A stretch of 64,000 nucleotides of DNA, from positions 558,001 through 622,000 of the forward strand of contig NSKG01000002.1 of assembly GCA_002287035.1 (NCBI GenBank), read 5' to 3'. Made by a program: the position numbers and the translations under genes. This document shows positions 1-64,000 of the stretch, one piece after another. The notes below the pieces were generated by a model that was not told the DNA's origin, searched no databases, and saw only the letters and a list, made by a program, of their open reading frames with translations. The DNA comes from Pseudomonas sp. WN033. GTDB taxonomy: Bacteria; Pseudomonadota; Gammaproteobacteria; Pseudomonadales; Pseudomonadaceae. How positions within the stretch are numbered: position 1 is the first letter of the stretch; each line of letters opens with the position of its first letter.

Positions 1-1
1 C

Positions 2-451
2 GCCATGGGCCTGTATCTGGCCAACTGGTGGGCCGGGCTGACACGGGTTGAGGCTCTCGGCCGACGACTCTGGCGCCACCTTGAACCCCGCGCCCGACGC
101 CTGCTGCCGGTCACCCGCGCCCGTCAGGCCCTGGCACTCGGCGCACTGTGGGGCTGGTTGCCATGTGGCCTGGTCTACAGCACTTTGATCTGGGCCAGCA
201 GTCAGGGCAGTGCCGGATTATCGGCCAGTCTGATGCTGGCCTTCGGTCTGGGCACGCTGCCAACCCTGCTGGTGACCGGGCTGGCCGCCGAACGGATGAT
301 GGCCCTGCTGCGCCAACGCCAGGTCCGCATCAGCGCCGCGCTACTGGTGATCCTGTTTGGCCTCTGGACCTTGCCCGGCCCACACCACGGCTGGTTGATG
401 GGTCATGGCAGCCATGACAGCGCCAGCCACAGCAGCAGTCATAGCCACTGA
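2..451 (+). CDS. TauE/SafE-family membrane protein, C-terminal part
   Basis: Only the C-terminal portion is present; the frame is open from the first bases, so the true start lies upstream. The visible part has several hydrophobic segments, including a stretch with the motif GALWGWLPCGLVYS, typical of the TauE/SafE (DsbD-like) membrane transporter family. It ends in a His/Ser-rich tail with repeated HS pairs, which could bind a metal such as copper. In Pseudomonas a gene of this type often sits between the ccoGHIS cbb3-oxidase assembly genes and anr, which fits its position 103 bp before anr; a role in metal supply to the oxidase is inference. Family call is good, substrate unknown. Confidence 0.75.
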   Translation, partial: AMGLYLANWWAGLTRVEALGRRLWRHLEPRARRLLPVTRARQALALGALWGWLPCGLVYSTLIWASSQGSAGLSASLMLAFGLGTLPTLLVTGLAAERMMALLRQRQVRISAALLVILFGLWTLPGPHHGWLMGHGSHDSASHSSSHSH

Positions 452-554
452 TGGCACCGGCCAGCACAACCCCGTCCATTAAGCCATGGCAGAGCGGTGA
501 CGCTTGTTGTAGGCTTGCACATATCAGGATCACTACCCTTTTGGACGCCCCCTC

Positions 555-1286
555 ATGACTGACGCTCTCAAACTGCGAGCCCTGCCCGAAGCCCACTGCA
601 AGGACTGCAGCCTGGCCGCCATGTGCCTGCCCCTGTCGCTGCAAAGCGAAGAAATGGACATGCTCGACAGCATTGTCAAACGTGGCCGGCCCCTGAAGAA
701 AGGTGAAATGCTGTTCCGTCAGGGGGATGCCTTCAGTTCGATCTACGCCCTGCGTTCCGGCGCGATCAAGACCTTTAGCCTGTCCGACAGCGGTGAGGAG
801 CAGATCACCGGCTTCCACCTGGCCAGCGAGCTGATCGGCCTGTCCGGCATGGACAGCGAGCGCTACCCTGTTTCAGCCGTAGCCCTGGAAACCACCTCGA
901 TCTGCGAAATCCCCTTCAGTCGTCTGGACGACCTGACCGCCAGCATGCCGCTGCTGCGCAAGCAAGTCATGCGCCTGATGAGCCGCGAAATTCGTGACGA
1001 CCAGCAGATGATGCTGCTGCTGTCGAAGAAAACCGCCGACGAGCGTATCGCCACCCTGCTGATCAACCTGTCGGCACGCTTCCGCGCCCGTGGCTATTCG
1101 GCCAAATCGTTCCGCCTGGCGATGTCACGCAACGAGATCGGCAACTACCTGGGGCTCGCGGTGGAAACCGTATCCCGGGTGTTTACCCGCTTCCAGCAGC
1201 AGGGTCTGATTGCTGCCGACGGCAAGCAGATCGACATTCTGGACCATACCCAACTCTGTGCACTGGCCGGTGGCCAGCTCGATTGA
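555..1286 (+). CDS. anr: Anr, FNR-type oxygen-sensing transcription regulator
   Basis: A 243-residue CRP/FNR-family activator that controls anaerobic and microaerobic genes. Cys15, Cys18 and Cys24 plus a distant Cys117 match the four ligands of the oxygen-labile [4Fe-4S] cluster of FNR/Anr. A cyclic-nucleotide-binding-like fold fills the middle. The C-terminal helix-turn-helix carries E204, S207 and R208 (ETVSR), the residues that read the TTGAT-N4-ATCAA box. Length is typical. It lies 24 bp ahead of apt on the same strand, as in P. aeruginosa. I saw no clear Anr box in the short upstream gap. Identification is firm. Confidence 0.95.
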
Positions 1287-1310
1287 CCGCCTTGCAGGAT
1301 CGATTGCCCC

Positions 1311-1856
1311 ATGATTTTTGACGAGTACACCATCAAGTCGCTGATCCGCCCGGTACCGGACTTCCCCAAGCCTGGCGTGGTGTTCCGCGACATTACCCCG
1401 CTCTACCAGTCACCACGGGCCATGCGCATGGTTGCCGACAGCCTGATCCAGCGCTATGTCGAGTCCCCGGTGACCCACATTGGCGCAATTGATGCGCGCG
1501 GTTTTCTGCTCGGCGCAGTCCTGGCCTATGAGCTGAACAAGCCGCTGGTGCTGTTCCGCAAGGCCGGCAAACTCCCGGCTGACACCCTCAGCGAAAGCTA
1601 TACCTCCGAGTATGGCGAATGTCATATCGAGGTACAGCGTGACGCCCTGCACGGTGGCGAACAGGTACTGCTGCTGGACGATCTGATCGCTACTGGCGGA
1701 ACCTTCCTGGCTGCCGCCCGTCTGATCAAGCAACTCGGTGCAGAAGTCTACGAAGCCGCTGCCATCATCGACCTGCCCGACCTGGGTGGCTCGCGGCGCA
1801 TGCAGGATGCAGACATCCCGACCTTCACCCTGTGCGCCTTCGAAGAAAACGAGTAA
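1311..1856 (+). CDS. apt: Adenine phosphoribosyltransferase
   Basis: A 181-residue cytosolic purine-salvage enzyme that makes AMP from adenine and phosphoribosyl pyrophosphate. The PRPP-binding loop [12 protein letters not shown] is at residues 120-131, and [14 protein letters not shown] near residues 18-31 is the conserved Apt N-terminal motif. Full-length for the family. It follows anr closely and is followed by a GC-rich hairpin, so it probably ends that transcription unit. Confidence 0.95.
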
Positions 1857-1863
1857 ACCTTCT

Positions 1864-1885
1864 GCCCGCCTCGTCCGGGGCGGGC
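1864..1885 (+). terminator. Hairpin after apt
   Basis: A 7-bp GC-only stem (GCCCGCC / GGCGGGC, 8-nt loop) begins 8 bp after the apt stop. There is no following T-run, so factor-independent termination is uncertain. Confidence 0.4.
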
Positions 1886-1914
1886 TCGCCAACCTGTTAG
1901 CCTGACCGGATACC

Positions 1915-2784
1915 ATGAGCACGACCCTGAACGCGACCCAACCCTGGCGCCAGCGCCTGGCGGAGTGGATTGAAAGCCCCCGCAGTCAATTTCTGATCAT
2001 GGCCCTGATCATCATCAATGCGGTGATTCTCGGCCTGGAAACCGCACCCAGCATCATGCAGCACTGGGGCGGCCTGCTGAGTCGGCTCGACCAGTTGATC
2101 CTGGGCATTTTCGTCATCGAGATCAGTCTGCGCTTCATCGCCCATGGCTGGCGGCTGCTGCGCGACCCCTGGGGTCTGTTCGACACCCTGGTGATCGTCA
2201 TTGCCCTGATTCCGGCTTCCGGCCCGCTGGCAGTACTGCGCGCCCTGCGGGTACTGCGGGTGTTGCGCCTGATCTCGATCGTGCCCAGCATGAAAATCGT
2301 GGTGCAGTCGCTGCTGTCGGCCCTGCCGGGCATGGGCAGCATCATGGCGCTTATGGGGCTGGTGTTCTACGTCGCGGCGGTGATCGCCACCCAACTGTTC
2401 GGCGAACAGTTCCCGGACTGGTTCGGCACCCTGGGTGCCAGCCTCTATACCCTGTTCCAGGTCATGACCCTGGAGAGCTGGTCCATGGGTATCGTGCGCC
2501 CGGTGATGGAAGCCTATCCGCTGGCCTGGTTGTACTTCGTGCCGTTCATCCTGATCGCCACCTTCATGATGCTCAACCTGTTCATCGCCGTGATCGTCGA
2601 TGCGATCCAGAACCAGCGCGAACGGGTCGCCGCCAGCAAGGCCGCCAGCCAGGGCAAGAGCGTTGAGCCGGCCGAACCGCACCACTCCAGCCTGTCCGGC
2701 GCCAACCAGGAACTGCTGCTTGAGGAAGTACGGCAAATGCGCGCCGAACTGAGATCGCTGCGTGACCAACTCGGGGAACGCTGA
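1915..2784 (+). CDS. Bacterial voltage-gated sodium channel (BacNav family)
   Basis: A 289-residue six-helix ion channel subunit that would work as a homotetramer in the inner membrane. S1-S4 form a voltage sensor: S4 holds four arginines at three-residue spacing (R109, R112, R115, R118). The pore loop carries TLESWSMGIVRP at residues 185-196, the selectivity-filter sequence of BacNav channels such as NavAb. S6 follows, then a charged linker and a heptad-like C-terminal tail (about residues 262-288) resembling the BacNav coiled-coil bundle. Automated annotation would probably give only ion transporter. Such channels have been tied to motility, chemotaxis or pH homeostasis in alkaliphiles; the role here is unknown. 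Its 3' end overlaps the next gene by 23 bp. Confidence 0.9.
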   Translation: MSTTLNATQPWRQRLAEWIESPRSQFLIMALIIINAVILGLETAPSIMQHWGGLLSRLDQLILGIFVIEISLRFIAHGWRLLRDPWGLFDTLVIVIALIPASGPLAVLRALRVLRVLRLISIVPSMKIVVQSLLSALPGMGSIMALMGLVFYVAAVIATQLFGEQFPDWFGTLGASLYTLFQVMTLESWSMGIVRPVMEAYPLAWLYFVPFILIATFMMLNLFIAVIVDAIQNQRERVAASKAASQGKSVEPAEPHHSSLSGANQELLLEEVRQMRAELRSLRDQLGER

Positions 2785-3958
2785 AGCACTGATTGAACGC
2801 GGCACGCCAGCCTACCGGCGTGCCTGTCTGGCCCTGGTAATCGCCTCACTGGTGGTATTTGCCAACCTCTATGCCCTGCACCCACTGCTACCACTGATCG
2901 CCAGCCAGTATCAGGTCTCAGTATTGCAGGCTGGTAACGCCTTCACCCTGACCAGCCTGACCCTGGGGCTGGCGCTGCTCATTCTCGGACCGCTGTCCGA
3001 TGCCATTGGTCGGCGCGCCCTGCTGATCGCCGGCCTGAGCGCCACCGCACTACTGACTCTGTGCATGGCCCTGGCAGACAACTTCACTACCCTGCTCTGG
3101 CTGCGCGCCGCCCTGGGCCTGGCCCTGGCCGTACTACCCGCCACCGCCGTGGCTTACCTTGGCGACAGCATGAGCCGCACCGCGCTGGTCGGCGCAGTCG
3201 GTCTGTATATCAGCGGCAATACTCTGGGCGGAGCCGGCGGGCGCCTGGTCGGCGGCCTGATCGCTGATCATCTGGGACTACAGGCGGTCTTCATTCTGGT
3301 TGGCGGAGTCAGTCTTGGCGCCGTGCTGCTGATCGCCTGGCTGCTGCCGCAGCCCCGCGCCTTCTGCCCGCAACCACTGTCGCTGGCCAGCGTTCTCGGC
3401 AACTTCCGCCGTCACCTCGGCAACTCGGCGCTGTGGCCGGCCTTTCTGCTCGGCGGCCTCAACTTTCTGGTGTTCATCAACCTCTACACCTACCTGACCT
3501 TTCGCCTCAGCGCCCCGCCCTGGGCATTAGGCGCCACCGCCCTGGGGCTGCTGTTTCTGACCTATCTGGGTGGCACCTTCTCGGCCATGCTGTCCGGCCG
3601 CTTCGGCATGCGCCAGATTCCCAAAGGCATGGCTATTGGCGTACTGATTCTGTTGCTGGGTAGCCTGCTGACCCTGGCCGATCAGCTTGGCCTGATCGTA
3701 CTCGGCCTGCTGGCCAACTCCTTTGGATTCTTCCTCACTCATTCGCTGGCCAACACCTGGGTCAACCAGCATGCCGAGTCGGCCAAGGCCAGCGCCACCT
3801 CGCTGTATTCGGTCTGTTACTACCTGGGCGCGGCCATCGGCATTTTTTATCTGGAGCCCTTCTGGCGTCTGGGCGGCTGGCTCTGGGTAGTCATCGGCGG
3901 GCTGCTGGTATTACTGGTCAACCTGATACTGATTGCCTATCTGTATCGCCAACAGTGA
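2762..3958 (+). CDS. MFS transporter
   Basis: A 398-residue, 12-helix major facilitator protein of the inner membrane. The motif GPLSDAIGRRALL after the second helix is the MFS signature A loop. The GTG start at 2762 lies inside the end of the sodium channel gene, a 23-bp overlap suggesting translational coupling; no better-placed start gives a full first helix. Resembles drug/arabinose efflux-type MFS proteins, substrate not predictable. A link to the sodium channel, for instance cation-coupled transport, is only inference from overlap. Confidence 0.8.
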   Translation: MTNSGNAEALIERGTPAYRRACLALVIASLVVFANLYALHPLLPLIASQYQVSVLQAGNAFTLTSLTLGLALLILGPLSDAIGRRALLIAGLSATALLTLCMALADNFTTLLWLRAALGLALAVLPATAVAYLGDSMSRTALVGAVGLYISGNTLGGAGGRLVGGLIADHLGLQAVFILVGGVSLGAVLLIAWLLPQPRAFCPQPLSLASVLGNFRRHLGNSALWPAFLLGGLNFLVFINLYTYLTFRLSAPPWALGATALGLLFLTYLGGTFSAMLSGRFGMRQIPKGMAIGVLILLLGSLLTLADQLGLIVLGLLANSFGFFLTHSLANTWVNQHAESAKASATSLYSVCYYLGAAIGIFYLEPFWRLGGWLWVVIGGLLVLLVNLILIAYLYRQQ

Positions 3959-4063
3959 GAACCCGGTTCTGGACCTTAACCCTCAGGTTTCCTATTATCG
4001 ACCAGCCTGACAATAACAACACGTAGCGCCGACAGAGCGCCACCCAATAGCAGGAGCCACGGC

Positions 4064-4708
4064 ATGCCGACCACCACCTTGCCGCCAGACACCCGGTTGT
4101 TGTTGATCGACGACCACCAGATCTACCTTGACGGACTCAGCCTGACCCTTGGTCAACTCTGCCGTGACGTCATTCTCGACCATGCTCGCACCGCCGGTCA
4201 GGCGGAAAGCCAGGTCAGCCAGCACAGTTACGACCTGATTCTGCTCGACCTGCAACTGCCCGACAGCAGCGGCCTGGCCCTGCTGCAAAAACTGCGCGAA
4301 CTGGACGGTGTCGTCCCCATCGCCATTCTCAGCGCCAGTACCAGCCCCAGCGACCTGAATGCTGCACTGCAACTGGGCGCCGCCGGTTTCATCAGCAAAA
4401 CTGCCGACGGCCGCATGCTGCTCGATGCCGTCACCCGGCTGCTGTTTGGTGAACAGGTAGTGATTGCCAGCGAAAATCAACCGCTGGACCGGCTCAGCAA
4501 CGCCCGCGAACTGGGAGTAACTCCACGCCAACTGGAGATTCTTGATTTGCTGGCCGAAGGCTTGCCGAACAAGGCCATCTGTCAGCGCCTGTCGCTGTCC
4601 GAAGATACCGTCAAAACCCACCTCAAAGCGCTATTCGGCAGCCTTGACTGCCACAACCGCACCGAATGCGTCAGTAACGCCCGTCGCCTGGGGCTGGTCA
4701 GCTTTTGA
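4064..4708 (+). CDS. LuxR-type two-component response regulator
   Basis: A 214-residue NarL/FixJ-type DNA-binding regulator. The N-terminal receiver has the acidic pair near residues 16-17 and the phospho-acceptor D62 (LLDLQLPDSSG); the C-terminal LuxR helix-turn-helix (about residues 145-205) includes TPRQLEILDLLAEGLPNKAI. A good ribosome binding site (CAGGAG) precedes the ATG. It ends 11 bp inside the convergent hybrid kinase gene, the obvious candidate partner. Target genes are unknown. Confidence 0.88.
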   Translation: MPTTTLPPDTRLLLIDDHQIYLDGLSLTLGQLCRDVILDHARTAGQAESQVSQHSYDLILLDLQLPDSSGLALLQKLRELDGVVPIAILSASTSPSDLNAALQLGAAGFISKTADGRMLLDAVTRLLFGEQVVIASENQPLDRLSNARELGVTPRQLEILDLLAEGLPNKAICQRLSLSEDTVKTHLKALFGSLDCHNRTECVSNARRLGLVSF

Positions 4709-6488
4709 CCGGCAACAACCGCTGCAGCTGCCGACGCAAACGCGCCGGCAGCACCGGCTTGTAGATCATCTCAACATCAGCCAGACGCACGGCCTCGACC
4801 AGAGTTTCACTGGTGTCGGCGGTCACCAGCAAAGCCGGCCCGACATACAACTGCTGAGCCCTGAGCTGGCGGATAAACTGCAGACCGTCCAGCGAGCCTT
4901 CCAGATGGAAATCACTCAACAGCAGATCGACCTCCAGCCCCGGCAGTGCCTGCATCGCCTGCTCGGCGCATTCAAAGCCATGCACCTCACAGCCCCATTG
5001 GCGCAGCAGCAGCTCAGTCGCCTCGCGGTTAATCGCATCATTCTCCACCACCACTACCCGCCCCGACAGCCGCAAAGCCGGCAGCATCAGCCCGGCACCC
5101 GCCTGCTCCTCATGCCATTCTGCCTGTGGCACATCGAACCAGAAACGCGCCCCCTGCCCCGGTGCCGACTGTAGCCCCGACGGGTATTCCAACAGATGCA
5201 GCAATTGCCGGCAGATCGACAGCCCCAACCCCACACCCTTGTCCAGCGAGCGGGCCGGATTACGCAACTGGGTAAACTCATCGAAAATCCGCCCCTGTTC
5301 CTCTTCACTCAAGCCTATGCCGTCATCCACCACCGCCAGACGCAGACTGTGCGGGCGACGGCTGACCTCAATACGCACCTCGCTGGCCTGGGCATGCATC
5401 AACGCATTGTTCACATGATTGCGAATCAGCCGCTCAAGCAGCAGCGGGTCACTATTGACCGCCGCATAGCGGGGACAGCTCAGGCTCAGCCTGACCCCGC
5501 GCTGGCGTGCAGTAGCCTCGACGCTGTCGAGCAAGCGCTGCAAAAACGGGTTCAGATTGATGCTGCGTAGCTGCGGGTTGACCATCCCAACGCTCAACCG
5601 GGAAATATCCAGCAGCGAGCTGAGCATGTTCTGCAACAGACTGATCGAGTCATTCAGCCGCCCCAGGGTACGACGCGCCTCGGCATCCTGCACCCGCGCG
5701 TCCATGTGCTCGACAAACAGGCTCATGGCATGCAGTGGCTGACGCAAGTCATGGCTGGCAGTCGCCAGGAACCGGGTTTTGCTCTGGCTCTCGCGCTCGG
5801 CCCGGGTGCGGGCCGCATCCAGCAGGCGCTCGTTGAGATAGGCGCCCCGCAGCATGTGCTCATACAAGTAGGCACCCAGGCTGCCGATCAGGGTGAACGA
5901 GCCAAAGAACAGCAGATGGCCAATCAACGCCGCCCGGCTCGCCCCAATCGCATACTCTGCACCGACAAAACTCAGCACTATGACCCACGAGCCAGCCACC
6001 GCATGGCGCATAGGCAAGCCGAGCAGAAAGAATCCGGCCAGCAGGATCAGATACAGGCCATCATGGGTCACCGGGATCGGTCCATCGGCCAGCCGCCCGA
6101 CAATGATCACCATCACCACCATCAGCCCGGCACAGACATAACCCAACGTCGACACCGCAAAGGCTCGCACCGGCTCGACCCGACCTGGTCGATTGGAATA
6201 CCACAGGGTGAACATCACCAGCAGCAACACCGCCAGCCGCACCGGCACGGTAAGGCGGTGAACCATTTCAGGCAGAAACAGCAGATCGACCCAAACGAAC
6301 AGCAGCATGAAAGCAATGCAAGAGCCGCCAACCAGCCAGACCCGGCTGCACATCTTCACATGCAGGTAACGCAGAAAGCCGGATTCCAGCTCGGCACTGA
6401 AACGCAGCCGGGCGTAGCCACGGCGCTGGGCCAGCAAGGCCGGCTCGTCAATCAACTCGGCACTTTGTGAGGTAGTAGAAGTGTGCAT
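4698..6488 (-). CDS. Hybrid sensor histidine kinase/response regulator
   Basis: A 596-residue membrane kinase. The N-terminal half has about six to seven hydrophobic helices (residues 50-210) with no evident periplasmic ligand domain. It is followed by a HisKA domain with phospho-acceptor H246 (SHDLRQPLHAM), an ATPase domain with N-box (NHVNNALMHA), VDDGIGL and GVGLGLSI, and a C-terminal receiver with acceptor D526 (LLLSDFHLEG). The DLRQPLHAM form of the H-box is common in Pseudomonas hybrid kinases paired with a LuxR-type regulator, matching the convergent neighbour that overlaps its 3' end by 11 bp. The signal is unknown. Confidence 0.88.
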   Translation of the reverse strand: MHTSTTSQSAELIDEPALLAQRRGYARLRFSAELESGFLRYLHVKMCSRVWLVGGSCIAFMLLFVWVDLLFLPEMVHRLTVPVRLAVLLLVMFTLWYSNRPGRVEPVRAFAVSTLGYVCAGLMVVMVIIVGRLADGPIPVTHDGLYLILLAGFFLLGLPMRHAVAGSWVIVLSFVGAEYAIGASRAALIGHLLFFGSFTLIGSLGAYLYEHMLRGAYLNERLLDAARTRAERESQSKTRFLATASHDLRQPLHAMSLFVEHMDARVQDAEARRTLGRLNDSISLLQNMLSSLLDISRLSVGMVNPQLRSINLNPFLQRLLDSVEATARQRGVRLSLSCPRYAAVNSDPLLLERLIRNHVNNALMHAQASEVRIEVSRRPHSLRLAVVDDGIGLSEEEQGRIFDEFTQLRNPARSLDKGVGLGLSICRQLLHLLEYPSGLQSAPGQGARFWFDVPQAEWHEEQAGAGLMLPALRLSGRVVVVENDAINREATELLLRQWGCEVHGFECAEQAMQALPGLEVDLLLSDFHLEGSLDGLQFIRQLRAQQLYVGPALLVTADTSETLVEAVRLADVEMIYKPVLPARLRRQLQRLLPVKS

Positions 6489-6567
6489 CCGCTCTATACC
6501 ATGGTCTTAGTTATTATCGTTATTGCATGCAGTAATATAGCAACATAGGCTCAGGTGTAATCAATTT

Positions 6568-6594
6568 AAAAACAGTGCATTACCTGCTGTTTTT
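6568..6594. promoter_or_regulatory. Inverted repeat in divergent promoter region
   Basis: Perfect 8-bp arms AAAAACAG and CTGTTTTT separated by 11 bp lie in the AT-rich gap between the hybrid kinase (leftward) and the next rightward gene. It could be an operator for either gene or a hairpin in the 5' leader of the rightward transcript. The rest of the gap (6489-6640) is AT-rich and probably holds divergent promoters. Confidence 0.4.
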
Positions 6595-6640
6595 ACAGCT
6601 ATCCTTTAGACAAGAACGCTAACTGAGCCAGGATGCCGCC

Positions 6641-7207
6641 ATGAGACCGTTACTTGCGAGTCCGTCTGACACCACCCCCGGCAATCAGCCGCCCGGTAGT
6701 GCCCTTGCTGCTCAAATCACCTCACTCCTGCCCGCCGACAGCCTGCGCCAAGGTATCATAGTCCCAACGCTAAGCTGGCTCGGCATCACTGAACACGGTG
6801 CAGACAGCCTGTTGCTGGGCACGCTGTTGGCCTGCGCCAGCCTGCCGGCAGACAAGCGCCCCGCAGGCGCCATAGGCCCCTTCGCCATTACTCCCGAGTG
6901 CCACCTCAGCCTCTGGGACGACTACCTGGCGCAAGACCCCGATCTGGCCAGCCGGGTTCGCGGACTCGCCAGCCAACGGGGGTTTCTTCAGGACCCGCAC
7001 GCCGAACTGGGCTTCAACCTGGGCTATGCCAGCGCCATCGCCTGGCTGATTTACCAGCGTCAGGCCATCTGCCTGGATGGGCACACCGACCTGCGTGGCC
7101 TGGCCCGCCTGTGGCAGACAGCCTACCCCCATCAGGGAGGCCGTGCCAGCGACTTTCTCGCCGCCTGGCGCCGGGCCTTCAACAATGAGGGCAGCATCTC
7201 AGCCTGA
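6641..7207 (+). CDS. Hypothetical protein
   Basis: A 188-residue protein I do not recognise. An AGCCAGGA-type ribosome binding site lies 10 bp before the ATG, and the codon pattern is normal for this genome. There is no signal peptide and no clear membrane helix. The central part (GPFAITPECHLSLWDDYL, then a region rich in aromatic and Ala residues) faintly recalls transglycosylase-like folds, but no catalytic residue can be assigned. It stands alone between the divergent kinase and an oxidoreductase. Confidence 0.55.
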   Translation: MRPLLASPSDTTPGNQPPGSALAAQITSLLPADSLRQGIIVPTLSWLGITEHGADSLLLGTLLACASLPADKRPAGAIGPFAITPECHLSLWDDYLAQDPDLASRVRGLASQRGFLQDPHAELGFNLGYASAIAWLIYQRQAICLDGHTDLRGLARLWQTAYPHQGGRASDFLAAWRRAFNNEGSISA

Positions 7208-7306
7208 TCGATAACCCAACATCAGCGCCACGCAACCAGCTTGACCCCTGCCCTGGGGCCACCCATGCTCAGTTCCTGCCTTGATCTTCATTACAGGAGT
7301 CTCAGC

Positions 7307-8341
7307 ATGCCCCAGTCCAACAGCACCAACCGCCAGATCCTGCTCGCCTCACGCCCGGTCGGCGCCCCGACCCCGGCCAACTTCCAACTGGTGGAAACCC
7401 CAATCCCGCAGCCCGGCCCCGGACAGATGCTGCTGCGCGCCAAGTGGATGTCGCTCGACCCCTACATGCGCGGACGCATGAGCGACGCCAAATCCTATGC
7501 CGACCCGGTGCCGGTCGGAGGCGTGATGACCTGCGGCGCCGTGTGTGAAGTCATGCAATCCAACCACGACGGCTACACCCCCGGCGATCTGGTCATGTCC
7601 TACACCGCCGGCTGGCAGGATTACTCGGTCAGCGACGGCACCATGGTGTTCAAGCTCGACAAACACATGGCCGAACCCTCGCAGGCGCTCGGGGTACTCG
7701 GCATGCCCGGCTTCACCGGCTATATGGGCCTGCTCGACATCGGCCAGCCCAAACCCGGCGAAACCGTTGTAGTTGCCGCCGCCACCGGCCCGGTCGGCGC
7801 CGTCGTCGGCCAGGTGGCCAAGCTCAAGGGCTGCCATGTGGTCGGCATTGCCGGTGGCGCCGAGAAATGCGCCTACGCCGTCAATGAACTCGGCTTCGAC
7901 GCCTGCCTCGACCACAAACAGGCCGACCTGGCCGAACAACTGGCCAAGGCCTGCCCCAAGGGTATCGACGTCTACTTCGAAAACGTCGGCGGCAAAGTAT
8001 TCGACGCCGTCATGCCCCTGCTCAACGCCCATGCCCGCATCCCAGTCTGCGGCCTGATCGCCCAGTACAACGCCACCGAACTGCCCGCCGGCCCCGACCG
8101 CATGCCGCAACTGATGCGCCTGATCCTCAGCCAGCGCATCCGCATGCAAGGCTTCATCATCTTCGACAACTATGGCCCCTACTACCCAGACTTCCTCAAG
8201 GAAATGACTCCCTGGGTCGCCGAAGGCAAGGTCAAAGTAAAAGAAGATCGCGTAGCAGGCCTGGAAAACGCCCCACAAGCCTTTATCGGCCTGCTTGAAG
8301 GCAAGAACTTCGGCAAGCTGGTAGTCAAAATCGCCGACTAA
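7307..8341 (+). CDS. NADP-dependent MDR-family oxidoreductase
   Basis: A 344-residue zinc-independent medium-chain reductase of the leukotriene B4 12-hydroxydehydrogenase/CurA type (YncB-like), expected to reduce alpha,beta-unsaturated carbonyls with NADPH. The nucleotide-binding loop AAATGPVGAVVGQVAKLKG is central, and SLDPYMRGRM near the N-terminus is diagnostic of the group; no structural zinc cysteines are seen. I chose the ATG at 7307 because AGGAG lies just upstream; an in-frame ATG at 7241 has no such site. A strong terminator follows. Confidence 0.88.
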   Translation: MPQSNSTNRQILLASRPVGAPTPANFQLVETPIPQPGPGQMLLRAKWMSLDPYMRGRMSDAKSYADPVPVGGVMTCGAVCEVMQSNHDGYTPGDLVMSYTAGWQDYSVSDGTMVFKLDKHMAEPSQALGVLGMPGFTGYMGLLDIGQPKPGETVVVAAATGPVGAVVGQVAKLKGCHVVGIAGGAEKCAYAVNELGFDACLDHKQADLAEQLAKACPKGIDVYFENVGGKVFDAVMPLLNAHARIPVCGLIAQYNATELPAGPDRMPQLMRLILSQRIRMQGFIIFDNYGPYYPDFLKEMTPWVAEGKVKVKEDRVAGLENAPQAFIGLLEGKNFGKLVVKIAD

Positions 8342-8353
8342 CCAGCCCCACCA

Positions 8354-8388
8354 CCCGGCACGCTCCAACCCCGGAGCGTGCCGGGTTT
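8354..8388 (+). terminator. Rho-independent terminator after the oxidoreductase gene
   Basis: Perfect 13-bp stem (CCCGGCACGCTCC / GGAGCGTGCCGGG, 6-nt loop) followed by TTT, 12 bp after the stop codon. Confidence 0.8.
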
Positions 8389-8420
8389 CCTGGGAACGTT
8401 CGAGCGCCTGCTCAAACAAA

Positions 8421-8437
8421 GGCGAGCGCCGCTCGCC
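8421..8437. repeat. Short perfect inverted repeat at the edge of the accessory region
   Basis: GGCGAG-5 nt-CTCGCC lies in the 328-bp gap between the oxidoreductase and the first accessory gene. Apart from this, the terminator before it and the attC-like stretch after it, I see nothing coding in the gap. Confidence 0.4.
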
Positions 8438-8582
8438 CCAACTCTCCCCTCTTGGCAATCGCTCCCTCACAAGACACACTGACATCATCCAAAGCCAACA
8501 GCACAGCTCAATACAGGGAAGTTGATTGCATGAGCAAAATAGAGAAGTCACGCTTTGCTTTTCTGTCCGCCCGGCGGCGCAC

Positions 8583-8605
8583 CCTAACAATTCATTCCAG
8601 CCGAC
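8583..8605. other. attC-like half site (candidate integron recombination remnant)
   Basis: The stretch CCTAACAATTCATTCCAGCC closely resembles one side (R''/L'') of class 1-type 59-base elements, as far as I recall them. The expected partner half (an L' box and a GTTRRRY core) is not clear downstream; only a degenerate GGGCTAAAA follows. It sits directly before the first small accessory gene. It may be a decayed cassette site or a chance likeness; no integrase is in the window. Confidence 0.3.
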
Positions 8606-8669
8606 ACTGAACTTCGTTCTCTGGGACGGGCTAAAATCCCGCCCCTCAAACTATCCCAAGAGGTCGAGA

Positions 8670-9176
8670 TTGGATATTCAAATTAACAATGAAAGCTCCG
8701 GTGATGCAGAAAAAATACATCAGATTACTGAGCAAGCGTTTTTAAATGCTCCACATACTGGCCATACCGAACAATATATTGTTGATGCTCTTCGCCGCGC
8801 TGGAGCGCTAACGATCTCTCATGTTGCCAGGGCTGACGGAGATTTAGTCGGCCATGTCGCTATTTCGCCAGTTACGCTTTCCAGCGGTGCAGCAGGTTGG
8901 TTCGGACTTGGGCCAATATCTGTTCTCCCCGAGCATCAAGGGCGCGGCATTGGTTCCAGGTTAATGAAAAGCTCCCTTGCCTCACTTGAAGCAATGGGTG
9001 CGGCTGGGTGTGTAGTACTTGGTGATCCTGCTTATTATGGTCGTTTCGGGTTCAAGGCCGTCAATGGTCTGACTTATCCCGGCGTTCCTGTTGAGTATTT
9101 TCAGGCACTGTCGTTTACAGACAAATTTCCGGAAGGGGAAGTGTCGTACCATGAAGCATTCGCAACCCAAGACTAA
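8670..9176 (+). CDS. GNAT-family N-acetyltransferase (YhbS-like)
   Basis: A 168-residue acetyl-CoA-dependent acyltransferase. The acetyl-CoA loop is visible as LPEHQGRGIGSRLM (about residues 88-101), with the later GDPAYYGRFGFK motif typical of YhbS-type proteins. I chose the TTG at 8670, with AGAGGT just upstream, because the reading frame before it (from 8526) overlaps the attC-like stretch and adds sequence unlike the family. The gene is AT-richer than the housekeeping genes around it and opens the accessory island. Substrate unknown. Confidence 0.8.
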   Translation: MDIQINNESSGDAEKIHQITEQAFLNAPHTGHTEQYIVDALRRAGALTISHVARADGDLVGHVAISPVTLSSGAAGWFGLGPISVLPEHQGRGIGSRLMKSSLASLEAMGAAGCVVLGDPAYYGRFGFKAVNGLTYPGVPVEYFQALSFTDKFPEGEVSYHEAFATQD

Positions 9177-9209
9177 CGAACGCAGGCACGGCGTTTTAGG
9201 GTCAGCCGT

Positions 9210-9608
9210 ATGATCACCGGCATCAATCACATCACCTTTTCCGTCAGAGATTTGAGCTCTTCAATCGAATTTTACCGTGATTTGCTGGGCATGACGCTGC
9301 ATGTGGCCTGGGATGCTGGCGCTTACTTAACAGCGGGCGATATCTGGATATGTTTGAGTCTCGGGGAGACTAAACCCGCCAACGACTATACGCATGTGGC
9401 ATTCAGTATTGGCGAAAGCGAGCTTACTGAGCTGCGTGCCAGGTTAAAAAAGGCCGGGATTGAGGAGTGGAAGCAGAATACCAGCGAGGGCAATTCCGTG
9501 TACCTGCTAGATCCGAACGGGCACCGCATAGAGCTTCATTGTGGAACGCTGGCAACCCGCTTAGCTGAGCTGGAGAAATCACCCTATAAGGGGTTGGTCT
9601 GGTCCTGA
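9210..9608 (+). CDS. fosA-like: FosA-type fosfomycin-modifying glutathione transferase
   Basis: A 132-residue VOC-fold metalloenzyme closely resembling FosA of P. aeruginosa, which opens the epoxide of fosfomycin with glutathione. By alignment from memory the Mn2+ ligands H7, H62 and E108 are present, as are T9, Y39, W46, C48, K88, the K+-loop serines S92 and S96, Y98 and R117. WKQNTSEGNSVYLLDPNGH is the family signature. FosA's second aromatic after the YTH motif is Val63 here. It lies in an AT-richer accessory stretch between a GNAT gene and a PLP enzyme, consistent with horizontal gain; fos genes are known as integron cassettes. Activity is inferred, not shown. Confidence 0.85.
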   Translation: MITGINHITFSVRDLSSSIEFYRDLLGMTLHVAWDAGAYLTAGDIWICLSLGETKPANDYTHVAFSIGESELTELRARLKKAGIEEWKQNTSEGNSVYLLDPNGHRIELHCGTLATRLAELEKSPYKGLVWS

Positions 9609-9737
9609 AACGTAACAACCGACTGTTGTCGCTTCTTTGGGGCAGGGACGGTCTTTCCGCCACGGCGCGGGCTGACACGGTCCTTGCCATTGAAAAATAA
9701 CCATAAAGCTCGCCACCCTGCTCATTGCGGACACACC

Positions 9738-10961
9738 ATGACCGATCTGTATTTTCAGAACCTGACCCATGCCCTGCAGCAAGCAGGCGTGTGTACGCCG
9801 ACCTTGGTGATCGACAAAGAGCGCCTGGATCGCAACACCGACCACCTGATCGACGTCCTGAACCGCGGCTTTGATTATCGCATTGTCGCTAAATCCCTGC
9901 CGTCAATCCCGATGTTGCAACACCTCATGCGCCGCACCGGCACCACGCGGCTGATGAGTTTTCACCTGCCGTTCCTGATGCGCCTGATCGAACACATTCC
10001 AACTGCCGATATTCTGCTGGGTAAACCTATGCCGGTATGCGCCGCCCGGCACTTCTATCACTGGCATGGCCCGCAGACGAGCATGAGCTTTGCCCCGGAA
10101 CTACAGTTGCAGTGGCTGATCGACAGCCCGCAACGGCTGGAGCAATACGAGCAACTGGCGCAGGAACTGAATATCCGCATGCGCATCAGCCTGGAAATTG
10201 ATGTCGGCCTGCACCGTGGCGGCTTCCGCCCCGATAAGGACTTTACCCAGGCACTGGAAAAGCTGGCAGCCTCGCCCTGGCTGAGCCTGTCCGGCCTCAT
10301 GGGCTACGAGGCGCACATCAGCAAAATTCCCGCTCTGCTCGGCGGCATGGGCGGTGCCTTGAACGCGGTGTGCAAACGTTACGCGGCCTTTGTCGACGTA
10401 GTGCGCCAGGTGCTGGGTGAGCAAGTGCTGCGGGGATTGTGTCTGAACACCGGCGGCAGTTCGACCTACCCGCTGTACGAAGGTGACAGTGTGGGCATTG
10501 TGAATGAAATAGCCGCCGCCTCGGCGCTGGTAAAACCCTCCGACTTTGATGTCAGCACTCTGGAACACCACCTGCCGGCAGCGTATATCGCCGCACCGGT
10601 ACTCAAGCGCGTACACAATCCGGAAATACCGGAAGCACCGCTGCTATCGCGGTTATTACGTACCCTGGGTAAATTACCGCGCGAAGGCTGCTTTTTGTAC
10701 GGCGGTAACTGGCTGGCCACCCCCTGCTACCCGAGCGAAGCCAGCATTCATCCGTTGCTGGGCCGTTCCAGCAATCAGGAATTCTATCAACTGCCGGCCG
10801 ACTCGACCCTCCAGCAGGATGAGTATCTGTTCTTCCGCCCCTGCCAGAGCGAAGCCGTATTCCTGCAGTTCGGCCAATTGGCCGTTTACGACCAGGGCCT
10901 GATTACCGACTGGTGGCCAGTGTGCAGCTATCCAGATAACTTTCCATTAAACTTCCCCTGA
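9738..10961 (+). CDS. Fold-type III PLP enzyme, DSD1/alanine-racemase-N family
   Basis: A 407-residue protein with an alanine-racemase-like N-terminal barrel. K52 in YRIVAKSLPS is the likely PLP Schiff-base lysine, and LEIDVGLHRGG and LNTGGSSTYP are typical of D-threonine aldolase/D-serine dehydratase-like enzymes. The C-terminal domain lacks the recognisable His-x-Cys metal pair of eukaryotic-type D-serine dehydratases and D-threonine aldolases, so the reaction is uncertain. I chose the ATG at 9738; upstream in-frame codons do not look like the family. Its composition is closer to the core genome than the genes on either side. Confidence 0.78.
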   Translation: MTDLYFQNLTHALQQAGVCTPTLVIDKERLDRNTDHLIDVLNRGFDYRIVAKSLPSIPMLQHLMRRTGTTRLMSFHLPFLMRLIEHIPTADILLGKPMPVCAARHFYHWHGPQTSMSFAPELQLQWLIDSPQRLEQYEQLAQELNIRMRISLEIDVGLHRGGFRPDKDFTQALEKLAASPWLSLSGLMGYEAHISKIPALLGGMGGALNAVCKRYAAFVDVVRQVLGEQVLRGLCLNTGGSSTYPLYEGDSVGIVNEIAAASALVKPSDFDVSTLEHHLPAAYIAAPVLKRVHNPEIPEAPLLSRLLRTLGKLPREGCFLYGGNWLATPCYPSEASIHPLLGRSSNQEFYQLPADSTLQQDEYLFFRPCQSEAVFLQFGQLAVYDQGLITDWWPVCSYPDNFPLNFP

Positions 10962-10998
10962 TACAGGGTGTACAGACCCACCACACCGAGCAATAAAC

Positions 10999-11244
10999 AT
11001 GACTCACTTTGAATGGATTCTTATCTACGGATTAAACAGCCTGTTCTGGAAATGGATCATCAGTTGGGGTGGTGCAAACTGGGTTGAAGGCTGGAAGTCC
11101 TGGTTTCTTGTCAGTGTGCTCGCGCCAAGGTGGAGCGCTGAAGGCATAAGGCTTTTTGCCGTTACCGTATGGTTTTTCACTACGCTCTGGTTCATCGCCG
11201 GGCTGTTCAATGACAACGTGCGCAATTCTAACTTTTTACTTTAA
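10999..11244 (+). CDS. Small hydrophobic membrane protein
   Basis: An 81-residue protein with two likely membrane helices (about residues 5-25 and 50-70), rich in Trp and Phe. No family recognised. Its neighbours are the PLP enzyme 37 bp upstream and the truncated peptidase copy downstream. A weak ribosome binding site and short length make it a modest call, but the hydrophobic pattern is not what a random frame gives. Confidence 0.5.
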   Translation: MTHFEWILIYGLNSLFWKWIISWGGANWVEGWKSWFLVSVLAPRWSAEGIRLFAVTVWFFTTLWFIAGLFNDNVRNSNFLL

Positions 11245-11299
11245 AAATCAATTTTATAGAGCCAGCAGGCACCAGCCAATTGTCGAGCAGAGAAATTTG

Positions 11300-11486
11300 A
11301 GGAGCCAATCCGTGCATAAACCGGTAGTACAGGAAGAAGTCACAGGGTGCGGGATTGCATCGGTGGCCAATATCCTTGGCAAAACCTATGCAGAGATGAA
11401 AGCCATTGCCAACGCCATGGGCATTCATGCCTCGGATACCTCGCTGTGGTCAGATACCCAGTATGTTCGTCGCCTGCTGTCCAGCG
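11300..11486 (+). repeat. 187-bp perfect direct repeat, copy 1 (truncated peptidase 5' end)
   Basis: Identical base for base to 13292-13478, at an offset of 1,992 bp. It holds the ribosome binding site, the GTG start and the first 58 codons of the C39-like gene. Flanking bases on both sides differ, so the limits are sharp. Confidence 0.97.
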
Positions 11487-11542
11487 TCGAGCCCTGGAGA
11501 CCCCTGCGGTCGAAAACAGCGGTACTCCAGCGTCGGTCATGA
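11312..11542 (+). pseudogene. Truncated copy of the C39-like cysteine peptidase gene
   Basis: The first 58 codons match the intact gene at 13304 exactly, including the catalytic Cys13 region, then the frame runs into unrelated sequence and stops after 76 codons. The His and Asp parts of the active site are lost, so the product cannot be a working peptidase. It probably arose by the duplication that also brought in the block between the two copies. It keeps its ribosome binding site (AGGAG) and could still be translated. Confidence 0.85.
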
Positions 11543-11632
11543 ACTCGACGTTTCCTGCGGCTTGCCGCCAGGCCTGCAGCCGACGCTACACTGTGTCGCT
11601 ATCTTCGCTCCGCGAACCGCAGGAGATGAGGG

Positions 11633-12025
11633 GTGGAGTGGGAAATGGAGCTGGACGTGATGGCCTTCGATCCACATACGGGTCACCTTGTCCATATTGA
11701 GCCTTCCATTGATGCTCATTCGTGGTCCGTACGCGAGCAAAGGTTTGCCAAGAAATTTAACGCAGCTAGAAAGTACATTTTCAGCGAGATTTTTACTTGG
11801 CTCGATTCAAGCATGGAGGTTAAGCAGATTGCGGTCCTTGTGTCACCTCCAAAAGGTCGCGATGAACTTGCTGACGCAAAGATCATCTCCATTGACGAGC
11901 TTATGGCTAAGATACGGCGGGAAGTCATGGAATGCGGTATCGTTGCCAAAAATGCCATACCCGAGCGATACCCACATTTGCGCACAATGCAGCTTTCGCA
12001 CAATGGCTATTACAAAGCGTTATAA
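11633..12025 (+). CDS. Hypothetical protein, possibly N-terminally truncated and nuclease-like
   Basis: A 130-residue frame from a GTG preceded by AGGAG. It starts abruptly in conserved-looking sequence (EMELDVMAFDP, LVHIEPSIDAHSW, then RFAKKFNAARKYI), which recalls bacterial proteins with a PD-(D/E)XK-like core; I judge that the N-terminal part is missing. The E-x-D and IEPS patterns could be metal-site remnants, but the classic ExK triad is not intact. AT-rich codon use. It lies directly after the junction of the duplicated peptidase fragment, which may be what cut it. Confidence 0.5.
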   Translation: MEWEMELDVMAFDPHTGHLVHIEPSIDAHSWSVREQRFAKKFNAARKYIFSEIFTWLDSSMEVKQIAVLVSPPKGRDELADAKIISIDELMAKIRREVMECGIVAKNAIPERYPHLRTMQLSHNGYYKAL

Positions 12026-12061
12026 TGCGAGCGTCATATGATTTAGGAGGTTCCAGCAAAT

Positions 12062-12298
12062 ATGGCATTCACCGATTTAGAAAAAGCTGCCCTACTGGAA
12101 GTGAAAGGCGTTGGGCCTACGGTAGTTAAGCGCTTCGAGGAAATAGGTATAGACTCATTTTCTGAGCTGGCGAATTATGAACCAAAAGAAATAGCAGAAA
12201 TGGTAGCTTCGATGCTTAGGACTACGTGCTGGAAGAATAGCCCTCAAGCGTTGTCGGCAGTGGAATCTGCTATAAAAAGGGCCAAGCAAGGTCTGTAG
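12062..12298 (+). CDS. Cdd1-like helix-hairpin-helix protein (pathogenicity locus family)
   Basis: A 78-residue protein matching the small Cdd1 family. The helix-hairpin-helix LLEVKGVGPTVVKRFEEIGI (residues 11-30) is a DNA-binding-type motif, and MLRTTCWKNSPQALSAVE (51-68) is the family's second block. An excellent AGGAGG ribosome binding site lies upstream. Function unknown; these genes are often on mobile DNA. AT-rich. Confidence 0.78.
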   Translation: MAFTDLEKAALLEVKGVGPTVVKRFEEIGIDSFSELANYEPKEIAEMVASMLRTTCWKNSPQALSAVESAIKRAKQGL

Positions 12299-12378
12299 TG
12301 GTTTACCCTCGCACAACGCGGAGCTAGAATTCAAGTCCGCGGCTGCACATGAAACTCTGTCAATTCTTGAGAGACATA

Positions 12379-12810
12379 ATGATTGTAGAAAGTGTGCTTC
12401 CTGAAAATTACGCAGAAATGCTTGATGTTTGGGAAAATTCAGTCCGGGCAACGCATGACTTCATTACAGAAGAAGACATTGAGTTCTTTAAACCAATTAT
12501 CATTGAACAGGCTTTTCCTGCGGTCACGCTGAAGTGTATTAAAGATGATGGCGGTTCAATCTTGGGTTTTGTGGGCGTCCACGACTCCAAGGTAGAAATG
12601 CTATTCATCTCAAATACCGACAGAGGAAAAGGCATTGGTAAAGTTTTATTGCGTTACGCAATCGAACAGTTAGACGCTACCAAAGTTGACGTGAACGAGC
12701 AAAATCCATTAGCGGTAGGCTTTTACAAGCATATGGGTTTTACAGTTGTTTCTCGCTCACCACTCGATGATATGGGTAAACCCTTTCCAATTCTGCATAT
12801 GACGCTCTAA
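12379..12810 (+). CDS. GNAT-family N-acetyltransferase (YjaB-like)
   Basis: A 143-residue acetyltransferase with the acetyl-CoA loop SNTDRGKGIGKVLLRYAI (about residues 75-92) and the C-terminal block VDVNEQNPLAVGFYKHMGF typical of YjaB-type enzymes. I prefer the ATG at 12379, with GAGAG upstream, over the in-frame ATG at 12349. Strikingly AT-rich against the neighbouring core genes. A strong terminator follows 33 bp later. Substrate unknown. Confidence 0.8.
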   Translation: MIVESVLPENYAEMLDVWENSVRATHDFITEEDIEFFKPIIIEQAFPAVTLKCIKDDGGSILGFVGVHDSKVEMLFISNTDRGKGIGKVLLRYAIEQLDATKVDVNEQNPLAVGFYKHMGFTVVSRSPLDDMGKPFPILHMTL

Positions 12811-12842
12811 AGCTCGGTTTGTCGTAACCCGGTTTGCTAGAA

Positions 12843-12875
12843 GAAACGCCCAAGGCTAATAACCTTGGGCGTTTC
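12843..12875. terminator. Strong, symmetrical terminator
   Basis: Perfect 13-bp stem GAAACGCCCAAGG / CCTTGGGCGTTTC with the 7-nt loop CTAATAA. The stem ends give short A and T runs on either side, so it may work in both directions. Confidence 0.85.
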
Positions 12876-12926
12876 CGTATACAGTAAGGCAATCGAGCCC
12901 AAAGCATCCGACTCAGGGAGGAACAG

Positions 12927-13292
12927 ATGAAGGTCAAACGCATCGTCTACAACATTGCCACTGCTACCCCCTCAGAAGCCGAGAGCTTCTATTCCGATAT
13001 TTTTGGGCTTGACGTGGTGATGGATCATGGCTGGATAAGAACCTACAGTTCAGGCGAGAAAATGACTACGCAGCTAAGCGTGGCTTCGGAGGGTGGTTCT
13101 GGTACACCGGTTCCCGACCTTTCCATAGAGGTTGATTGCCTGGAAACAGCATTGGAGCGCGTGAAGAACGCGAACATCAAGATTGAATACGGGCCAGCAA
13201 GCGAGCCATGGGGTGTCCGCCGGTTCTATGTTCGCGATCCTTTTGGGAAGCTTGTTAATGTATTGCAGCATGTGGATTACAGGGCAGTTTAA
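12927..13292 (+). CDS. VOC-family (glyoxalase-like) protein
   Basis: A 121-residue protein of the vicinal-oxygen-chelate fold, with paired beta-alpha-beta-beta-beta units: an N-terminal block ending in AESFYSDIFGLDVV and a C-terminal block RFYVRDPFGKLVNVLQH. An AGGGAGG ribosome binding site precedes the ATG. The first metal His of glyoxalases is not evident (Asn9 in VYNIA), so catalysis and substrate are open. Its stop codon sits at the start of the second 187-bp repeat, one base into it. Confidence 0.75.
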   Translation: MKVKRIVYNIATATPSEAESFYSDIFGLDVVMDHGWIRTYSSGEKMTTQLSVASEGGSGTPVPDLSIEVDCLETALERVKNANIKIEYGPASEPWGVRRFYVRDPFGKLVNVLQHVDYRAV

Positions 13293-13478
13293 GGAGCCAA
13301 TCCGTGCATAAACCGGTAGTACAGGAAGAAGTCACAGGGTGCGGGATTGCATCGGTGGCCAATATCCTTGGCAAAACCTATGCAGAGATGAAAGCCATTG
13401 CCAACGCCATGGGCATTCATGCCTCGGATACCTCGCTGTGGTCAGATACCCAGTATGTTCGTCGCCTGCTGTCCAGCG
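13292..13478 (+). repeat. 187-bp perfect direct repeat, copy 2 (in the intact peptidase gene)
   Basis: Second copy of the repeat at 11300-11486. Here it runs on in frame into the complete gene, so this is the original copy or the restored junction. Confidence 0.97.
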
Positions 13479-13720
13479 CCGGGGTTGAAACCTCCAGGGA
13501 TGAAATTCCGTTTGATAGCTGGGAGACATTGCCGGATCTGGCGTTGCTGTCTATCAAGCATCATCAGGAAGACGGCAAGAACTTCTGGCATTGGGTTGTG
13601 TTCAAGCGCATCGATGGTCAGCCCTTGGTGCTGGATTCGGCCAGTTACCTGCCTTCCAATGTGCGCCAGGATTTTGAGGCCATGCAGCCCAAGTGGTTTA
13701 TCGAGATCAGCAATGCATGA
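13304..13720 (+). CDS. C39-like papain-fold cysteine peptidase domain protein
   Basis: A 138-residue stand-alone peptidase-like domain. C13 (VTGCGIASVA) with Q7 upstream as oxyanion-hole candidate, H96 (FWHWVVF) and D111 (VLDSAS) give a C39-type catalytic set in the right order. It has no signal peptide, no ABC transporter and no bacteriocin-like substrate nearby, so it is not an ordinary bacteriocin-processing exporter. GTG start with AGGAG upstream. Its 5' end is duplicated at 11300. Function unknown; proteolysis or deamidation are both possible. Confidence 0.72.
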   Translation: MHKPVVQEEVTGCGIASVANILGKTYAEMKAIANAMGIHASDTSLWSDTQYVRRLLSSAGVETSRDEIPFDSWETLPDLALLSIKHHQEDGKNFWHWVVFKRIDGQPLVLDSASYLPSNVRQDFEAMQPKWFIEISNA

Positions 13721-13817
13721 CGGCTTGGCTTAGGCGCAGCGCTGCTCCGCCAAACCTACCCTTCCCTACTGCAAACCGCTAGAATGCACGCCGCACGCAG
13801 CCATGGTGGCTGTGGCA

Positions 13818-13850
13818 ATGGGTTCCCTCACCCCATTTGATTCAAAAAGG
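13818..13850 (+). promoter_or_regulatory. Candidate preQ1-I riboswitch over the yhhQ ribosome binding site
   Basis: P1 stem ATGGG (13818-13822) pairs with CCCAT (13832-13836). The loop TTCCCTCA is followed by the C at 13831, placed where the ligand-pairing cytosine sits in preQ1-I aptamers. Then comes an A-rich strand ending in AAAAAGGA, which can pair back to the loop (UCC or CCU with GGA or AGG) as the pseudoknot. The layout is close to the short T. tengcongensis aptamer as I recall it. The AAGGA it would hide is the Shine-Dalgarno sequence 6 bp before the yhhQ ATG, so ligand binding should lower translation of a queuosine-precursor transporter. A possible -10 hexamer TAGAAT is at 13780. 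Confidence 0.72.
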
Positions 13851-13857
13851 ACATCAC

Positions 13858-14508
13858 ATGCCGCTGATTCCCGTATCGGTCAACCGACAGGTTGTGGCCG
13901 GTCTTGTTGCTTTTCACATTCTTATCATCATTGCCAGCAACTACCTGGTGCAGTTGCCGATCACGCTGTTCGGCTGGCATACCACCTGGGGCGCGTTCAG
14001 CTTCCCGTTTATCTTTCTGGCGACCGACCTGAGTGTCCGGCTGATGGGCAAAAGTGTTGCCCGACGGGTGATTGCCAGGGTCATGTTGCCGGCGCTGGTG
14101 GCATCCTATGTGGTGTCGGTGCTGTTCCATGACGGACGCTTTGGCGGGCTGGCGGCGCTGGGCGAGTTCAATGGCTTTGTGTTTCGCATCGCGCTGGCCA
14201 GTTTCCTGGCCTATGCCTTGGGGCAGTTGCTGGATGTGCAGGTGTTCGACCGCCTGCGCGGGTTGCGCCAGTGGTGGGTGGCGCCGGCAGCTTCGACCGT
14301 GCTGGGCAATCTGCTGGATACCTATCTGTTCTTCTCGGTGGCTTTCTGGCAGAGCAGTGATCCGTTCATGGCTGCCAACTGGGTGGAGATTGCCACGGTT
14401 GATTATGTGATCAAGCTGGCGATCAGCATGGCGTTGTTCGTGCCGCTGTACGGGATGTTGCTCAATGCCATTGTGCGGATGGTGCCGGGTCGGCCGGTGA
14501 CACAGTAA
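13858..14508 (+). CDS. yhhQ: Queuosine precursor transporter YhhQ
   Basis: A 216-residue inner-membrane protein of the COG1738/ECF-like family that imports preQ0/preQ1 for queuosine tRNA modification. About six hydrophobic helices are visible, with the family motifs PFIFLATDLSVRLMGK and LGNLLDTYLFFSVAF. I chose the ATG at 13858 because AAGGA lies 6 bp upstream; the in-frame codon at 13837 falls within the aptamer. It marks the return from the accessory island to core genome. Likely controlled by the riboswitch candidate. Confidence 0.9.
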   Translation: MPLIPVSVNRQVVAGLVAFHILIIIASNYLVQLPITLFGWHTTWGAFSFPFIFLATDLSVRLMGKSVARRVIARVMLPALVASYVVSVLFHDGRFGGLAALGEFNGFVFRIALASFLAYALGQLLDVQVFDRLRGLRQWWVAPAASTVLGNLLDTYLFFSVAFWQSSDPFMAANWVEIATVDYVIKLAISMALFVPLYGMLLNAIVRMVPGRPVTQ

Positions 14509-14520
14509 TCCTGAGAGTCT

Positions 14521-14546
14521 GTGTCGCGCTCGCAGAGCGCTCCTAC
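14521..14546. repeat. REP-like palindromic element
   Basis: GTGTCGCGCTCGCAGAGCGC followed by TCCTAC is the imperfect-palindrome type of Pseudomonas REP sequence (GTAGGAGCG... on the other strand). It supplies the TAG stop codon of the leftward DUF2889 gene. Related copies lie at 18849-18910. Confidence 0.65.
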
Positions 14547-15301
14547 CGTGCTTTACCCCACTCTACGAGCAGGTCGTCAGCGCGGTGTACGTCACCGCGG
14601 GTACTGCCGATGATGCGCAGGGCGCTGTCGGCGCGTTCTGGCTGGAATACGAAGCAGGCACCCGCTCTGGCCTTCATGGCCACGCCGGCGTTGGCAATCA
14701 TATCCAGATTGAAGCCCTTGCTGGCGGCCACCATCACGGCGCGGCGCTGCACGTATAAGGCTTCCAGGGTCTGATCGTCGAGGCTGGCTTCAGCCCAGGA
14801 CATGAGGGTGCGCAGGTCTCGCTGATCGAAGGCGTCCTGACTCTCGATCCTGGTGCCGCGCAGGCGCCAGTCGAGCAGTTTTTCGCCATCAAGGAACAGC
14901 TCCGCATGCCGGTGTTCGTGCATGGCACCCACCACCTTGGCGACATATTCGCGCCGCCCCAGTCTGAGCGCCTGAGACAGCGCCACCATCAGCAGATCAT
15001 ATTGGTGAGTGCATTGCTGTTTGCCGTCGATATCCGCCAGATTGACCGCAATCCGCTGACGCAGCGGTTGGCCAACAAACTCCTGCAACTTGCGTTCGGC
15101 CTGCGGGCAGACTGACCAGGGCGTGCGCCGCGCGTCACTGCTGACCGAGGTGATGCGCTGACCGTCATGACCAATGTTGAGGACGAAGAAGTGATGCTCG
15201 TCTTCCATCGCCACACGACATTCGCTGGTGCTGACCTCAAAAATCACACGGCGATAGAAAACATGTGGTGAGTCAATGGCTTGCATAGCTTGAACTGGCA
15301 C
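14543..15301 (-). CDS. DUF2889 domain protein
   Basis: A 252-residue protein resembling DUF2889, a family of unknown function. The call rests on general likeness (IFEVSTSECRVAMED; DARRTPWSVCPQAERKLQEFVGQPL); there is no signal peptide or membrane helix. The start may be the first ATG or the one five codons later. It lies alone between yhhQ (convergent) and dusC. Its stop codon falls within a REP element, hinting that the REP insertion reshaped the 3' end. Confidence 0.6.
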   Translation of the reverse strand: MPVQAMQAIDSPHVFYRRVIFEVSTSECRVAMEDEHHFFVLNIGHDGQRITSVSSDARRTPWSVCPQAERKLQEFVGQPLRQRIAVNLADIDGKQQCTHQYDLLMVALSQALRLGRREYVAKVVGAMHEHRHAELFLDGEKLLDWRLRGTRIESQDAFDQRDLRTLMSWAEASLDDQTLEALYVQRRAVMVAASKGFNLDMIANAGVAMKARAGACFVFQPERADSALRIIGSTRGDVHRADDLLVEWGKAR

Positions 15302-15431
15302 GATTCCGCTCCACTTGCCGGAAGTTTGTTGTGTCTGCCAGTCTACGCTGCCGGCCCGTGCTGTGAACGCCTGGGCCGGAAATTTGCCGCGATAGTGCTA
15401 AAACTCGACCGATATGCCACCTTTTGTTTGA

Positions 15432-18781
<3,350 letters not shown>

Positions 18782-18848
18782 TCAGCCGTGAATCGAAGGC
18801 GTGATTGTAGCAAGTGCGGGCTGGGTTTGTGGGGCTGGTATGGAGCTG

Positions 18849-18910
18849 ATTCGCGGCCGCGGGCCGCTCCTACCGGGGTGTGGATGGTAGAAGCGCCTCG
18901 CAGGCGCGAT
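18849..18910. repeat. Pair of inverted REP elements (BIME-like)
   Basis: Two palindromic units in opposite orientation, ATTCGCGGCCGCGGGCCGCT(CCTAC) at 18849-18873 and GTAGAAGCGCCTCGCAGGCG(CGAT) at 18887-18910, lie between ligA and zipA. Both share the GTAG-AGCG head with the element at 14521. They fill most of the 161-bp gap and may shape mRNA ends or be remains of RAYT-mobilised DNA. Confidence 0.65.
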
Positions 18911-18933
18911 GCAGTGCAGGCCGAAGAGGCTTC

Positions 18934-19803
18934 CTAGCGGCGCATGCCGTAATGCTTACGCTCAAACTCGGCAATGCGCAGGCGGTAATGCTCTATGGTC
19001 TGAGCTGTGAGCACGCTACGCTGCTCGTCCTTCAGATCGCCACCCAGCTCATGGGACAGCTTGCGCGCGGCGGCGATCATCAGGTCCAGTGCCTGTTTGG
19101 GGTGGCGTGGGCCCGGCAGGCCCATAAAGAAGCTCACCGCACGCACATGGCTGTTGTCCAGTTCGTCCAGGTCAAAGGTTCCGGGCTTGAGGGCGTTGGC
19201 CATGGAAAACAGCACGTCGCCGTTGCCGCTCATGCTTTCGTGGCGGTGAAAAATATCCATTTCACCAAAACGCAGGCCGCTTTCCATGATGCTCTGCATC
19301 AACGCCGAGCCGGCAAAGCCCTCTTCAGCACGCGAGACCACGTTGATTACCAGCACCTCTTCTACCGGTGGCTGGTCCTTGGGCGGGCTGGGCTGGGCCT
19401 TTTGTACAGGTGCAGACTGCGCGGCCGATTTGGCTGACTGAGCTCTGGCCGCTGCCGGCGATTCATCAGTAACCGGATCAAGCAACATGGGCGCCGGTTC
19501 TTCCAGGTCGAGCCCGACCTGCTGAGGTTCGCGCCATTCGCCATGCTCGCCCAACTGATCCTCGCGCAGCACTGGATCATCACCAAACGAGGGTTCAGCC
19601 CGCTCCCGTTCACGCTGCCCCACGACCCGCGGCGGGCCGAGCAGTTCATCGTTGCCGTCGTCCTCCGGCAAATCCTTGAGGTTGCGTTCCAATTTGAAGC
19701 GGATACGAGATCGACCACCCATGCGTCGCCAGCCATCGAACAGAATGCCGGCGATCACCAAAAGGCCGATGATGATGAGCCACTCACGCAAACCAAAATC
19801 CAT
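18934..19803 (-). CDS. zipA: Cell division protein ZipA
   Basis: A 289-residue inner-membrane anchor for FtsZ. One N-terminal membrane helix ([20 protein letters not shown]) is followed by an arginine-rich basic stretch, a long acidic/proline-glutamine linker (residues 45-150) and the C-terminal FtsZ-binding domain ([20 protein letters not shown] to the end). It sits between smc and ligA, as in P. aeruginosa. Confidence 0.93.
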
Positions 19804-19901
19804 GAATAACCTGTTCCTGTTGTATTCATCCAGTACCAGTAATGGCGTTATGACGCCTCACCGGTGTCTATGGGCGGACACTATCATGCCCGCGCGTAAC
19901 T

Positions 19902-22900
19902 TCAAACTGCCGCCAACGCGGCGGCCTCTTCCACATTCACTGTGACCAGCCTGGAGCAGCCAGGTTCATGCATGGTTACACCCAGCAACTGGTCGGCCAT
20001 CTCCATCGCAATCTTGTTATGGGTAATGTAAATGAATTGCACCCGGTCTGACATCTCCTTGACCATCCGCGCGTAACGTCCGACGTTGGCGTCGTCGAGT
20101 GGTGCATCGACTTCGTCGAGCATACAGAACGGCGCCGGGTTGAGCTGGAAGATCGAAAATACCAGAGCGATGGCGGTCAAGGCCTTTTCGCCACCCGACA
20201 GCAGGTGGATGGTGCTGTTCTTCTTGCCCGGCGGGCGGGCCATGATCGCCACCCCGGTATCGAGCAGGTCGTCGCCGGTCAGCTCCAGGTAGGCATGACC
20301 GCCACCAAAGACCTTGGGGAACAGCGACTGCAAACCATGGTTGATCTTGTCGAAGGTCTCCTTGAAGCGGCTGCGGGTTTCCCGGTCGATCTTGCGAATC
20401 ACCTGTTCCAGGGTATTGAGCGCTTCTTCAAGGTCGGCATTCTGGGCATCCAGGTAGCGCTTGCGCTCGGATTGCTGCTGATATTCGTCGATCGCCGCCA
20501 GGTTGATCGCGCCAAGACGCTGGATGCGGGCGTCAAGCTGGGCCAGTTGCTGCTCCCAGTCGGCCTCGGCGGCGCCTTCTGGCAGGCTGGCGATAACCCC
20601 TTGCAGATCATAGCCGGCTTCCAGCAGCTGCTCCTGCAGGCCCTGACGGCGGGTCTGCAGATCGCGGGCAATCAGCCGTTGCTCATCGAGCTGGGTGCGC
20701 AGTACCTGGGCCTGCTGTTCGGCCTGACTGCGGCGGCGGTCCTGCTCACGCATCTGCTGGTCGACCAGCTCCAGCGCTTCGCGGGCCTGGGCCAGTTCCT
20801 GCTCGACACTGATGCGCTGCTCCAGCAGTGATTCCAGTTCGATACGCTGATCGTCTTCCGGGGCCTGGCTTTCTTCCAGGGTCATGCGCAATTGTTCACG
20901 CCGCTCGGCCAGACGCTCGATCTGGGCATTGAGACGATCGAGACCCTGCTGGGTAGAGTCCTGCTGAGCCCGCAGCGACTGGACCCGCAGGGCCAACTGA
21001 TGGGCCCGGTCCTTGTGCTGGCGGGCGTGCTGGCGGGCATGATCCAGGTTCTCACGTACCTGATCGCGCTGGGCCAGCAGGCTCTCACGCTGGCTGGAAT
21101 CTTCAGCCATTCGGTCCAGCGCTTCCTGCAGGCTCAGACGTGCCTCGCCGACCTGCTCAAGCTCTTCGGCGCGCTGGGCCTTGATGTCTTCCAGGTCATC
21201 ATTAATGCGCTGACGCCGGGCATTGATCTGCTCCAGACGCACCTGACGGGCCGACCACTGGGCCTTGAGTTCGCCCTGCTCGCGGCCCAGCCGGGCCAGT
21301 CCCTGCTGAAGACTGTCGCGCTGCTGCTCCAGGCTGCGAATCAGTTCCCGCAGGCCGCTCAGCCGTTCATCAGCTTCCAGCAAACGGGCTTCCTGGGTTT
21401 CCAGCTCAAGCTGCAGCTGTTCGATTTCCTGTTGGCGGGCCAGAACGCCGGTCTCACCGGCATCGCCGCGACGCAGGCGGAGCCAGTTGGGTCCAATCCA
21501 ATGCCCGTCGGCAGTGATCAGCGACTGATTGGCTTGCAAATTGCCACGCCGGGCCAAGGCTTCATCGAGATTGGCCACCGTGCCGACCTGAGCCAACCAG
21601 GGACTCAGGTCCAGTGCACTGGTTACCTTGCTCAGCAAAGCGGCCTCAAGCGGGCTGCCAGTCTGAGTCAGGGCACGTTGTTCGATCAGGCGCAGATGGC
21701 CCTGATCGAAGCCTTCCAGGCTGTCAGCTAAAGCGCCAAGATCATCCAGACTGACGGCCTGCAGGTCATCGGCCAGCACAGTTTCAACCGCGCGTTCCCA
21801 ACCCGGCTCGACCTGCAGCCGTTCTGCCAGTTGACTGAGCTGGCCCAGACCCTGCTGCTCGAGCCATTGGCGCACACCCTGGCCATGGTCCAGGGCTGCC
21901 TGCTGCAAGGCTTCCAGCGATGCCAGACGGCCGTTGCCGCGCTGAATCTCACCGCGCCGGATATCCTGTTCCTGGCTCAGCGCGTTGAGGGTGTCGCGCT
22001 CCTGGCGCAGGCGCTCGCCCAGGTCATCCAGTTGCTGCTGTTCGGTTTCGCTGCGCAGATCCAGTTCGGCCAGTTGTTCAGCCAGTTCCGCCAGTTCGTC
22101 ATCCAGCGGTCCGGAGGTCAGCGTAGTGCGCTCATCTTCGAGCCGCTGGATGCGTTCGCCAAGGCGTTCGATAGCCTGTTCCAGATGGCGAATGCGCGAC
22201 TGCTCGACCTCGGCCTGCTGACGCGGAGTGGCGGCTGACTGGTTGAACTGGTCCCAGGCCGTCTGCCAGGCCTGCATCGCCTCTTCGGCGGCCAACAGGG
22301 CGCTGGCGGTGTCTTCGTCGGCGGCACCGGCCATTTCCAGCTCTGGCTCGATCTGCGCCAGTTCGTTGTGCAGATCGGCGAGCAGCGCCTGGTCCTGGGT
22401 CAGGTGGCTTTGCGCTTCCTGCCAGGCCTGCTCGGCCTGCTCGATATCCTCGTGCAACTGGCGCTGGCGGTCGCGATTGAACTGCAGGGCCTGCTCGATC
22501 CGGCTGATATCGGCGCCAACACTGTAATAACGGGCCTGTACCTGATTGAAGCGTTCGGTCAGATCACTGTGCTGGTCACGCTGCTTTTCGATTTCGCTGT
22601 CGGCATTGCGCTGTTCGGCAATCAGGGCTTCCAGAGCAATCTCCAGATCCCGCACCCGGTGCTCACGCTCGCCGGCCTGGGCGTCCAGCGTCTGCCAGCG
22701 CAGCGCCTGCAACTGAGCCTTGAGCTGGCGCTCCTCGGCCTTGAATTCCTTGTACTTCTCTGCCGCCTGAGCCTGACGATGCAGGTGCGCCAGTTGCCGC
22801 TCAAGCTCGTCGCGCAGGTCGGTCAGGCGCGCCAGGTTCTCATGGGTGCGGCGGATACGGTTTTCGGTTTCGCGCCGACGCTCCTTGTATTTGGAGATGC

Positions 22901-23405
22901 CGGCAGCTTCCTCGATAAACAATCGCAGCTCATCGGGCTTGGCCTCGATCAGTTTGGAGATCATGCCCTGCTCGATGATCGAGTAGCTGCGCGGCCCCAG
23001 GCCGGTGCCGAGGAAGATGTCGGTGATATCGCGGCGCCGGCACTTGGTGCCGTTGAGGAAATATTGGTTCTGGGCTTCGCGGGTAACCTTGCGACGAATA
23101 GAGATTTCGTTGTATCCCGCGTACTCGCCCTGAAGCGTGCCGTCACTATTATCGAATACCAGCTCGATTGAGGCCTGGCCTACCGGCTTGCGGCTGTTGG
23201 AGCCATTGAAGATGACATCGGTCATCGACTCGCCGCGCAGGTTCTTGGCCGAACTTTCGCCCATAACCCAGCGCACCGCATCGATAATGTTGGATTTGCC
23301 GCAGCCATTGGGGCCAACCACTGCGCCCATGTTGGTCGGAAAGTAGACCGTGGTGGGATCGACAAAGGATTTGAAGCCTGCCAGCTTGATGCACTTGAGT
23401 CGCAT
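19902..23405 (-). CDS. smc: Chromosome segregation ATPase SMC
   Basis: A 1,167-residue chromosome-organising ATPase. The Walker A motif GPNGCGKSN is at residues 31-39. Two very long heptad-rich coiled-coil arms (about 170-500 and 680-1000) flank a hinge near residues 520-660. The C-terminal head has the signature LLSGGEKALTAIAL and Walker B FCMLDEVDAPLDD. I chose the ATG at 23405 (MRLKCIKLAGFKSF), the family start; the frame upstream is open but not homologous. Divergent from the next MFS gene. Confidence 0.97.
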   Translation of the reverse strand: MRLKCIKLAGFKSFVDPTTVYFPTNMGAVVGPNGCGKSNIIDAVRWVMGESSAKNLRGESMTDVIFNGSNSRKPVGQASIELVFDNSDGTLQGEYAGYNEISIRRKVTREAQNQYFLNGTKCRRRDITDIFLGTGLGPRSYSIIEQGMISKLIEAKPDELRLFIEEAAGISKYKERRRETENRIRRTHENLARLTDLRDELERQLAHLHRQAQAAEKYKEFKAEERQLKAQLQALRWQTLDAQAGEREHRVRDLEIALEALIAEQRNADSEIEKQRDQHSDLTERFNQVQARYYSVGADISRIEQALQFNRDRQRQLHEDIEQAEQAWQEAQSHLTQDQALLADLHNELAQIEPELEMAGAADEDTASALLAAEEAMQAWQTAWDQFNQSAATPRQQAEVEQSRIRHLEQAIERLGERIQRLEDERTTLTSGPLDDELAELAEQLAELDLRSETEQQQLDDLGERLRQERDTLNALSQEQDIRRGEIQRGNGRLASLEALQQAALDHGQGVRQWLEQQGLGQLSQLAERLQVEPGWERAVETVLADDLQAVSLDDLGALADSLEGFDQGHLRLIEQRALTQTGSPLEAALLSKVTSALDLSPWLAQVGTVANLDEALARRGNLQANQSLITADGHWIGPNWLRLRRGDAGETGVLARQQEIEQLQLELETQEARLLEADERLSGLRELIRSLEQQRDSLQQGLARLGREQGELKAQWSARQVRLEQINARRQRINDDLEDIKAQRAEELEQVGEARLSLQEALDRMAEDSSQRESLLAQRDQVRENLDHARQHARQHKDRAHQLALRVQSLRAQQDSTQQGLDRLNAQIERLAERREQLRMTLEESQAPEDDQRIELESLLEQRISVEQELAQAREALELVDQQMREQDRRRSQAEQQAQVLRTQLDEQRLIARDLQTRRQGLQEQLLEAGYDLQGVIASLPEGAAEADWEQQLAQLDARIQRLGAINLAAIDEYQQQSERKRYLDAQNADLEEALNTLEQVIRKIDRETRSRFKETFDKINHGLQSLFPKVFGGGHAYLELTGDDLLDTGVAIMARPPGKKNSTIHLLSGGEKALTAIALVFSIFQLNPAPFCMLDEVDAPLDDANVGRYARMVKEMSDRVQFIYITHNKIAMEMADQLLGVTMHEPGCSRLVTVNVEEAAALAAV

Positions 23406-23564
23406 TGATCGGCCTGTCCTTGATCGTGATGCAGTGAATGACAACAAAGACGCATTTTTACCTGCTATGCCGGTCAGCGACAACTGTTGGACCACAAAGG
23501 TGGCCAAAGCAACTGCGCTACGGCAGAATTCGAGGTTTTATCCGGCACGGCCACCTCGCCCCAT

Positions 23565-24878
23565 ATGAATCTCGACCCCAAACTGGAAAGCCTCTACAAC
23601 CGGCTGATTGAGCAGGAAGACGCCCGGGTCTGCAAGGACATCCCCGACAGCGCCTGCAGCGATGTGCCGCAGAATTTTTTCCGCCAGGTGTTCGCCACCA
23701 CCCTGACCAGCCTCGGCGATACGCTGACCAATCCCAAGACCACCCTGGCCTGGCTCCTGGGTGTCGTCGGCGCGCCGGTGGCACTGATCGCCTGGCTGGT
23801 ACCGATCCGCGAGTCCGGCTCAATGCTGCCGCAACTGTTCATTGCCGCCCGCATCCGCCGCTACGCCCAGCGCAAGGGCATCTGGGTACTGGGCAGCTTG
23901 CTCCAGGCTACGGCGCTGGTTGCCATGGGGCTGGCCGCCTGGCTGACCGAGGGCACCCTGGCCGGGGCGCTGATTATCGCCTGCCTGATTGTCTTCAGCC
24001 TGGCCCGCGGACTGTGCTCGGTAGCCAGCAAGGATGTGATCGGCAAGACCGTACCCAAGACCCGGCGCGGCCGGATGAATGGCCTGGCCACCAGTCTGTC
24101 CGGCTGGCTGGCACTGGGCTTTGGCCTGTACTGCCTGATCTGGCCCCCGGCCGATGACGACATGCTGTTCTACGCCGCACTATTGATCGCCGCCGCAATG
24201 CTCTGGCTGTTGGCGGCCCTGATTTATCAGCGTATCGAAGAAGCGCCCGGCGCCACAGACGGCGGCGGCAATGCCATCGAGAAGGCCTGGAGCAGCCTGA
24301 GCCTGCTACGCCATGATCAACCGTTCCGGCGTTTCGTGATCACCCGGGCGCTGCTGCTGTGCTCGGCGCTATCGGCCCCCTACTACGTGCTGCTCGGCCA
24401 GCAACTGAGCACCGGGCTGAGCATGCTGGGCGCCTTTCTGGTCGCCAATGGACTGGCCAGCAGCCTGAGCGCCTATGTCTGGGGCAGCCTGTCCGACCGT
24501 TCCAGCCGCCAGGTAATGATCTATGCCGCCTTTTTGGCCAGCCTGCTTGGTCCGCTGGTGATCGCCATTCATCTCTGGGCTGCTCTGCCGGCCAGCCTGC
24601 ACGCCTGGCTGTTCCCGCTGGCGTTCTTCGTGCTCGGTATCGCCCACAGCGGCGTACGAGTCGGGCGCAAGACCTACGTTCTGGACATGGCCGGCGGCAA
24701 CAAGCGCACCGACTACGTGGCAGTCGGCAATAGCGTTATTGGCCTGATCCTGCTGGCCACCGGACTGTTCGGCCTGCTCAGCAGTCTGATCGGTGCGGCC
24801 GGCATGTTGTTGCTACTCTCTGGTATAGGTTTGCTGGGAGCGCTGTTGGCTCTGACTTTGCCGGAAGTTCAATCCTGA
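23565..24878 (+). CDS. MFS transporter
   Basis: A 437-residue membrane protein with about 10-12 hydrophobic helices. A hydrophilic N-terminal stretch of about 50 residues (MNLDPKLESLYNRLIEQEDA) precedes the first helix, and VGRKTYVLDMAGGNKRTDYVAVGN near residues 360-385 is the loop seen in a conserved MFS group of Pseudomonas. I chose the ATG at 23565; the frame from 23487 crosses the promoter gap with smc. Substrate unknown. It lies 25 bp before the carboxylate transporter gene and may be co-transcribed with it. Confidence 0.78.
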   Translation: MNLDPKLESLYNRLIEQEDARVCKDIPDSACSDVPQNFFRQVFATTLTSLGDTLTNPKTTLAWLLGVVGAPVALIAWLVPIRESGSMLPQLFIAARIRRYAQRKGIWVLGSLLQATALVAMGLAAWLTEGTLAGALIIACLIVFSLARGLCSVASKDVIGKTVPKTRRGRMNGLATSLSGWLALGFGLYCLIWPPADDDMLFYAALLIAAAMLWLLAALIYQRIEEAPGATDGGGNAIEKAWSSLSLLRHDQPFRRFVITRALLLCSALSAPYYVLLGQQLSTGLSMLGAFLVANGLASSLSAYVWGSLSDRSSRQVMIYAAFLASLLGPLVIAIHLWAALPASLHAWLFPLAFFVLGIAHSGVRVGRKTYVLDMAGGNKRTDYVAVGNSVIGLILLATGLFGLLSSLIGAAGMLLLLSGIGLLGALLALTLPEVQS

Positions 24879-24903
24879 TTTACCACAGTAAAGGAAACAC
24901 ACC

Positions 24904-26364
24904 ATGTCAGCGACCCTGACTCCACCGGCCCCACAAGGGCTTCCTCTCGCACGTCGCATCGGCCTGTTGCTGGGCCCGGCGTTTTTGCTGATCACTCTGC
25001 TGCTGCCGGCACCAGGGGGGATGAGTGAAGCCGCCTGGAACACTGCCGGCCTGATGCTGTTGATGGCTACCTGGTGGTCAACCGAGGCGATACCGATTCC
25101 AGCCACTGCACTGCTGCCCATTCCGCTGATTCCGGCACTGGGCCTGGGCAGCGTGGCCCAGGCCACTGGCCCTTATGCCAACCCGATCATCTTCCTGTTC
25201 ATGGGTGGCTTCGTGCTGGGGCTGGCGATGCAGCGCTGGAACCTGCACAAGCGCATTGCCCTGGCGACCTTGCTGGCCGTCGGCAGCAAACCGCGCAACC
25301 AGATTGCCGGCTTCATGCTGGCCACGGCCTTTCTCAGCATGTGGGTGAGCAATACCGCCACCACTATCATGATGCTGCCAATCGGACTGTCGGTAATCAC
25401 TTTGCTGGAGCAGGAAGACAGCGAGTCGGTACGTCGGTTTGCCGTGGCCCTGCTGCTGGGTATTGCCTATGCCGCCAGCGTCGGTGGCATCGCCACCTTG
25501 ATCGGCACGCCGCCCAATGCCCTGCTGGCTGCTTATCTGAGCGACAACCAGGGTATCGACGTCGGCTTTGCCCAGTGGATGATGATCGGCGTGCCGGTGG
25601 CCCTGAGTATGCTGGTGGCGATCTGGTGGTGGCTGACCCGTCGTCCGTTCGGCCTCAGCGACCAGAGCGACAGCAGCGAGATGCTGCGCCAGCAGTTGCT
25701 CGAACTGGGCTCGATGAGCAAGGCGGAAAAGCTGGTGGCGCTGATCTTCAGCCTGACCGCCATGGCCTGGATTTTTCAGCCGCTGCTGTCGCAGAACCTG
25801 CTGCCCTGGCTGAACGACACGGTGATCGCCATCGCCGCGGCCATCATCCTGTTTCTGGTGCCGGTCAGCCTGCGTGAGCGTACCTTTCTGATGGACTGGG
25901 AAACAGCCAAGGATATGCCCTGGGGCGTGCTGCTGCTGTTTGGCGGCGGCCTGACCCTGGCGGGCGTGATCACCAGCTCAGGGCTGGCCCAGTGGATTGC
26001 CGAAAGCCTGTCGATTCTTGGCATGCTGCCGGCGCTGGCGATGATCGTGGTGGTCACGGCGGTGATCATTTTCCTCACCGAGGTGACCAGCAATACTGCC
26101 ACCGCAGCCGCCTTCCTGCCGCTGCTGGGGGCGCTGGCCATGGGTCAGGGCGTCTCGCCGATTCTGTTCACCGTGCCGGCTGCGATTGCCGCCAGTTGCG
26201 CGTTCATGATGCCGGTGGCGACCCCACCCAATGCCATCGTGTTCGCCAGCGGGCACATGCATATCGGCGACATGATCCGCGCCGGCTTTGCCCTGAACCT
26301 GATTGGTATCGTGCTGGTGACGCTGCTGAGCTATGTACTGATGGGAGTGGTATTCGCCATGTAG
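24904..26364 (+). CDS. SLC13/DASS-family sodium:carboxylate transporter
   Basis: A 486-residue inner-membrane carrier, predicted to move di- or tricarboxylates with Na+. The two inverted repeats each carry an SNT signature (WVSNTATTIMMLP near residue 145; TEVTSNTATAAAFLPLLG near residue 398), which in the VcINDY transporter bind substrate carboxylates. Start: ATG after AAAGGAAACACACC. A terminator hairpin lies just beyond the stop. Confidence 0.88.
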   Translation: MSATLTPPAPQGLPLARRIGLLLGPAFLLITLLLPAPGGMSEAAWNTAGLMLLMATWWSTEAIPIPATALLPIPLIPALGLGSVAQATGPYANPIIFLFMGGFVLGLAMQRWNLHKRIALATLLAVGSKPRNQIAGFMLATAFLSMWVSNTATTIMMLPIGLSVITLLEQEDSESVRRFAVALLLGIAYAASVGGIATLIGTPPNALLAAYLSDNQGIDVGFAQWMMIGVPVALSMLVAIWWWLTRRPFGLSDQSDSSEMLRQQLLELGSMSKAEKLVALIFSLTAMAWIFQPLLSQNLLPWLNDTVIAIAAAIILFLVPVSLRERTFLMDWETAKDMPWGVLLLFGGGLTLAGVITSSGLAQWIAESLSILGMLPALAMIVVVTAVIIFLTEVTSNTATAAAFLPLLGALAMGQGVSPILFTVPAAIAASCAFMMPVATPPNAIVFASGHMHIGDMIRAGFALNLIGIVLVTLLSYVLMGVVFAM

Positions 26365-26377
26365 GCAAACACCCATA

Positions 26378-26401
26378 GCGCCGGCGGTTGCCTGCCGGCG
26401 C
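26378..26401. terminator. Hairpin between convergent genes
   Basis: Perfect 8-bp stem GCGCCGGC / GCCGGCGC with an 8-nt loop, placed between the ends of the carboxylate transporter gene and ccmI. No T-run. Confidence 0.55.
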
Positions 26402-26430
26402 GAACAGGATTTGGTTGAGGATGGGTGTAG

Positions 26431-27630
26431 TTACAGCGGCTGGTCAACCTTGACCAGTACCCGCTGCTGGGCACCCACTTCGACATTATCGGTACGACCC
26501 TGATGGCTGCCGTTCAAGGCATCGCCATCGGGCGAGACCCGGGCCACCAGTTGCAGTGACTGACCGGGTGTGAGCGTTACTCCCGGCAACATGGCGTCGG
26601 CGGCGCTCAGCTCAACCTCGGCAGGCAACTCATCCAGGGCGAAACGCTTGGCGACCAGCGGCATGGGCGGCCCGTTCGGGTCGCGGGCGAACAGAAAGAC
26701 TACCGCGCCATCATCCAGACCGGCCGCAATTTGCGGATCAATCTCCAGACGCACCCGGATCACTGCCTGCTCGGCCACTTCATCCACGGCAGGAGCTGGC
26801 TGCCCCAGCCGCTGCCGGGCCCGCTCGATACCACCCTGAATCGCTTCGGCCCCACTGCTACCCGGCGGCATGCCAGCCAGCAGGCGTTCCCAGTATTCGA
26901 TAGCAGCGCTGTAGTCAGCCGACTCGAAGGCGGCAATGCCCAACAGGCCCAGGGCGGTCGGCTCACGCGGCTCCATTTCCAACGCCTTGTCGAGCGCTGC
27001 TACCGATTGCGCATCGAGCTGGTTGCCGGCAGCAAAGTAGCGGGCCTGGGCCAACTGGGCCAGCACTTCCGGGCGCTCACCCAGACGCTCGACACTCAAG
27101 CCAAAGGCTCTGACAGCCTGCTCCGGCTGCTGGGCATTCATGTAAGCCCGACCAAGCATGAACCAGGCTTCACCATTCTGCGGCTGGACCTCGGTAATCC
27201 GCTCCATCCGGTCGATCAACGCTTCCAGGCTCTCGACCTGCGGGCGCTCCTGCAGTTCACGGTACAGAGCCAGTCCAGCCGGGTTACCCCAACTGCTGTA
27301 GAGCACCAGTACCAGCGGCACCATGAGGATCGCGGCGACCACCAGTAGAGCCGGTGTTCCGGCTACGCGCGGGCGCTGGCGCTGATCGGCTTCGGCGGTA
27401 TCTTCCAGCAGCAGGCGACTGGCTTCCTGACGGGTCTGCTGGTATTGCTCTTCGGAAATTTCACCGGCGCCGCGCTGACCTTCCAGTTCGGCCAGACGTT
27501 CCTCGAACAGCGCAACGTTCAACGCGGTACGATCAACCGTGGCCTGGCGTCCGCGCTGCCACAACGGCCAGAGCACAACCACTATCCCCGCCACCAGCAG
27601 CAGGGCACTGAACAACCAGAAATCAGTCAT
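26431..27630 (-). CDS. ccmI: Cytochrome c biogenesis protein CcmI
   Basis: A 399-residue inner-membrane apocytochrome chaperone that hands apocytochrome c to the CcmFH ligation complex. Two N-terminal helices (residues 3-22 and about 95-115) flank a cytoplasmic loop with heptad character; a periplasmic TPR region (about 140-290) and a C-terminal domain follow. I chose the ATG at 27630, overlapping ccmH by 8 bp; the longer frame is ccmH shadow. Last gene of the operon. Confidence 0.92.
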   Translation of the reverse strand: MTDFWLFSALLLVAGIVVVLWPLWQRGRQATVDRTALNVALFEERLAELEGQRGAGEISEEQYQQTRQEASRLLLEDTAEADQRQRPRVAGTPALLVVAAILMVPLVLVLYSSWGNPAGLALYRELQERPQVESLEALIDRMERITEVQPQNGEAWFMLGRAYMNAQQPEQAVRAFGLSVERLGERPEVLAQLAQARYFAAGNQLDAQSVAALDKALEMEPREPTALGLLGIAAFESADYSAAIEYWERLLAGMPPGSSGAEAIQGGIERARQRLGQPAPAVDEVAEQAVIRVRLEIDPQIAAGLDDGAVVFLFARDPNGPPMPLVAKRFALDELPAEVELSAADAMLPGVTLTPGQSLQLVARVSPDGDALNGSHQGRTDNVEVGAQQRVLVKVDQPL

Positions 27631-28099
27631 CGCGGGTCTTCTTCTCCAACAGGGCTTGCAGGCGCTCACGCTCTTGCTCGTCCAGCTCACTGGCCTGAGC
27701 GTTGTTCAGCGCCTTTTGGCGACGGCGTACCATCACCAGCAAAATGACGAAACCAGCCAATAGAAATACCGCCGGGGCGAACCACAGCACCATGGTTTCC
27801 ACGGTCAGGACCGGCCGATAGCGAACGAACTCGCCATAGCGGGCCACCATGTGCTCGACGATTTCCTTGTCAGTGCGACCCTCATCCAGCAACCGATAGA
27901 CTTCACCGCGCAAGTCAGTGGCAATCGGCGCATTGGAATCGGCAATGTTCTGGTTCTGACACAGCGGGCAGCGCAGCTCGCTGCTGATCCGGTAGAAACG
28001 TTGACGCTGGTCTTCGCTGTCGAAATCGTAGGTGTCGATGGCGGCATGGGCCAGGGCGCCGACGCACAACAGGGCGAGCGCACAGAGCAGCTTACGCAT
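27623..28099 (-). CDS. ccmH: Cytochrome c maturation thiol protein CcmH
   Basis: A 158-residue protein with a signal peptide, a periplasmic three-helix domain holding the thiol pair in LRCPLCQNQ (residues 43-51) and one C-terminal membrane helix (about 103-125). It reduces or holds the apocytochrome haem-binding cysteines in the haem lyase complex. Overlaps ccmG by one base and ccmI by 8. Confidence 0.95.
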   Translation of the reverse strand: MRKLLCALALLCVGALAHAAIDTYDFDSEDQRQRFYRISSELRCPLCQNQNIADSNAPIATDLRGEVYRLLDEGRTDKEIVEHMVARYGEFVRYRPVLTVETMVLWFAPAVFLLAGFVILLVMVRRRQKALNNAQASELDEQERERLQALLEKKTRDD

Positions 28100-28656
28100 C
28101 AGGTACCTCCCTCAAGCAGAGCCTTATAGCGCGGTTCAAGCTCACGCTCCCAGACCCGGTCATCGATCACGCCGATGAACTTGTAGCGGATGATCCCGTC
28201 AGCATCGATCAGGAAGGTCTCGGGGGCGCCATAGACGCCCAGATCCAGACCGAGACGCCCCTGCGGGTCGCTGACATTGATCTGGTAGGGGTCGTGCAGG
28301 TCGCGCAGCCAGCGCTGGGCGGAGGCGTTGTCGTCCTTGTAGTTGATGCCATAGATGACCACGCCCTGCTCGGCCAGACGGTTGAGCACCGGATGCTCGA
28401 CCCGGCAGGCCACGCACCAGGTGGCCCAGACGTTGACCAGCGCCGGCCCCTTGAGGTCGGCGGCGGTGATACGCCGCTGGGCATCCTTGACATCCTCCAG
28501 CTCGAAGGCTGGCAGCGGCTTGCCAATCAGCGGCGACGGCAGCTCAATCGAGCTCTGGCGTATTTCAGAGGCTTGCCGCTCTCTCAGGGTTTGATAGAAG
28601 AACAAGGTACCGGCCACAAAAAGCACCAGCGGCACCAACAAAATCAGTCTGCGCAT
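28099..28656 (-). CDS. ccmG: Thiol:disulfide interchange protein CcmG/DsbE
   Basis: A 185-residue membrane-anchored periplasmic thioredoxin that supplies reductant for cytochrome c maturation. One N-terminal helix (LILLVPLVLFVAGTLFFY), the active site WATWCVACRVEHP, and the cis-Pro region GAPETFLID are present. One-base overlaps with both neighbours suggest tight translational coupling. Confidence 0.95.
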   Translation of the reverse strand: MRRLILLVPLVLFVAGTLFFYQTLRERQASEIRQSSIELPSPLIGKPLPAFELEDVKDAQRRITAADLKGPALVNVWATWCVACRVEHPVLNRLAEQGVVIYGINYKDDNASAQRWLRDLHDPYQINVSDPQGRLGLDLGVYGAPETFLIDADGIIRYKFIGVIDDRVWERELEPRYKALLEGGT

Positions 28657-30629
28657 CAGACCACCTCCCCGGCCGCCTGGGCCGGTTGGGTGCGCTGTTC
28701 ACGCAGCTTGAGCCGGTAGCGTTTGTCACTGGCCGCCAGCAACCCACCAAAGGTCATGAACAGGCCGCCCAGCCAGATCCAGCGCACAAACGGCTTGATA
28801 TGCACACGCATGGCCCAGGCGTCATTGCCCAGCGGCTCACCCATGGCGACAAACAGGTCGCGGGTGAACCCGGCGTGGATCGCCGCCTCGGTCATGAGCT
28901 GGTTCTGCACGGTGTACAGGCGCTTCTCGGGACGCAGGGTAGTAATCCGGCGCTCACCCTTGAATACCTCCAGCACCACCTTGTCGGACACCCAGTTGGA
29001 GCCTTCGCGGTGGCTGGGCTCGATGTAGACGAAGCGATAGCCACCCAGCTCAAGCTGATCGCCCGGCGCCATGCGCAGGTCACGCTGGCTGTCGAACAGG
29101 CTGGCACCGACCACACCGACTGCGCATACAGCCATACCCAGATGCGCCAGGGTCATGCCCCAGTAGCTGCGCGGCAAGGCACGCAGACCTTTGGCCAGGC
29201 CCTTGTTGCGGGTCTTGTTGCGGATATCGACCAGGCTCATACCGGTGACCCAGAACACCAGTAGCAGCATGCTGCCCACCGCGGCATAGTGGTCACCGAT
29301 CCACAATGCCAGGACAATCGCGCCAATGGCCGACAGAATCGCGACCCATTTGAGCTGGCTGAACAGCCACTTGACCGGGGTGTCCTTCCAGCGGCTGAGC
29401 ATACCGACGCCCAGAGCCACCATCAGGATCGCCATCAGTGGCAGGAACAGCGCATTGAAGTACGGCGGGCCGACCGAGACCAGGGTGCCGGTCAGCGCAT
29501 CCAGCGCCAGCGGATAGAGGGTACCGAGCAGTACCATCAGCGCCGCGACCACCAGAATCACGTTATTGATCAGCAGAAAGGTTTCCCGCGACCACAGGGC
29601 AAAGCCGATCTGGCTTTTGACCACAGGAGCCCGCAGGGCGTAGAGCAGCAGCGAGCCACCGACCACCACCAGCAGGAAGCCAAGGATGAATACCCCCCGT
29701 TCCGGATCGGTGGCAAAGGCGTGTACCGAGGTCAGCACGCCCGAGCGTACCAGGAAGGTGCCCAGCAGGCTGAGCGAGAAGGCGGCAATAGCCAGCAGCA
29801 CGGTCCAGCTCTTGAACACCCCGCGCTTTTCGGTCACCGCCAGCGAGTGAATCAGCGCGGTACCAACCAGCCAGGGCATGAAGGAAGCGTTTTCAACCGG
29901 GTCCCAGAACCACCAGCCGCCCCAGCCCAGCTCATAATAGGCCCACCAGGAGCCCAGCACGATGCCCAGGCTCAGAAACGCCCAGGCCACAATGGTCCAG
30001 GGCCGCGACCAGCGCGCCCAGGCAGCATCCAGCCGGCCACCGAGCAAAGCGGCGATGGCGAAAGCAAAGGCCACCGAGAAGCCGACGTAACCCATGTACA
30101 GCATCGGCGGGTGGACGATCAGGCCAAAGTCCTGCAGCAGCGGGTTGAGATCCTTGCCATCGACCGGGTGATAGGGCAACTGCCGATCAAAGGGGTTGGA
30201 GGTCATCAGAGTGAACAGCAGGAAACCGACACTGATCATACCCATGACGGCCAATACCCGGCTGAGCATTTCCGGTGGCAGGTGACGGGAGAAGATCGCC
30301 ACGGCAAACGTCCAGCTCGCCAGAATCAGTGCCCACAGCAGCAGTGAGCCTTCATGCCCGGCCCAAACCGCGCTGAAACGGTAGTACCAGGGCAAGGCGC
30401 TATTGGAGTTCAGCGCCACATAGGTCACGCTGAAGTCATGGACCATGAAGGCATGGGTCAGACAGATATAGGCCAGCAGAATGAACACAAACTGCCCCAC
30501 CGCCGCCGGCTGGGCAAAGCTCATGGTCAATGCATCGCCACGCCAGGCGCCATACAGAGGAAGCGTCGATTGTAGCAGTGCCAGCGCCAATGCAATGATC
30601 AGGGCGACCTGGCCAAGTTCGGGAATCAT
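28656..30629 (-). CDS. ccmF: Haem lyase subunit CcmF
   Basis: A 657-residue integral membrane protein with about 14-15 helices that ligates haem to apocytochrome c. The tryptophan-rich WWD block (GWGGWWFWDPVENASFMPWL) lies near residue 230, with the conserved periplasmic histidines around it. Length and order fit Pseudomonas CcmF. Confidence 0.96.
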   Translation of the reverse strand: MIPELGQVALIIALALALLQSTLPLYGAWRGDALTMSFAQPAAVGQFVFILLAYICLTHAFMVHDFSVTYVALNSNSALPWYYRFSAVWAGHEGSLLLWALILASWTFAVAIFSRHLPPEMLSRVLAVMGMISVGFLLFTLMTSNPFDRQLPYHPVDGKDLNPLLQDFGLIVHPPMLYMGYVGFSVAFAFAIAALLGGRLDAAWARWSRPWTIVAWAFLSLGIVLGSWWAYYELGWGGWWFWDPVENASFMPWLVGTALIHSLAVTEKRGVFKSWTVLLAIAAFSLSLLGTFLVRSGVLTSVHAFATDPERGVFILGFLLVVVGGSLLLYALRAPVVKSQIGFALWSRETFLLINNVILVVAALMVLLGTLYPLALDALTGTLVSVGPPYFNALFLPLMAILMVALGVGMLSRWKDTPVKWLFSQLKWVAILSAIGAIVLALWIGDHYAAVGSMLLLVFWVTGMSLVDIRNKTRNKGLAKGLRALPRSYWGMTLAHLGMAVCAVGVVGASLFDSQRDLRMAPGDQLELGGYRFVYIEPSHREGSNWVSDKVVLEVFKGERRITTLRPEKRLYTVQNQLMTEAAIHAGFTRDLFVAMGEPLGNDAWAMRVHIKPFVRWIWLGGLFMTFGGLLAASDKRYRLKLREQRTQPAQAAGEVV

Positions 30630-30641
30630 CCTGCCTCCAAC

Positions 30642-31103
30642 TCAGTAACCGGACGCCGAGGCGCCATTGACGGACATGTGGTTGACGCGTTCCAGCGCCT
30701 GCGCCACTTCCGGCGGCATGTATTCCTCATCGTGCTTGGCCAGCACCTCATCGGCGACCAGCATGCGACCTTCATTCAGCCGCCCCAGCGCGACGATGCC
30801 CTGCCCCTCGCGGAACAGGTCGGGCAGAATCCCGCTGTAGGCAATCACCACCTGCTTGTTGCCATCGGTTACGGCAAATTCGACATCCAGACTGTCGCTG
30901 GCCCGTTTGACGCTACCGGCCACGACCATGCCGCCGGCGCGAATGCGAGTATCCAGGGGGGCTTGTCCCTCAGCAATTTCTGTCGGGGTATAGAACAGAT
31001 TGATGTTCTGCTTCAGAGCGGTCAACGCCAACCCTACGGCTACCCCAACGCCCAACACGACCAACAGAATCAGCGCCAGACGTTTCTTTCGCTGCGGATG
31101 CAT
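30642..31103 (-). CDS. ccmE: Periplasmic haem chaperone CcmE
   Basis: A 153-residue membrane-anchored OB-fold protein that carries haem covalently on a histidine; here [14 protein letters not shown] holds that His and the conserved Tyr four residues later. The ATG at 31103 overlaps the ccmD stop as TGATG; a GTG one codon earlier also exists but adds nothing. Confidence 0.95.
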
Positions 31104-31270
31104 CACACCTCCTCCCGGCGCCGACGACGCGCCTCTTCACTTACCAGACGCCGACGCGCCACCCAGGGCTCCAACACATTCAGCGCCAATACCACGAAGG
31201 TGATGGCGTAGGCCGACCAGACATAGGGGCCGTGCCCACCCATCGCCAAGAATTCAGACAAACCGCTCAT
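31103..31270 (-). CDS. ccmD: Haem exporter accessory protein CcmD
   Basis: A 55-residue protein found by translating the gap between ccmC and ccmE. It begins [20 protein letters not shown], which is the CcmD signature, has one membrane helix (about residues 16-36) and a very basic tail ([19 protein letters not shown]). CcmD helps release haem-loaded CcmE from the CcmABC complex. It overlaps ccmC as ATGA and ccmE as TGATG. Confidence 0.92.
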
Positions 31271-32010
31271 GACATTTTCTCCAGAGCTTCACGCGCCCAG
31301 CGGGTCTTGCCCTCGCGCCGCAGGGTTTCAACCCGCATGCGCATCAGCAGGCTGACGGTAAACAGGGCATAGAAGCCGAGCACTGTCAGCAGCAGCGGGA
31401 ACCACATCTCGATCGGCATGGCCGGCTTGGCGGTGACCTTGAAGGTGGCGGGCTGGTGCAGGGTATTCCACCAATCCACCGAATATTTGATGATCGGGAT
31501 ATTGACCACCCCGACAATGGCCAGCACGGCCGTGGCCTTGGCTGCGGTATCGCGGTTGCTGATCGCCTGGCCCAGAGCAATGATGCCAAAATACAGAAAC
31601 AACAGAATCAGCATCGAAGTCAGACGCGCATCCCAGACCCAGTAGGTGCCCCAGGTCGGTTTGCCCCAGATGGCTCCGGTGATCAGGGCAATGAAGGTCA
31701 TCCAGGCACCGATCGGAGCAGCGCAGCGCAGCGCCACGTCAGCCAGTTTCATCCGCCAGACCAGAGTAATGATACCGGCCACTGCCAGCATGATGTAGCA
31801 GGATTGAGCGACGAAGGCTGCCGGTACATGAATATAGATAATCCGGAAACTGTTGCCCTGCTGATAATCCTGCGGGGCGAACACCAATCCCCAGACGACC
31901 CCAACGCTGAGCAGCAGCACGGTGGCCAGCACGAACCAGGGCAGCCAGCGGCCGCTGATATCGTAGAACCACTTGGGCGAACCCAGCTTGTGGAAAAAAC
32001 TCCAGTTCAT
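31267..32010 (-). CDS. ccmC: Haem handling membrane protein CcmC
   Basis: A 247-residue six-helix membrane protein that attaches haem to CcmE. The WWD-type motif [13 protein letters not shown] and flanking histidines ([17 protein letters not shown]) are present. I chose the ATG at 32010 with GGAG 8 bp upstream; the in-frame ATG at 32031 lies inside ccmB. Confidence 0.95.
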
Positions 32011-32023
32011 CGCGTCTCCAACC

Positions 32024-32695
32024 TCATTCACTCACCCCGATACGCAGGCCAGCGGCAATCGCCAGCGGCGCCAGGCTCAGCGCCAGAACCGCCAGGCAAC
32101 CCAGCCACAGGGCATAGCCCATGACCGGCAGGCCCTGCAGTGCGGCATCCATCGCGCCAGTACCCAAAATCAGCACCGGGATATACAGGGGCATGATCAA
32201 CAATGCCAGCAACAACCCGCCGCCCTTGAGGCCGACCGTCAAAGCCGCCCCCACCGCGCCCAGCAGACTGAGCACCGGGGTACCCAGCAGCAGGGTCAGG
32301 CACAAGACCGGCAGCACCTGCGGCGGCAGAGCCAGCATCAGGCCGAACAACGGCGCCAGAATCACTAGCGCCAAGCCTGATACCAGCCAATGATGCGCCA
32401 CCTTGACCAATACCATCAGTGTCAGCGGATGAGCGGACAGCACCCACTGCTCCAGTGATCCATCCTCGTAATCACTGCGAAACAAACCATCGAGTGACAG
32501 CAGGGTCGCCAGCAGTGCCGCGACCCAGATCACCCCAGGGGCCATGATCCGCAGCATGCTCGGCTCCGGTCCCACCGCCAGTGGAAACAGGCTGATCACG
32601 ATGGCGAAGAACACCAGAGGGTTCAGCAAGTCCCCGGGGCGACGCCAGGCCAGGCGCCACTCACGGCAAAACAACAACCAGACAATCCGTCGCAT
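32024..32695 (-). CDS. ccmB: Haem exporter permease CcmB
   Basis: A 223-residue, six-helix permease subunit that pairs with CcmA. The start at 32695 overlaps the ccmA stop as TGATG; an in-frame ATG 27 bp upstream is inside ccmA. FCREWRLAWRRPGDLLNPL at the N-terminus is typical. Confidence 0.94.
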   Translation of the reverse strand: MRRIVWLLFCREWRLAWRRPGDLLNPLVFFAIVISLFPLAVGPEPSMLRIMAPGVIWVAALLATLLSLDGLFRSDYEDGSLEQWVLSAHPLTLMVLVKVAHHWLVSGLALVILAPLFGLMLALPPQVLPVLCLTLLLGTPVLSLLGAVGAALTVGLKGGGLLLALLIMPLYIPVLILGTGAMDAALQGLPVMGYALWLGCLAVLALSLAPLAIAAGLRIGVSE

Positions 32696-33333
32696 CAGGC
32701 CACCTGCTGCAGATCGAGGCAACGAACCGCATCCAGATGATCCAGGCTGTGGTGGGTAGTCAGCACCACCAGGCCTCCAGCCGCCGCATGGGCCAATACG
32801 TGCTGCTCCAGCGCAGCAACACCGGCCTTGTCGATAGCGGTAAAGGGTTCATCCAAAATCCACACCGGCGGTGGCTGCAAATACAGCCGGGCCAAAGCCA
32901 CACGGCGCTGCTGCCCGGCCGAGAGGTTGTGGCACAGCACATCCTCAAAGCCCTTGAGCCCAACCTGGGCCAGGGCCGCCCAAATCTGTTCACGACTGGC
33001 CGGAGTGCCAAGCGCACACAGCCAGGCCAGGTTTTCCTCGGCGGTCAGACTGCCCTTGATCGCCGGGGCATGACCGATGTACAGCAAGTCCTGGCGCCAG
33101 CGCTCGCGGCCACGACCGCTCAAAACCGACTCGCCGGCATAACGAATATCACCGGCTACCGGCGGCATCAGCCCGGCCAGAATCCGCAGCAGGCTGGTCT
33201 TGCCCGAACCGTTTGGCCCAGCTACCTGCAACACTTCACCAGCGGCCAGTTCGAAACTCAGCCCGGCGAACAGCTCCCGATGGTCGCGTTCACACGTCAG
33301 TCGCTCTACCTGTATCGGCTGTGGTTTCACCAT
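32695..33333 (-). CDS. ccmA: Haem exporter ATPase CcmA
   Basis: A 212-residue ABC ATPase that drives release of haem-bound CcmE. Walker [10 protein letters not shown], signature [14 protein letters not shown] and Walker [13 protein letters not shown] are all intact. First gene of the ccmABCDEFGHI operon; its promoter must lie in the 144-bp gap shared with the divergent fliK-like gene, where I see no clear-cut site. Confidence 0.95.
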
Positions 33334-33477
33334 TACTCCGCATCGGCCCGGATAAACAGGACAACCCTCATGTTTGCCCCGCTGCAGCCGCTATACTGTC
33401 TACGGCCGCGTCAACGGGGGCCATTATACATACAGCCTCTCACCAGAGGCCTCTGATTTATATCAACATGTGGCAGC

Positions 33478-35076
33478 ATGAGCCCTGACTTTCGTTTACC
33501 TCCAACGGTCGCAAGCCCGCCAACCAGCGGGCTAAGCGGACAAACCAGCAACCCGGGTGCAGTGCCTCTGGAACTGCTGCGTCCGATTGACGCACAAGGG
33601 TTGCCAAACGGCGTTGAACTTCAGGCCCAGGTACTCAAAAGCGAGGCCAAGGGAGCCCACTTCGAGCTGCTGTTGCGGCTGGCCGCGCTCGCCGGCCAGC
33701 CACCGCGCGAGATCCTGGCCAACAGTCGCCAGGCGCTTCCCGAAGGCGCCCAACTACTGATTCAGTTGATCAGCCAGACCCGCGCTACGGCCAGCCTGCT
33801 GCCAGCCCAGGTCACTGCGCCTCTGACCCGGCTTGATCCGGCGCTGTTTCCGGCCGGCAGTCTGATCCAGGCCCGGGTGCTCAGTCAGCAGCCACTACCG
33901 GTCCAAGCCGAGCAGGCCCGCTTCGCTCTGCTTGTGCGCCTGTTGCAGGGCGGTGCCAGCGGTGCCCTGCTGAGCCTGGTCAGCAGCCGCGCCCTGGAAC
34001 CCGGCAGCCTGCTGACCGCCCAGGTTAGCGCCGCCGGGGAACTGCGGGTGGTCGGCAGCCAGACCCAGCAGCTTCAGCTCGGCCTGATGCAGGGGCTGCG
34101 CGACAGTTTCATGGCTCAGGGTTCAGCCGCCCCCCTGCTGCGCCTGCTCGAAAACCTGAGTACCCAGCCGCCAGCCGCCGGCCGCGAGCTGCAACCGGCC
34201 ATGCGCCAGGTGCTGGAGCAGATCAGCAACCTCTCGCAACTGAACAGCGAAGCCGGCGTGAGCCGAGCCATCCGGCAAAGCGGGATCTTTCTCGAAGCCG
34301 ATCTGGCCCGTCTGGCCACGGCTCTGGGCAGCAAGGGCGACAGCCTCCCGCCGCTGAACAAACTGCTGCCCCTGCTGGCCAGCATGACTCCGCCCAGCGA
34401 TGCGCCAGCCCTGCCGGGTAGCGACCTGAAGCTGGCACTGCTCAATCTGCTGACCCAGATCCAGCGCCAATTGCCCGGCGCACATCTGCCACCATTACTG
34501 CCGCCACCCGGGCCCTGGCAGGCCCTGCCCGCAGTCAGACCTGGGCTGTTTCCACTCCCGAACCGGGTACTGAGCAATCTGGCCGAAGCGCCTGATCTGG
34601 GCAGCCTGCTGCGCTTGACCGCCGCCCTATTGGCTCGCATCCAGCACCAGCAGTTCCAGAGTCTGGGGCAGACCCAGAGCTTTGCCGACGGCAGCAGCCA
34701 GACGGTCTGGCAGCTGGATATCCCGCTGCGCGACGGCCAGCAGTTCCAGCATGTGCAGGTACGTATCCAGCGAGACGACCCGGCACCAAATCGCAAGGCT
34801 CAGGAGTTGCAGCCGCAATGGGAAATCCGGCTGGCCTTCGACCTCGATCAGCTCGGCCCTCTGCACTGCATCAGCCGTCTGAAGGCCGGGCGGGTCAGCA
34901 GTGAATTCTGGACCGAGCAACCGCTCACCCTGGCGCTGCTGGAGCAGGAGCTGGGCCATTTGCGTACCCGGCTGCTCGGCAAGGGCCTGGAAGTTGCCGA
35001 GCTTAGCTGTCATGCCGGCCTGCCGCCGGAGCCGCGCCAAAGCCTGCAACAACGCTGGATCGACGAGGTGACCTGA
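33478..35076 (+). CDS. FliK-like hook-length control protein
   Basis: A 532-residue Gln/Leu/Pro-rich protein with a long low-complexity body and a C-terminal domain (about residues 400-510, including QFQHVQVRIQRD and WEIRLAFDLDQLGPLHC) of the Flg_hook/FliK-C type. It overlaps the next gene, an FlhB C-terminal-domain protein, by one base; such pairs occur beside the chemotaxis block in Pseudomonas. The true fliK lies in another cluster in this genus, so this may be a paralogue with a different role. No clear ribosome binding site. Confidence 0.7.
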   Translation: MSPDFRLPPTVASPPTSGLSGQTSNPGAVPLELLRPIDAQGLPNGVELQAQVLKSEAKGAHFELLLRLAALAGQPPREILANSRQALPEGAQLLIQLISQTRATASLLPAQVTAPLTRLDPALFPAGSLIQARVLSQQPLPVQAEQARFALLVRLLQGGASGALLSLVSSRALEPGSLLTAQVSAAGELRVVGSQTQQLQLGLMQGLRDSFMAQGSAAPLLRLLENLSTQPPAAGRELQPAMRQVLEQISNLSQLNSEAGVSRAIRQSGIFLEADLARLATALGSKGDSLPPLNKLLPLLASMTPPSDAPALPGSDLKLALLNLLTQIQRQLPGAHLPPLLPPPGPWQALPAVRPGLFPLPNRVLSNLAEAPDLGSLLRLTAALLARIQHQQFQSLGQTQSFADGSSQTVWQLDIPLRDGQQFQHVQVRIQRDDPAPNRKAQELQPQWEIRLAFDLDQLGPLHCISRLKAGRVSSEFWTEQPLTLALLEQELGHLRTRLLGKGLEVAELSCHAGLPPEPRQSLQQRWIDEVT

Positions 35077-35372
35077 TGCATGAACCCAAGGAAGCCATCG
35101 CCCTGCTCTACGACGGTGAACAAGCCCCGACGCTGACGGCCAAGGGCGAAGGCGAGCTGGCCGAACAGATCGTGCAACTGGCAATGGACTACGAAGTGCC
35201 GATCTACCAGAACGCTGACCTGGTGCGAATCCTGGCGCGCATGGACTTGGGCGAGCAAATTCCCGAGGAGCTGTACCGCACCATCGCCGAGATCATTGCC
35301 TTTGCCTGGCACCTCAAAGGGAAAGCTCCAGCAGGTTTTGTATTTCCCGATCAGGATGATGCTGAGGGGTAG
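35076..35372 (+). CDS. Orphan FlhB C-terminal domain (EscU/YscU-type)
   Basis: A 98-residue soluble protein matching the cytoplasmic C-terminal part of the flagellar export switch FlhB after its self-cleavage point (EAIALLYDGEQAPTLTAKGEGELAEQI, then YEVPIYQNADLVRIL). The membrane domain and the NPTH cleavage motif are absent. It resembles FhlB/YlqH-type stand-alone proteins, which can interact with the export gate. Translationally coupled to the FliK-like gene, suggesting a joint job in substrate specificity switching; that is inference. Confidence 0.82.
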   Translation: MHEPKEAIALLYDGEQAPTLTAKGEGELAEQIVQLAMDYEVPIYQNADLVRILARMDLGEQIPEELYRTIAEIIAFAWHLKGKAPAGFVFPDQDDAEG

Positions 35373-35395
35373 CGCAGAGCGCGCCGGGCCGGCGT

Positions 35396-35797
35396 TCAGT
35401 GCCGCCGGGCGGCGTGCAACTTGACGACCAGTTCGGCCTCAGCCTTGGACAGACCACAGGATTGGGTCAGATCTTCGACACTGGCGCCCATGCTCACCAG
35501 CCGGGCGGCCTGGTTGTAGGGCATGGTGTGCGGGTCCTGCTGTTCAAACTTGAGCTGCTTGTCTTCCAGGCGCTTGAGCTGCTGGCTGACCTCCTGCAAA
35601 GTCTCACCCATACGGATACTGCCCTGCTGGAAGCTGGCCAGATCACGCGCCAACTGCTCCTGACGTTGACGCAGCGCCTGCTCCTGCTCGGCCAGGCGCC
35701 GGCCCAGACGCCGCAGCCCCCAGCCCAGAGCCAGCAGACCAGCCAGCAACAGGCCCAGCAACAGCCCGGCCAGCAACGTCTCCCAGGAGGTCATCAT
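35396..35797 (-). CDS. DUF2802 domain protein
   Basis: A 133-residue protein with one N-terminal membrane helix (about residues 5-25), a heptad-rich charged middle (LAEQEQALRQRQEQLARDLA) and the DUF2802 tail (PYNQAARLVSMGASVEDLTQ, ending in SKAEAELVVKLHAARRH). It lies 5 bp after cheW as the last gene of the chemotaxis block. Function unknown; the tail recalls a small helix-turn-helix. Either of two adjacent ATGs may start it. Confidence 0.75.
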   Translation of the reverse strand: MMTSWETLLAGLLLGLLLAGLLALGWGLRRLGRRLAEQEQALRQRQEQLARDLASFQQGSIRMGETLQEVSQQLKRLEDKQLKFEQQDPHTMPYNQAARLVSMGASVEDLTQSCGLSKAEAELVVKLHAARRH

Positions 35798-35802
35798 CCC
35801 GG

Positions 35803-36282
35803 TCAGAAGCCTTGCAGTTCGGCCCACTCATCCTCGGTCATCATCTTTTCCAGATCGACCAGAATCAGCAGTTCGTTGTTCTTGTTACACACGCCTTGAA
35901 TAAACTTGGCCGACTCGTCGGTCCCGACATTAGGTGCGGTCTCGATCTCGGACTGGCGCAGATAGACCACTTCGGCCACGCTGTCGACCAAAATACCAAC
36001 CACCTGCTTGTCGGCCTCAATAATGACGATCCGGGTGTTGTCGGTGATCGGCGCCGAGCCCAGACCAAAACGCTGGCGGGTATCGATCACGGTGACCACG
36101 TTGCCCCGCAGGTTGATGATCCCCAGCACATAGGCTGGCGCACCCGGAACCGGAGCGATCTCGGTATGACGCAGGACTTCCTGCACCTGCATCACGTTGA
36201 TGCCGTAGGTCTCGTTATCCAGGCGGAAAGTAACCCATTGCAGAATCGGATCTTCGGCACCCTGAGCGGCGGTATTCTTCAT
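35803..36282 (-). CDS. cheW: Chemotaxis coupling protein CheW
   Basis: A 159-residue scaffold that joins receptors to CheA. The single CheW domain spans the protein (WVTFRLDNETYGINVMQVQEVLR; VLGIINLRGNVVTVIDTRQRFGL). It sits downstream of parP, in the usual Pseudomonas/Vibrio order. Confidence 0.94.
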   Translation of the reverse strand: MKNTAAQGAEDPILQWVTFRLDNETYGINVMQVQEVLRHTEIAPVPGAPAYVLGIINLRGNVVTVIDTRQRFGLGSAPITDNTRIVIIEADKQVVGILVDSVAEVVYLRQSEIETAPNVGTDESAKFIQGVCNKNNELLILVDLEKMMTEDEWAELQGF

Positions 36283-36368
36283 TGTCGTGTATCCCGGTCT
36301 AGATTGATGTGAGATTCAGCCGCGCGACCATGCTCAGGCTGTAGTTATCTGGTGTCATCCTAATGCCC

Positions 36369-37115
36369 CTACCGGCTATTGGCCAGTGCACGCGCCCCTG
36401 GCGCACTGATCAGCGTGGCCAGGGCGGAAACGTCCAGCAGAGCGCACATGTGCTCGATCACCGTACCGGCCAACCAGGGTCGCTTGCCCTGCTGGGAGCG
36501 CCATTTGACCTGCTCGGGTGTCAGCCGTATCGACTTGCTGACACCATGCACGGCCATACCCCAGTCATAGCCCTGCACCGAAATCACAAAGCGCAGACCG
36601 TCACGCAGCGCCGGGTCGTAGCGCTCGGGCATGACCCAGCGGGCAGTATCCAGCACCTTGAGGTTGCCCGCCTGGGTCGGCAGGATGCCAAGGAACCAGT
36701 CCGGCTGGCCGAACAACGGAGTGATTTCATCCTCCAGCGGATAAATACTGCCGAGCGACACCAGCGGCACCGCGAGGGTCAAACCGCCAACATCGAACAG
36801 CAGCGCCTCGAACGGCTCTTCGCGCCAGGCGACCTGCTCAAACACTGGCGGCACATGCTCGGCATCAGTGCTGAGCGCTACCTCCGCTTCGACTAGCAGC
36901 TCCTGCTCAAGCTCGGGCTCCGGTTCGGCAGGCACTACCACCGGCGCGACCTCAAGCTGGACTGGCGGTGCCAGCTCCTGAGTCTGCTGTTCAGCCAGAG
37001 CCAGTTCCTGGGCAGCATCCTGCAACAGTGAGTCCAGATAGCACTGGATCGTCTGCTCGGGAACGAACTGCTGCACCGGTAGGGATTTAGTCATCTCTTG
37101 CGCCATGTCGATCAT
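36369..37115 (-). CDS. parP: ParP-like CheW-domain protein (chemotaxis array localisation)
   Basis: A 248-residue protein with a Pro/Glu-rich unstructured stretch (about residues 45-85) and a C-terminal CheW-like fold (FEALLFDVGGLTLAVPLVSLG onward). This architecture and its place between a ParA-like ATPase and cheW match ParP of Vibrio, whose AIF domain tethers CheA arrays at the pole. The N-terminal helix is acidic and amphipathic. The name rests on context and architecture, not on a search. Confidence 0.75.
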   Translation of the reverse strand: MIDMAQEMTKSLPVQQFVPEQTIQCYLDSLLQDAAQELALAEQQTQELAPPVQLEVAPVVVPAEPEPELEQELLVEAEVALSTDAEHVPPVFEQVAWREEPFEALLFDVGGLTLAVPLVSLGSIYPLEDEITPLFGQPDWFLGILPTQAGNLKVLDTARWVMPERYDPALRDGLRFVISVQGYDWGMAVHGVSKSIRLTPEQVKWRSQQGKRPWLAGTVIEHMCALLDVSALATLISAPGARALANSR

Positions 37116-37157
37116 CGGGTCGGGTCACTTAGCTTATCGGCCAGTATCGGCCCAACA

Positions 37158-37952
37158 TTAGGCTACCTGTTCCTTGCGCGGCAGCGACTGCGCCAACAGA
37201 TAGCGCAATAACGCCCGGTAGGCCAGCACTCCTCGACCGTTGGCATCCATCCGCGACGGCACCATCCCGGCCAGGCTGGCGTCACGCAGCTTGGTATCGA
37301 TCGGAATGAAGGCTTGCCACAGATGATCGGCGTAGTCGCGGCGCAGCAGTTTCAGGGTATTCAGCGAAGCCTGGGTACGCCGGTCGAACAGGGTCGGCAC
37401 AATGGTATAGGGCAGTTCCTGTTTGCGCGAGCGATTGACCATGTTCAGGGTATGGACCATCCGCTCCAGGCCCTTTAGTGCCAGAAACTCGGTCTGAACC
37501 GGGATCACCAGTTGCTCACAGGCGGCCAGTGCATTGATCATCGACACCCCGAGCAAAGGTGGGCTGTCGATAATCGCGAACTGATAGTCGCCCCAGAGCT
37601 GGGCAAGCGCCCGGGAGATGACCAGGCCAAAGCCACCCTGCCCGGCCGACTGGCGCTCCAGGGTCGCCAGCGAGGTGCTCGAGGGCATCAGGCGGATATT
37701 TTCGTGGGAGGTATTGAGCAACAGCGCCTCGGCCAAACCGTCAGGAACCTGGCCATTGTGCTGAAACAGATTGAATACGCTGCTGGTGAGATTGTCCGGG
37801 TCATGACCAAAATAACTGGTCATTGAGCCGTGCGGGTCGAGATCAACCACCAGCACGCGCTGCCCCTGATCTGCCAACAGGCCAGCCAACGCCACCGCCG
37901 AAGTGGTCTTACCCACCCCGCCTTTCTGATTGGCCACGGCCCAAACTCTCAT
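37158..37952 (-). CDS. parC: ParC-like ParA-family ATPase (polar chemotaxis array positioning)
   Basis: A 264-residue deviant-Walker ATPase: NQKGGVGKTTS begins at residue 8, with both signature lysines K10 and K15, then VVDLDPHGSMTSYFG. It lies in the che cluster rather than beside an origin or parB, so it is likely ParC, which marks the pole for chemotaxis arrays, and not a chromosome partition protein. I chose the ATG at 37952; the open frame upstream is motD shadow. Confidence 0.82.
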   Translation of the reverse strand: MRVWAVANQKGGVGKTTSAVALAGLLADQGQRVLVVDLDPHGSMTSYFGHDPDNLTSSVFNLFQHNGQVPDGLAEALLLNTSHENIRLMPSSTSLATLERQSAGQGGFGLVISRALAQLWGDYQFAIIDSPPLLGVSMINALAACEQLVIPVQTEFLALKGLERMVHTLNMVNRSRKQELPYTIVPTLFDRRTQASLNTLKLLRRDYADHLWQAFIPIDTKLRDASLAGMVPSRMDANGRGVLAYRALLRYLLAQSLPRKEQVA

Positions 37953-38037
37953 GCCTTTCCTCCCGGGGTAGCGGTACTGCCGATACCCGTGGTTACTGCA
38001 AATGACGATAGATTGACACCCAAGCGGGTGTTTCGGG

Positions 38038-38853
38038 CTACTGTGCAGTTCCCGTGCCAGTCTGGCTCCGAGCCTGGCGCATGGCGTCGGCATCCTGAGC
38101 ATCACCCTGCCAAGACTGGTGACGCTGATCAAGATAGCGCGAAACCAGCAAGACCACCCGCCGGTTGGCTCGCCGTCCGGCAGCGGTGCCGTTGTCGGCA
38201 ACCGGCTTGAATTCACCATAGCCTACTGCGGCCATCCGTTCCGGGTTTACCCCACCATTGCCGAGCATGCGCACCACGCTGGCGGCTCTGGCAGCGGACA
38301 GCTCCCAGTTGGTCGGATACAGGCGCGAGCGGATCGGCTGATTGTCGGTAAAGCCCTCGACATGAATCGGATTCTCATAGGGCGCAAGGATCTCAGCGAT
38401 CCGCTCGACCAGACCAAAAGCTTCATCGGTCGGCAGTGCATCGCCACTGGGAAACAGCAAACTGGAGTTGAGTTCGATCTCGATCCACAGTTCGTTGCCA
38501 CGCACTTCCAGATCACCAGCACGGATCAGATCACCGAAGGCCTGCTGCATGGCCGTGGTGATGTCCACCAACGGATCGACCAGATTGTCGGCATCGCCGC
38601 CACTGATACCCTGGGTATCGCTGCGTTGCAAGCCACGCGGAATTTCCTCACCGATCTGGATCGGCTCGATAGAGCGCTGTGGCTGATTGAAGGCACCCAC
38701 CAGCGTGTCAGACAGCACCTTGTACTTGCCCTCATTGACCGAGGAAATCGAGTACATGACCACGAAAAAGGCGAACAGCAGGGTAATGAAGTCTGCGTAC
38801 GAGACCAGCCAACGCTCGTGATTTTCGTGCTCCTGATGCTGTCGCCGGCGCAT
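38038..38853 (-). CDS. motD: Flagellar stator protein MotD
   Basis: A 271-residue MotB-type stator subunit. One N-terminal membrane helix with the ion-channel aspartate (RWLVSYADFITLLFAFFVVMYS), a linker, and a C-terminal OmpA-like peptidoglycan-binding domain (IHVEGFTDNQPIRS; NWELSAARAASVVRML; GYGEFKPVADN). With MotC it forms the second stator set of Pseudomonas. Four bp after motC. Confidence 0.93.
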   Translation of the reverse strand: MRRRQHQEHENHERWLVSYADFITLLFAFFVVMYSISSVNEGKYKVLSDTLVGAFNQPQRSIEPIQIGEEIPRGLQRSDTQGISGGDADNLVDPLVDITTAMQQAFGDLIRAGDLEVRGNELWIEIELNSSLLFPSGDALPTDEAFGLVERIAEILAPYENPIHVEGFTDNQPIRSRLYPTNWELSAARAASVVRMLGNGGVNPERMAAVGYGEFKPVADNGTAAGRRANRRVVLLVSRYLDQRHQSWQGDAQDADAMRQARSQTGTGTAQ

Positions 38854-38857
38854 CGGG

Positions 38858-39598
38858 CTACTCCAGGAAGCCTTCCAGCTTCATTTCGATTGAGCGCGGA
38901 TTTTCCCCTTCGGCGATCGATAGCAGCCCTTCGAGGATCATTTCCCGATAACGTGATTGCTGCATCACTACCGACTTGAGCTTGTTGGCCACCGGCAGCA
39001 GAAACAGGTTGGCCAGCGCCACCCCGTAGATGGTTGCGACAAAGGCCACGGCGATGCCGCTACCCAACGCCGAAGGATCAGCCAGATTGCTCATCACATG
39101 GATCAGCCCCATGACCGCGCCAATGATACCGATGGTTGGCGAGTAGCCACCCATGCTCTCATATACCTTGGCGGCGGCCAGGTCGTGGTTCTCCCGGGTA
39201 ATCAGCTCAACTTCGAGAATGCTGCGCAGCGCCTCCGGCTCACTGCCGTCAACCAGCAGTTGCAAACCCTTGCGGGCGTATAGGTCGGGTTCGGTATCGG
39301 CCACCCCTTCCAGCCCCAACAAGCCTTCCTTGCGGGCCACATTGCTCCAGTTGATGACCTGGGTAATCCCCTGCTGCAGGCGACTGGTCGGCGGAAAGAA
39401 GATCCAGCCGAGAATCGCCAGCGAGCGTTTGTACACTGGCAGTGGTGTCTGGATGAAGGCTGCGCCCAAGGTGCCGCCGATGACGATCAGCGCCGCCGGA
39501 CCGTTGATCAGCGCCGCAGCATGCCCACCTTCCAGGTAGTTGCCGCCGATGATGGCGACAAAAGCCAGAATGACGCCAATGACGCTGAGAATATCCAT
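38858..39598 (-). CDS. motC: Flagellar stator protein MotC
   Basis: A 246-residue MotA-type stator subunit with four membrane helices and the cytoplasmic torque loop between the second and third. The start overlaps the cheB stop as TAATG. Works with MotD in the inner membrane as a proton-driven stator, important for swarming in P. aeruginosa. Confidence 0.93.
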   Translation of the reverse strand: MDILSVIGVILAFVAIIGGNYLEGGHAAALINGPAALIVIGGTLGAAFIQTPLPVYKRSLAILGWIFFPPTSRLQQGITQVINWSNVARKEGLLGLEGVADTEPDLYARKGLQLLVDGSEPEALRSILEVELITRENHDLAAAKVYESMGGYSPTIGIIGAVMGLIHVMSNLADPSALGSGIAVAFVATIYGVALANLFLLPVANKLKSVVMQQSRYREMILEGLLSIAEGENPRSIEMKLEGFLE

Positions 39599-40692
39599 TA
39601 GCCGATCTCTGCCAGATAACGACCGATGTCGTCGAGACTGTAGATACCGTCAGCCAGATTGGCCTTGGCCACGGCCATCGGCATGCCGTAGATCACACAA
39701 CTGGCCTCGTCCTGGGCCCAGACCGAGCTGCCGGCCTGCTTGAGCATTCGTGCACCCTCGCGGCCATCAGCGCCCATGCCAGTCAGGACCACGGCCAGCA
39801 CCTTGTCGCCAAAGGCCTTGGCGGCAGACCCGAAGGTTACGTCGACACAGGGTTTGTAATTGAGCCGTTCATCACCGGGCAGGATTCGGATGGCGCCGCG
39901 GCCATCGACCATCATTTGCTTGCCGCCCGGCGCCAGCAACGCCAGCCCTGGGCGCAGGATGTCGCCATCTTCAGCTTCCTTGACACTGATCCGGCAGAGC
40001 TTGTCGAGGCGTTCGGCAAACGCCTTGGTGAATGCTGCCGGCATGTGCTGAATCAGCACCAGCGGTGCCGGAAAACTGGCAGGTAACTGTGTCAGGACTT
40101 TTTGCAGTGCCACCGGCCCCCCCGTGGAAGTACCAATCGCCACCAGTTTGTAACTGCGTTTGCGCGGAGCCGGGCTGCTGGAGCGCGGCACTGGCGGTTC
40201 ACTACTGCGAGGCGCCGGGGCACTGCCGGTCAATGGCCGACTTGAGACTGACGGCGCACTGACCGTCGCCGGAGCAATACCCAACGAACGCCGGTTGGTG
40301 CGCGCCAGGGCATGTACCCGCTCGCACAGCAGTTGCCGGACCTTGTCCGGGTTGCGCGAAATGTCTTCGAAATTTTTCGGCAGATAATCCGCCGCACCGG
40401 CGTCCAGCGCATCCAGGCTGACCCGTGCGCCCTCGTAGGTGAGCGAAGAAAACATCAGTACCGGCGTTGGGCAGCGCTGCATGATCTGCTTGACCGCGCT
40501 AATACCATCCATGACCGGCATTTCATAATCCATAGTGATGACATCGGGGCGCAGCGCCTGGGTCTGCTCGATAGCTTCCTTGCCATTGGTGGCCGTGCCG
40601 ACCACCTGGATCTGCGGGTCACCCGCAAGGATCTCCGTCACCCGGCGGCGAAAGAAGCCTGAATCGTCCACCACCAGAACCTTGACCGCCAT
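39598..40692 (-). CDS. cheB: Chemotaxis methylesterase CheB
   Basis: A 364-residue response regulator esterase that removes methyl groups (or deamidates Gln) on chemoreceptors. The receiver has the DD pair in [11 protein letters not shown] and acceptor Asp in [13 protein letters not shown]; the catalytic domain shows [10 protein letters not shown] (Ser), [16 protein letters not shown] (His) and [10 protein letters not shown] (Asp). A Pro/Ser-rich linker joins them. I chose the ATG at 40692 over one eight codons upstream, to give the family N-terminus. Confidence 0.95.
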
Positions 40693-40751
40693 ACACTCTC
40701 CTGAAAACCTGTACACACCCGCAGGTGGCTGAAAGGGCCACCCGGGCGCTA

Positions 40752-43019
40752 TTAGATCCGCCGCGCGTAACGCTTGAGTAAACTGGGAACATCGAGGATC
40801 AGGGCTATGCGCCCGTCACCGGTGATGGTTGCCCCCGCCATGCCGGCCGTGCCCTGAAGCATCCGCCCGAGCGGCTTGATCACCACCTCTTCCTGCCCGA
40901 CCAGTTGATCGACCACGAAGCCGACCCGCTGAGTACCGACCGATACGATCACTACGCTGGCGGCAGTGTGGTCACTGCTGTCCTCGACGCCCGGCATCAG
41001 CCAGCGCTTGAGATAGAACAGCGGCAGCGCCTTGTCGCGGACGATGATGACTTCCTGGCCGTCAACGATGTTGGTGCGTGACAGATCCAGGCTGTAGATT
41101 TCGTTGACGCTGACCAGCGGCAGGGCAAACGCCTGATTACCCAGCATCACCATCAGGGTCGGCATGATCGCCAGTGTCAGCGGCACCTTGATGGCGATCC
41201 GCGAGCCCTGGCCCTTGGTCGATTCGATATTGATGGTGCCGTTGAGCTGGGAAATCTTGGTCTTGACCACATCCATCCCGACCCCACGGCCGGAAACGTC
41301 GGAAATTTCGGTCTTGGTCGAAAAGCCCGGAGCCAGGATCAGGTTGAAGCACTCGGTATCACTCAGACGATCGGCGGCATCCTTGTCCATCATGCCCTTC
41401 TCTACCGCCTTGGCCCGCAGCACTTCCGGGTCCATGCCCTTACCATCATCGGTGATGGTCAACAGGATGTGATCGCCTTCCTGTTCGGCCGCCAGCACCA
41501 CCTTACCAGTGCGCGGCTTGCCGGCCTGTTCACGCTCATCGGGCGATTCGATCCCATGATCGACCGAGTTGCGCACCAAGTGCACCAGCGGGTCGGCCAG
41601 TGCTTCAACCAGGTTCTTGTCCAGATCGGTTTCTTCGCCGATCAGTTCAAGGTTGATCTCCTTCTTCAGGTTACGCGCCAGATCACGCACCACGCGAGGG
41701 AAGCGACCAAATACCTTCTTGATCGGCTGCATGCGAGTCTTCATCACCGACATCTGCAGATCGGCAGTGACTACATCGAGGTTGCCGACAGCCTTGCTCA
41801 GCTCTTCATCACCGCTGCTCAAACCCAGGCGTACCAGGCGGTTACGCACCAGCACCAGCTCACCGACCATATTCATGATGTCATCAAGCCGGGCGGTATC
41901 GACCCGCACCGTGGTATCCACAGCCGCATCGGCAGGCGCCGGTGCGCTGGCCTTGGCGGCAGCTGCTGGCGGTTTTTCGGCTTTGGCAGCAGGCGCTTTG
42001 GCGACAGCTTTGGGTGCAGACTGAACCTTGGCCGCAGCTGGCTCGGACGCCTTCGGCGCCTTGTGCTCAATCGGCTTGTCAGTCGAACTTTCAGCCATGG
42101 CCGGCGCTGCAGCAACACCGTTGGCGGCCTCCGACTTGCCGGGGGCTGCACCTTTGCCGTGTAACTGGTCGAGCAGTGCTTCGAATTCGTCGTCGCTGAT
42201 TTCATCACTCTCGGCGCTCACCGCCGCTGTAGCAGCCGCCACCGCGTCCGGCGCTGCAACTGGCTCGGAACTCAGGCCCGGAGCCGCACCTTTGCCATGC
42301 AATTGATCCAGCAGCGCCTCGAACTCGTCATCACTGATCTCGTCACTTGCTACTTCAGCCTGGGCGCTCAGCGCGGAGGCCTGATCAATGCCCGGCCCCT
42401 TGCCGGGACCATGAAGTTCATCCAGCAGGGCTTCGAATTCATCATCGGAAATATTGTCACCCTGACCTGACACCGACGATTCGGTCTCCGGCTCTTCAGG
42501 CGACTGCAAGGCGTCGAGCAACTGCTCGAACTCGTCATCGGTGATATCGCCATCGCTGTCGGCTCCGGCGCTCACGGTTTCAGTAATGGAGGACTCAACA
42601 CTCGCGGGGGCAGCGACTGGCGCCGCGCTGGCCGGCTGCGCCAGGAGCGAGAGGGCTTCAAGCAGCCCGGGGTCGGCAGGGCTTGGCTCGTCACGCTCGC
42701 GCACCTGGGCAAACATCGCATTGACGGCATCCAGCGCCTGCAACACGACATCCATCAACTCAGCGTCGACCTGGCGCTCACCCTTGCGCAGGATGTCGAA
42801 AACGTTTTCGGCGATATGGCAACAGGCTACCAAGGGGTCGAGCTGGAGAAATCCGGCACCACCCTTGACGGTATGAAAGCCACGGAAAATGGCATTGAGC
42901 AGGTCCATGTCGTCTGGGCGGTTTTCCAGCTCGACCAACTGTTCGGACAACTGTTCGAGGATCTCGCCGGCCTCAACCAGAAAATCCTGGAGAATCTCTT
43001 CATCCGCATCGAAACTCAT
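40752..43019 (-). CDS. cheA: Chemotaxis histidine kinase CheA with repeated linker motif
   Basis: A 755-residue kinase. P1 (HPt) has phospho-acceptor H49 ([10 protein letters not shown]). The region to about residue 290 holds four copies of a short acidic motif, DDEFE(A/Q)LLD(A/E/Q)L, at about 161-171, 192-202, 230-240 and 276-286, the last three followed by HG and Gly/Pro-rich spacers. An Ala/Lys/Pro-rich linker leads to P3, the ATPase ([29 protein letters not shown]) and the CheW-like P5. No ordinary P2 is apparent between P1 and the linker. The repeats may correspond to the LID region that meets ParP/ParC in Vibrio; that is inference. Confidence 0.95.
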
Positions 43020-43033
43020 GCACCTACTCTCCC

Positions 43034-43828
43034 CTAGAAGCCAAGACTGGACAGAAGGTCGTCGACCTCATCCTGTCCAGACACCACGTCCTCCCTTTTA
43101 TCGGCATGAATCTGCGGACCTTCACCCTTGGAGGATGTTTTTTTCGGTGTTGCCCGCGTTTCGCCGTGTTCAATACCGGCAATTCGATCAACCTGACCAG
43201 CCATGCGCACCAGGCTGACCAGACTTTCCTCGACATCATGAACCAGGGTAATGACCCGCTTGATCACCTGACCGGTCAGGTCCTGATAATCCTGGGCCAG
43301 CAGAATTTCGTTGAGCTGCGAGCTAACAGCACTGCTGGATTGCTCGGTCTTGGCCAGAAATTCGCCAATGCGTCGATACAGGTCACGGAACTCGGTGGCG
43401 GCGATCTCGCGGCGCTGCAGGCGCTCCCAGTCGGCACGCAGGGTCGCCGCTTCCAAGCCAAGCTCGGAAACAATCGGCGCGCTGCTCTCAACCAGATCCA
43501 TAGTCCGGTTGGCAGCCTTGTCGGTCAGCTTGACCACATAGTCGAGATGGTCGGAGGCATCGGTGATCTTGGAGCTGTCATTACCTTCTTCGAGCGCATG
43601 GGTGGTGTCGATCTGGAAATTGACGATCGCACTGTGCAGCGCCCGGGTGAGCTTGCCGACCTCATGGTACAGACCGCGGTCACGGGCCTGATTGATGGCA
43701 TGGATGACCAGTACGGCTTCGGCGAACTCGCCATTCTCCAGGTAGCTGACCAGTTGCCGCGCATTTTCCTTGAGGGAATGTTCGAATTCCTGGGCGGTTT
43801 CCTGACCGGGATCCTTACTTAACGCCAT
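43034..43828 (-). CDS. cheZ: Chemotaxis phosphatase CheZ
   Basis: A 264-residue helical protein that dephosphorylates CheY-P. The active-site block EILLAQDYQDLTGQVIKRVI holds the conserved Asp and Gln, and the last residues VDDLLSSLGF are the CheY-docking peptide. Lies between cheY and cheA. Confidence 0.95.
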   Translation of the reverse strand: MALSKDPGQETAQEFEHSLKENARQLVSYLENGEFAEAVLVIHAINQARDRGLYHEVGKLTRALHSAIVNFQIDTTHALEEGNDSSKITDASDHLDYVVKLTDKAANRTMDLVESSAPIVSELGLEAATLRADWERLQRREIAATEFRDLYRRIGEFLAKTEQSSSAVSSQLNEILLAQDYQDLTGQVIKRVITLVHDVEESLVSLVRMAGQVDRIAGIEHGETRATPKKTSSKGEGPQIHADKREDVVSGQDEVDDLLSSLGF

Positions 43829-43848
43829 AACCTTTACCCCGGGTTGTG

Positions 43849-44238
43849 TTATTTGGCCTGAACGCGCTCGAAAATCTTCTCGATCTTCTCTTTCAAGGCT
43901 TGCGCGGTAAAAGGCTTGACCACGTAACCGTTGACCCCGGCCTGAGCCGCTTCAATGATCTGGTCGCGTTTGGCTTCAGCGGTAACCATCAGCACCGGCA
44001 GGTGCTTGAGGCGCTCATCGGCCCGCACTGCGCGCAGCAGGTCAATGCCGCTCATGCCCGGCATATTCCAGTCGGTCACCAGAAAGTCGAAGTTGCCACT
44101 TTGCAGCATGGGCAACGCCGTGGTGCCATCATCGGCTTCAGCCGTGTTGGTAAACCCCAGGTCACGCAACAAATTCTTGATGATGCGCCTCATCGTTGAA
44201 AAATCGTCAACGATGAGAATTTTCATGTTCTTGTCCAA
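43849..44238 (-). CDS. cheY: Chemotaxis response regulator CheY
   Basis: A single-domain receiver that switches flagellar rotation. DD pair in [12 protein letters not shown], acceptor Asp in [13 protein letters not shown], then VTAEAK and KPFTA. Start: the TTG at 44238 has GGAGG 5 bp upstream, while the ATG four codons on (44226), which is the usual annotated start, would be 17 bp from it; the TTG form (MDKNMK...) is therefore favoured, 129 residues. Leads the cheYZAB run. Confidence 0.93.
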
Positions 44239-44403
44239 GTAGACCTCCGTACAAACCAGGGGAAATGCAGGCTCGCTCGCTGCTCACCCGTTGCCATGTT
44301 CAAGCCTGTCGAACCACCTAAGGAAACACTGAAAACCCATATTGCCAGCTATCATCCGCCTTGCGTCAGGCCCAGGCGCATTGTCCGGATGCTGGCGATA
44401 AAA

Positions 44404-45141
44404 TCAATCGTCGCGCCAATCGGCCAGGCGTGCCCGCAGACGAGCGGCGCACTGGCTGTGCAACTGACTGACCCGTGATTCACTGACCCCCAGTACGGCG
44501 CCGATTTCCTTGAGGTTCAATTCCTCGTCGTAATACAGCGACAGCAATAGGCGCTCACGCTCGGGCAATCCCTCGATCGCATTAATCAAGGCGACCCGAA
44601 AGCGCTCATCCTGAAGCCCACCCAGAGGTTCAGCCTCGGCCTGAACATCGGTCGGTGCTCCGGACTCAAGCAAATCGTCAAAACTGAACAGCTTGCTGCC
44701 GGCGGTATCGTTGAGGATCGCGTAATATTCCTCAAGACTCATCTCAAGTTCGGCAGCAACTTCATTATCTTTAGCGTCACGCCCCAAACGAGCCTCAACC
44801 GAACGGATCGCATCACTGACCAGGCGGGTGTTGCGGTGTACCGAACGCGGAGCCCAGTCACCCTTGCGCACTTCATCCAGCATGGCCCCGCGAATGCGGA
44901 TACCGGCGTAGGTTTCAAAGCTGGCGCCCTTGCTGTTATCAAACTTGCGGGAGGCCTCGAGCAAGCCGATCATACCGGCCTGCATCAAGTCTTCAACCTG
45001 CACACTGGCCGGCAACCGACCGAGCAGGTGATAGGCAATACGCTTGACCAGCGGAGCAAATTGCTCGACCAGTCGATCCTGATATTCGGCTGTGCTCTGC
45101 GCGCGGGTATACATGCTCACTCCACCAGCCAGTGCCGTCAT
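44404..45141 (-). CDS. fliA: Flagellar sigma factor FliA (sigma-28)
   Basis: A 245-residue sigma factor for late flagellar and chemotaxis genes. Region 2 (APLVKRIAYHLLGRLPASVQ; GMIGLLEASRKFD; ASFETYAGIRIRGAMLDEVR) and region 4 (LPERERLLLSLYYDEELNLK and GVSESRVSQLHSQ) are intact. The ATG overlaps the fleN stop as ATGA. A 165-bp gap, with no gene and no clear sigma-28 site, follows before cheY. Confidence 0.95.
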   Translation of the reverse strand: MTALAGGVSMYTRAQSTAEYQDRLVEQFAPLVKRIAYHLLGRLPASVQVEDLMQAGMIGLLEASRKFDNSKGASFETYAGIRIRGAMLDEVRKGDWAPRSVHRNTRLVSDAIRSVEARLGRDAKDNEVAAELEMSLEEYYAILNDTAGSKLFSFDDLLESGAPTDVQAEAEPLGGLQDERFRVALINAIEGLPERERLLLSLYYDEELNLKEIGAVLGVSESRVSQLHSQCAARLRARLADWRDD

Positions 45142-45965
45142 GCGTCAGATCCGACTTGCTGAACCAGACGCTCCACGAAAAATTCCAGATGGCCGCGCGG
45201 ATTAGCGGGCAAAGGCCAGCCATCGACTTTCTGGGCAATCGCCCGAATCGCCATGGAGGCCTTGCTGCGGGGATACAGGTCATATACTGCGCGCTGCTTC
45301 TGCACCGCCTTGCGCACCATCTCGTCAAATGGCACCGCCCCCACGTACTGCAGAGCCACATCCAGGAAGCGGTCAGTCACCTTGGTGAGTTTAGCAAACA
45401 CCGTGCGACCTTCCTGTGGGGTATTGACCATATTGGCCAGAACCCGGAAACGGGTCATGCCAAAATCGCGGTTGAGCAGTTTGATCAGCGCATAGGCGTC
45501 AGTAATCGAGGTCGGCTCGTCACAGACTACCACCAGCACTTCCTGGGCGGCGCGCACGAAACTCAGTACCGAATCGCTGATACCGGCGGCGGTATCGACG
45601 ATCAGTACATCCAGGTCATCGCCAATTTCGCTGAAGGCCTGGATCAGGCCAGCATGTTCCTGAGCATTAAGATGGACCATGTGCGACACGCCGGAAGCGG
45701 CCGGTACCACCCGTATTCCACCAGGACCGGGGAGCATGACATCCCTGAGATCACAACTGCCTTCCAGCACGTCAGCCAGGGTAGCCCGCGGCTTGAGCCC
45801 CAACAGCACATCGACATTGGCCAGGCCAAGGTCGGCATCCAGCAGGACCACACGTCGCCCGAGCTCGGCCAGGGCCAGGCTGAGGTTGACCGACACATTG
45901 GTTTTGCCGATCCCGCCCTTGCCGCCGGTGACTGCGATCACTTGAACCGGATGTTTGCTTCCCAT
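45138..45965 (-). CDS. fleN: Flagellar number regulator FleN (MinD-like ATPase)
   Basis: A 275-residue deviant-Walker ATPase (AVTGGKGGIGKTNVSVNLS; LLDADLGLANVDVLLG). In Pseudomonas it restrains FleQ and keeps the flagellum number at one. It lies between flhF and fliA and is equivalent to FlhG. Confidence 0.94.
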   Translation of the reverse strand: MGSKHPVQVIAVTGGKGGIGKTNVSVNLSLALAELGRRVVLLDADLGLANVDVLLGLKPRATLADVLEGSCDLRDVMLPGPGGIRVVPAASGVSHMVHLNAQEHAGLIQAFSEIGDDLDVLIVDTAAGISDSVLSFVRAAQEVLVVVCDEPTSITDAYALIKLLNRDFGMTRFRVLANMVNTPQEGRTVFAKLTKVTDRFLDVALQYVGAVPFDEMVRKAVQKQRAVYDLYPRSKASMAIRAIAQKVDGWPLPANPRGHLEFFVERLVQQVGSDA

Positions 45966-45994
45966 CTCGTTGTATACCTTGCCTTAGTAAAATC

Positions 45995-47347
45995 TCAACT
46001 TGCGCGTTGTTTATGCAGTATACCGGCAAAAACGTCAGCCATAGCCTGATCTGCAGGTGCTTCGTTGCTGGCCAGGCTTACAGCCCGGCTGACCAGTTGG
46101 TGCCCCACGGCCCGATTGAGGTCATCGGGGATGCGCTGGCCATCGGCCAGATAGGCTACCGGTAAACCGTGCTCCATCGCCAGCCCCAATGCTTCACCCA
46201 GAGTGGCCGCTTCGTCCACCTTGGTCAGAATACAGCCTGACAGCGCGCAACGCTTGTATGTGTGATAGGCAGCCTTGAGTACTCGATGCTGGCTAGTGGC
46301 AGCCAATACCAGCAGCGTACGCACCTGACGGCCCTGGGCTGCCAACTCACTGAGCTGATTGTTCAGGTGCGGATCATTGGCCTGCAGGCCGGCGGTGTCG
46401 ATCAGCACCAGACGCTTGCCGGCAAATTCGTCGAGCACCTCGCTCAGACTGTTCTGCTCATCGACGACCCGCACCGGCACATTGAGAATCCGTCCCAGGG
46501 TGCGCAATTGCTCATGGGCGCCGATGCGATAGGTATCCATGGTTACCAAGGCGACATGCTGGCTGCCGTGCTTGAGCACATAACGCGCGGCCAGCTTGCC
46601 CAGCGTGGTGGTTTTGCCGGCACCGGTCGGTCCGACCAGGGCAATGGCACCGCCCTGCTCGATCAACTCGTCGCGCACGACCGGAATGCTGTGGGCCAGA
46701 TGGGCCAGCAGCAGCCGCCAGGCCTGACGGTTATCCGCCACATCGGCAACTTTATTCAGCAGGCCCTGGCACAGCTCGGCCGGCAGCCCGATTTGGGTCA
46801 GTCGACGCCAGAGACTGGCCTGGCGCGGCTGGTGCTGGTTGACCTGGCCCCAGGCCAGGCTGCCCAACTGCGATTCAAGCATTTCGCGCAGACCGGCAAG
46901 CTCTGCCCGCATGGCACTCAGGCCAGCCTCTTCAGCCGCTGGATTGCGACTATCGACCGGTTCGGCGGCCGCCGGCGCGGACTGCTCGGCGCGCTCGCGC
47001 TTGAGCCGGGCCAGCAGGTCACGCGCCACTGGCGAGCCGTCTTCGGCAGCCTGCAGCATGCTGTCGCCGAATAATTGACGATTGACCCGGGGCGCTTCGG
47101 GCGAGCGCTCGCCCAGCTCCAGTTGCGCCCGGGCATTGACGATGCGCTCCTGGGTCTTCTTCAGCTCCAGGCTCAGCCCCGGGGTCGGCGGGGTCAGACG
47201 CGGCGCCTCATAATCCAGCGCAGCGGTCAGCTCAATGCCGCCAGCCACCCGACGATTGGCAATGATGGCGGCTTCCGGCCCCAGCTCCTCGCGTACCAGC
47301 TTCATGGCCTGACGCATATCGGCGGCAAAGAAACGTTTGACCTTCAT
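45995..47347 (-). CDS. flhF: Flagellar placement GTPase FlhF
   Basis: A 450-residue SRP-type GTPase that sets the polar site of flagellum assembly. The N-terminal basic region (MKVKRFFAADMRQAMKLVRE) is followed by a variable linker and the NG domain with GPTGAGKTTTLGKLAARY, DTYRIGAHEQL and LVLIDTAGL. Overlaps neither neighbour. Confidence 0.95.
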   Translation of the reverse strand: MKVKRFFAADMRQAMKLVREELGPEAAIIANRRVAGGIELTAALDYEAPRLTPPTPGLSLELKKTQERIVNARAQLELGERSPEAPRVNRQLFGDSMLQAAEDGSPVARDLLARLKRERAEQSAPAAAEPVDSRNPAAEEAGLSAMRAELAGLREMLESQLGSLAWGQVNQHQPRQASLWRRLTQIGLPAELCQGLLNKVADVADNRQAWRLLLAHLAHSIPVVRDELIEQGGAIALVGPTGAGKTTTLGKLAARYVLKHGSQHVALVTMDTYRIGAHEQLRTLGRILNVPVRVVDEQNSLSEVLDEFAGKRLVLIDTAGLQANDPHLNNQLSELAAQGRQVRTLLVLAATSQHRVLKAAYHTYKRCALSGCILTKVDEAATLGEALGLAMEHGLPVAYLADGQRIPDDLNRAVGHQLVSRAVSLASNEAPADQAMADVFAGILHKQRAS

Positions 47348-47369
47348 GGCTGACCTCTAGATTGTTGGC

Positions 47370-49496
47370 TCAACTCTGACCGACCGTGGAAACGATGGTC
47401 ACCTGCTTGCTGTCAGGAATTTCCTGGTATGACAGCACATGGGCTCCTGGGGTGGCGTAGCGAACGAACTTGGCCATCATGCCGCGGATCTGTCCGGCTA
47501 CCAGCAGAATCGCCGGCTTGCCCTGAACTTCCTGACGCTGCACCGCGTCGGCCAGTGAGCGTTGCAGCTTCTCGGCCATACCCGGCTCCAGCAGAATCCC
47601 TTCGTCGCCACCCTGCCCTGCCTTCTGAAGACTCTGAAGCAATATCTGTTCCAACTTGGGATCAAGAGTGATAACAGGCAGCTCGGAGTCAAGCCCGACG
47701 AGGCCTTGAACGATGGAACGCGACAAGGCCACACGCACGGCGCCAATCAAGGCGCCGGGATCTTGACTCTTGCCCGACTGATTGGCGATCGCCTCGGCGA
47801 TGGTGCGGATATCGCGAACCGGCACCTGTTCCTGCAGCAAGCCTTGCAGCACCTTGAGCAGCCCGGACAGGGAAATGATCCCCGGCACCAGCTCTTCGGC
47901 CAGCTTGGGCGATGCCTTGGCCAGCACCTGCAACAACTGCTGAACCTCTTCATGGCCAATCAGCTCATGGGCATGCTTGTGCAGGATCTGGTTGAGATGG
48001 GTGGCAACCACGGTACTGGCATCGACCACGGTATAGCCCAATGCCTGGGCCTGATCCTTCTGCATCGCTTCGATCCAGACTGCATCCAGGCCGAAGGCCG
48101 GATCTTTGCCGGCAATCCCCTTGATTTCGCCGAACACCTGACCAGGATTGATCGCCAGTTCGCGGTCCGGATGGATTTCCGCCTCAGCCACCCCGACTCC
48201 CATCAAGGTGATGCGATAGGCATTGGGAGCCAGGTCAAGGTTGTCGCGGATATGCACCGAAGGCATCAGGAAGCCCAGGTCCTGGGACAGCTTCTTGCGC
48301 ACACCCTTGATCCGCGCCAGCAACTGCCCACCCTGGTTGCGATCGACCAGCGGAATCAGCCGGTAACCCACCTCAAGCCCGACCATGTCGACCGGTGTGA
48401 CATCATCCCAGCCCAGCTCCTTGGCTTCCGGGCGCTGTACCGCGGGCAGTTCAGCCTGCTGACGCTCTACTTCGGCCACTTCCTGGGCCTTGACCTTCTG
48501 ACGCTGGGCGATCCAGTAGGCCGCGCCGGCTGCCAGCGCACCCAGGCTGAGGAAGGACATGTGCGGCATGCCGGGAATCAGCCCCATGACAATCAGGATC
48601 CCGGCCGCAATCGTCAGCGCCTTGGGCGAGGCAAACATTTGACGCTGAACCTGTTCGCCCATGTCTTCGGAGGTCGATACCCGGGTGACCATGATGGCCG
48701 CGGCGGTGGACAGCAGCAGCGAGGGAATCTGCGCAGCCAGGCCATCACCGATGGTCAGCAGCACGTAGATACGCCCGGCGTCGGTGAAGGCCAGATCATG
48801 CTGGGCCATACCGATCGCCAGTCCGCCGATGATATTGATCGCCAGAATCAGCAAACCAGCCACCGCATCACCGCGCACGAACTTGCTGGCACCGTCCATG
48901 GAGCCGTAGAAGTCGGCCTCCTGGGCAACTTCCAGACGCCGGCGCCGGGCCTCGTCCTGATCAATCAAACCGGCATTGAGGTCAGCGTCGATGGCCATCT
49001 GCTTGCCGGGCATGGCATCCAGGGTGAAGCGCGCACTGACCTCGGAGATCCGCCCGGCCCCCTTGGTGACCACCACGAAGTTGATGATCATAAGGATCGC
49101 GAACACCACCAGACCGACCACATAGTTACCGCCGATTACCACCTCGCCAAAGGCCTGGATCACCTTGCCCGCAGCATCACCACCCTCATGGCCATTGAGT
49201 AGCACTACCCGGGTCGAGGCTACGTTCAGCGCCAGACGCAGCAACGTGGCAACCAGCAGGATGGTCGGGAACACGGCAAAGTCCAGCGGCCGCAAGGCAT
49301 AGGCACAGACCAACAGCACCACCAACGCCAGCGCAATGTTGAAGGTGAAGAACACATCGAGCAGGAACGGCGGCATCGGCAGCATCATCATGCCGAGGAT
49401 GACCAACAGCAGGAACGGCACGCCGAGATTGCCGTGCCGCAGGCCTGCCAGATTGGCCCGCATGGAAGTTACCAGTTGTCCGCGATCTACAGCCAT
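47370..49496 (-). CDS. flhA: Flagellar export gate protein FlhA
   Basis: A 708-residue export-gate subunit with eight membrane helices in the N-terminal 330 residues, the FHIPEP-type conserved cytoplasmic loop (VTKGAGRISEVSARFTLDAM) and a cytoplasmic C-terminal domain that docks chaperones. I chose the ATG at 49496 (MAVDRGQL), matching Pseudomonas FlhA; upstream in-frame starts are poorer. A sigma-54 element lies about 57 bp upstream. flhB, often a nearby partner, is not in this window. Confidence 0.95.
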   Translation of the reverse strand: MAVDRGQLVTSMRANLAGLRHGNLGVPFLLLVILGMMMLPMPPFLLDVFFTFNIALALVVLLVCAYALRPLDFAVFPTILLVATLLRLALNVASTRVVLLNGHEGGDAAGKVIQAFGEVVIGGNYVVGLVVFAILMIINFVVVTKGAGRISEVSARFTLDAMPGKQMAIDADLNAGLIDQDEARRRRLEVAQEADFYGSMDGASKFVRGDAVAGLLILAINIIGGLAIGMAQHDLAFTDAGRIYVLLTIGDGLAAQIPSLLLSTAAAIMVTRVSTSEDMGEQVQRQMFASPKALTIAAGILIVMGLIPGMPHMSFLSLGALAAGAAYWIAQRQKVKAQEVAEVERQQAELPAVQRPEAKELGWDDVTPVDMVGLEVGYRLIPLVDRNQGGQLLARIKGVRKKLSQDLGFLMPSVHIRDNLDLAPNAYRITLMGVGVAEAEIHPDRELAINPGQVFGEIKGIAGKDPAFGLDAVWIEAMQKDQAQALGYTVVDASTVVATHLNQILHKHAHELIGHEEVQQLLQVLAKASPKLAEELVPGIISLSGLLKVLQGLLQEQVPVRDIRTIAEAIANQSGKSQDPGALIGAVRVALSRSIVQGLVGLDSELPVITLDPKLEQILLQSLQKAGQGGDEGILLEPGMAEKLQRSLADAVQRQEVQGKPAILLVAGQIRGMMAKFVRYATPGAHVLSYQEIPDSKQVTIVSTVGQS

Positions 49497-49552
49497 GCCC
49501 TTGCGATTCCCCATCAATAATTTGACGCAAAACGTCCAATACACGGCTATAC

Positions 49553-49567
49553 GCAAGAACCGTTCCA
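49553..49567 (-). promoter_or_regulatory. Candidate sigma-54 (RpoN) promoter of flhA
   Basis: Read on the minus strand: TGGAACG-GTTC-TTGC, matching the -24/-12 consensus TGGCACG-N4-TTGC with one change and exact spacing. It faces flhA about 57 bp from the start codon. flhA operons in Pseudomonas are FleQ/RpoN dependent, which fits. Confidence 0.7.
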
Positions 49568-49663
49568 GCCTGGCAGTACTCTAAATAATCCGCTCCCGGT
49601 GCTATGCTATTGCCGTTGGCTGTTTGCTCAATCGACGCATTGGCCCGTACCAGAAGAGAGTTC

Positions 49664-50866
49664 ATGCGCACCTATTCCGTTCTGCTGCTGAGTGCCCTTG
49701 CACTGGCTCTTGCCGGCTGCGAGGCATTACCTGATCGTCAGGATACCGACGACAGATCCGGTGCCTGGTGGAGTAATACAGACAAGCTCCTGCGCCTGCT
49801 CAACGACGACCCGCAACCTGAACAAGCGCGCCAGGCGGAAGTCGAGGCCCTGTTTGCCCAGCCTTACATCGACCCACTAACCCGTTACCTGGAAACCCAC
49901 GCCCAAGACGAGGACTACGCCGCCCAGCACCAGCGCGTTAGCAATGAACGTGATCGCCGCTGCGCTGAAGTGGCTGCTCGCTATCGGCAACGTCCAGCTA
50001 ATCAGGACAGTCTGAACCGCTATCGCCAGGGCTACCAATACTCCTGTCCCGAGGATGTCAAACAGTTTGCCTCCCGGGTCGCTCAGCAGCGTCCACGCCC
50101 TGTCACCGTCCAACCCCAGGTCGAAGCTGGCCCCTCGCCCAGCCGCCAGCAAACCAACGACTGCTATCTGCTGTTTACCATTCGCAATCTGCAACAGGCA
50201 CGCCAAAGCTGTCAGGCACCAGCCGAACAAGGCGACGCCCAGGCCCAGCATCACCTGGCCAGCCTGCATCACACCGCCAACGAGCATGCCAGTGCCTTTG
50301 ACTGGGCCCAGCGCTCTGCCGCTCAGGGTTACGCACCCGGGCAACTGCTGCTCGGCCAGCTTTACCAGCAGGGACTGGGTGTCGAACAGAATGACCGTCA
50401 GGCCCTTGTCTGGCTGGAGCGGGCCGCCAATCAACGCCTGGCCGAGGCGCGCCATGTTTTGGCCCTGGTCTACCGCCAGGGCCAGGGCACCACGCCAGAT
50501 CCGGACAAGGCTCAGCGGCTGCTGACCCTGGCCGCCAATCAGGATTATCTGCCAGCCCAATTGCTGCTGGCCGAGCTGTATCAGACCGGCGAGCTGGCCG
50601 GGCCCGGCAAGAGCCGCCAATGGCTTGAGCGCGCCGCCAACCAGGGTTCGGCCGAGGCCCAGTACCGGCTCGGCAACAGCTATGCGCAAGGCATCGACGG
50701 GCCGCGTGATAATCAGGAGGCCTATGTCTGGTACAGCCTGGCCCTGCTCAACGGCGAGCAACGTGCACGACCGCGAGTCGAGCAACTGACCGGACAACTC
50801 AACCAGGAACAATTGCGCCTGGCTCAGGCTCGCATTCAGGCCACCATCAACGGCAGGCGTCCCTGA
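49664..50866 (+). CDS. Sel1-repeat lipoprotein
   Basis: A 400-residue secreted protein with a lipobox (ALALAGC, lipid Cys19). The C-terminal half is a run of Sel1-like repeats of about 36 residues (for example APGQLLLGQLYQQGLGVEQN and AEAQYRLGNSYAQGIDGPRD), forming a superhelical protein-binding surface. Four Cys occur in the region before the repeats (about residues 100-190). Start chosen at 49664 for the signal peptide. Two bp before the GGDEF/EAL gene, so probably co-transcribed. Confidence 0.85.
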   Translation: MRTYSVLLLSALALALAGCEALPDRQDTDDRSGAWWSNTDKLLRLLNDDPQPEQARQAEVEALFAQPYIDPLTRYLETHAQDEDYAAQHQRVSNERDRRCAEVAARYRQRPANQDSLNRYRQGYQYSCPEDVKQFASRVAQQRPRPVTVQPQVEAGPSPSRQQTNDCYLLFTIRNLQQARQSCQAPAEQGDAQAQHHLASLHHTANEHASAFDWAQRSAAQGYAPGQLLLGQLYQQGLGVEQNDRQALVWLERAANQRLAEARHVLALVYRQGQGTTPDPDKAQRLLTLAANQDYLPAQLLLAELYQTGELAGPGKSRQWLERAANQGSAEAQYRLGNSYAQGIDGPRDNQEAYVWYSLALLNGEQRARPRVEQLTGQLNQEQLRLAQARIQATINGRRP

Positions 50867-50868
50867 TC

Positions 50869-53202
50869 ATGCTCGGCGCGCGGTCGGTGCGTCGCGGCAT
50901 CATGCTGATCCTCGGTCTGCTGGTCGCGCTGTTCATTGCCGGCATGTGGTTGATGTCCAGCCTGAACCTGGGATTTGCCCAGCAGGCCATGTCGGACCTG
51001 CGTCAGCGCCAGATTGCCGACACCTTCTACGCTAACCTCGACCGCATCAATGCTCACCACCAGCGAATGGAACAGCACACCGCCGAACTCGCGCATCTGG
51101 GCGAGTTGCTGTATCGCCAGCGACGGGTGCTGCCGAACCCGCGCAGCATCCTTGATCAGACCCTGCGCGAAGCCCTGGGCGACTTTCCCGAGGCCTTTGC
51201 CGCCGGCCTGTGGTTCCAGACCGCCACGCTGACCGAAAGCCCCTTTGCCCTCTATGCCTGGCGCGAAGGCGAACGGATTCAGGTGCAGCGCAGCCTGAAC
51301 TCCTGGTACACCAGCGACTGGTATCAGCGCATCATTGAGCCTGCCGGCCAGCCTGATGATCAGACCGCACGCTTCAACTGGACACCCGCCTACTACAAGG
51401 CCCAGATCAACAATGTGGTCATCAGCCTGAGCACCCTGATGTACGATGACCAGCAGACCCGTATCGGCATGGCGTCCACCGATTGGCGCGCCGACCAGAT
51501 CATTCGCCTGGTGAGCCGGGTGGAAGTCACCCCCGGCACCTTTGCTTTCCTGATCGACAGCGAAAACCGCAACCTGTCCAGCCTGGCTCAGGCCGAAGAC
51601 GTCGAACACGCCCAGCGGCTGATGGATACCATTACCGCCAGCCAGTTGCACCAACAACTCGGCATCCCGATGCTTGATGAAAGCATGTCCAGTCGCCAGT
51701 TGGCCTCACCAATGCAGACTCTGAGCCTGGTGGTTGACGACGAAGACTACGCCTTGTTCTTCTCCCTGACACAGGCCGGCATGGTGTTCGGCATCGGCGT
51801 ACCGCAAGTTGAGATCGATGCGGTACTGGCACCCATGCGCCAGAGCAATCTGCGTATCGTTCTGCTGATCGGCAGTGTGTTGCTACTGCTGTCGGGCTGG
51901 ATTCTGTACCTGGTCGCCGGCACATTGCGCCAACTGCACACTTTGTATACCGACAGCCTGACCCGGCTGCCCAACCGCTCCAAGTTGCTGCTAGAACTCG
52001 AACAAAGCGGGACCGGCTCGCTGATCCTGCTTAATCTTGATGCGTTCAAGGAGATCAACGATTTTTATGGTCATCAGTGCGGTGACTACGTTATCCGCCA
52101 GTTGGCCAGAGCCCTGGGCGAATATCTCGATAGCGTCCCTGGCTGGAACAACAGCCAGCTTTACCGCATGCCAGCCGATGAAATCGCCATCTGGTTGCCT
52201 GGACAGCATGGCCCGCAGGCCTTGCAGCAACGTTTAACTGAGCTTCAGAACTTCGTCAGCGGCCTGAACCTGATCTGGCAAGGACAGGATATCCCGCTGC
52301 ACGCCAGCCTTGGACTGGCCAGCAGTTGGCAAACCGACGGCAGCCTGCTCAGCGGCGAGCAGTTGCTGACCTCGGCCAACATGGCGTTAAAACTGGCTCG
52401 GATCAATCAGCGTCACTTCGTGGTGTATGACCCGGCTCACCGCGCCCGGGAAACCTACGAGCACAACCTGACCTGGGCCAACCGCCTCAAGCTGGCGCTG
52501 GAGCAAGGACGGATCGTGCCGTACTTTCAGCCAATCATGGAGCTCAAAAGCGGCCGCATTGAGAAATTCGAGTGTCTGACCCGGATGCTGGATGGCGATG
52601 GCGAGCCGGTCAGCCCCGGCCAGTTCCTGGCCGTCTCCAAACGTATCCGCCTGTACCGCTTCATCACCCGCAGCATGGTCGAGCAGTGTTTCCAGCGTTT
52701 TGCCGGCAACGACTACGAGTTTTCCCTCAACCTTTCCTGCGAGGACTTGCTGGATACCGGCTTGACCCGGTTCATTCTTGAGCACCTGCAGAACAGCCAG
52801 ATCGCCCGGCGGGTCATCTTTGAGATCCTTGAGTCCGAAGGGATAGAGAACTACACCGCGGTGCGCCAGTTCATCGACCAGGCCAAGGCCCTGGGCTGTC
52901 GGATCGCGATTGACGACTTCGGCACCGGTTACTCAAACTTCGAGCACCTGCTGCGCCTGAATGTCGATATGATCAAGATTGATGGCAGCCTGATCCGCCA
53001 ACTCGGTAGCGACCCCAACGCCCTGACCCTGACCCGCGGCATTGTCCGTTTTGCCCGGGAGCTGGGGATACAGACCGTGGCCGAGTTCGTTCACAGTCCG
53101 CAAGTGCTAAAGCAGGTACGGGATCTGGGCATTGACTTCGCCCAGGGGGCCAGCATTGGTATGCCGTCAGCCGAACTGATTACCCGGATAGAAGCCCTCT
53201 GA
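50869..53202 (+). CDS. Membrane GGDEF/EAL protein, degenerate GGDEF with intact EAL
   Basis: A 777-residue cyclic-di-GMP signalling protein. Two membrane helices (about residues 11-29 and 327-348) enclose a large periplasmic sensor domain. The GGDEF domain has PADEI in place of GGDEF (about residue 433), so diguanylate cyclase activity is unlikely. The EAL domain reads FECLTR (about residue 566) but keeps Asn in LNLSCED, Glu in EILESEG, DDFGTGYS, IKIDGSL and the Glu in AEFVHS, so it probably hydrolyses cyclic-di-GMP. It follows the Sel1 lipoprotein, which could serve as its periplasmic input; that is inference. Confidence 0.88.
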   Translation: MLGARSVRRGIMLILGLLVALFIAGMWLMSSLNLGFAQQAMSDLRQRQIADTFYANLDRINAHHQRMEQHTAELAHLGELLYRQRRVLPNPRSILDQTLREALGDFPEAFAAGLWFQTATLTESPFALYAWREGERIQVQRSLNSWYTSDWYQRIIEPAGQPDDQTARFNWTPAYYKAQINNVVISLSTLMYDDQQTRIGMASTDWRADQIIRLVSRVEVTPGTFAFLIDSENRNLSSLAQAEDVEHAQRLMDTITASQLHQQLGIPMLDESMSSRQLASPMQTLSLVVDDEDYALFFSLTQAGMVFGIGVPQVEIDAVLAPMRQSNLRIVLLIGSVLLLLSGWILYLVAGTLRQLHTLYTDSLTRLPNRSKLLLELEQSGTGSLILLNLDAFKEINDFYGHQCGDYVIRQLARALGEYLDSVPGWNNSQLYRMPADEIAIWLPGQHGPQALQQRLTELQNFVSGLNLIWQGQDIPLHASLGLASSWQTDGSLLSGEQLLTSANMALKLARINQRHFVVYDPAHRARETYEHNLTWANRLKLALEQGRIVPYFQPIMELKSGRIEKFECLTRMLDGDGEPVSPGQFLAVSKRIRLYRFITRSMVEQCFQRFAGNDYEFSLNLSCEDLLDTGLTRFILEHLQNSQIARRVIFEILESEGIENYTAVRQFIDQAKALGCRIAIDDFGTGYSNFEHLLRLNVDMIKIDGSLIRQLGSDPNALTLTRGIVRFARELGIQTVAEFVHSPQVLKQVRDLGIDFAQGASIGMPSAELITRIEAL

Positions 53203-53203
53203 A

Positions 53204-53647
53204 TCAGCGTGCGATGATGTCCCGACCCAGCGGCCGCAACCGGGTCAGCAGACGACGCTGGGTTGCTGGCGCAATTCCCTCCTCGTCCATCGCCGCCGCC
53301 AGATCCTCGAGCATGGCCTGGAACTCAGCTTCAGTGATACTCATGCCGGCATGGGCTTCTGCCATGCTGTCGCCTTGATATTGGCAGGGACCGCCACTTT
53401 CGGTACACAGTTGCTCGATCAGTTGGATACGTAAGCGCTCGAAGTCTGCTTCAGCAAAGTGATGCACAATGCGCTGATCATCAGCAATCCGGAACAACAG
53501 TCCGTCAACCACCCGACTGATACCGGCGAGCCCACCCAGCTCGACAAACAGGCTGCCATCCGGCGTCTGCGGCTGCGACTCCGGTGGCCCGGATCGACAC
53601 CCCCACAACGCCAACAGACTGATCAGGATGATCGCCAAAACACGCAT
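53204..53647 (-). CDS. Group 1 truncated-haemoglobin-like lipoprotein
   Basis: A 147-residue protein with a lipoprotein signal (LLALWGC, lipid Cys17) and a 2-on-2 globin-like domain: LFVELGGLAGISRVVDGLLF, then LIEQLCTESGGPCQYQG and AEAHAGM, where the His would be the proximal haem ligand. The usual Phe-Tyr pair at helix B is Leu-Leu-Phe here, so the distal pocket may be unusual. It ends two bases from the convergent GGDEF/EAL gene. The start at 53647 gives the signal peptide. Role, such as NO or O2 handling at the envelope, is inferred. Confidence 0.75.
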   Translation of the reverse strand: MRVLAIILISLLALWGCRSGPPESQPQTPDGSLFVELGGLAGISRVVDGLLFRIADDQRIVHHFAEADFERLRIQLIEQLCTESGGPCQYQGDSMAEAHAGMSITEAEFQAMLEDLAAAMDEEGIAPATQRRLLTRLRPLGRDIIAR

Positions 53648-53734
53648 TTTCGTTTCCCGCCTCCAATTCCGGACTGGACTCAAGCCCGTCAACCGTTAGC
53701 ATAGAGCATCCCGTTCGCGTAATCAGGAGTTTTC

Positions 53735-54733
53735 ATGAGCGCCTCCGCCGTTCGCCTGTCTGTACTCGATTTGTGCCCGATCGTACAGGGCTCAACCCCG
53801 GCTCAGGCCCTGCGCAACGCCCAAGCCCTGGCTCGCCATACTGAGAACGAAGGCTTTCAACGCTACTGGGTAGCCGAACATCACAACATGACCGGCATTG
53901 CCTCCGCCGCCACCTCGGTAGTTATGGGCTACCTGGCGGCCAGCACCGAACGCATCCGCATCGGCTCAGGCGGCATCATGCTGCCCAACCATGCTCCGCT
54001 GCAGATCGCCGAACAGTTCGGCACACTGGAGTCGCTGTACCCCGGCCGTATCGACCTTGGTCTGGGGCGCGCGCCCGGTACCGACCCGGCTACTGCCGCA
54101 GCCTTGCGCCGCGGCCGCGCCGACGGTGAAGATTTCCCCGAGATGCTGGCTGAGCTGCGAGCCCTGTTCGCTCCGTCCCAGCCTGGGCAGCGACTGCAGG
54201 CAGTTCCCGGTGCCGGGCTGGACATTCCCATCTGGCTGCTCGGCTCCAGCACCTACAGCGCCCAACTGGCCGGCAGCCTGGGCCTGCCCTTTGCCTTCGC
54301 CGGACAGTTTTCACCGGACTATATGTACGCCGCGTTGAACGCCTATCGCGACCACTTCCAAAGCTCGCCAGATCTGCAGCAGCCCTACTTCATGCTCGGC
54401 ATCAATGCCTACGTCGCCGAAAGCACCGAGCAGGCCCAGTTCCTCGCCAGCTCTCACCAACAGGCCTTTCTCAACCTGCGCCGAGGCCAGCCCGGCCCAC
54501 TGCCACCCCCCGTTGCCGACATCGACAGCCTGTGGCAGCCGCATGAGCGCCACATGGTCCTCTCGACCCTGGCCGGCACCCTGATGGGTGATGAAGCTAC
54601 GGTCGCCAACCAGTTATGCGACTTGCTGGAACGGACCGGGGTCGATGAACTGATCGTCAACTGCAACATCTTCGATCAGGCGCTGCGCCGTGAAAGCTAC
54701 AGCCGACTACAGAAGGTGGCCGCGAAACTCTAG
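53735..54733 (+). CDS. LLM-class flavin-dependent oxidoreductase
   Basis: A 332-residue luciferase-like monooxygenase family protein (TIM barrel, FMNH2). [40 protein letters not shown] and [14 protein letters not shown] are typical of the MsnO8/YhbW group. AGGAG precedes the ATG. Substrate unknown; no clear operon partner. Confidence 0.85.
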
Positions 54734-54769
54734 CGCCCCCTTCCCAGCCAGCCGCAACTCTGGTAAAAA

Positions 54770-54797
54770 GAGCGCCTGCCGAATTCCGGCAGTGCTC
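54770..54797. terminator. Hairpin between the LLM gene and the tRNA
   Basis: GAGCGCCTGCCG and CGGCAGTGCTC form an almost complete stem around AATTC. It may end the LLM transcript or lie in the tRNA precursor; there is no T-run. Confidence 0.35.
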
Positions 54798-54801
54798 CCA
54801 A

Positions 54802-54875
54802 GCGGGTGTAGCTCAATGGTAGAGCAGAAGCTTCCCAAGCTTACGACGAGGGTTCGATTCCCTTCACCCGCTCCA
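54802..54875 (+). tRNA. glyU: tRNA-Gly (anticodon CCC)
   Basis: A 74-nt cloverleaf with the CCA end encoded: acceptor arms GCGGGTG and CACCCGC, D-loop with TAGCTCAATGGTAGAGC, anticodon loop TTCCCAA (anticodon CCC) on a GAAGC stem, and T-loop GGTTCGATTCC. Close to E. coli glyU. Confidence 0.95.
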
Positions 54876-55098
54876 ATAGCCTTGTCCCCGGCATCGAACC
54901 TCCTTGCAAATCGCTACCACTTTAATGTCGAGCACACTTGTAGCCTGACTGCATCCGAACACACCCAGGCCGGCTCCTGACCACAGATACACTGTCCTTA
55001 TCCACGCCGATAGCTTAGTATCGACGGGTGTCTTTTGAGCAAATCATTCCATGGGCCAGGCAGTTCACCCCGCAATAACAGCAGTCCCGCAGCGGTCG

Positions 55099-55443
55099 AT
55101 GACCAGGCTGGCATTTGCCTGGCTGTTGCTGTGCGCCATGCTGTTTGGGCTCAATGCCACGGCTCTGGGCGCACAGGCTGGGGCTGGCAATGGCTTTGTC
55201 AGCCAGGCCGAACAACTGTTCTTTGCTTCCCATGCCGACAACATCCGGCTGATCAATGACACCCGGCCCACAAGCCCGACAACCGACGGTTTGCCCGACC
55301 TGCTAGAGCAGGCCCTGATTGCCGCCCTGATCCTGACGGCACCGGCCCATCGAGCCAGCTTCCCTTATGTCACCCAGCACGCCAGCCTTCCGGCAGCGGC
55401 CCACTACCTAAGACCCTCCCCTCGCGCGCCCCCAGCACTCTGA
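55099..55443 (+). CDS. Small secreted hypothetical protein
   Basis: A 114-residue protein with a clear signal peptide (LAFAWLLLCAMLFGLNATAL, then GAQA). The mature part has a short helical segment (LPDLLEQALIAALILTAPAH) and a Pro-rich end; no family recognised. Start at 55099 (MTRLAF) chosen for the signal peptide; longer in-frame starts exist. It ends 57 bp before secDF on the same strand, so the two may be co-expressed. Confidence 0.6.
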   Translation: MTRLAFAWLLLCAMLFGLNATALGAQAGAGNGFVSQAEQLFFASHADNIRLINDTRPTSPTTDGLPDLLEQALIAALILTAPAHRASFPYVTQHASLPAAAHYLRPSPRAPPAL

Positions 55444-55476
55444 TCCTCGCAGTTTTACCCCCTTTACGCGAATAAA

Positions 55477-55490
55477 CGACGTCAACGTCG
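55477..55490. promoter_or_regulatory. Palindrome just before secDF
   Basis: CGACGT-CA-ACGTCG, perfect 6-bp arms, lies 11-24 bp upstream of the secDF ATG and overlaps the likely ribosome binding region (CGAGGA). It could be an operator or a small hairpin affecting translation. Confidence 0.35.
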
Positions 55491-55500
55491 AGGATTAGTC

Positions 55501-57828
55501 ATGAAATCATTGTCTTCACGGGCTGTTATCTACAGTCTGTTGATTCTGTTTGGGCTGCTGTGCGCCATGCCCAACATCCTGCCGACACAGCTGTCACAGC
55601 GGCTACCAGCCTGGTACACCGACAGCACCCTGGCCCTGGGGCTGGACCTGAGTGGTGGCTCGCATCTGTTGCTGGAAGTCGATACCCAGGAATTGCTGAT
55701 CAATGCCGAAAAGGCCCAGGGCAGCGAACTTAGTGCTACCCAGCGCCAGGCGCTGACCAGTGACGCGGTCGAGCGCAGCCTGGAGGTAGTACGGCGCCGG
55801 CTGGATGAAAGCGGCCTGGTCGAACCCAGCATCACCCGTCAGGGCAACGACGGCATTCTGGTACAGATGCCGGGCGTGGCCGACCCCAGCCGGATCCGCG
55901 AGCTGCTCGGCACCACCGCCAAAATGACCTTCCACTGGGTGGTCGATGGCGAGCGCCCCAACGGCCCGGTCATGATTGTACCGGGCGATGCCGAAGGCAG
56001 TTCCTACCGGCTTGAACAACGGGTAGCACTGGAAGGCAAGCACATCAGCGATGCCCAACTGGCGTTCAACCCTGACAGCGGCCAACCGGTGGTTACTTTT
56101 AAGCTCGACAAGGACGGCGCCCGACGCTTCGCCGATCTGACCCAGCGCAATATCGGCCGGCCGCTGGCCATCGTATTGGATGAGCAGGTCATCACTGCCC
56201 CGGTGATCCGCAGCGTGATCGCCGGTGGCAGTGGCGAAATCAGTGGTAACTTTACTTCCAGCGAAGCCAGCAACCTGGCATTGCTGCTGCGTGCCGGCGC
56301 CTTGCCTGCCCCGCTGAAAGTGATTGAGGAGCGCACTGTTGGCCCGGACCTGGGCAGTGATGCCATCTCCATGGGCATCAGCACCGGACTACTCGGCGCG
56401 GCTTTGGTGATCGGCTTCATGCTGGCGATCTATGGCCGCTGGGGCCTGATCGCCTGCGCCGGTCTGGCAGTCAATGTCGGGCTGGTTTTCGGCGCTCTAA
56501 CCCTGCTCGGTGCAACCCTGACGCTGCCAGGCATAGCCGGGATTATCCTCAGCATCGGCATGGCGGTGGACGCCAATATTCTGATCAATGAACGCATCCG
56601 CGAAGAGGCCCGGCGCGGCAAATCGGCGATGCTGGCCCTGCGTGAAGGCTTCGACCGCGCCTACGCCACCATTCTCGACTCCAATGTGACCACCCTGATC
56701 GCCGTCAGCCTGCTGTTCATGTTCGGCAGCGGACCGGTGCGCGGTTTTGCCGTGACCATCGGCATTGGTCTTTTGACCTCGATGTTCACCGCCATTGCCG
56801 TAACCCGGCTGCTGATGGAGTGGCGGGTGCGCAAGCTTGGTCGCCGGCCGCTGGTGATGTCAGGCATGCGGCTGCTGGACTGGTTCAACGGTCGGCCGCT
56901 GAATGTGATGCGCGGACGCTTTTTCGGGATTGGCCTGTCACTGCTGCTGTCTCTGGCTTCGGTTGTGCTGTTCGTCAAACCCGGGCTCAACTACGGGATC
57001 GATTTCAGCGGCGGTACTGTAGTTGAGGTCAACGCGCCGGGAACAGCGGTAGACCAGCTACGCACTGCCCTGCAGCAGCAAGGGCTGGGCCAGGCAGCAA
57101 TTCAGGAGTTCGGCGATGGCGGGCACTATCTGGTCCGGCTGCCGCAAACCAGTGCCGAGCAGGTGGCCAGCGGCGCACCGGTCGACACCCTGAAAAGCAC
57201 CGTCCAGAGTCTCAGCGAACAGGCCAGTTTCCCTCGGGTGGAGATGGTCGGTCCCAGGGTCAGCGGAGACTTCAACCAGGCCAGTATTCTTGCCGTGCTA
57301 CTCGCCGGCGCCGGGATGCTCGGCTATCTGTGGCTACGCTTCGAGTATCACTTCGCCCTGGCCGCAACCCTGACCATCGCTCTGGATCTGACCAAAACCA
57401 TCGGTTTCTTCGCCCTGACCGGGATCGATTTCAACCTGACAGCGGTAGCGGCGCTGCTGGCCCTGATCGGTTATTCGATCAACGACAAGGTGGTGGTATT
57501 CGATCGGGTACGGGAGAACCTGCGACAAACTCCGGACACGCCATTGCTGGAGTTGCTCAACCAGAGCATCACCTCGACCCTGACCCGCACGCTGTTTACT
57601 TCGGTGACCACCTTCCTGGCCTTGTTGCCGATGGCGATTGCCGGAGGCAGCGCGGTGGCCAGTTTTGCCCAGCCAATGCTGTTCGGAATCGTGATCGGCA
57701 CCAGTTCGTCAATCCTGATCGCCGCGCCGATCCTGTACTTCCTCGGTCAACGGCGCAACCGCCAAGGGCTGAGCCAGTTGCGGCCCAGCGCCGAGGAACT
57801 GAAGAAACAGCTGGAGGCTATTCCCTGA
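55501..57828 (+). CDS. secDF: Fused protein-export subunit SecDF
   Basis: A 775-residue single-chain fusion. The SecD part (residues 1 to about 455) has LGLDLSGGSHLLLEVD, a large periplasmic domain, and helices 2-6 with IILSIGMAVDANILINERIR. The SecF part (about 470-775) has YGIDFSGGTVVEVN and GYSINDKVVVFDRVRENLR. SecDF uses the proton gradient to pull proteins out of the Sec channel. Pseudomonas normally has separate secD and secF next to yajC and tgt; none of those neighbours is here, so this is probably a second, specialised copy. Its ATG follows CGAGGATTAGTC. Confidence 0.9.
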   Translation: MKSLSSRAVIYSLLILFGLLCAMPNILPTQLSQRLPAWYTDSTLALGLDLSGGSHLLLEVDTQELLINAEKAQGSELSATQRQALTSDAVERSLEVVRRRLDESGLVEPSITRQGNDGILVQMPGVADPSRIRELLGTTAKMTFHWVVDGERPNGPVMIVPGDAEGSSYRLEQRVALEGKHISDAQLAFNPDSGQPVVTFKLDKDGARRFADLTQRNIGRPLAIVLDEQVITAPVIRSVIAGGSGEISGNFTSSEASNLALLLRAGALPAPLKVIEERTVGPDLGSDAISMGISTGLLGAALVIGFMLAIYGRWGLIACAGLAVNVGLVFGALTLLGATLTLPGIAGIILSIGMAVDANILINERIREEARRGKSAMLALREGFDRAYATILDSNVTTLIAVSLLFMFGSGPVRGFAVTIGIGLLTSMFTAIAVTRLLMEWRVRKLGRRPLVMSGMRLLDWFNGRPLNVMRGRFFGIGLSLLLSLASVVLFVKPGLNYGIDFSGGTVVEVNAPGTAVDQLRTALQQQGLGQAAIQEFGDGGHYLVRLPQTSAEQVASGAPVDTLKSTVQSLSEQASFPRVEMVGPRVSGDFNQASILAVLLAGAGMLGYLWLRFEYHFALAATLTIALDLTKTIGFFALTGIDFNLTAVAALLALIGYSINDKVVVFDRVRENLRQTPDTPLLELLNQSITSTLTRTLFTSVTTFLALLPMAIAGGSAVASFAQPMLFGIVIGTSSSILIAAPILYFLGQRRNRQGLSQLRPSAEELKKQLEAIP

Positions 57829-57834
57829 AAACAT

Positions 57835-57869
57835 TGACGGGCAGGTTCAGCTGTTGAACCTGTCCGTCA
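57835..57869. terminator. Long hairpin between convergent secDF and MCP genes
   Basis: TGACGGGCAGGTTCA (57835-57849) pairs with TGAACCTGTCCGTCA (57855-57869), 15 bp with one G-T wobble and a 5-nt loop. It includes the last codons and stop of the chemoreceptor gene. No T-run on either strand, but the stem is very stable. Confidence 0.6.
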
Positions 57870-59412
57870 GGTTGTGCAGATCGACCGCCGTACGTTCCAG
57901 TGACTGCCCCCGATTACCGGTATCGCGGGCCATCTCCAGGCTCTGGTCAGCGGCTTGGGCGATTCTGCTGATCTGCTCGGAGATATCTTCGGCTACTGCG
58001 CTTTGCTCTTCCGCCGCGGCCGCCATCTGCTGAGTCATCTGCGAGATGCGCTCCATCACCGCGTCGATGCCACGCAGAGCTTCCTGGGTCCGGGTTACCT
58101 GTTCCACCCCCTTCTCCGCCTCAAGATCACCACTGCGCGCTACATCCACAGCCTCCTGGGCGCGCTGACGCAAATTGCCAATCACCGACTTGATCGACTC
58201 GGTCGAGTCACGGGTTTTCTGGGCCAAAGCACGCACTTCATCGGCAACCACAGCAAATCCCCGGCCCTGCTCCCCAGCCCTGGCGGCCTCAATGGCAGCA
58301 TTGAGCGCCAGCAGGTTGGTCTGGTCGGCAATGGACTGGATCAGGCTGGCGGCGGTATTGATATGCTCGGTTTCCGCCGCCACGCTGGCAGCGGCCTGAT
58401 TGATGCGCTCGACGGTCTCGGCCAGGGCGGAAATCGCCCGCAACGTCGTTTCGGCGATCTGAGCACCATCACGCACCAGTTGCCTGGCGTTCTCAGCCTC
58501 ACCAGCGGTTTGCTGCACATGGTTGGAAACTTCATGGATAGAGGCGGCCATCTCATTCATCGCCGTAGCCGCCTGGTCTGCTTCCTGACGCTGAGCCTCA
58601 AGAGCCGCCGTGGTGCGGGTCGCCAGATTACAGGCCTGACTGGCACCACTGCTGGTTTGTGCGGCGTAATCGGACAGTCGCGTCAGGGCTGTGCGAATAC
58701 GCGCCGCCTCGCTGATCAGCACCATGCGCAGGCGGCCGATCATGCCGTCGTCATTGGCAAAGGCCAGTGCCGCGATCTCGTTATCAAAGGCATTGGGAAT
58801 ACTGTGCATGGCCTCGGCCACCGCCCGCTCAGACAGCCACAGGGTCAGGTAGCCGCCCAGCAATACGGCAATCGCCGTTACCGCTCCCAGCGGCCAGGTA
58901 CCGCGCCAACCGATCACCAGCAAGGCAATCAGCGCAACAGCCAGCGCCGGCACCAGTTTTTGAAGCAGATGCTGGGTTTCCAACACATGGCTGTGGGCCG
59001 GCTTGCCGCTGCGAATCCGCTTGTACAGTGCTTCGGCGCGCTGCACCCGATCACGCGCCGGCAGGGTGCGTACCGACTCAAAGCCGATGACCTTGCCCTG
59101 TTCGACAATCGGCGTGACATAGGCCTCGACCCAGTAATAGTCGCCGTTCTTGCAGCGGTTCTTGACAATGCCCATCCAGGTCTTGCCGGCCTTGAGATAG
59201 GACCACATGTTCTCGTAGACCGCAGGAGGCATATCAGGGTGGCGGACGATGTTGTGCGGGCTGCCGATCAATTCTTCGCGGTTGAAGCCGCTGATGGCGA
59301 CAAATTCATCATTGCAGTAGACGATTTTGCCGACGGTGTCGGTGGCGGAAATCAGGCGCTGCTTGGCGTCGAACGTCCTTTCGCGGTCAGTGACCGGTTG
59401 ATTGTTGCGCAT
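57847..59412 (-). CDS. PAS-containing methyl-accepting chemotaxis protein (Aer-like)
   Basis: A 521-residue chemoreceptor. An N-terminal PAS domain (about residues 20-120, with [20 protein letters not shown]) is typical of Aer-type energy or redox taxis receptors, probably binding a flavin. Membrane helices lie near 150-195, followed by a HAMP-like stretch and the signalling domain with the conserved hairpin tip [20 protein letters not shown] and [18 protein letters not shown]. It should feed the CheA/CheW system in this window. No clear sigma-28 promoter seen upstream. Confidence 0.9.
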
Positions 59413-59430
59413 GGCGAGTTCCCTTCCTGA

Positions 59431-59451
59431 AGAACACTGTTCTCCAGTGTA
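59431..59451. repeat. Two overlapping short inverted repeats before the MCP gene
   Basis: AGAACA-C-TGTTCT (59431-59443) and ACACTG-5 nt-CAGTGT (59435-59451) overlap in the 69-bp gap upstream of the chemoreceptor start. They may form a regulator site or a leader hairpin. Confidence 0.35.
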
Positions 59452-59481
59452 GATCGCCTGTTACAACGCGCCAGCCGAGTG

Positions 59482-60678
59482 TCACTCCGGGCAGACAGCC
59501 GTCATGCACGCATCACGCCGCTCGACCCATTTCAGACCCACCAGCAGTACAGCGCCCAGCAACATTACCGCCGCAGCGCACCAAAGTCCGATGGCATAGC
59601 CGCCAAAGCGGGTGGCCAGCACGCCGACCAGGGCCGGGCCGATAATCTGCGCAACGCCATAAGCCAGAGTCATGCGCCCCATCATTCGTGCCGGGCGTGT
59701 CGGGTAGTAACGCCCGGCCATGGTCAGCACCAGGCTGACCATACCGATGAAGGTCGCGCCGAACAGCCAGGCTCCGGCCAACGCAGCCCACAGGCTGTGG
59801 TGCAGCACCGGCAACAGGATACCCAGCACCTGCAGCAGCGCGGCCAGGATCAAGGCATTCAGCTCACCCGTACGCCGCGCGACCAGATCCCAGAGAATGC
59901 AAGCCGGAGCCGCGCCGATGCCAAGCAGCAGGAAAGCCAGATTGCCACGCCCACCCAGCCCCGGCAGTTGCTCGACGATGGCGACAATGAAAGTGGCACT
60001 GACCACATAGCCCACCCCGGTACAGAAATACGCCGCCATGAACAACTGCAAATACAGCCGGCTTGGCGGATTGTCGGGCATCGCCGCACCGGTGGTGGTC
60101 TTGCCGCTGGTATCCGGCGGCGGCAGCCAGCGCAGCGCCGGTACCGCCAGCAGCAGCCCGAACAGGGTCAGCATCAGCCATTGCTCACGCCAGTCCAGCC
60201 ATTGATCTAGCAGACCAACCAGCGCTGCGCACAGGGCAATACCCAGCCCAATGCCGGCGAAATGAATACCCAGCTCACTACGCAAGCCATGGCGCATCAG
60301 CCAGTTGAGAATCAGCGCGCTGCCCAGCAACATGCCAGCGGCGCTGCTCAGGCCAGCGACAAAACGCGACAGTGCCCAGACCCACAGCTCGGTGCTGAGC
60401 GCCATGACCAGGGTGCTGAGGATGGCGACCAAAATGCCCCAGCGATACAGCCGGTCTTTCAGGCACAGGTCACTGATCAGCGAGGCCAGCAACGCCCCAC
60501 ACAAATAACCGACATAGTTGATGGCCGCCAGCCAACCGGCGTCAGCCAGCCCCAGGCCAGCCTGGGACTGCATTAGCGGCAGCAGCGGAGTGTAGGCGAA
60601 GCGCGCCACACCGAGCGTCAGCAATAAGCTGAAAATACCGGCGCAGAGCACTCGCAGACGTTGAGTGGCAAGTGTCAT
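59482..60678 (-). CDS. YbfB/YjiJ-type MFS transporter
   Basis: A 398-residue, 12-helix membrane protein. RFAYTPLLPLMQSQAGLGLADAGWLAAINYVGYLCGAL at the N-terminus is the YbfB/YjiJ signature. It lies between the chemoreceptor and the arylsulfatase on the same strand. Substrate unknown. Confidence 0.85.
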   Translation of the reverse strand: MTLATQRLRVLCAGIFSLLLTLGVARFAYTPLLPLMQSQAGLGLADAGWLAAINYVGYLCGALLASLISDLCLKDRLYRWGILVAILSTLVMALSTELWVWALSRFVAGLSSAAGMLLGSALILNWLMRHGLRSELGIHFAGIGLGIALCAALVGLLDQWLDWREQWLMLTLFGLLLAVPALRWLPPPDTSGKTTTGAAMPDNPPSRLYLQLFMAAYFCTGVGYVVSATFIVAIVEQLPGLGGRGNLAFLLLGIGAAPACILWDLVARRTGELNALILAALLQVLGILLPVLHHSLWAALAGAWLFGATFIGMVSLVLTMAGRYYPTRPARMMGRMTLAYGVAQIIGPALVGVLATRFGGYAIGLWCAAAVMLLGAVLLVGLKWVERRDACMTAVCPE

Positions 60679-60784
60679 GGGGCGAGTATGCCGATCCCGA
60701 CGCCGACTTGCCAGTAGACGCCAGTCGTATTCTCAGCAACGCTCCTAGTCATACTCCCCGCCCCTTACCTGCTGAAAGCCCGTT

Positions 60785-62446
60785 TCAGCGCTGCACTCCC
60801 GGCTCAACGATCCCCACCCGATCGACATGCTGGCGCCACAGCTGCTCGAGTTCTTTCACTTTTAGCGGATACTGTCCGGCCAGATCATGGGTTTCACCCC
60901 GGTCTTCTGCCAGATTGAACAGTTGCCATTGATAGGGTCGGTTCAGATCAGGAACCCGACCATCCGGCGCATGGGCTGAGCGTAACTTCCAGTCGCCGGC
61001 ACGCACGTAGGCCTGAGCGAACATTTCACCGGCCAGCACCCGAGACTCTGCGTGTGAACTTCCGGTCCAGACCGGTAACAATGACATCCCGGTAATGGGC
61101 GCTCGGGGCTGTCCCTGATACTGATTACCCGGATCAGCTATCCCTGCCAGGGCGAGGAAAGTAGGTAGCAAATCATCAACTCGAGCTACGGCCTCCACCA
61201 CCCTCCCGGGCTCGCCCTGATTCAGGCTGGCGGGAAGACGAACGATCGCCGGAGAGCTGATGCCGCCCTCGGCCGTGGTCCCCTTGACCAAACTGAAAGG
61301 TGTGGCACCTACCTCAGCCCAACGATAACCATAATTGACGTTGGAACCACGCCGACCAATATTGCTCAGGCTGTTGTCAGTCAGCGCATCATCGGGTGAG
61401 TATCCACGCGCATGATCCTCACCGGCAGCCCCATTATCGGAAACAAAGATGATCAGGGTATTGTCATAGCGCCCGGCCCCCTTCAAGTAGTCGAACAGAC
61501 GACCGATATTGGCATCCATGTGTTCAACCATGGCTGCGTACACTTCCATTTTGCGCGCCTGGATGGCCTGTTCCTCACCATTGAGTTCAGCCCAACGCCT
61601 GGAAGGAACCTGTGCTGGCTCGGCGGCAACAAACCCCGGGGCAATCAGACCCTGCTCCTCCAGACGCCGCAGGCGCTGTTGGCGAATGACCTCATAGCCC
61701 TCGTCATAGCGCCCTTGATAACGGTCGATGTAGTCATCCGGGGCATGCAAAGGCCAATGCGGGGCAGTGTAGGCCAACCAGGCGAAGAAGGGTTTGCCGC
61801 TGTCGGCATCGGCCTGCAGGTAATCGATCAGTCGGTCGGTGTAGTAGTCAGAGGAAAAGAAGTCCTCTGGCACCTCAACATCCTGGCCATTCTCACGGTA
61901 ACTGACATTCTCCACTCTGACACTGCTGCCCGGCAGTGGCTGGAAGTGACTGGCGCCACCCTGTAACAGCACGAATGCCTGGTCAAAACCATACCGATGG
62001 GGGTCCTGGGCCGGGTCGGTACCCAAATGCCATTTACCGGACATGAAGGTCGAATAGCCCGCATCCGCCAGCAAGCGGGGCAGACTATGGGCTTTATCGT
62101 TTATGTGCCCTTCATAACCAGGCTGCCCTTGCAGGTGTGGGGCAAAAGGCAGTACCTCGGCCATGGTGCCCAGCCCGACAAGATGGTTATCGGTACCGGA
62201 CATCAGCATCGAACGGGTTGGCGAGCAGGTCGGCGCGACATAAAAGCTGGTCATGCGCAGCCCTTCGCCAGCCAGTTGATCCAGGTTAGGTGTAGCAATC
62301 TCACCACCATAACTACCCAGATCGCTGTAACCCAGGTCATCAGCCATGATCAGCAGAATATTGGGCCGTTCGCCAGCCTGCCCCAGCCATGGCAATAGCA
62401 ACAGGGTCAAAGCGCACCATTTCAGCAGGAGTTCAGATTTTTTCAT
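60785..62446 (-). CDS. Secreted arylsulfatase
   Basis: A 553-residue sulfatase with a signal peptide (LLKWCALTLLLLPWLGQAGE). The active-site CSPTR has C74, the residue that must be turned into formylglycine; D36 and D37 (MADDLGYSD) and the later DNGAAGEDHA fit the Ca2+ and sulfate site. It would release sulfate from aryl or other sulfate esters in the periplasm. No sulfatase-modifying enzyme gene is in the window. Downstream partner of the beta-propeller-like gene. Confidence 0.9.
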   Translation of the reverse strand: MKKSELLLKWCALTLLLLPWLGQAGERPNILLIMADDLGYSDLGSYGGEIATPNLDQLAGEGLRMTSFYVAPTCSPTRSMLMSGTDNHLVGLGTMAEVLPFAPHLQGQPGYEGHINDKAHSLPRLLADAGYSTFMSGKWHLGTDPAQDPHRYGFDQAFVLLQGGASHFQPLPGSSVRVENVSYRENGQDVEVPEDFFSSDYYTDRLIDYLQADADSGKPFFAWLAYTAPHWPLHAPDDYIDRYQGRYDEGYEVIRQQRLRRLEEQGLIAPGFVAAEPAQVPSRRWAELNGEEQAIQARKMEVYAAMVEHMDANIGRLFDYLKGAGRYDNTLIIFVSDNGAAGEDHARGYSPDDALTDNSLSNIGRRGSNVNYGYRWAEVGATPFSLVKGTTAEGGISSPAIVRLPASLNQGEPGRVVEAVARVDDLLPTFLALAGIADPGNQYQGQPRAPITGMSLLPVWTGSSHAESRVLAGEMFAQAYVRAGDWKLRSAHAPDGRVPDLNRPYQWQLFNLAEDRGETHDLAGQYPLKVKELEQLWRQHVDRVGIVEPGVQR

Positions 62447-62473
62447 CTCGGCTCTCGTTTATTAGACTGAGCA

Positions 62474-63541
62474 TCACTCGCCAGTCAGGCGCAGCAACCG
62501 GTCACTGGTAAAGGTGCCGACATAGATATCATTCCCTACCTCTATCGCTACCGAAGCACCAGCTAGTACACCGGGCCCTGCAGTGAACAGGACTTCATGG
62601 CCGACAGGCTCTGACGTTGTATCCAGGGCTGAAACCGTGATGCCCATAGCACAGTGCTCGGTATGCTCAATGAAGCACTGGATGAACTCATTGACATCAT
62701 TGATGCCTGCCCCTAACAAACGTCCGTCCTGCGCCCAACTGAGGTTATCAACCATGTACCCCACCGGGGTCCGGCTCACCACCCGGTTGTTTTCCAGGTC
62801 GTACTGCCAAATTTCACTGGCCGTCCAGGCTGCAAACCAGGCGTGCCGGCCATCTTTTGACACTTGCACTCCATTGGGGAATGGTGCACGACTACCGGCC
62901 AGCTCAGTCAAAGGCTTGCCTGGTGCCCAGGTCATCAGGTAACCCGTTTCACGCCCGTCCAGTAGCTGCTCCAGCGCCATCGGTGGCTTCATACTTTCAG
63001 ATTCAAACATCACGGTCGCCACGAAACCGCCATCGGGGGTCGCGGCCACATCATTGAACTTGCCCAGACCGGTGTTTTCCACGCAACCACGCCAGACCGC
63101 CGTCCAGCCATCCTGGATCGGCAGCACTTCGACAAACTCGATGGCTTCACGCCCATCATGATTGACCACCAGCAACTGTTGACGACCATCGGGACGCTCA
63201 GACAGGTGGATGCCGTGCGCACCCAGTGCTTGTGGCGGTGTCTGGCATGTTGCCTCTCCCCAGCCTGCTTCCGGCTCGACAGCAACATCCAGGTCACGGG
63301 CCTGATGAGTCTGCAGGTCCATGATGCGCAACCGTGGGCGATGCTGTCCACCAAGACCCGGAGTGATACTCATGAACAGGTGACGTGCATCCGCGGCCAA
63401 TTCCATATCTTCAGGCGGGGCAATACCACATACAGGCTCATAACCCGGACCTGGTTCACAGGGCGGCGCATCCGCTCCAGCCATCGTGGTAAACAGCAAC
63501 GCCATTACCCCAATCGCAGGGTGCGCAGGACGGTTAAACAT
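62474..63541 (-). CDS. Secreted SMP-30/arylesterase-like beta-propeller protein
   Basis: A 355-residue exported protein (signal peptide GVMALLFTTMAGADA). The mature part has repeats of the six-bladed propeller type (for example HGIHLSERPDGRQQLLVVNH, KFNDVAATPDGGFVATVMFE, PNGVQVSKDGRHAWFAAW), with Asn/Asp positions like the Ca2+ ligands of paraoxonase/SMP-30 lactonases. I chose the ATG at 63541, with AAGGGG upstream. It is 27 bp before the arylsulfatase, so the two probably form one transcript, perhaps for an environmental ester or lactone plus sulfate ester; this is inference. Confidence 0.7.
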   Translation of the reverse strand: MFNRPAHPAIGVMALLFTTMAGADAPPCEPGPGYEPVCGIAPPEDMELAADARHLFMSITPGLGGQHRPRLRIMDLQTHQARDLDVAVEPEAGWGEATCQTPPQALGAHGIHLSERPDGRQQLLVVNHDGREAIEFVEVLPIQDGWTAVWRGCVENTGLGKFNDVAATPDGGFVATVMFESESMKPPMALEQLLDGRETGYLMTWAPGKPLTELAGSRAPFPNGVQVSKDGRHAWFAAWTASEIWQYDLENNRVVSRTPVGYMVDNLSWAQDGRLLGAGINDVNEFIQCFIEHTEHCAMGITVSALDTTSEPVGHEVLFTAGPGVLAGASVAIEVGNDIYVGTFTSDRLLRLTGE

Positions 63542-63671
63542 GGTCATTCCCCTTTTTGTCATTGTTAAGGCACTTGCAAGACCCTATCAGGACTGTACCG
63601 GCACGCCAGATAAACCAACTGAAAAGTGCATTCGCTTTAACGCCAATGAAGCCTTTGCCAAGGCTGTCTAG

Positions 63672-64000
<329 letters not shown>

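Follow-up and report, generated by a model that had tools for sequence, protein, structure and literature searches.

A probable class I type III preQ1 riboswitch in the yhhQ leader of Pseudomonas sp. WN033 and its variant forms in the Pseudomonadaceae

The yhhQ locus and its leader

The locus considered here lies in a 64,000-nucleotide stretch of the genome of Pseudomonas sp. WN033 (contig NSKG01000002.1, positions 558,001 to 622,000). This whole stretch is called the window, and positions are counted from its first letter. On the forward strand, which carries all of the leader features described below, positions 13858..14508 encode YhhQ, a transporter of 216 aa for the queuosine precursors preQ0 and preQ1. 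A first-pass annotation of the DNA had named this gene as the target of a riboswitch, and the reading frame matches NCBIfam NF008406 with 336 bits, where the cut-off is 252; TIGR00697 is likewise above cut-off. The nearest named yhhQ locus (L021, from a genome with the genus name Halopseudomonas) encodes a protein of 91% identity. As QueF and QueC both have matches above cut-off in the window's genome, the organism should make preQ1 on its own.

Further upstream, the window contains a direct repeat of 202 nt whose copies (11288-11489 and 13280-13481, 1992 nt apart) are 98% identical. The second copy starts an open reading frame at 13304-13720, and the first lies within another (11156-11542) that ends differently. 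Two more frames are found between the repeats, one GNAT-like (12349-12810) and one glyoxalase-like (12927-13292), both by eye, the latter having no NCBIfam match. The repeat region could be a duplicated gene cassette.

The leader of yhhQ in the window reads CAATGGGTTCCCTCACCCCATTTGATTCAAAAAGGACATCACATG, and the ATG of the gene begins at 13858. Immediately 5' of yhhQ is an element of 33 bases spanning 13818-13850. The first-pass annotation had its start exactly right, while its end at 13858 overshot the Shine-Dalgarno (SD) sequence and reached the first base of the ATG. The element opens with the 5' strand of a stem, P1 (AUGGG, 13818..13822), which pairs with the 3' strand CCCAU (13832..13836). 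In DNA letters this is ATGGG/CCCAT, with A13818-G13822 opposite C13832-U13836; these 5 bp could be extended by a sixth pair, A13817-U13837. Between the strands is a loop of 9 nt, UUCCCUCAC (13823..13831; also written TTCCCTCAC), assigned from its identity with the E. coli leader and from the covariance-model alignment described below. The last base of the loop, C13831, is a ligand-type (specificity) cytosine, and the CCU at 13826-13828 would act as an anti-SD, a role assigned after PMC10622847. P1 is followed by a linker, L3 (UUGAUUC, 13837..13843), that differs in length and sequence among relatives, and then by the A-rich tail and SD, AAAAAGGA (13844..13851). Here A13844-A13848 open the tail AAAAAGG and lead into G13849-G13850-A13851 of the SD; the part of the tail in a pseudoknot is again assigned after PMC10622847. 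The 5-bp stem, the cytosine and the A-rich tail were thus read correctly in the first pass. By complementarity alone and without covariation, a second helix, P2, is possible between C13826-C13827-U13828 and A13848-G13849-G13850. The window has a single copy of the core GGTTCCCTNACC, compared with a mean of 0.02 in shuffled sequence (2 of 100 shuffles had one).

A candidate -10 element, TAGAAT, is located at 13780..13785, which would place the start of transcription a few nucleotides downstream. Of the leaders of the best 80 of 366 yhhQ relatives, 64 have the same hexamer at most 75 nt ahead of the loop. A scan for sigma-70 promoters and terminators returned no full promoter, so that the -10 status of TAGAAT is inferred only. 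The scan also returned no terminator, and a transcription-termination platform was therefore set aside.

Probable assignment to type III

The first-pass annotation had likened the leader to the aptamer of T. tengcongensis, a class I type II riboswitch that forms an H-type pseudoknot of about 33 nt with an AC motif and with its SD partly in P2. The window element resembles it in length and in the AC motif, and also in its predicted pseudoknot and placement of the SD. Another class I subtype, type III, was reportedly defined by McCown et al. in 2014, and the layout fits this subtype. In the description of PMC10622847 and PMC11625349, the P1 5' strand of type III members is followed by UU and the loop is short and rich in pyrimidines; AC comes ahead of the P1 3' strand, and an A-rich tail is present with an AAGG SD that lies within the pseudoknot. 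These members are almost exclusively gamma-proteobacterial and control yhhQ. Compared with T. tengcongensis type II, the type III loop is shorter and pyrimidine-rich, and more of the SD is buried (PMC10622847, PMC11625349).

All type III sequence features of this literature consensus are present in the window. P1 has the length of 5-6 bp, and UU stands right after its 5' strand in the short pyrimidine-rich loop (UUCCCUCAC, 9 nt; consensus of PMC11625349). AC with the specificity cytosine (A13830-C13831) precedes the P1 3' strand, and the A-rich tail runs into the AAGG of an SD that can pair with the loop (AAAAAGGA; complementarity only). The element is positioned before yhhQ in a gamma-proteobacterium, and it is recognized by a covariance model built from other members (40.7 bits). 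The AC before the P1 3' strand is common to types II and III and so fits both; the longer loop without UU or a pyrimidine run that marks type II (PMC10622847, PMC11625349) is not what is found in the window, with its loop of 9 nt. One-to-one binding of preQ1 and translational repression also belong to the definition of type III, and for the window these would follow by analogy.

The closest match is the yhhQ leader of E. coli K-12, whose loop and tail are letter-identical to those of the window (TGGGTTCCCTCACCCCA ... TCAAAAAGG). The two have in common the P1 core TGGG/CCCA, the loop UUCCCUCAC, the AC before the P1 3' strand, an SD formed by the AAAAAGG tail and the same gene downstream. They differ in the fifth and sixth P1 pairs (AU, AU in the window; UA, AU in E. 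coli) and in the linker, which is UUGAUUC in the window and GGUUAAUC in E. coli (PMC10622847). The E. coli leader is the source of a preQ1-bound crystal structure, obtained from a construct with a shortened linker; its 36-nt RNA binds preQ1 with a KD of about 58 nM and the riboswitch shows strong switching in live E. coli (PMC10622847). The 33-base piece of the WN033 leader is thus very probably a preQ1-sensing switch of the kind solved in E. coli.

The nature of the ligand deserves consideration, as YhhQ carries preQ0 and a preference for preQ0 has been reported (PMC10622847). It might be supposed from this that the element is a related riboswitch answering mainly to preQ0 rather than preQ1. 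However, the E. coli element, with its identical loop, is about 138-fold weaker for preQ0 than for preQ1 (PMC10622847), and a switch tuned to preQ0 is very unlikely.

Covariance-model searches

The first-pass annotation had proposed a search of the leader with the preQ1 covariance models of Rfam. The family cited for class I is RF00522 (PreQ1; PMC11625349), and it gave no match in the window, either at its gathering score of 39 bits or at E values up to 10. The weak Rfam matches near the leader, to snoRNA and lncRNA families, are without meaning here. Throughout 38 related genomes RF00522 remained below its cut-off, and none of the listed weak matches was at a known yhhQ site (by eye). At E up to 10, no match was obtained for the yhhQ leader of E. 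coli K-12 (L101:2998-3598) either. The model of Rfam 15 therefore leaves both of the tested type III leaders undetected, that of E. coli and that of the window (13500-14100). Since it misses the E. coli leader as well, its silence at the window carries little weight, and type III may be under-annotated as a consequence.

A second model, R1, was built from seven leaders outside the Pseudomonadaceae, namely that of E. coli and those of six other members of the class. R1 recovers the element with 40.7 bits (E 1.2e-8) as its sole match in the window at E up to 10, and as the sole reported match at E <= 1 in the whole genome (E 8e-7; 150 of 245 first-look candidates scored). Among the 38 relatives, 25 were matched at E <= 1. 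Twenty of these belong to the window's genus, the window included, and all 20 matches lie at yhhQ (coordinates compared by eye); five genomes of the genus that have no yhhQ match (G001, G012, G014, G015, G024) gave no R1 match either. The remaining five matched genomes are from other families of the order. Two of their matches, in G030 (E 7.7e-5) and G025 (weak, 0.16), are upstream of a YhhQ-like reading frame, and three further ones have E values of 0.21 to 0.95. In 274 genomes of the class, 13 were matched at E <= 0.1. The seven with E < 1e-4 are all linked to yhhQ (the six training members and the window), and of the six weak matches the two inspected, G110 and G082, both lack the AAAAAGG tail.

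Conservation of the loop and covariation of P1

For comparison of the leaders, the best 80 of 366 yhhQ relatives were picked by protein similarity, the motif playing no part in the choice. The core was present at all 80 loci, as was the core together with the tail, and all 80 leaders have GGTTCCCT and an AAAAAGG-type tail. Among 177 motif-fitting leaders the loop ends in AC in 175 and in GC in two, although the filter itself demands A or G followed by C.

The paired bases behave differently from the loop. P1 was evaluated over all 59 distinct segments with 500 shuffles. Paired cells amounted to 91.9%, compared with 86.0% in shuffles, and cells changed on both sides numbered 17 against 3.2. The covariation score was 0.187, a value reached by none of the 500 shuffles (0.081 +/- 0.013), and structures slid out of register scored lower (<= 0.132). 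The outermost pair is AU in 36 segments, GC in 4, UA in 4, CG in 2 and something else in 13, so that 13 of the 59 are unpaired at this position; the second is UA in 44, CG in 5, UG in 3 and other in 7. The number of pair types does not exceed that of the shuffles (261 of 500 were as high), and 20 of 500 shuffles matched the real segments in the number of pairs altered on both sides. A count over 39 hand-picked segments of the 59 led to the same conclusion as the full one: P1 covaries as an RNA stem. Such covariation, together with a model match, is what the first-pass annotation had named as support. For a refutation it had asked jointly for the absence of any covariance-model match, which is true of RF00522 and not of R1, and for close relatives that have lost the P1 pairing or the conserved cytosine; no such loss was seen.

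These data bear on the possibility that the element is a plain GC-rich hairpin beside the SD that affects translation without a ligand, its conservation reflecting mRNA structure only. P1 is indeed short and stable, and the fold of the window by itself is unremarkable. The leader has no unusual stability (z -0.32), its minimum free energy structure slides P1 by one register and pairs C13831, and the centroid has P1 as drawn. A bare hairpin would nevertheless be expected to show the reverse pattern of conservation. In the 80 leaders it is the unpaired loop that is best conserved, whereas the arms of P1 vary with compensation, and loop and tail correspond to those of a structurally solved RNA that binds its ligand. 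A hairpin without a ligand is accordingly highly improbable.

The bases of P2 hardly vary, which leaves P1 as the only helix that can be tested by covariation; the pseudoknot is argued from the structure of the E. coli element. The proposal of the first pass that a pseudoknot hides the SD is thus favored by identity with E. coli and not by covariation.

Distribution in the family and the class

In a sample of 198 genomes of the family, yhhQ was matched in 135 and the exact motif was found in 123, all of them among the 135. The motif copies total 128, of which 124 are on the same strand as yhhQ and 7-40 nt before its match. The other four lie elsewhere; a reversed-pattern control also had four matches (by eye), and these copies are taken as chance. 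Twelve genomes with yhhQ lack the exact motif. Nine of them carry an expanded form with a hairpin in the linker, G325 has an altered loop with an additional C, G439 retains only the C-terminal portion of yhhQ, and in G312 no element was found within the 351 nt examined. Variant forms included, the element stands before yhhQ in 133 of the 135 genomes. The view that such an aptamer would be exceptional in a relative of Pseudomonas is hence abandoned: with the exact motif in 123 of 135 yhhQ-bearing genomes and variants in nine plus one, the element is not exceptional in the Pseudomonadaceae. In one genus (g251), five leaders (L198-L200, L213, L214) have P1 as AUGG/CCAU and one additional loop C, with the register shifted.

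At the level of the class, yhhQ was matched in 14 of 274 genomes. The element is present in seven and was not found in the other seven, from which it follows that yhhQ does not need it. The element is common in the class and not universal.

Predicted accessory hairpins in the leader

The compact element may not always stand alone. In the window, a 5' accessory hairpin predicted from the leader fold (13793..13816, core CGCAGCCA/UGGCUGUG) adjoins P1; E. coli has no comparable support for one (z 0.48). Over 129 distinct segments the mean z for this hairpin is -0.79, whereas 140 control segments from farther upstream average -0.01. For the window alone the value is not significant (z -1.27, p 0.095), and many single segments have z > -0.5, E. 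coli being among those without a signal; moreover, the segments share ancestry. These segments are 30 nt long and come almost entirely from Pseudomonadaceae; as a raw count, the fold has its last paired base 0-3 nt before P1 in 113 of the 129. A 5' hairpin often adjoins P1 in the family, although the signal is weak. In many Pseudomonadaceae yhhQ leaders it is GC-rich, near the presumed start of transcription and variable in sequence. Two roles for it were considered and rejected by eye, both from relatives: competition with P1 through CCAU/AUGG, as CCAT is absent in many of them, and an upstream reading frame from a conserved ATG in the hairpin, as the ATG is not kept in many of them.

A different expansion is found in nine genomes of the window's genus (leaders L160, L164-L168 and L170-L172). 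There the loop and the tail stand 39-43 nt apart, whereas the remaining 168 of the 177 leaders have a spacing of 7-15 nt, and in all nine the insert between P1 and the SD tail folds into a hairpin of 10-11 bp. Compared with the window, these leaders have the SD 27-31 nt farther out from the loop, and 8-10 linker bases stay free, close to the E. coli linker of 8. In the upper stem all 51 cells are paired (8 rows with four distinct stems, which are few and related). With the stems aligned from the base, which was our choice, variation is seen in pairs 3 to 6 (GC/AU/GU, GC/AU, CG/UA/GU and CG/GC), so that compensatory changes are present in the linker hairpin of these genomes. In some variants, ACGAT on the 5' side of P1 could form an outer stem with ATCGT ahead of the SD. 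In the predicted fold this ATCGT contributes to the base of the inserted hairpin, and that fold is preferred as it leaves the normal path of the pseudoknot.

The nine variants have a second, near-SD tail, AAAACGG or AACAACGG, at the usual distance. R1 matches those variants on which it was run over 36 nt, covering the near tail and not the true SD. On a bolder reading, the aptamer of these leaders may fold at the near tail and act on the true SD from afar. No linker hairpin appears in the excerpts of PMC10622847 and PMC11625349 covered here.

The spacing also bears on whether the motif could be DNA rather than RNA, an operator conserved for the binding of a transcription factor. Strong conservation of the loop and tail sequence would suit an operator. 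Against this, 124 of the 128 copies in the family are oriented by strand 7-40 nt before the yhhQ match, the arms of P1 covary as RNA pairs and the spacing from loop to tail ranges from 7 to 43 nt; the chance that the motif is an operator seems negligible.

Proposed mechanism and implications

The original suggestion of a class I preQ1 riboswitch is upheld by the identity of loop and tail with E. coli, the match to R1, the association with yhhQ and the covariation of P1. Positions 13818-13850 very probably form a preQ1 riboswitch of class I, type III, that controls the translation of yhhQ. Binding of preQ1, the pseudoknot and translational repression are inferred from the E. coli relative. By that analogy, the leader would fold into the P1 hairpin and, when preQ1 is abundant, the ligand would stack on P1 and pair with C13831. 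The A-rich tail would then fold back along P1, with the first adenines of the SD touching the ligand and the ceiling of the pocket, and AGG of the SD would pair with CCU of the loop. This would bury the ribosome-binding site and lower the synthesis of YhhQ. When preQ1 is scarce, the tail would be free, YhhQ would be made and the precursor imported. Given the capacity of the organism for its own preQ1 synthesis (QueF, QueC), the switch would lower import when synthesis suffices.

The element itself is a genuine but ordinary representative of a known family, and a riboswitch type known from E. coli is now documented in the Pseudomonadaceae with family-wide counts. The part likeliest to interest specialists is the expanded forms in relatives. 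The evidence is evenly poised on whether type III extends beyond one compact form, with a 5' hairpin often present in Pseudomonadaceae and a linker hairpin in a subgroup of the genus. Both hairpins may tune the speed of folding, the stability of the mRNA or the response to the ligand. If type III does extend in this way, compact and expanded aptamers upstream of one and the same gene could be compared within a single genus. The sister genomes with the linker hairpin provide a natural experiment on the distance over which the SD of an H-type pseudoknot riboswitch can be displaced.
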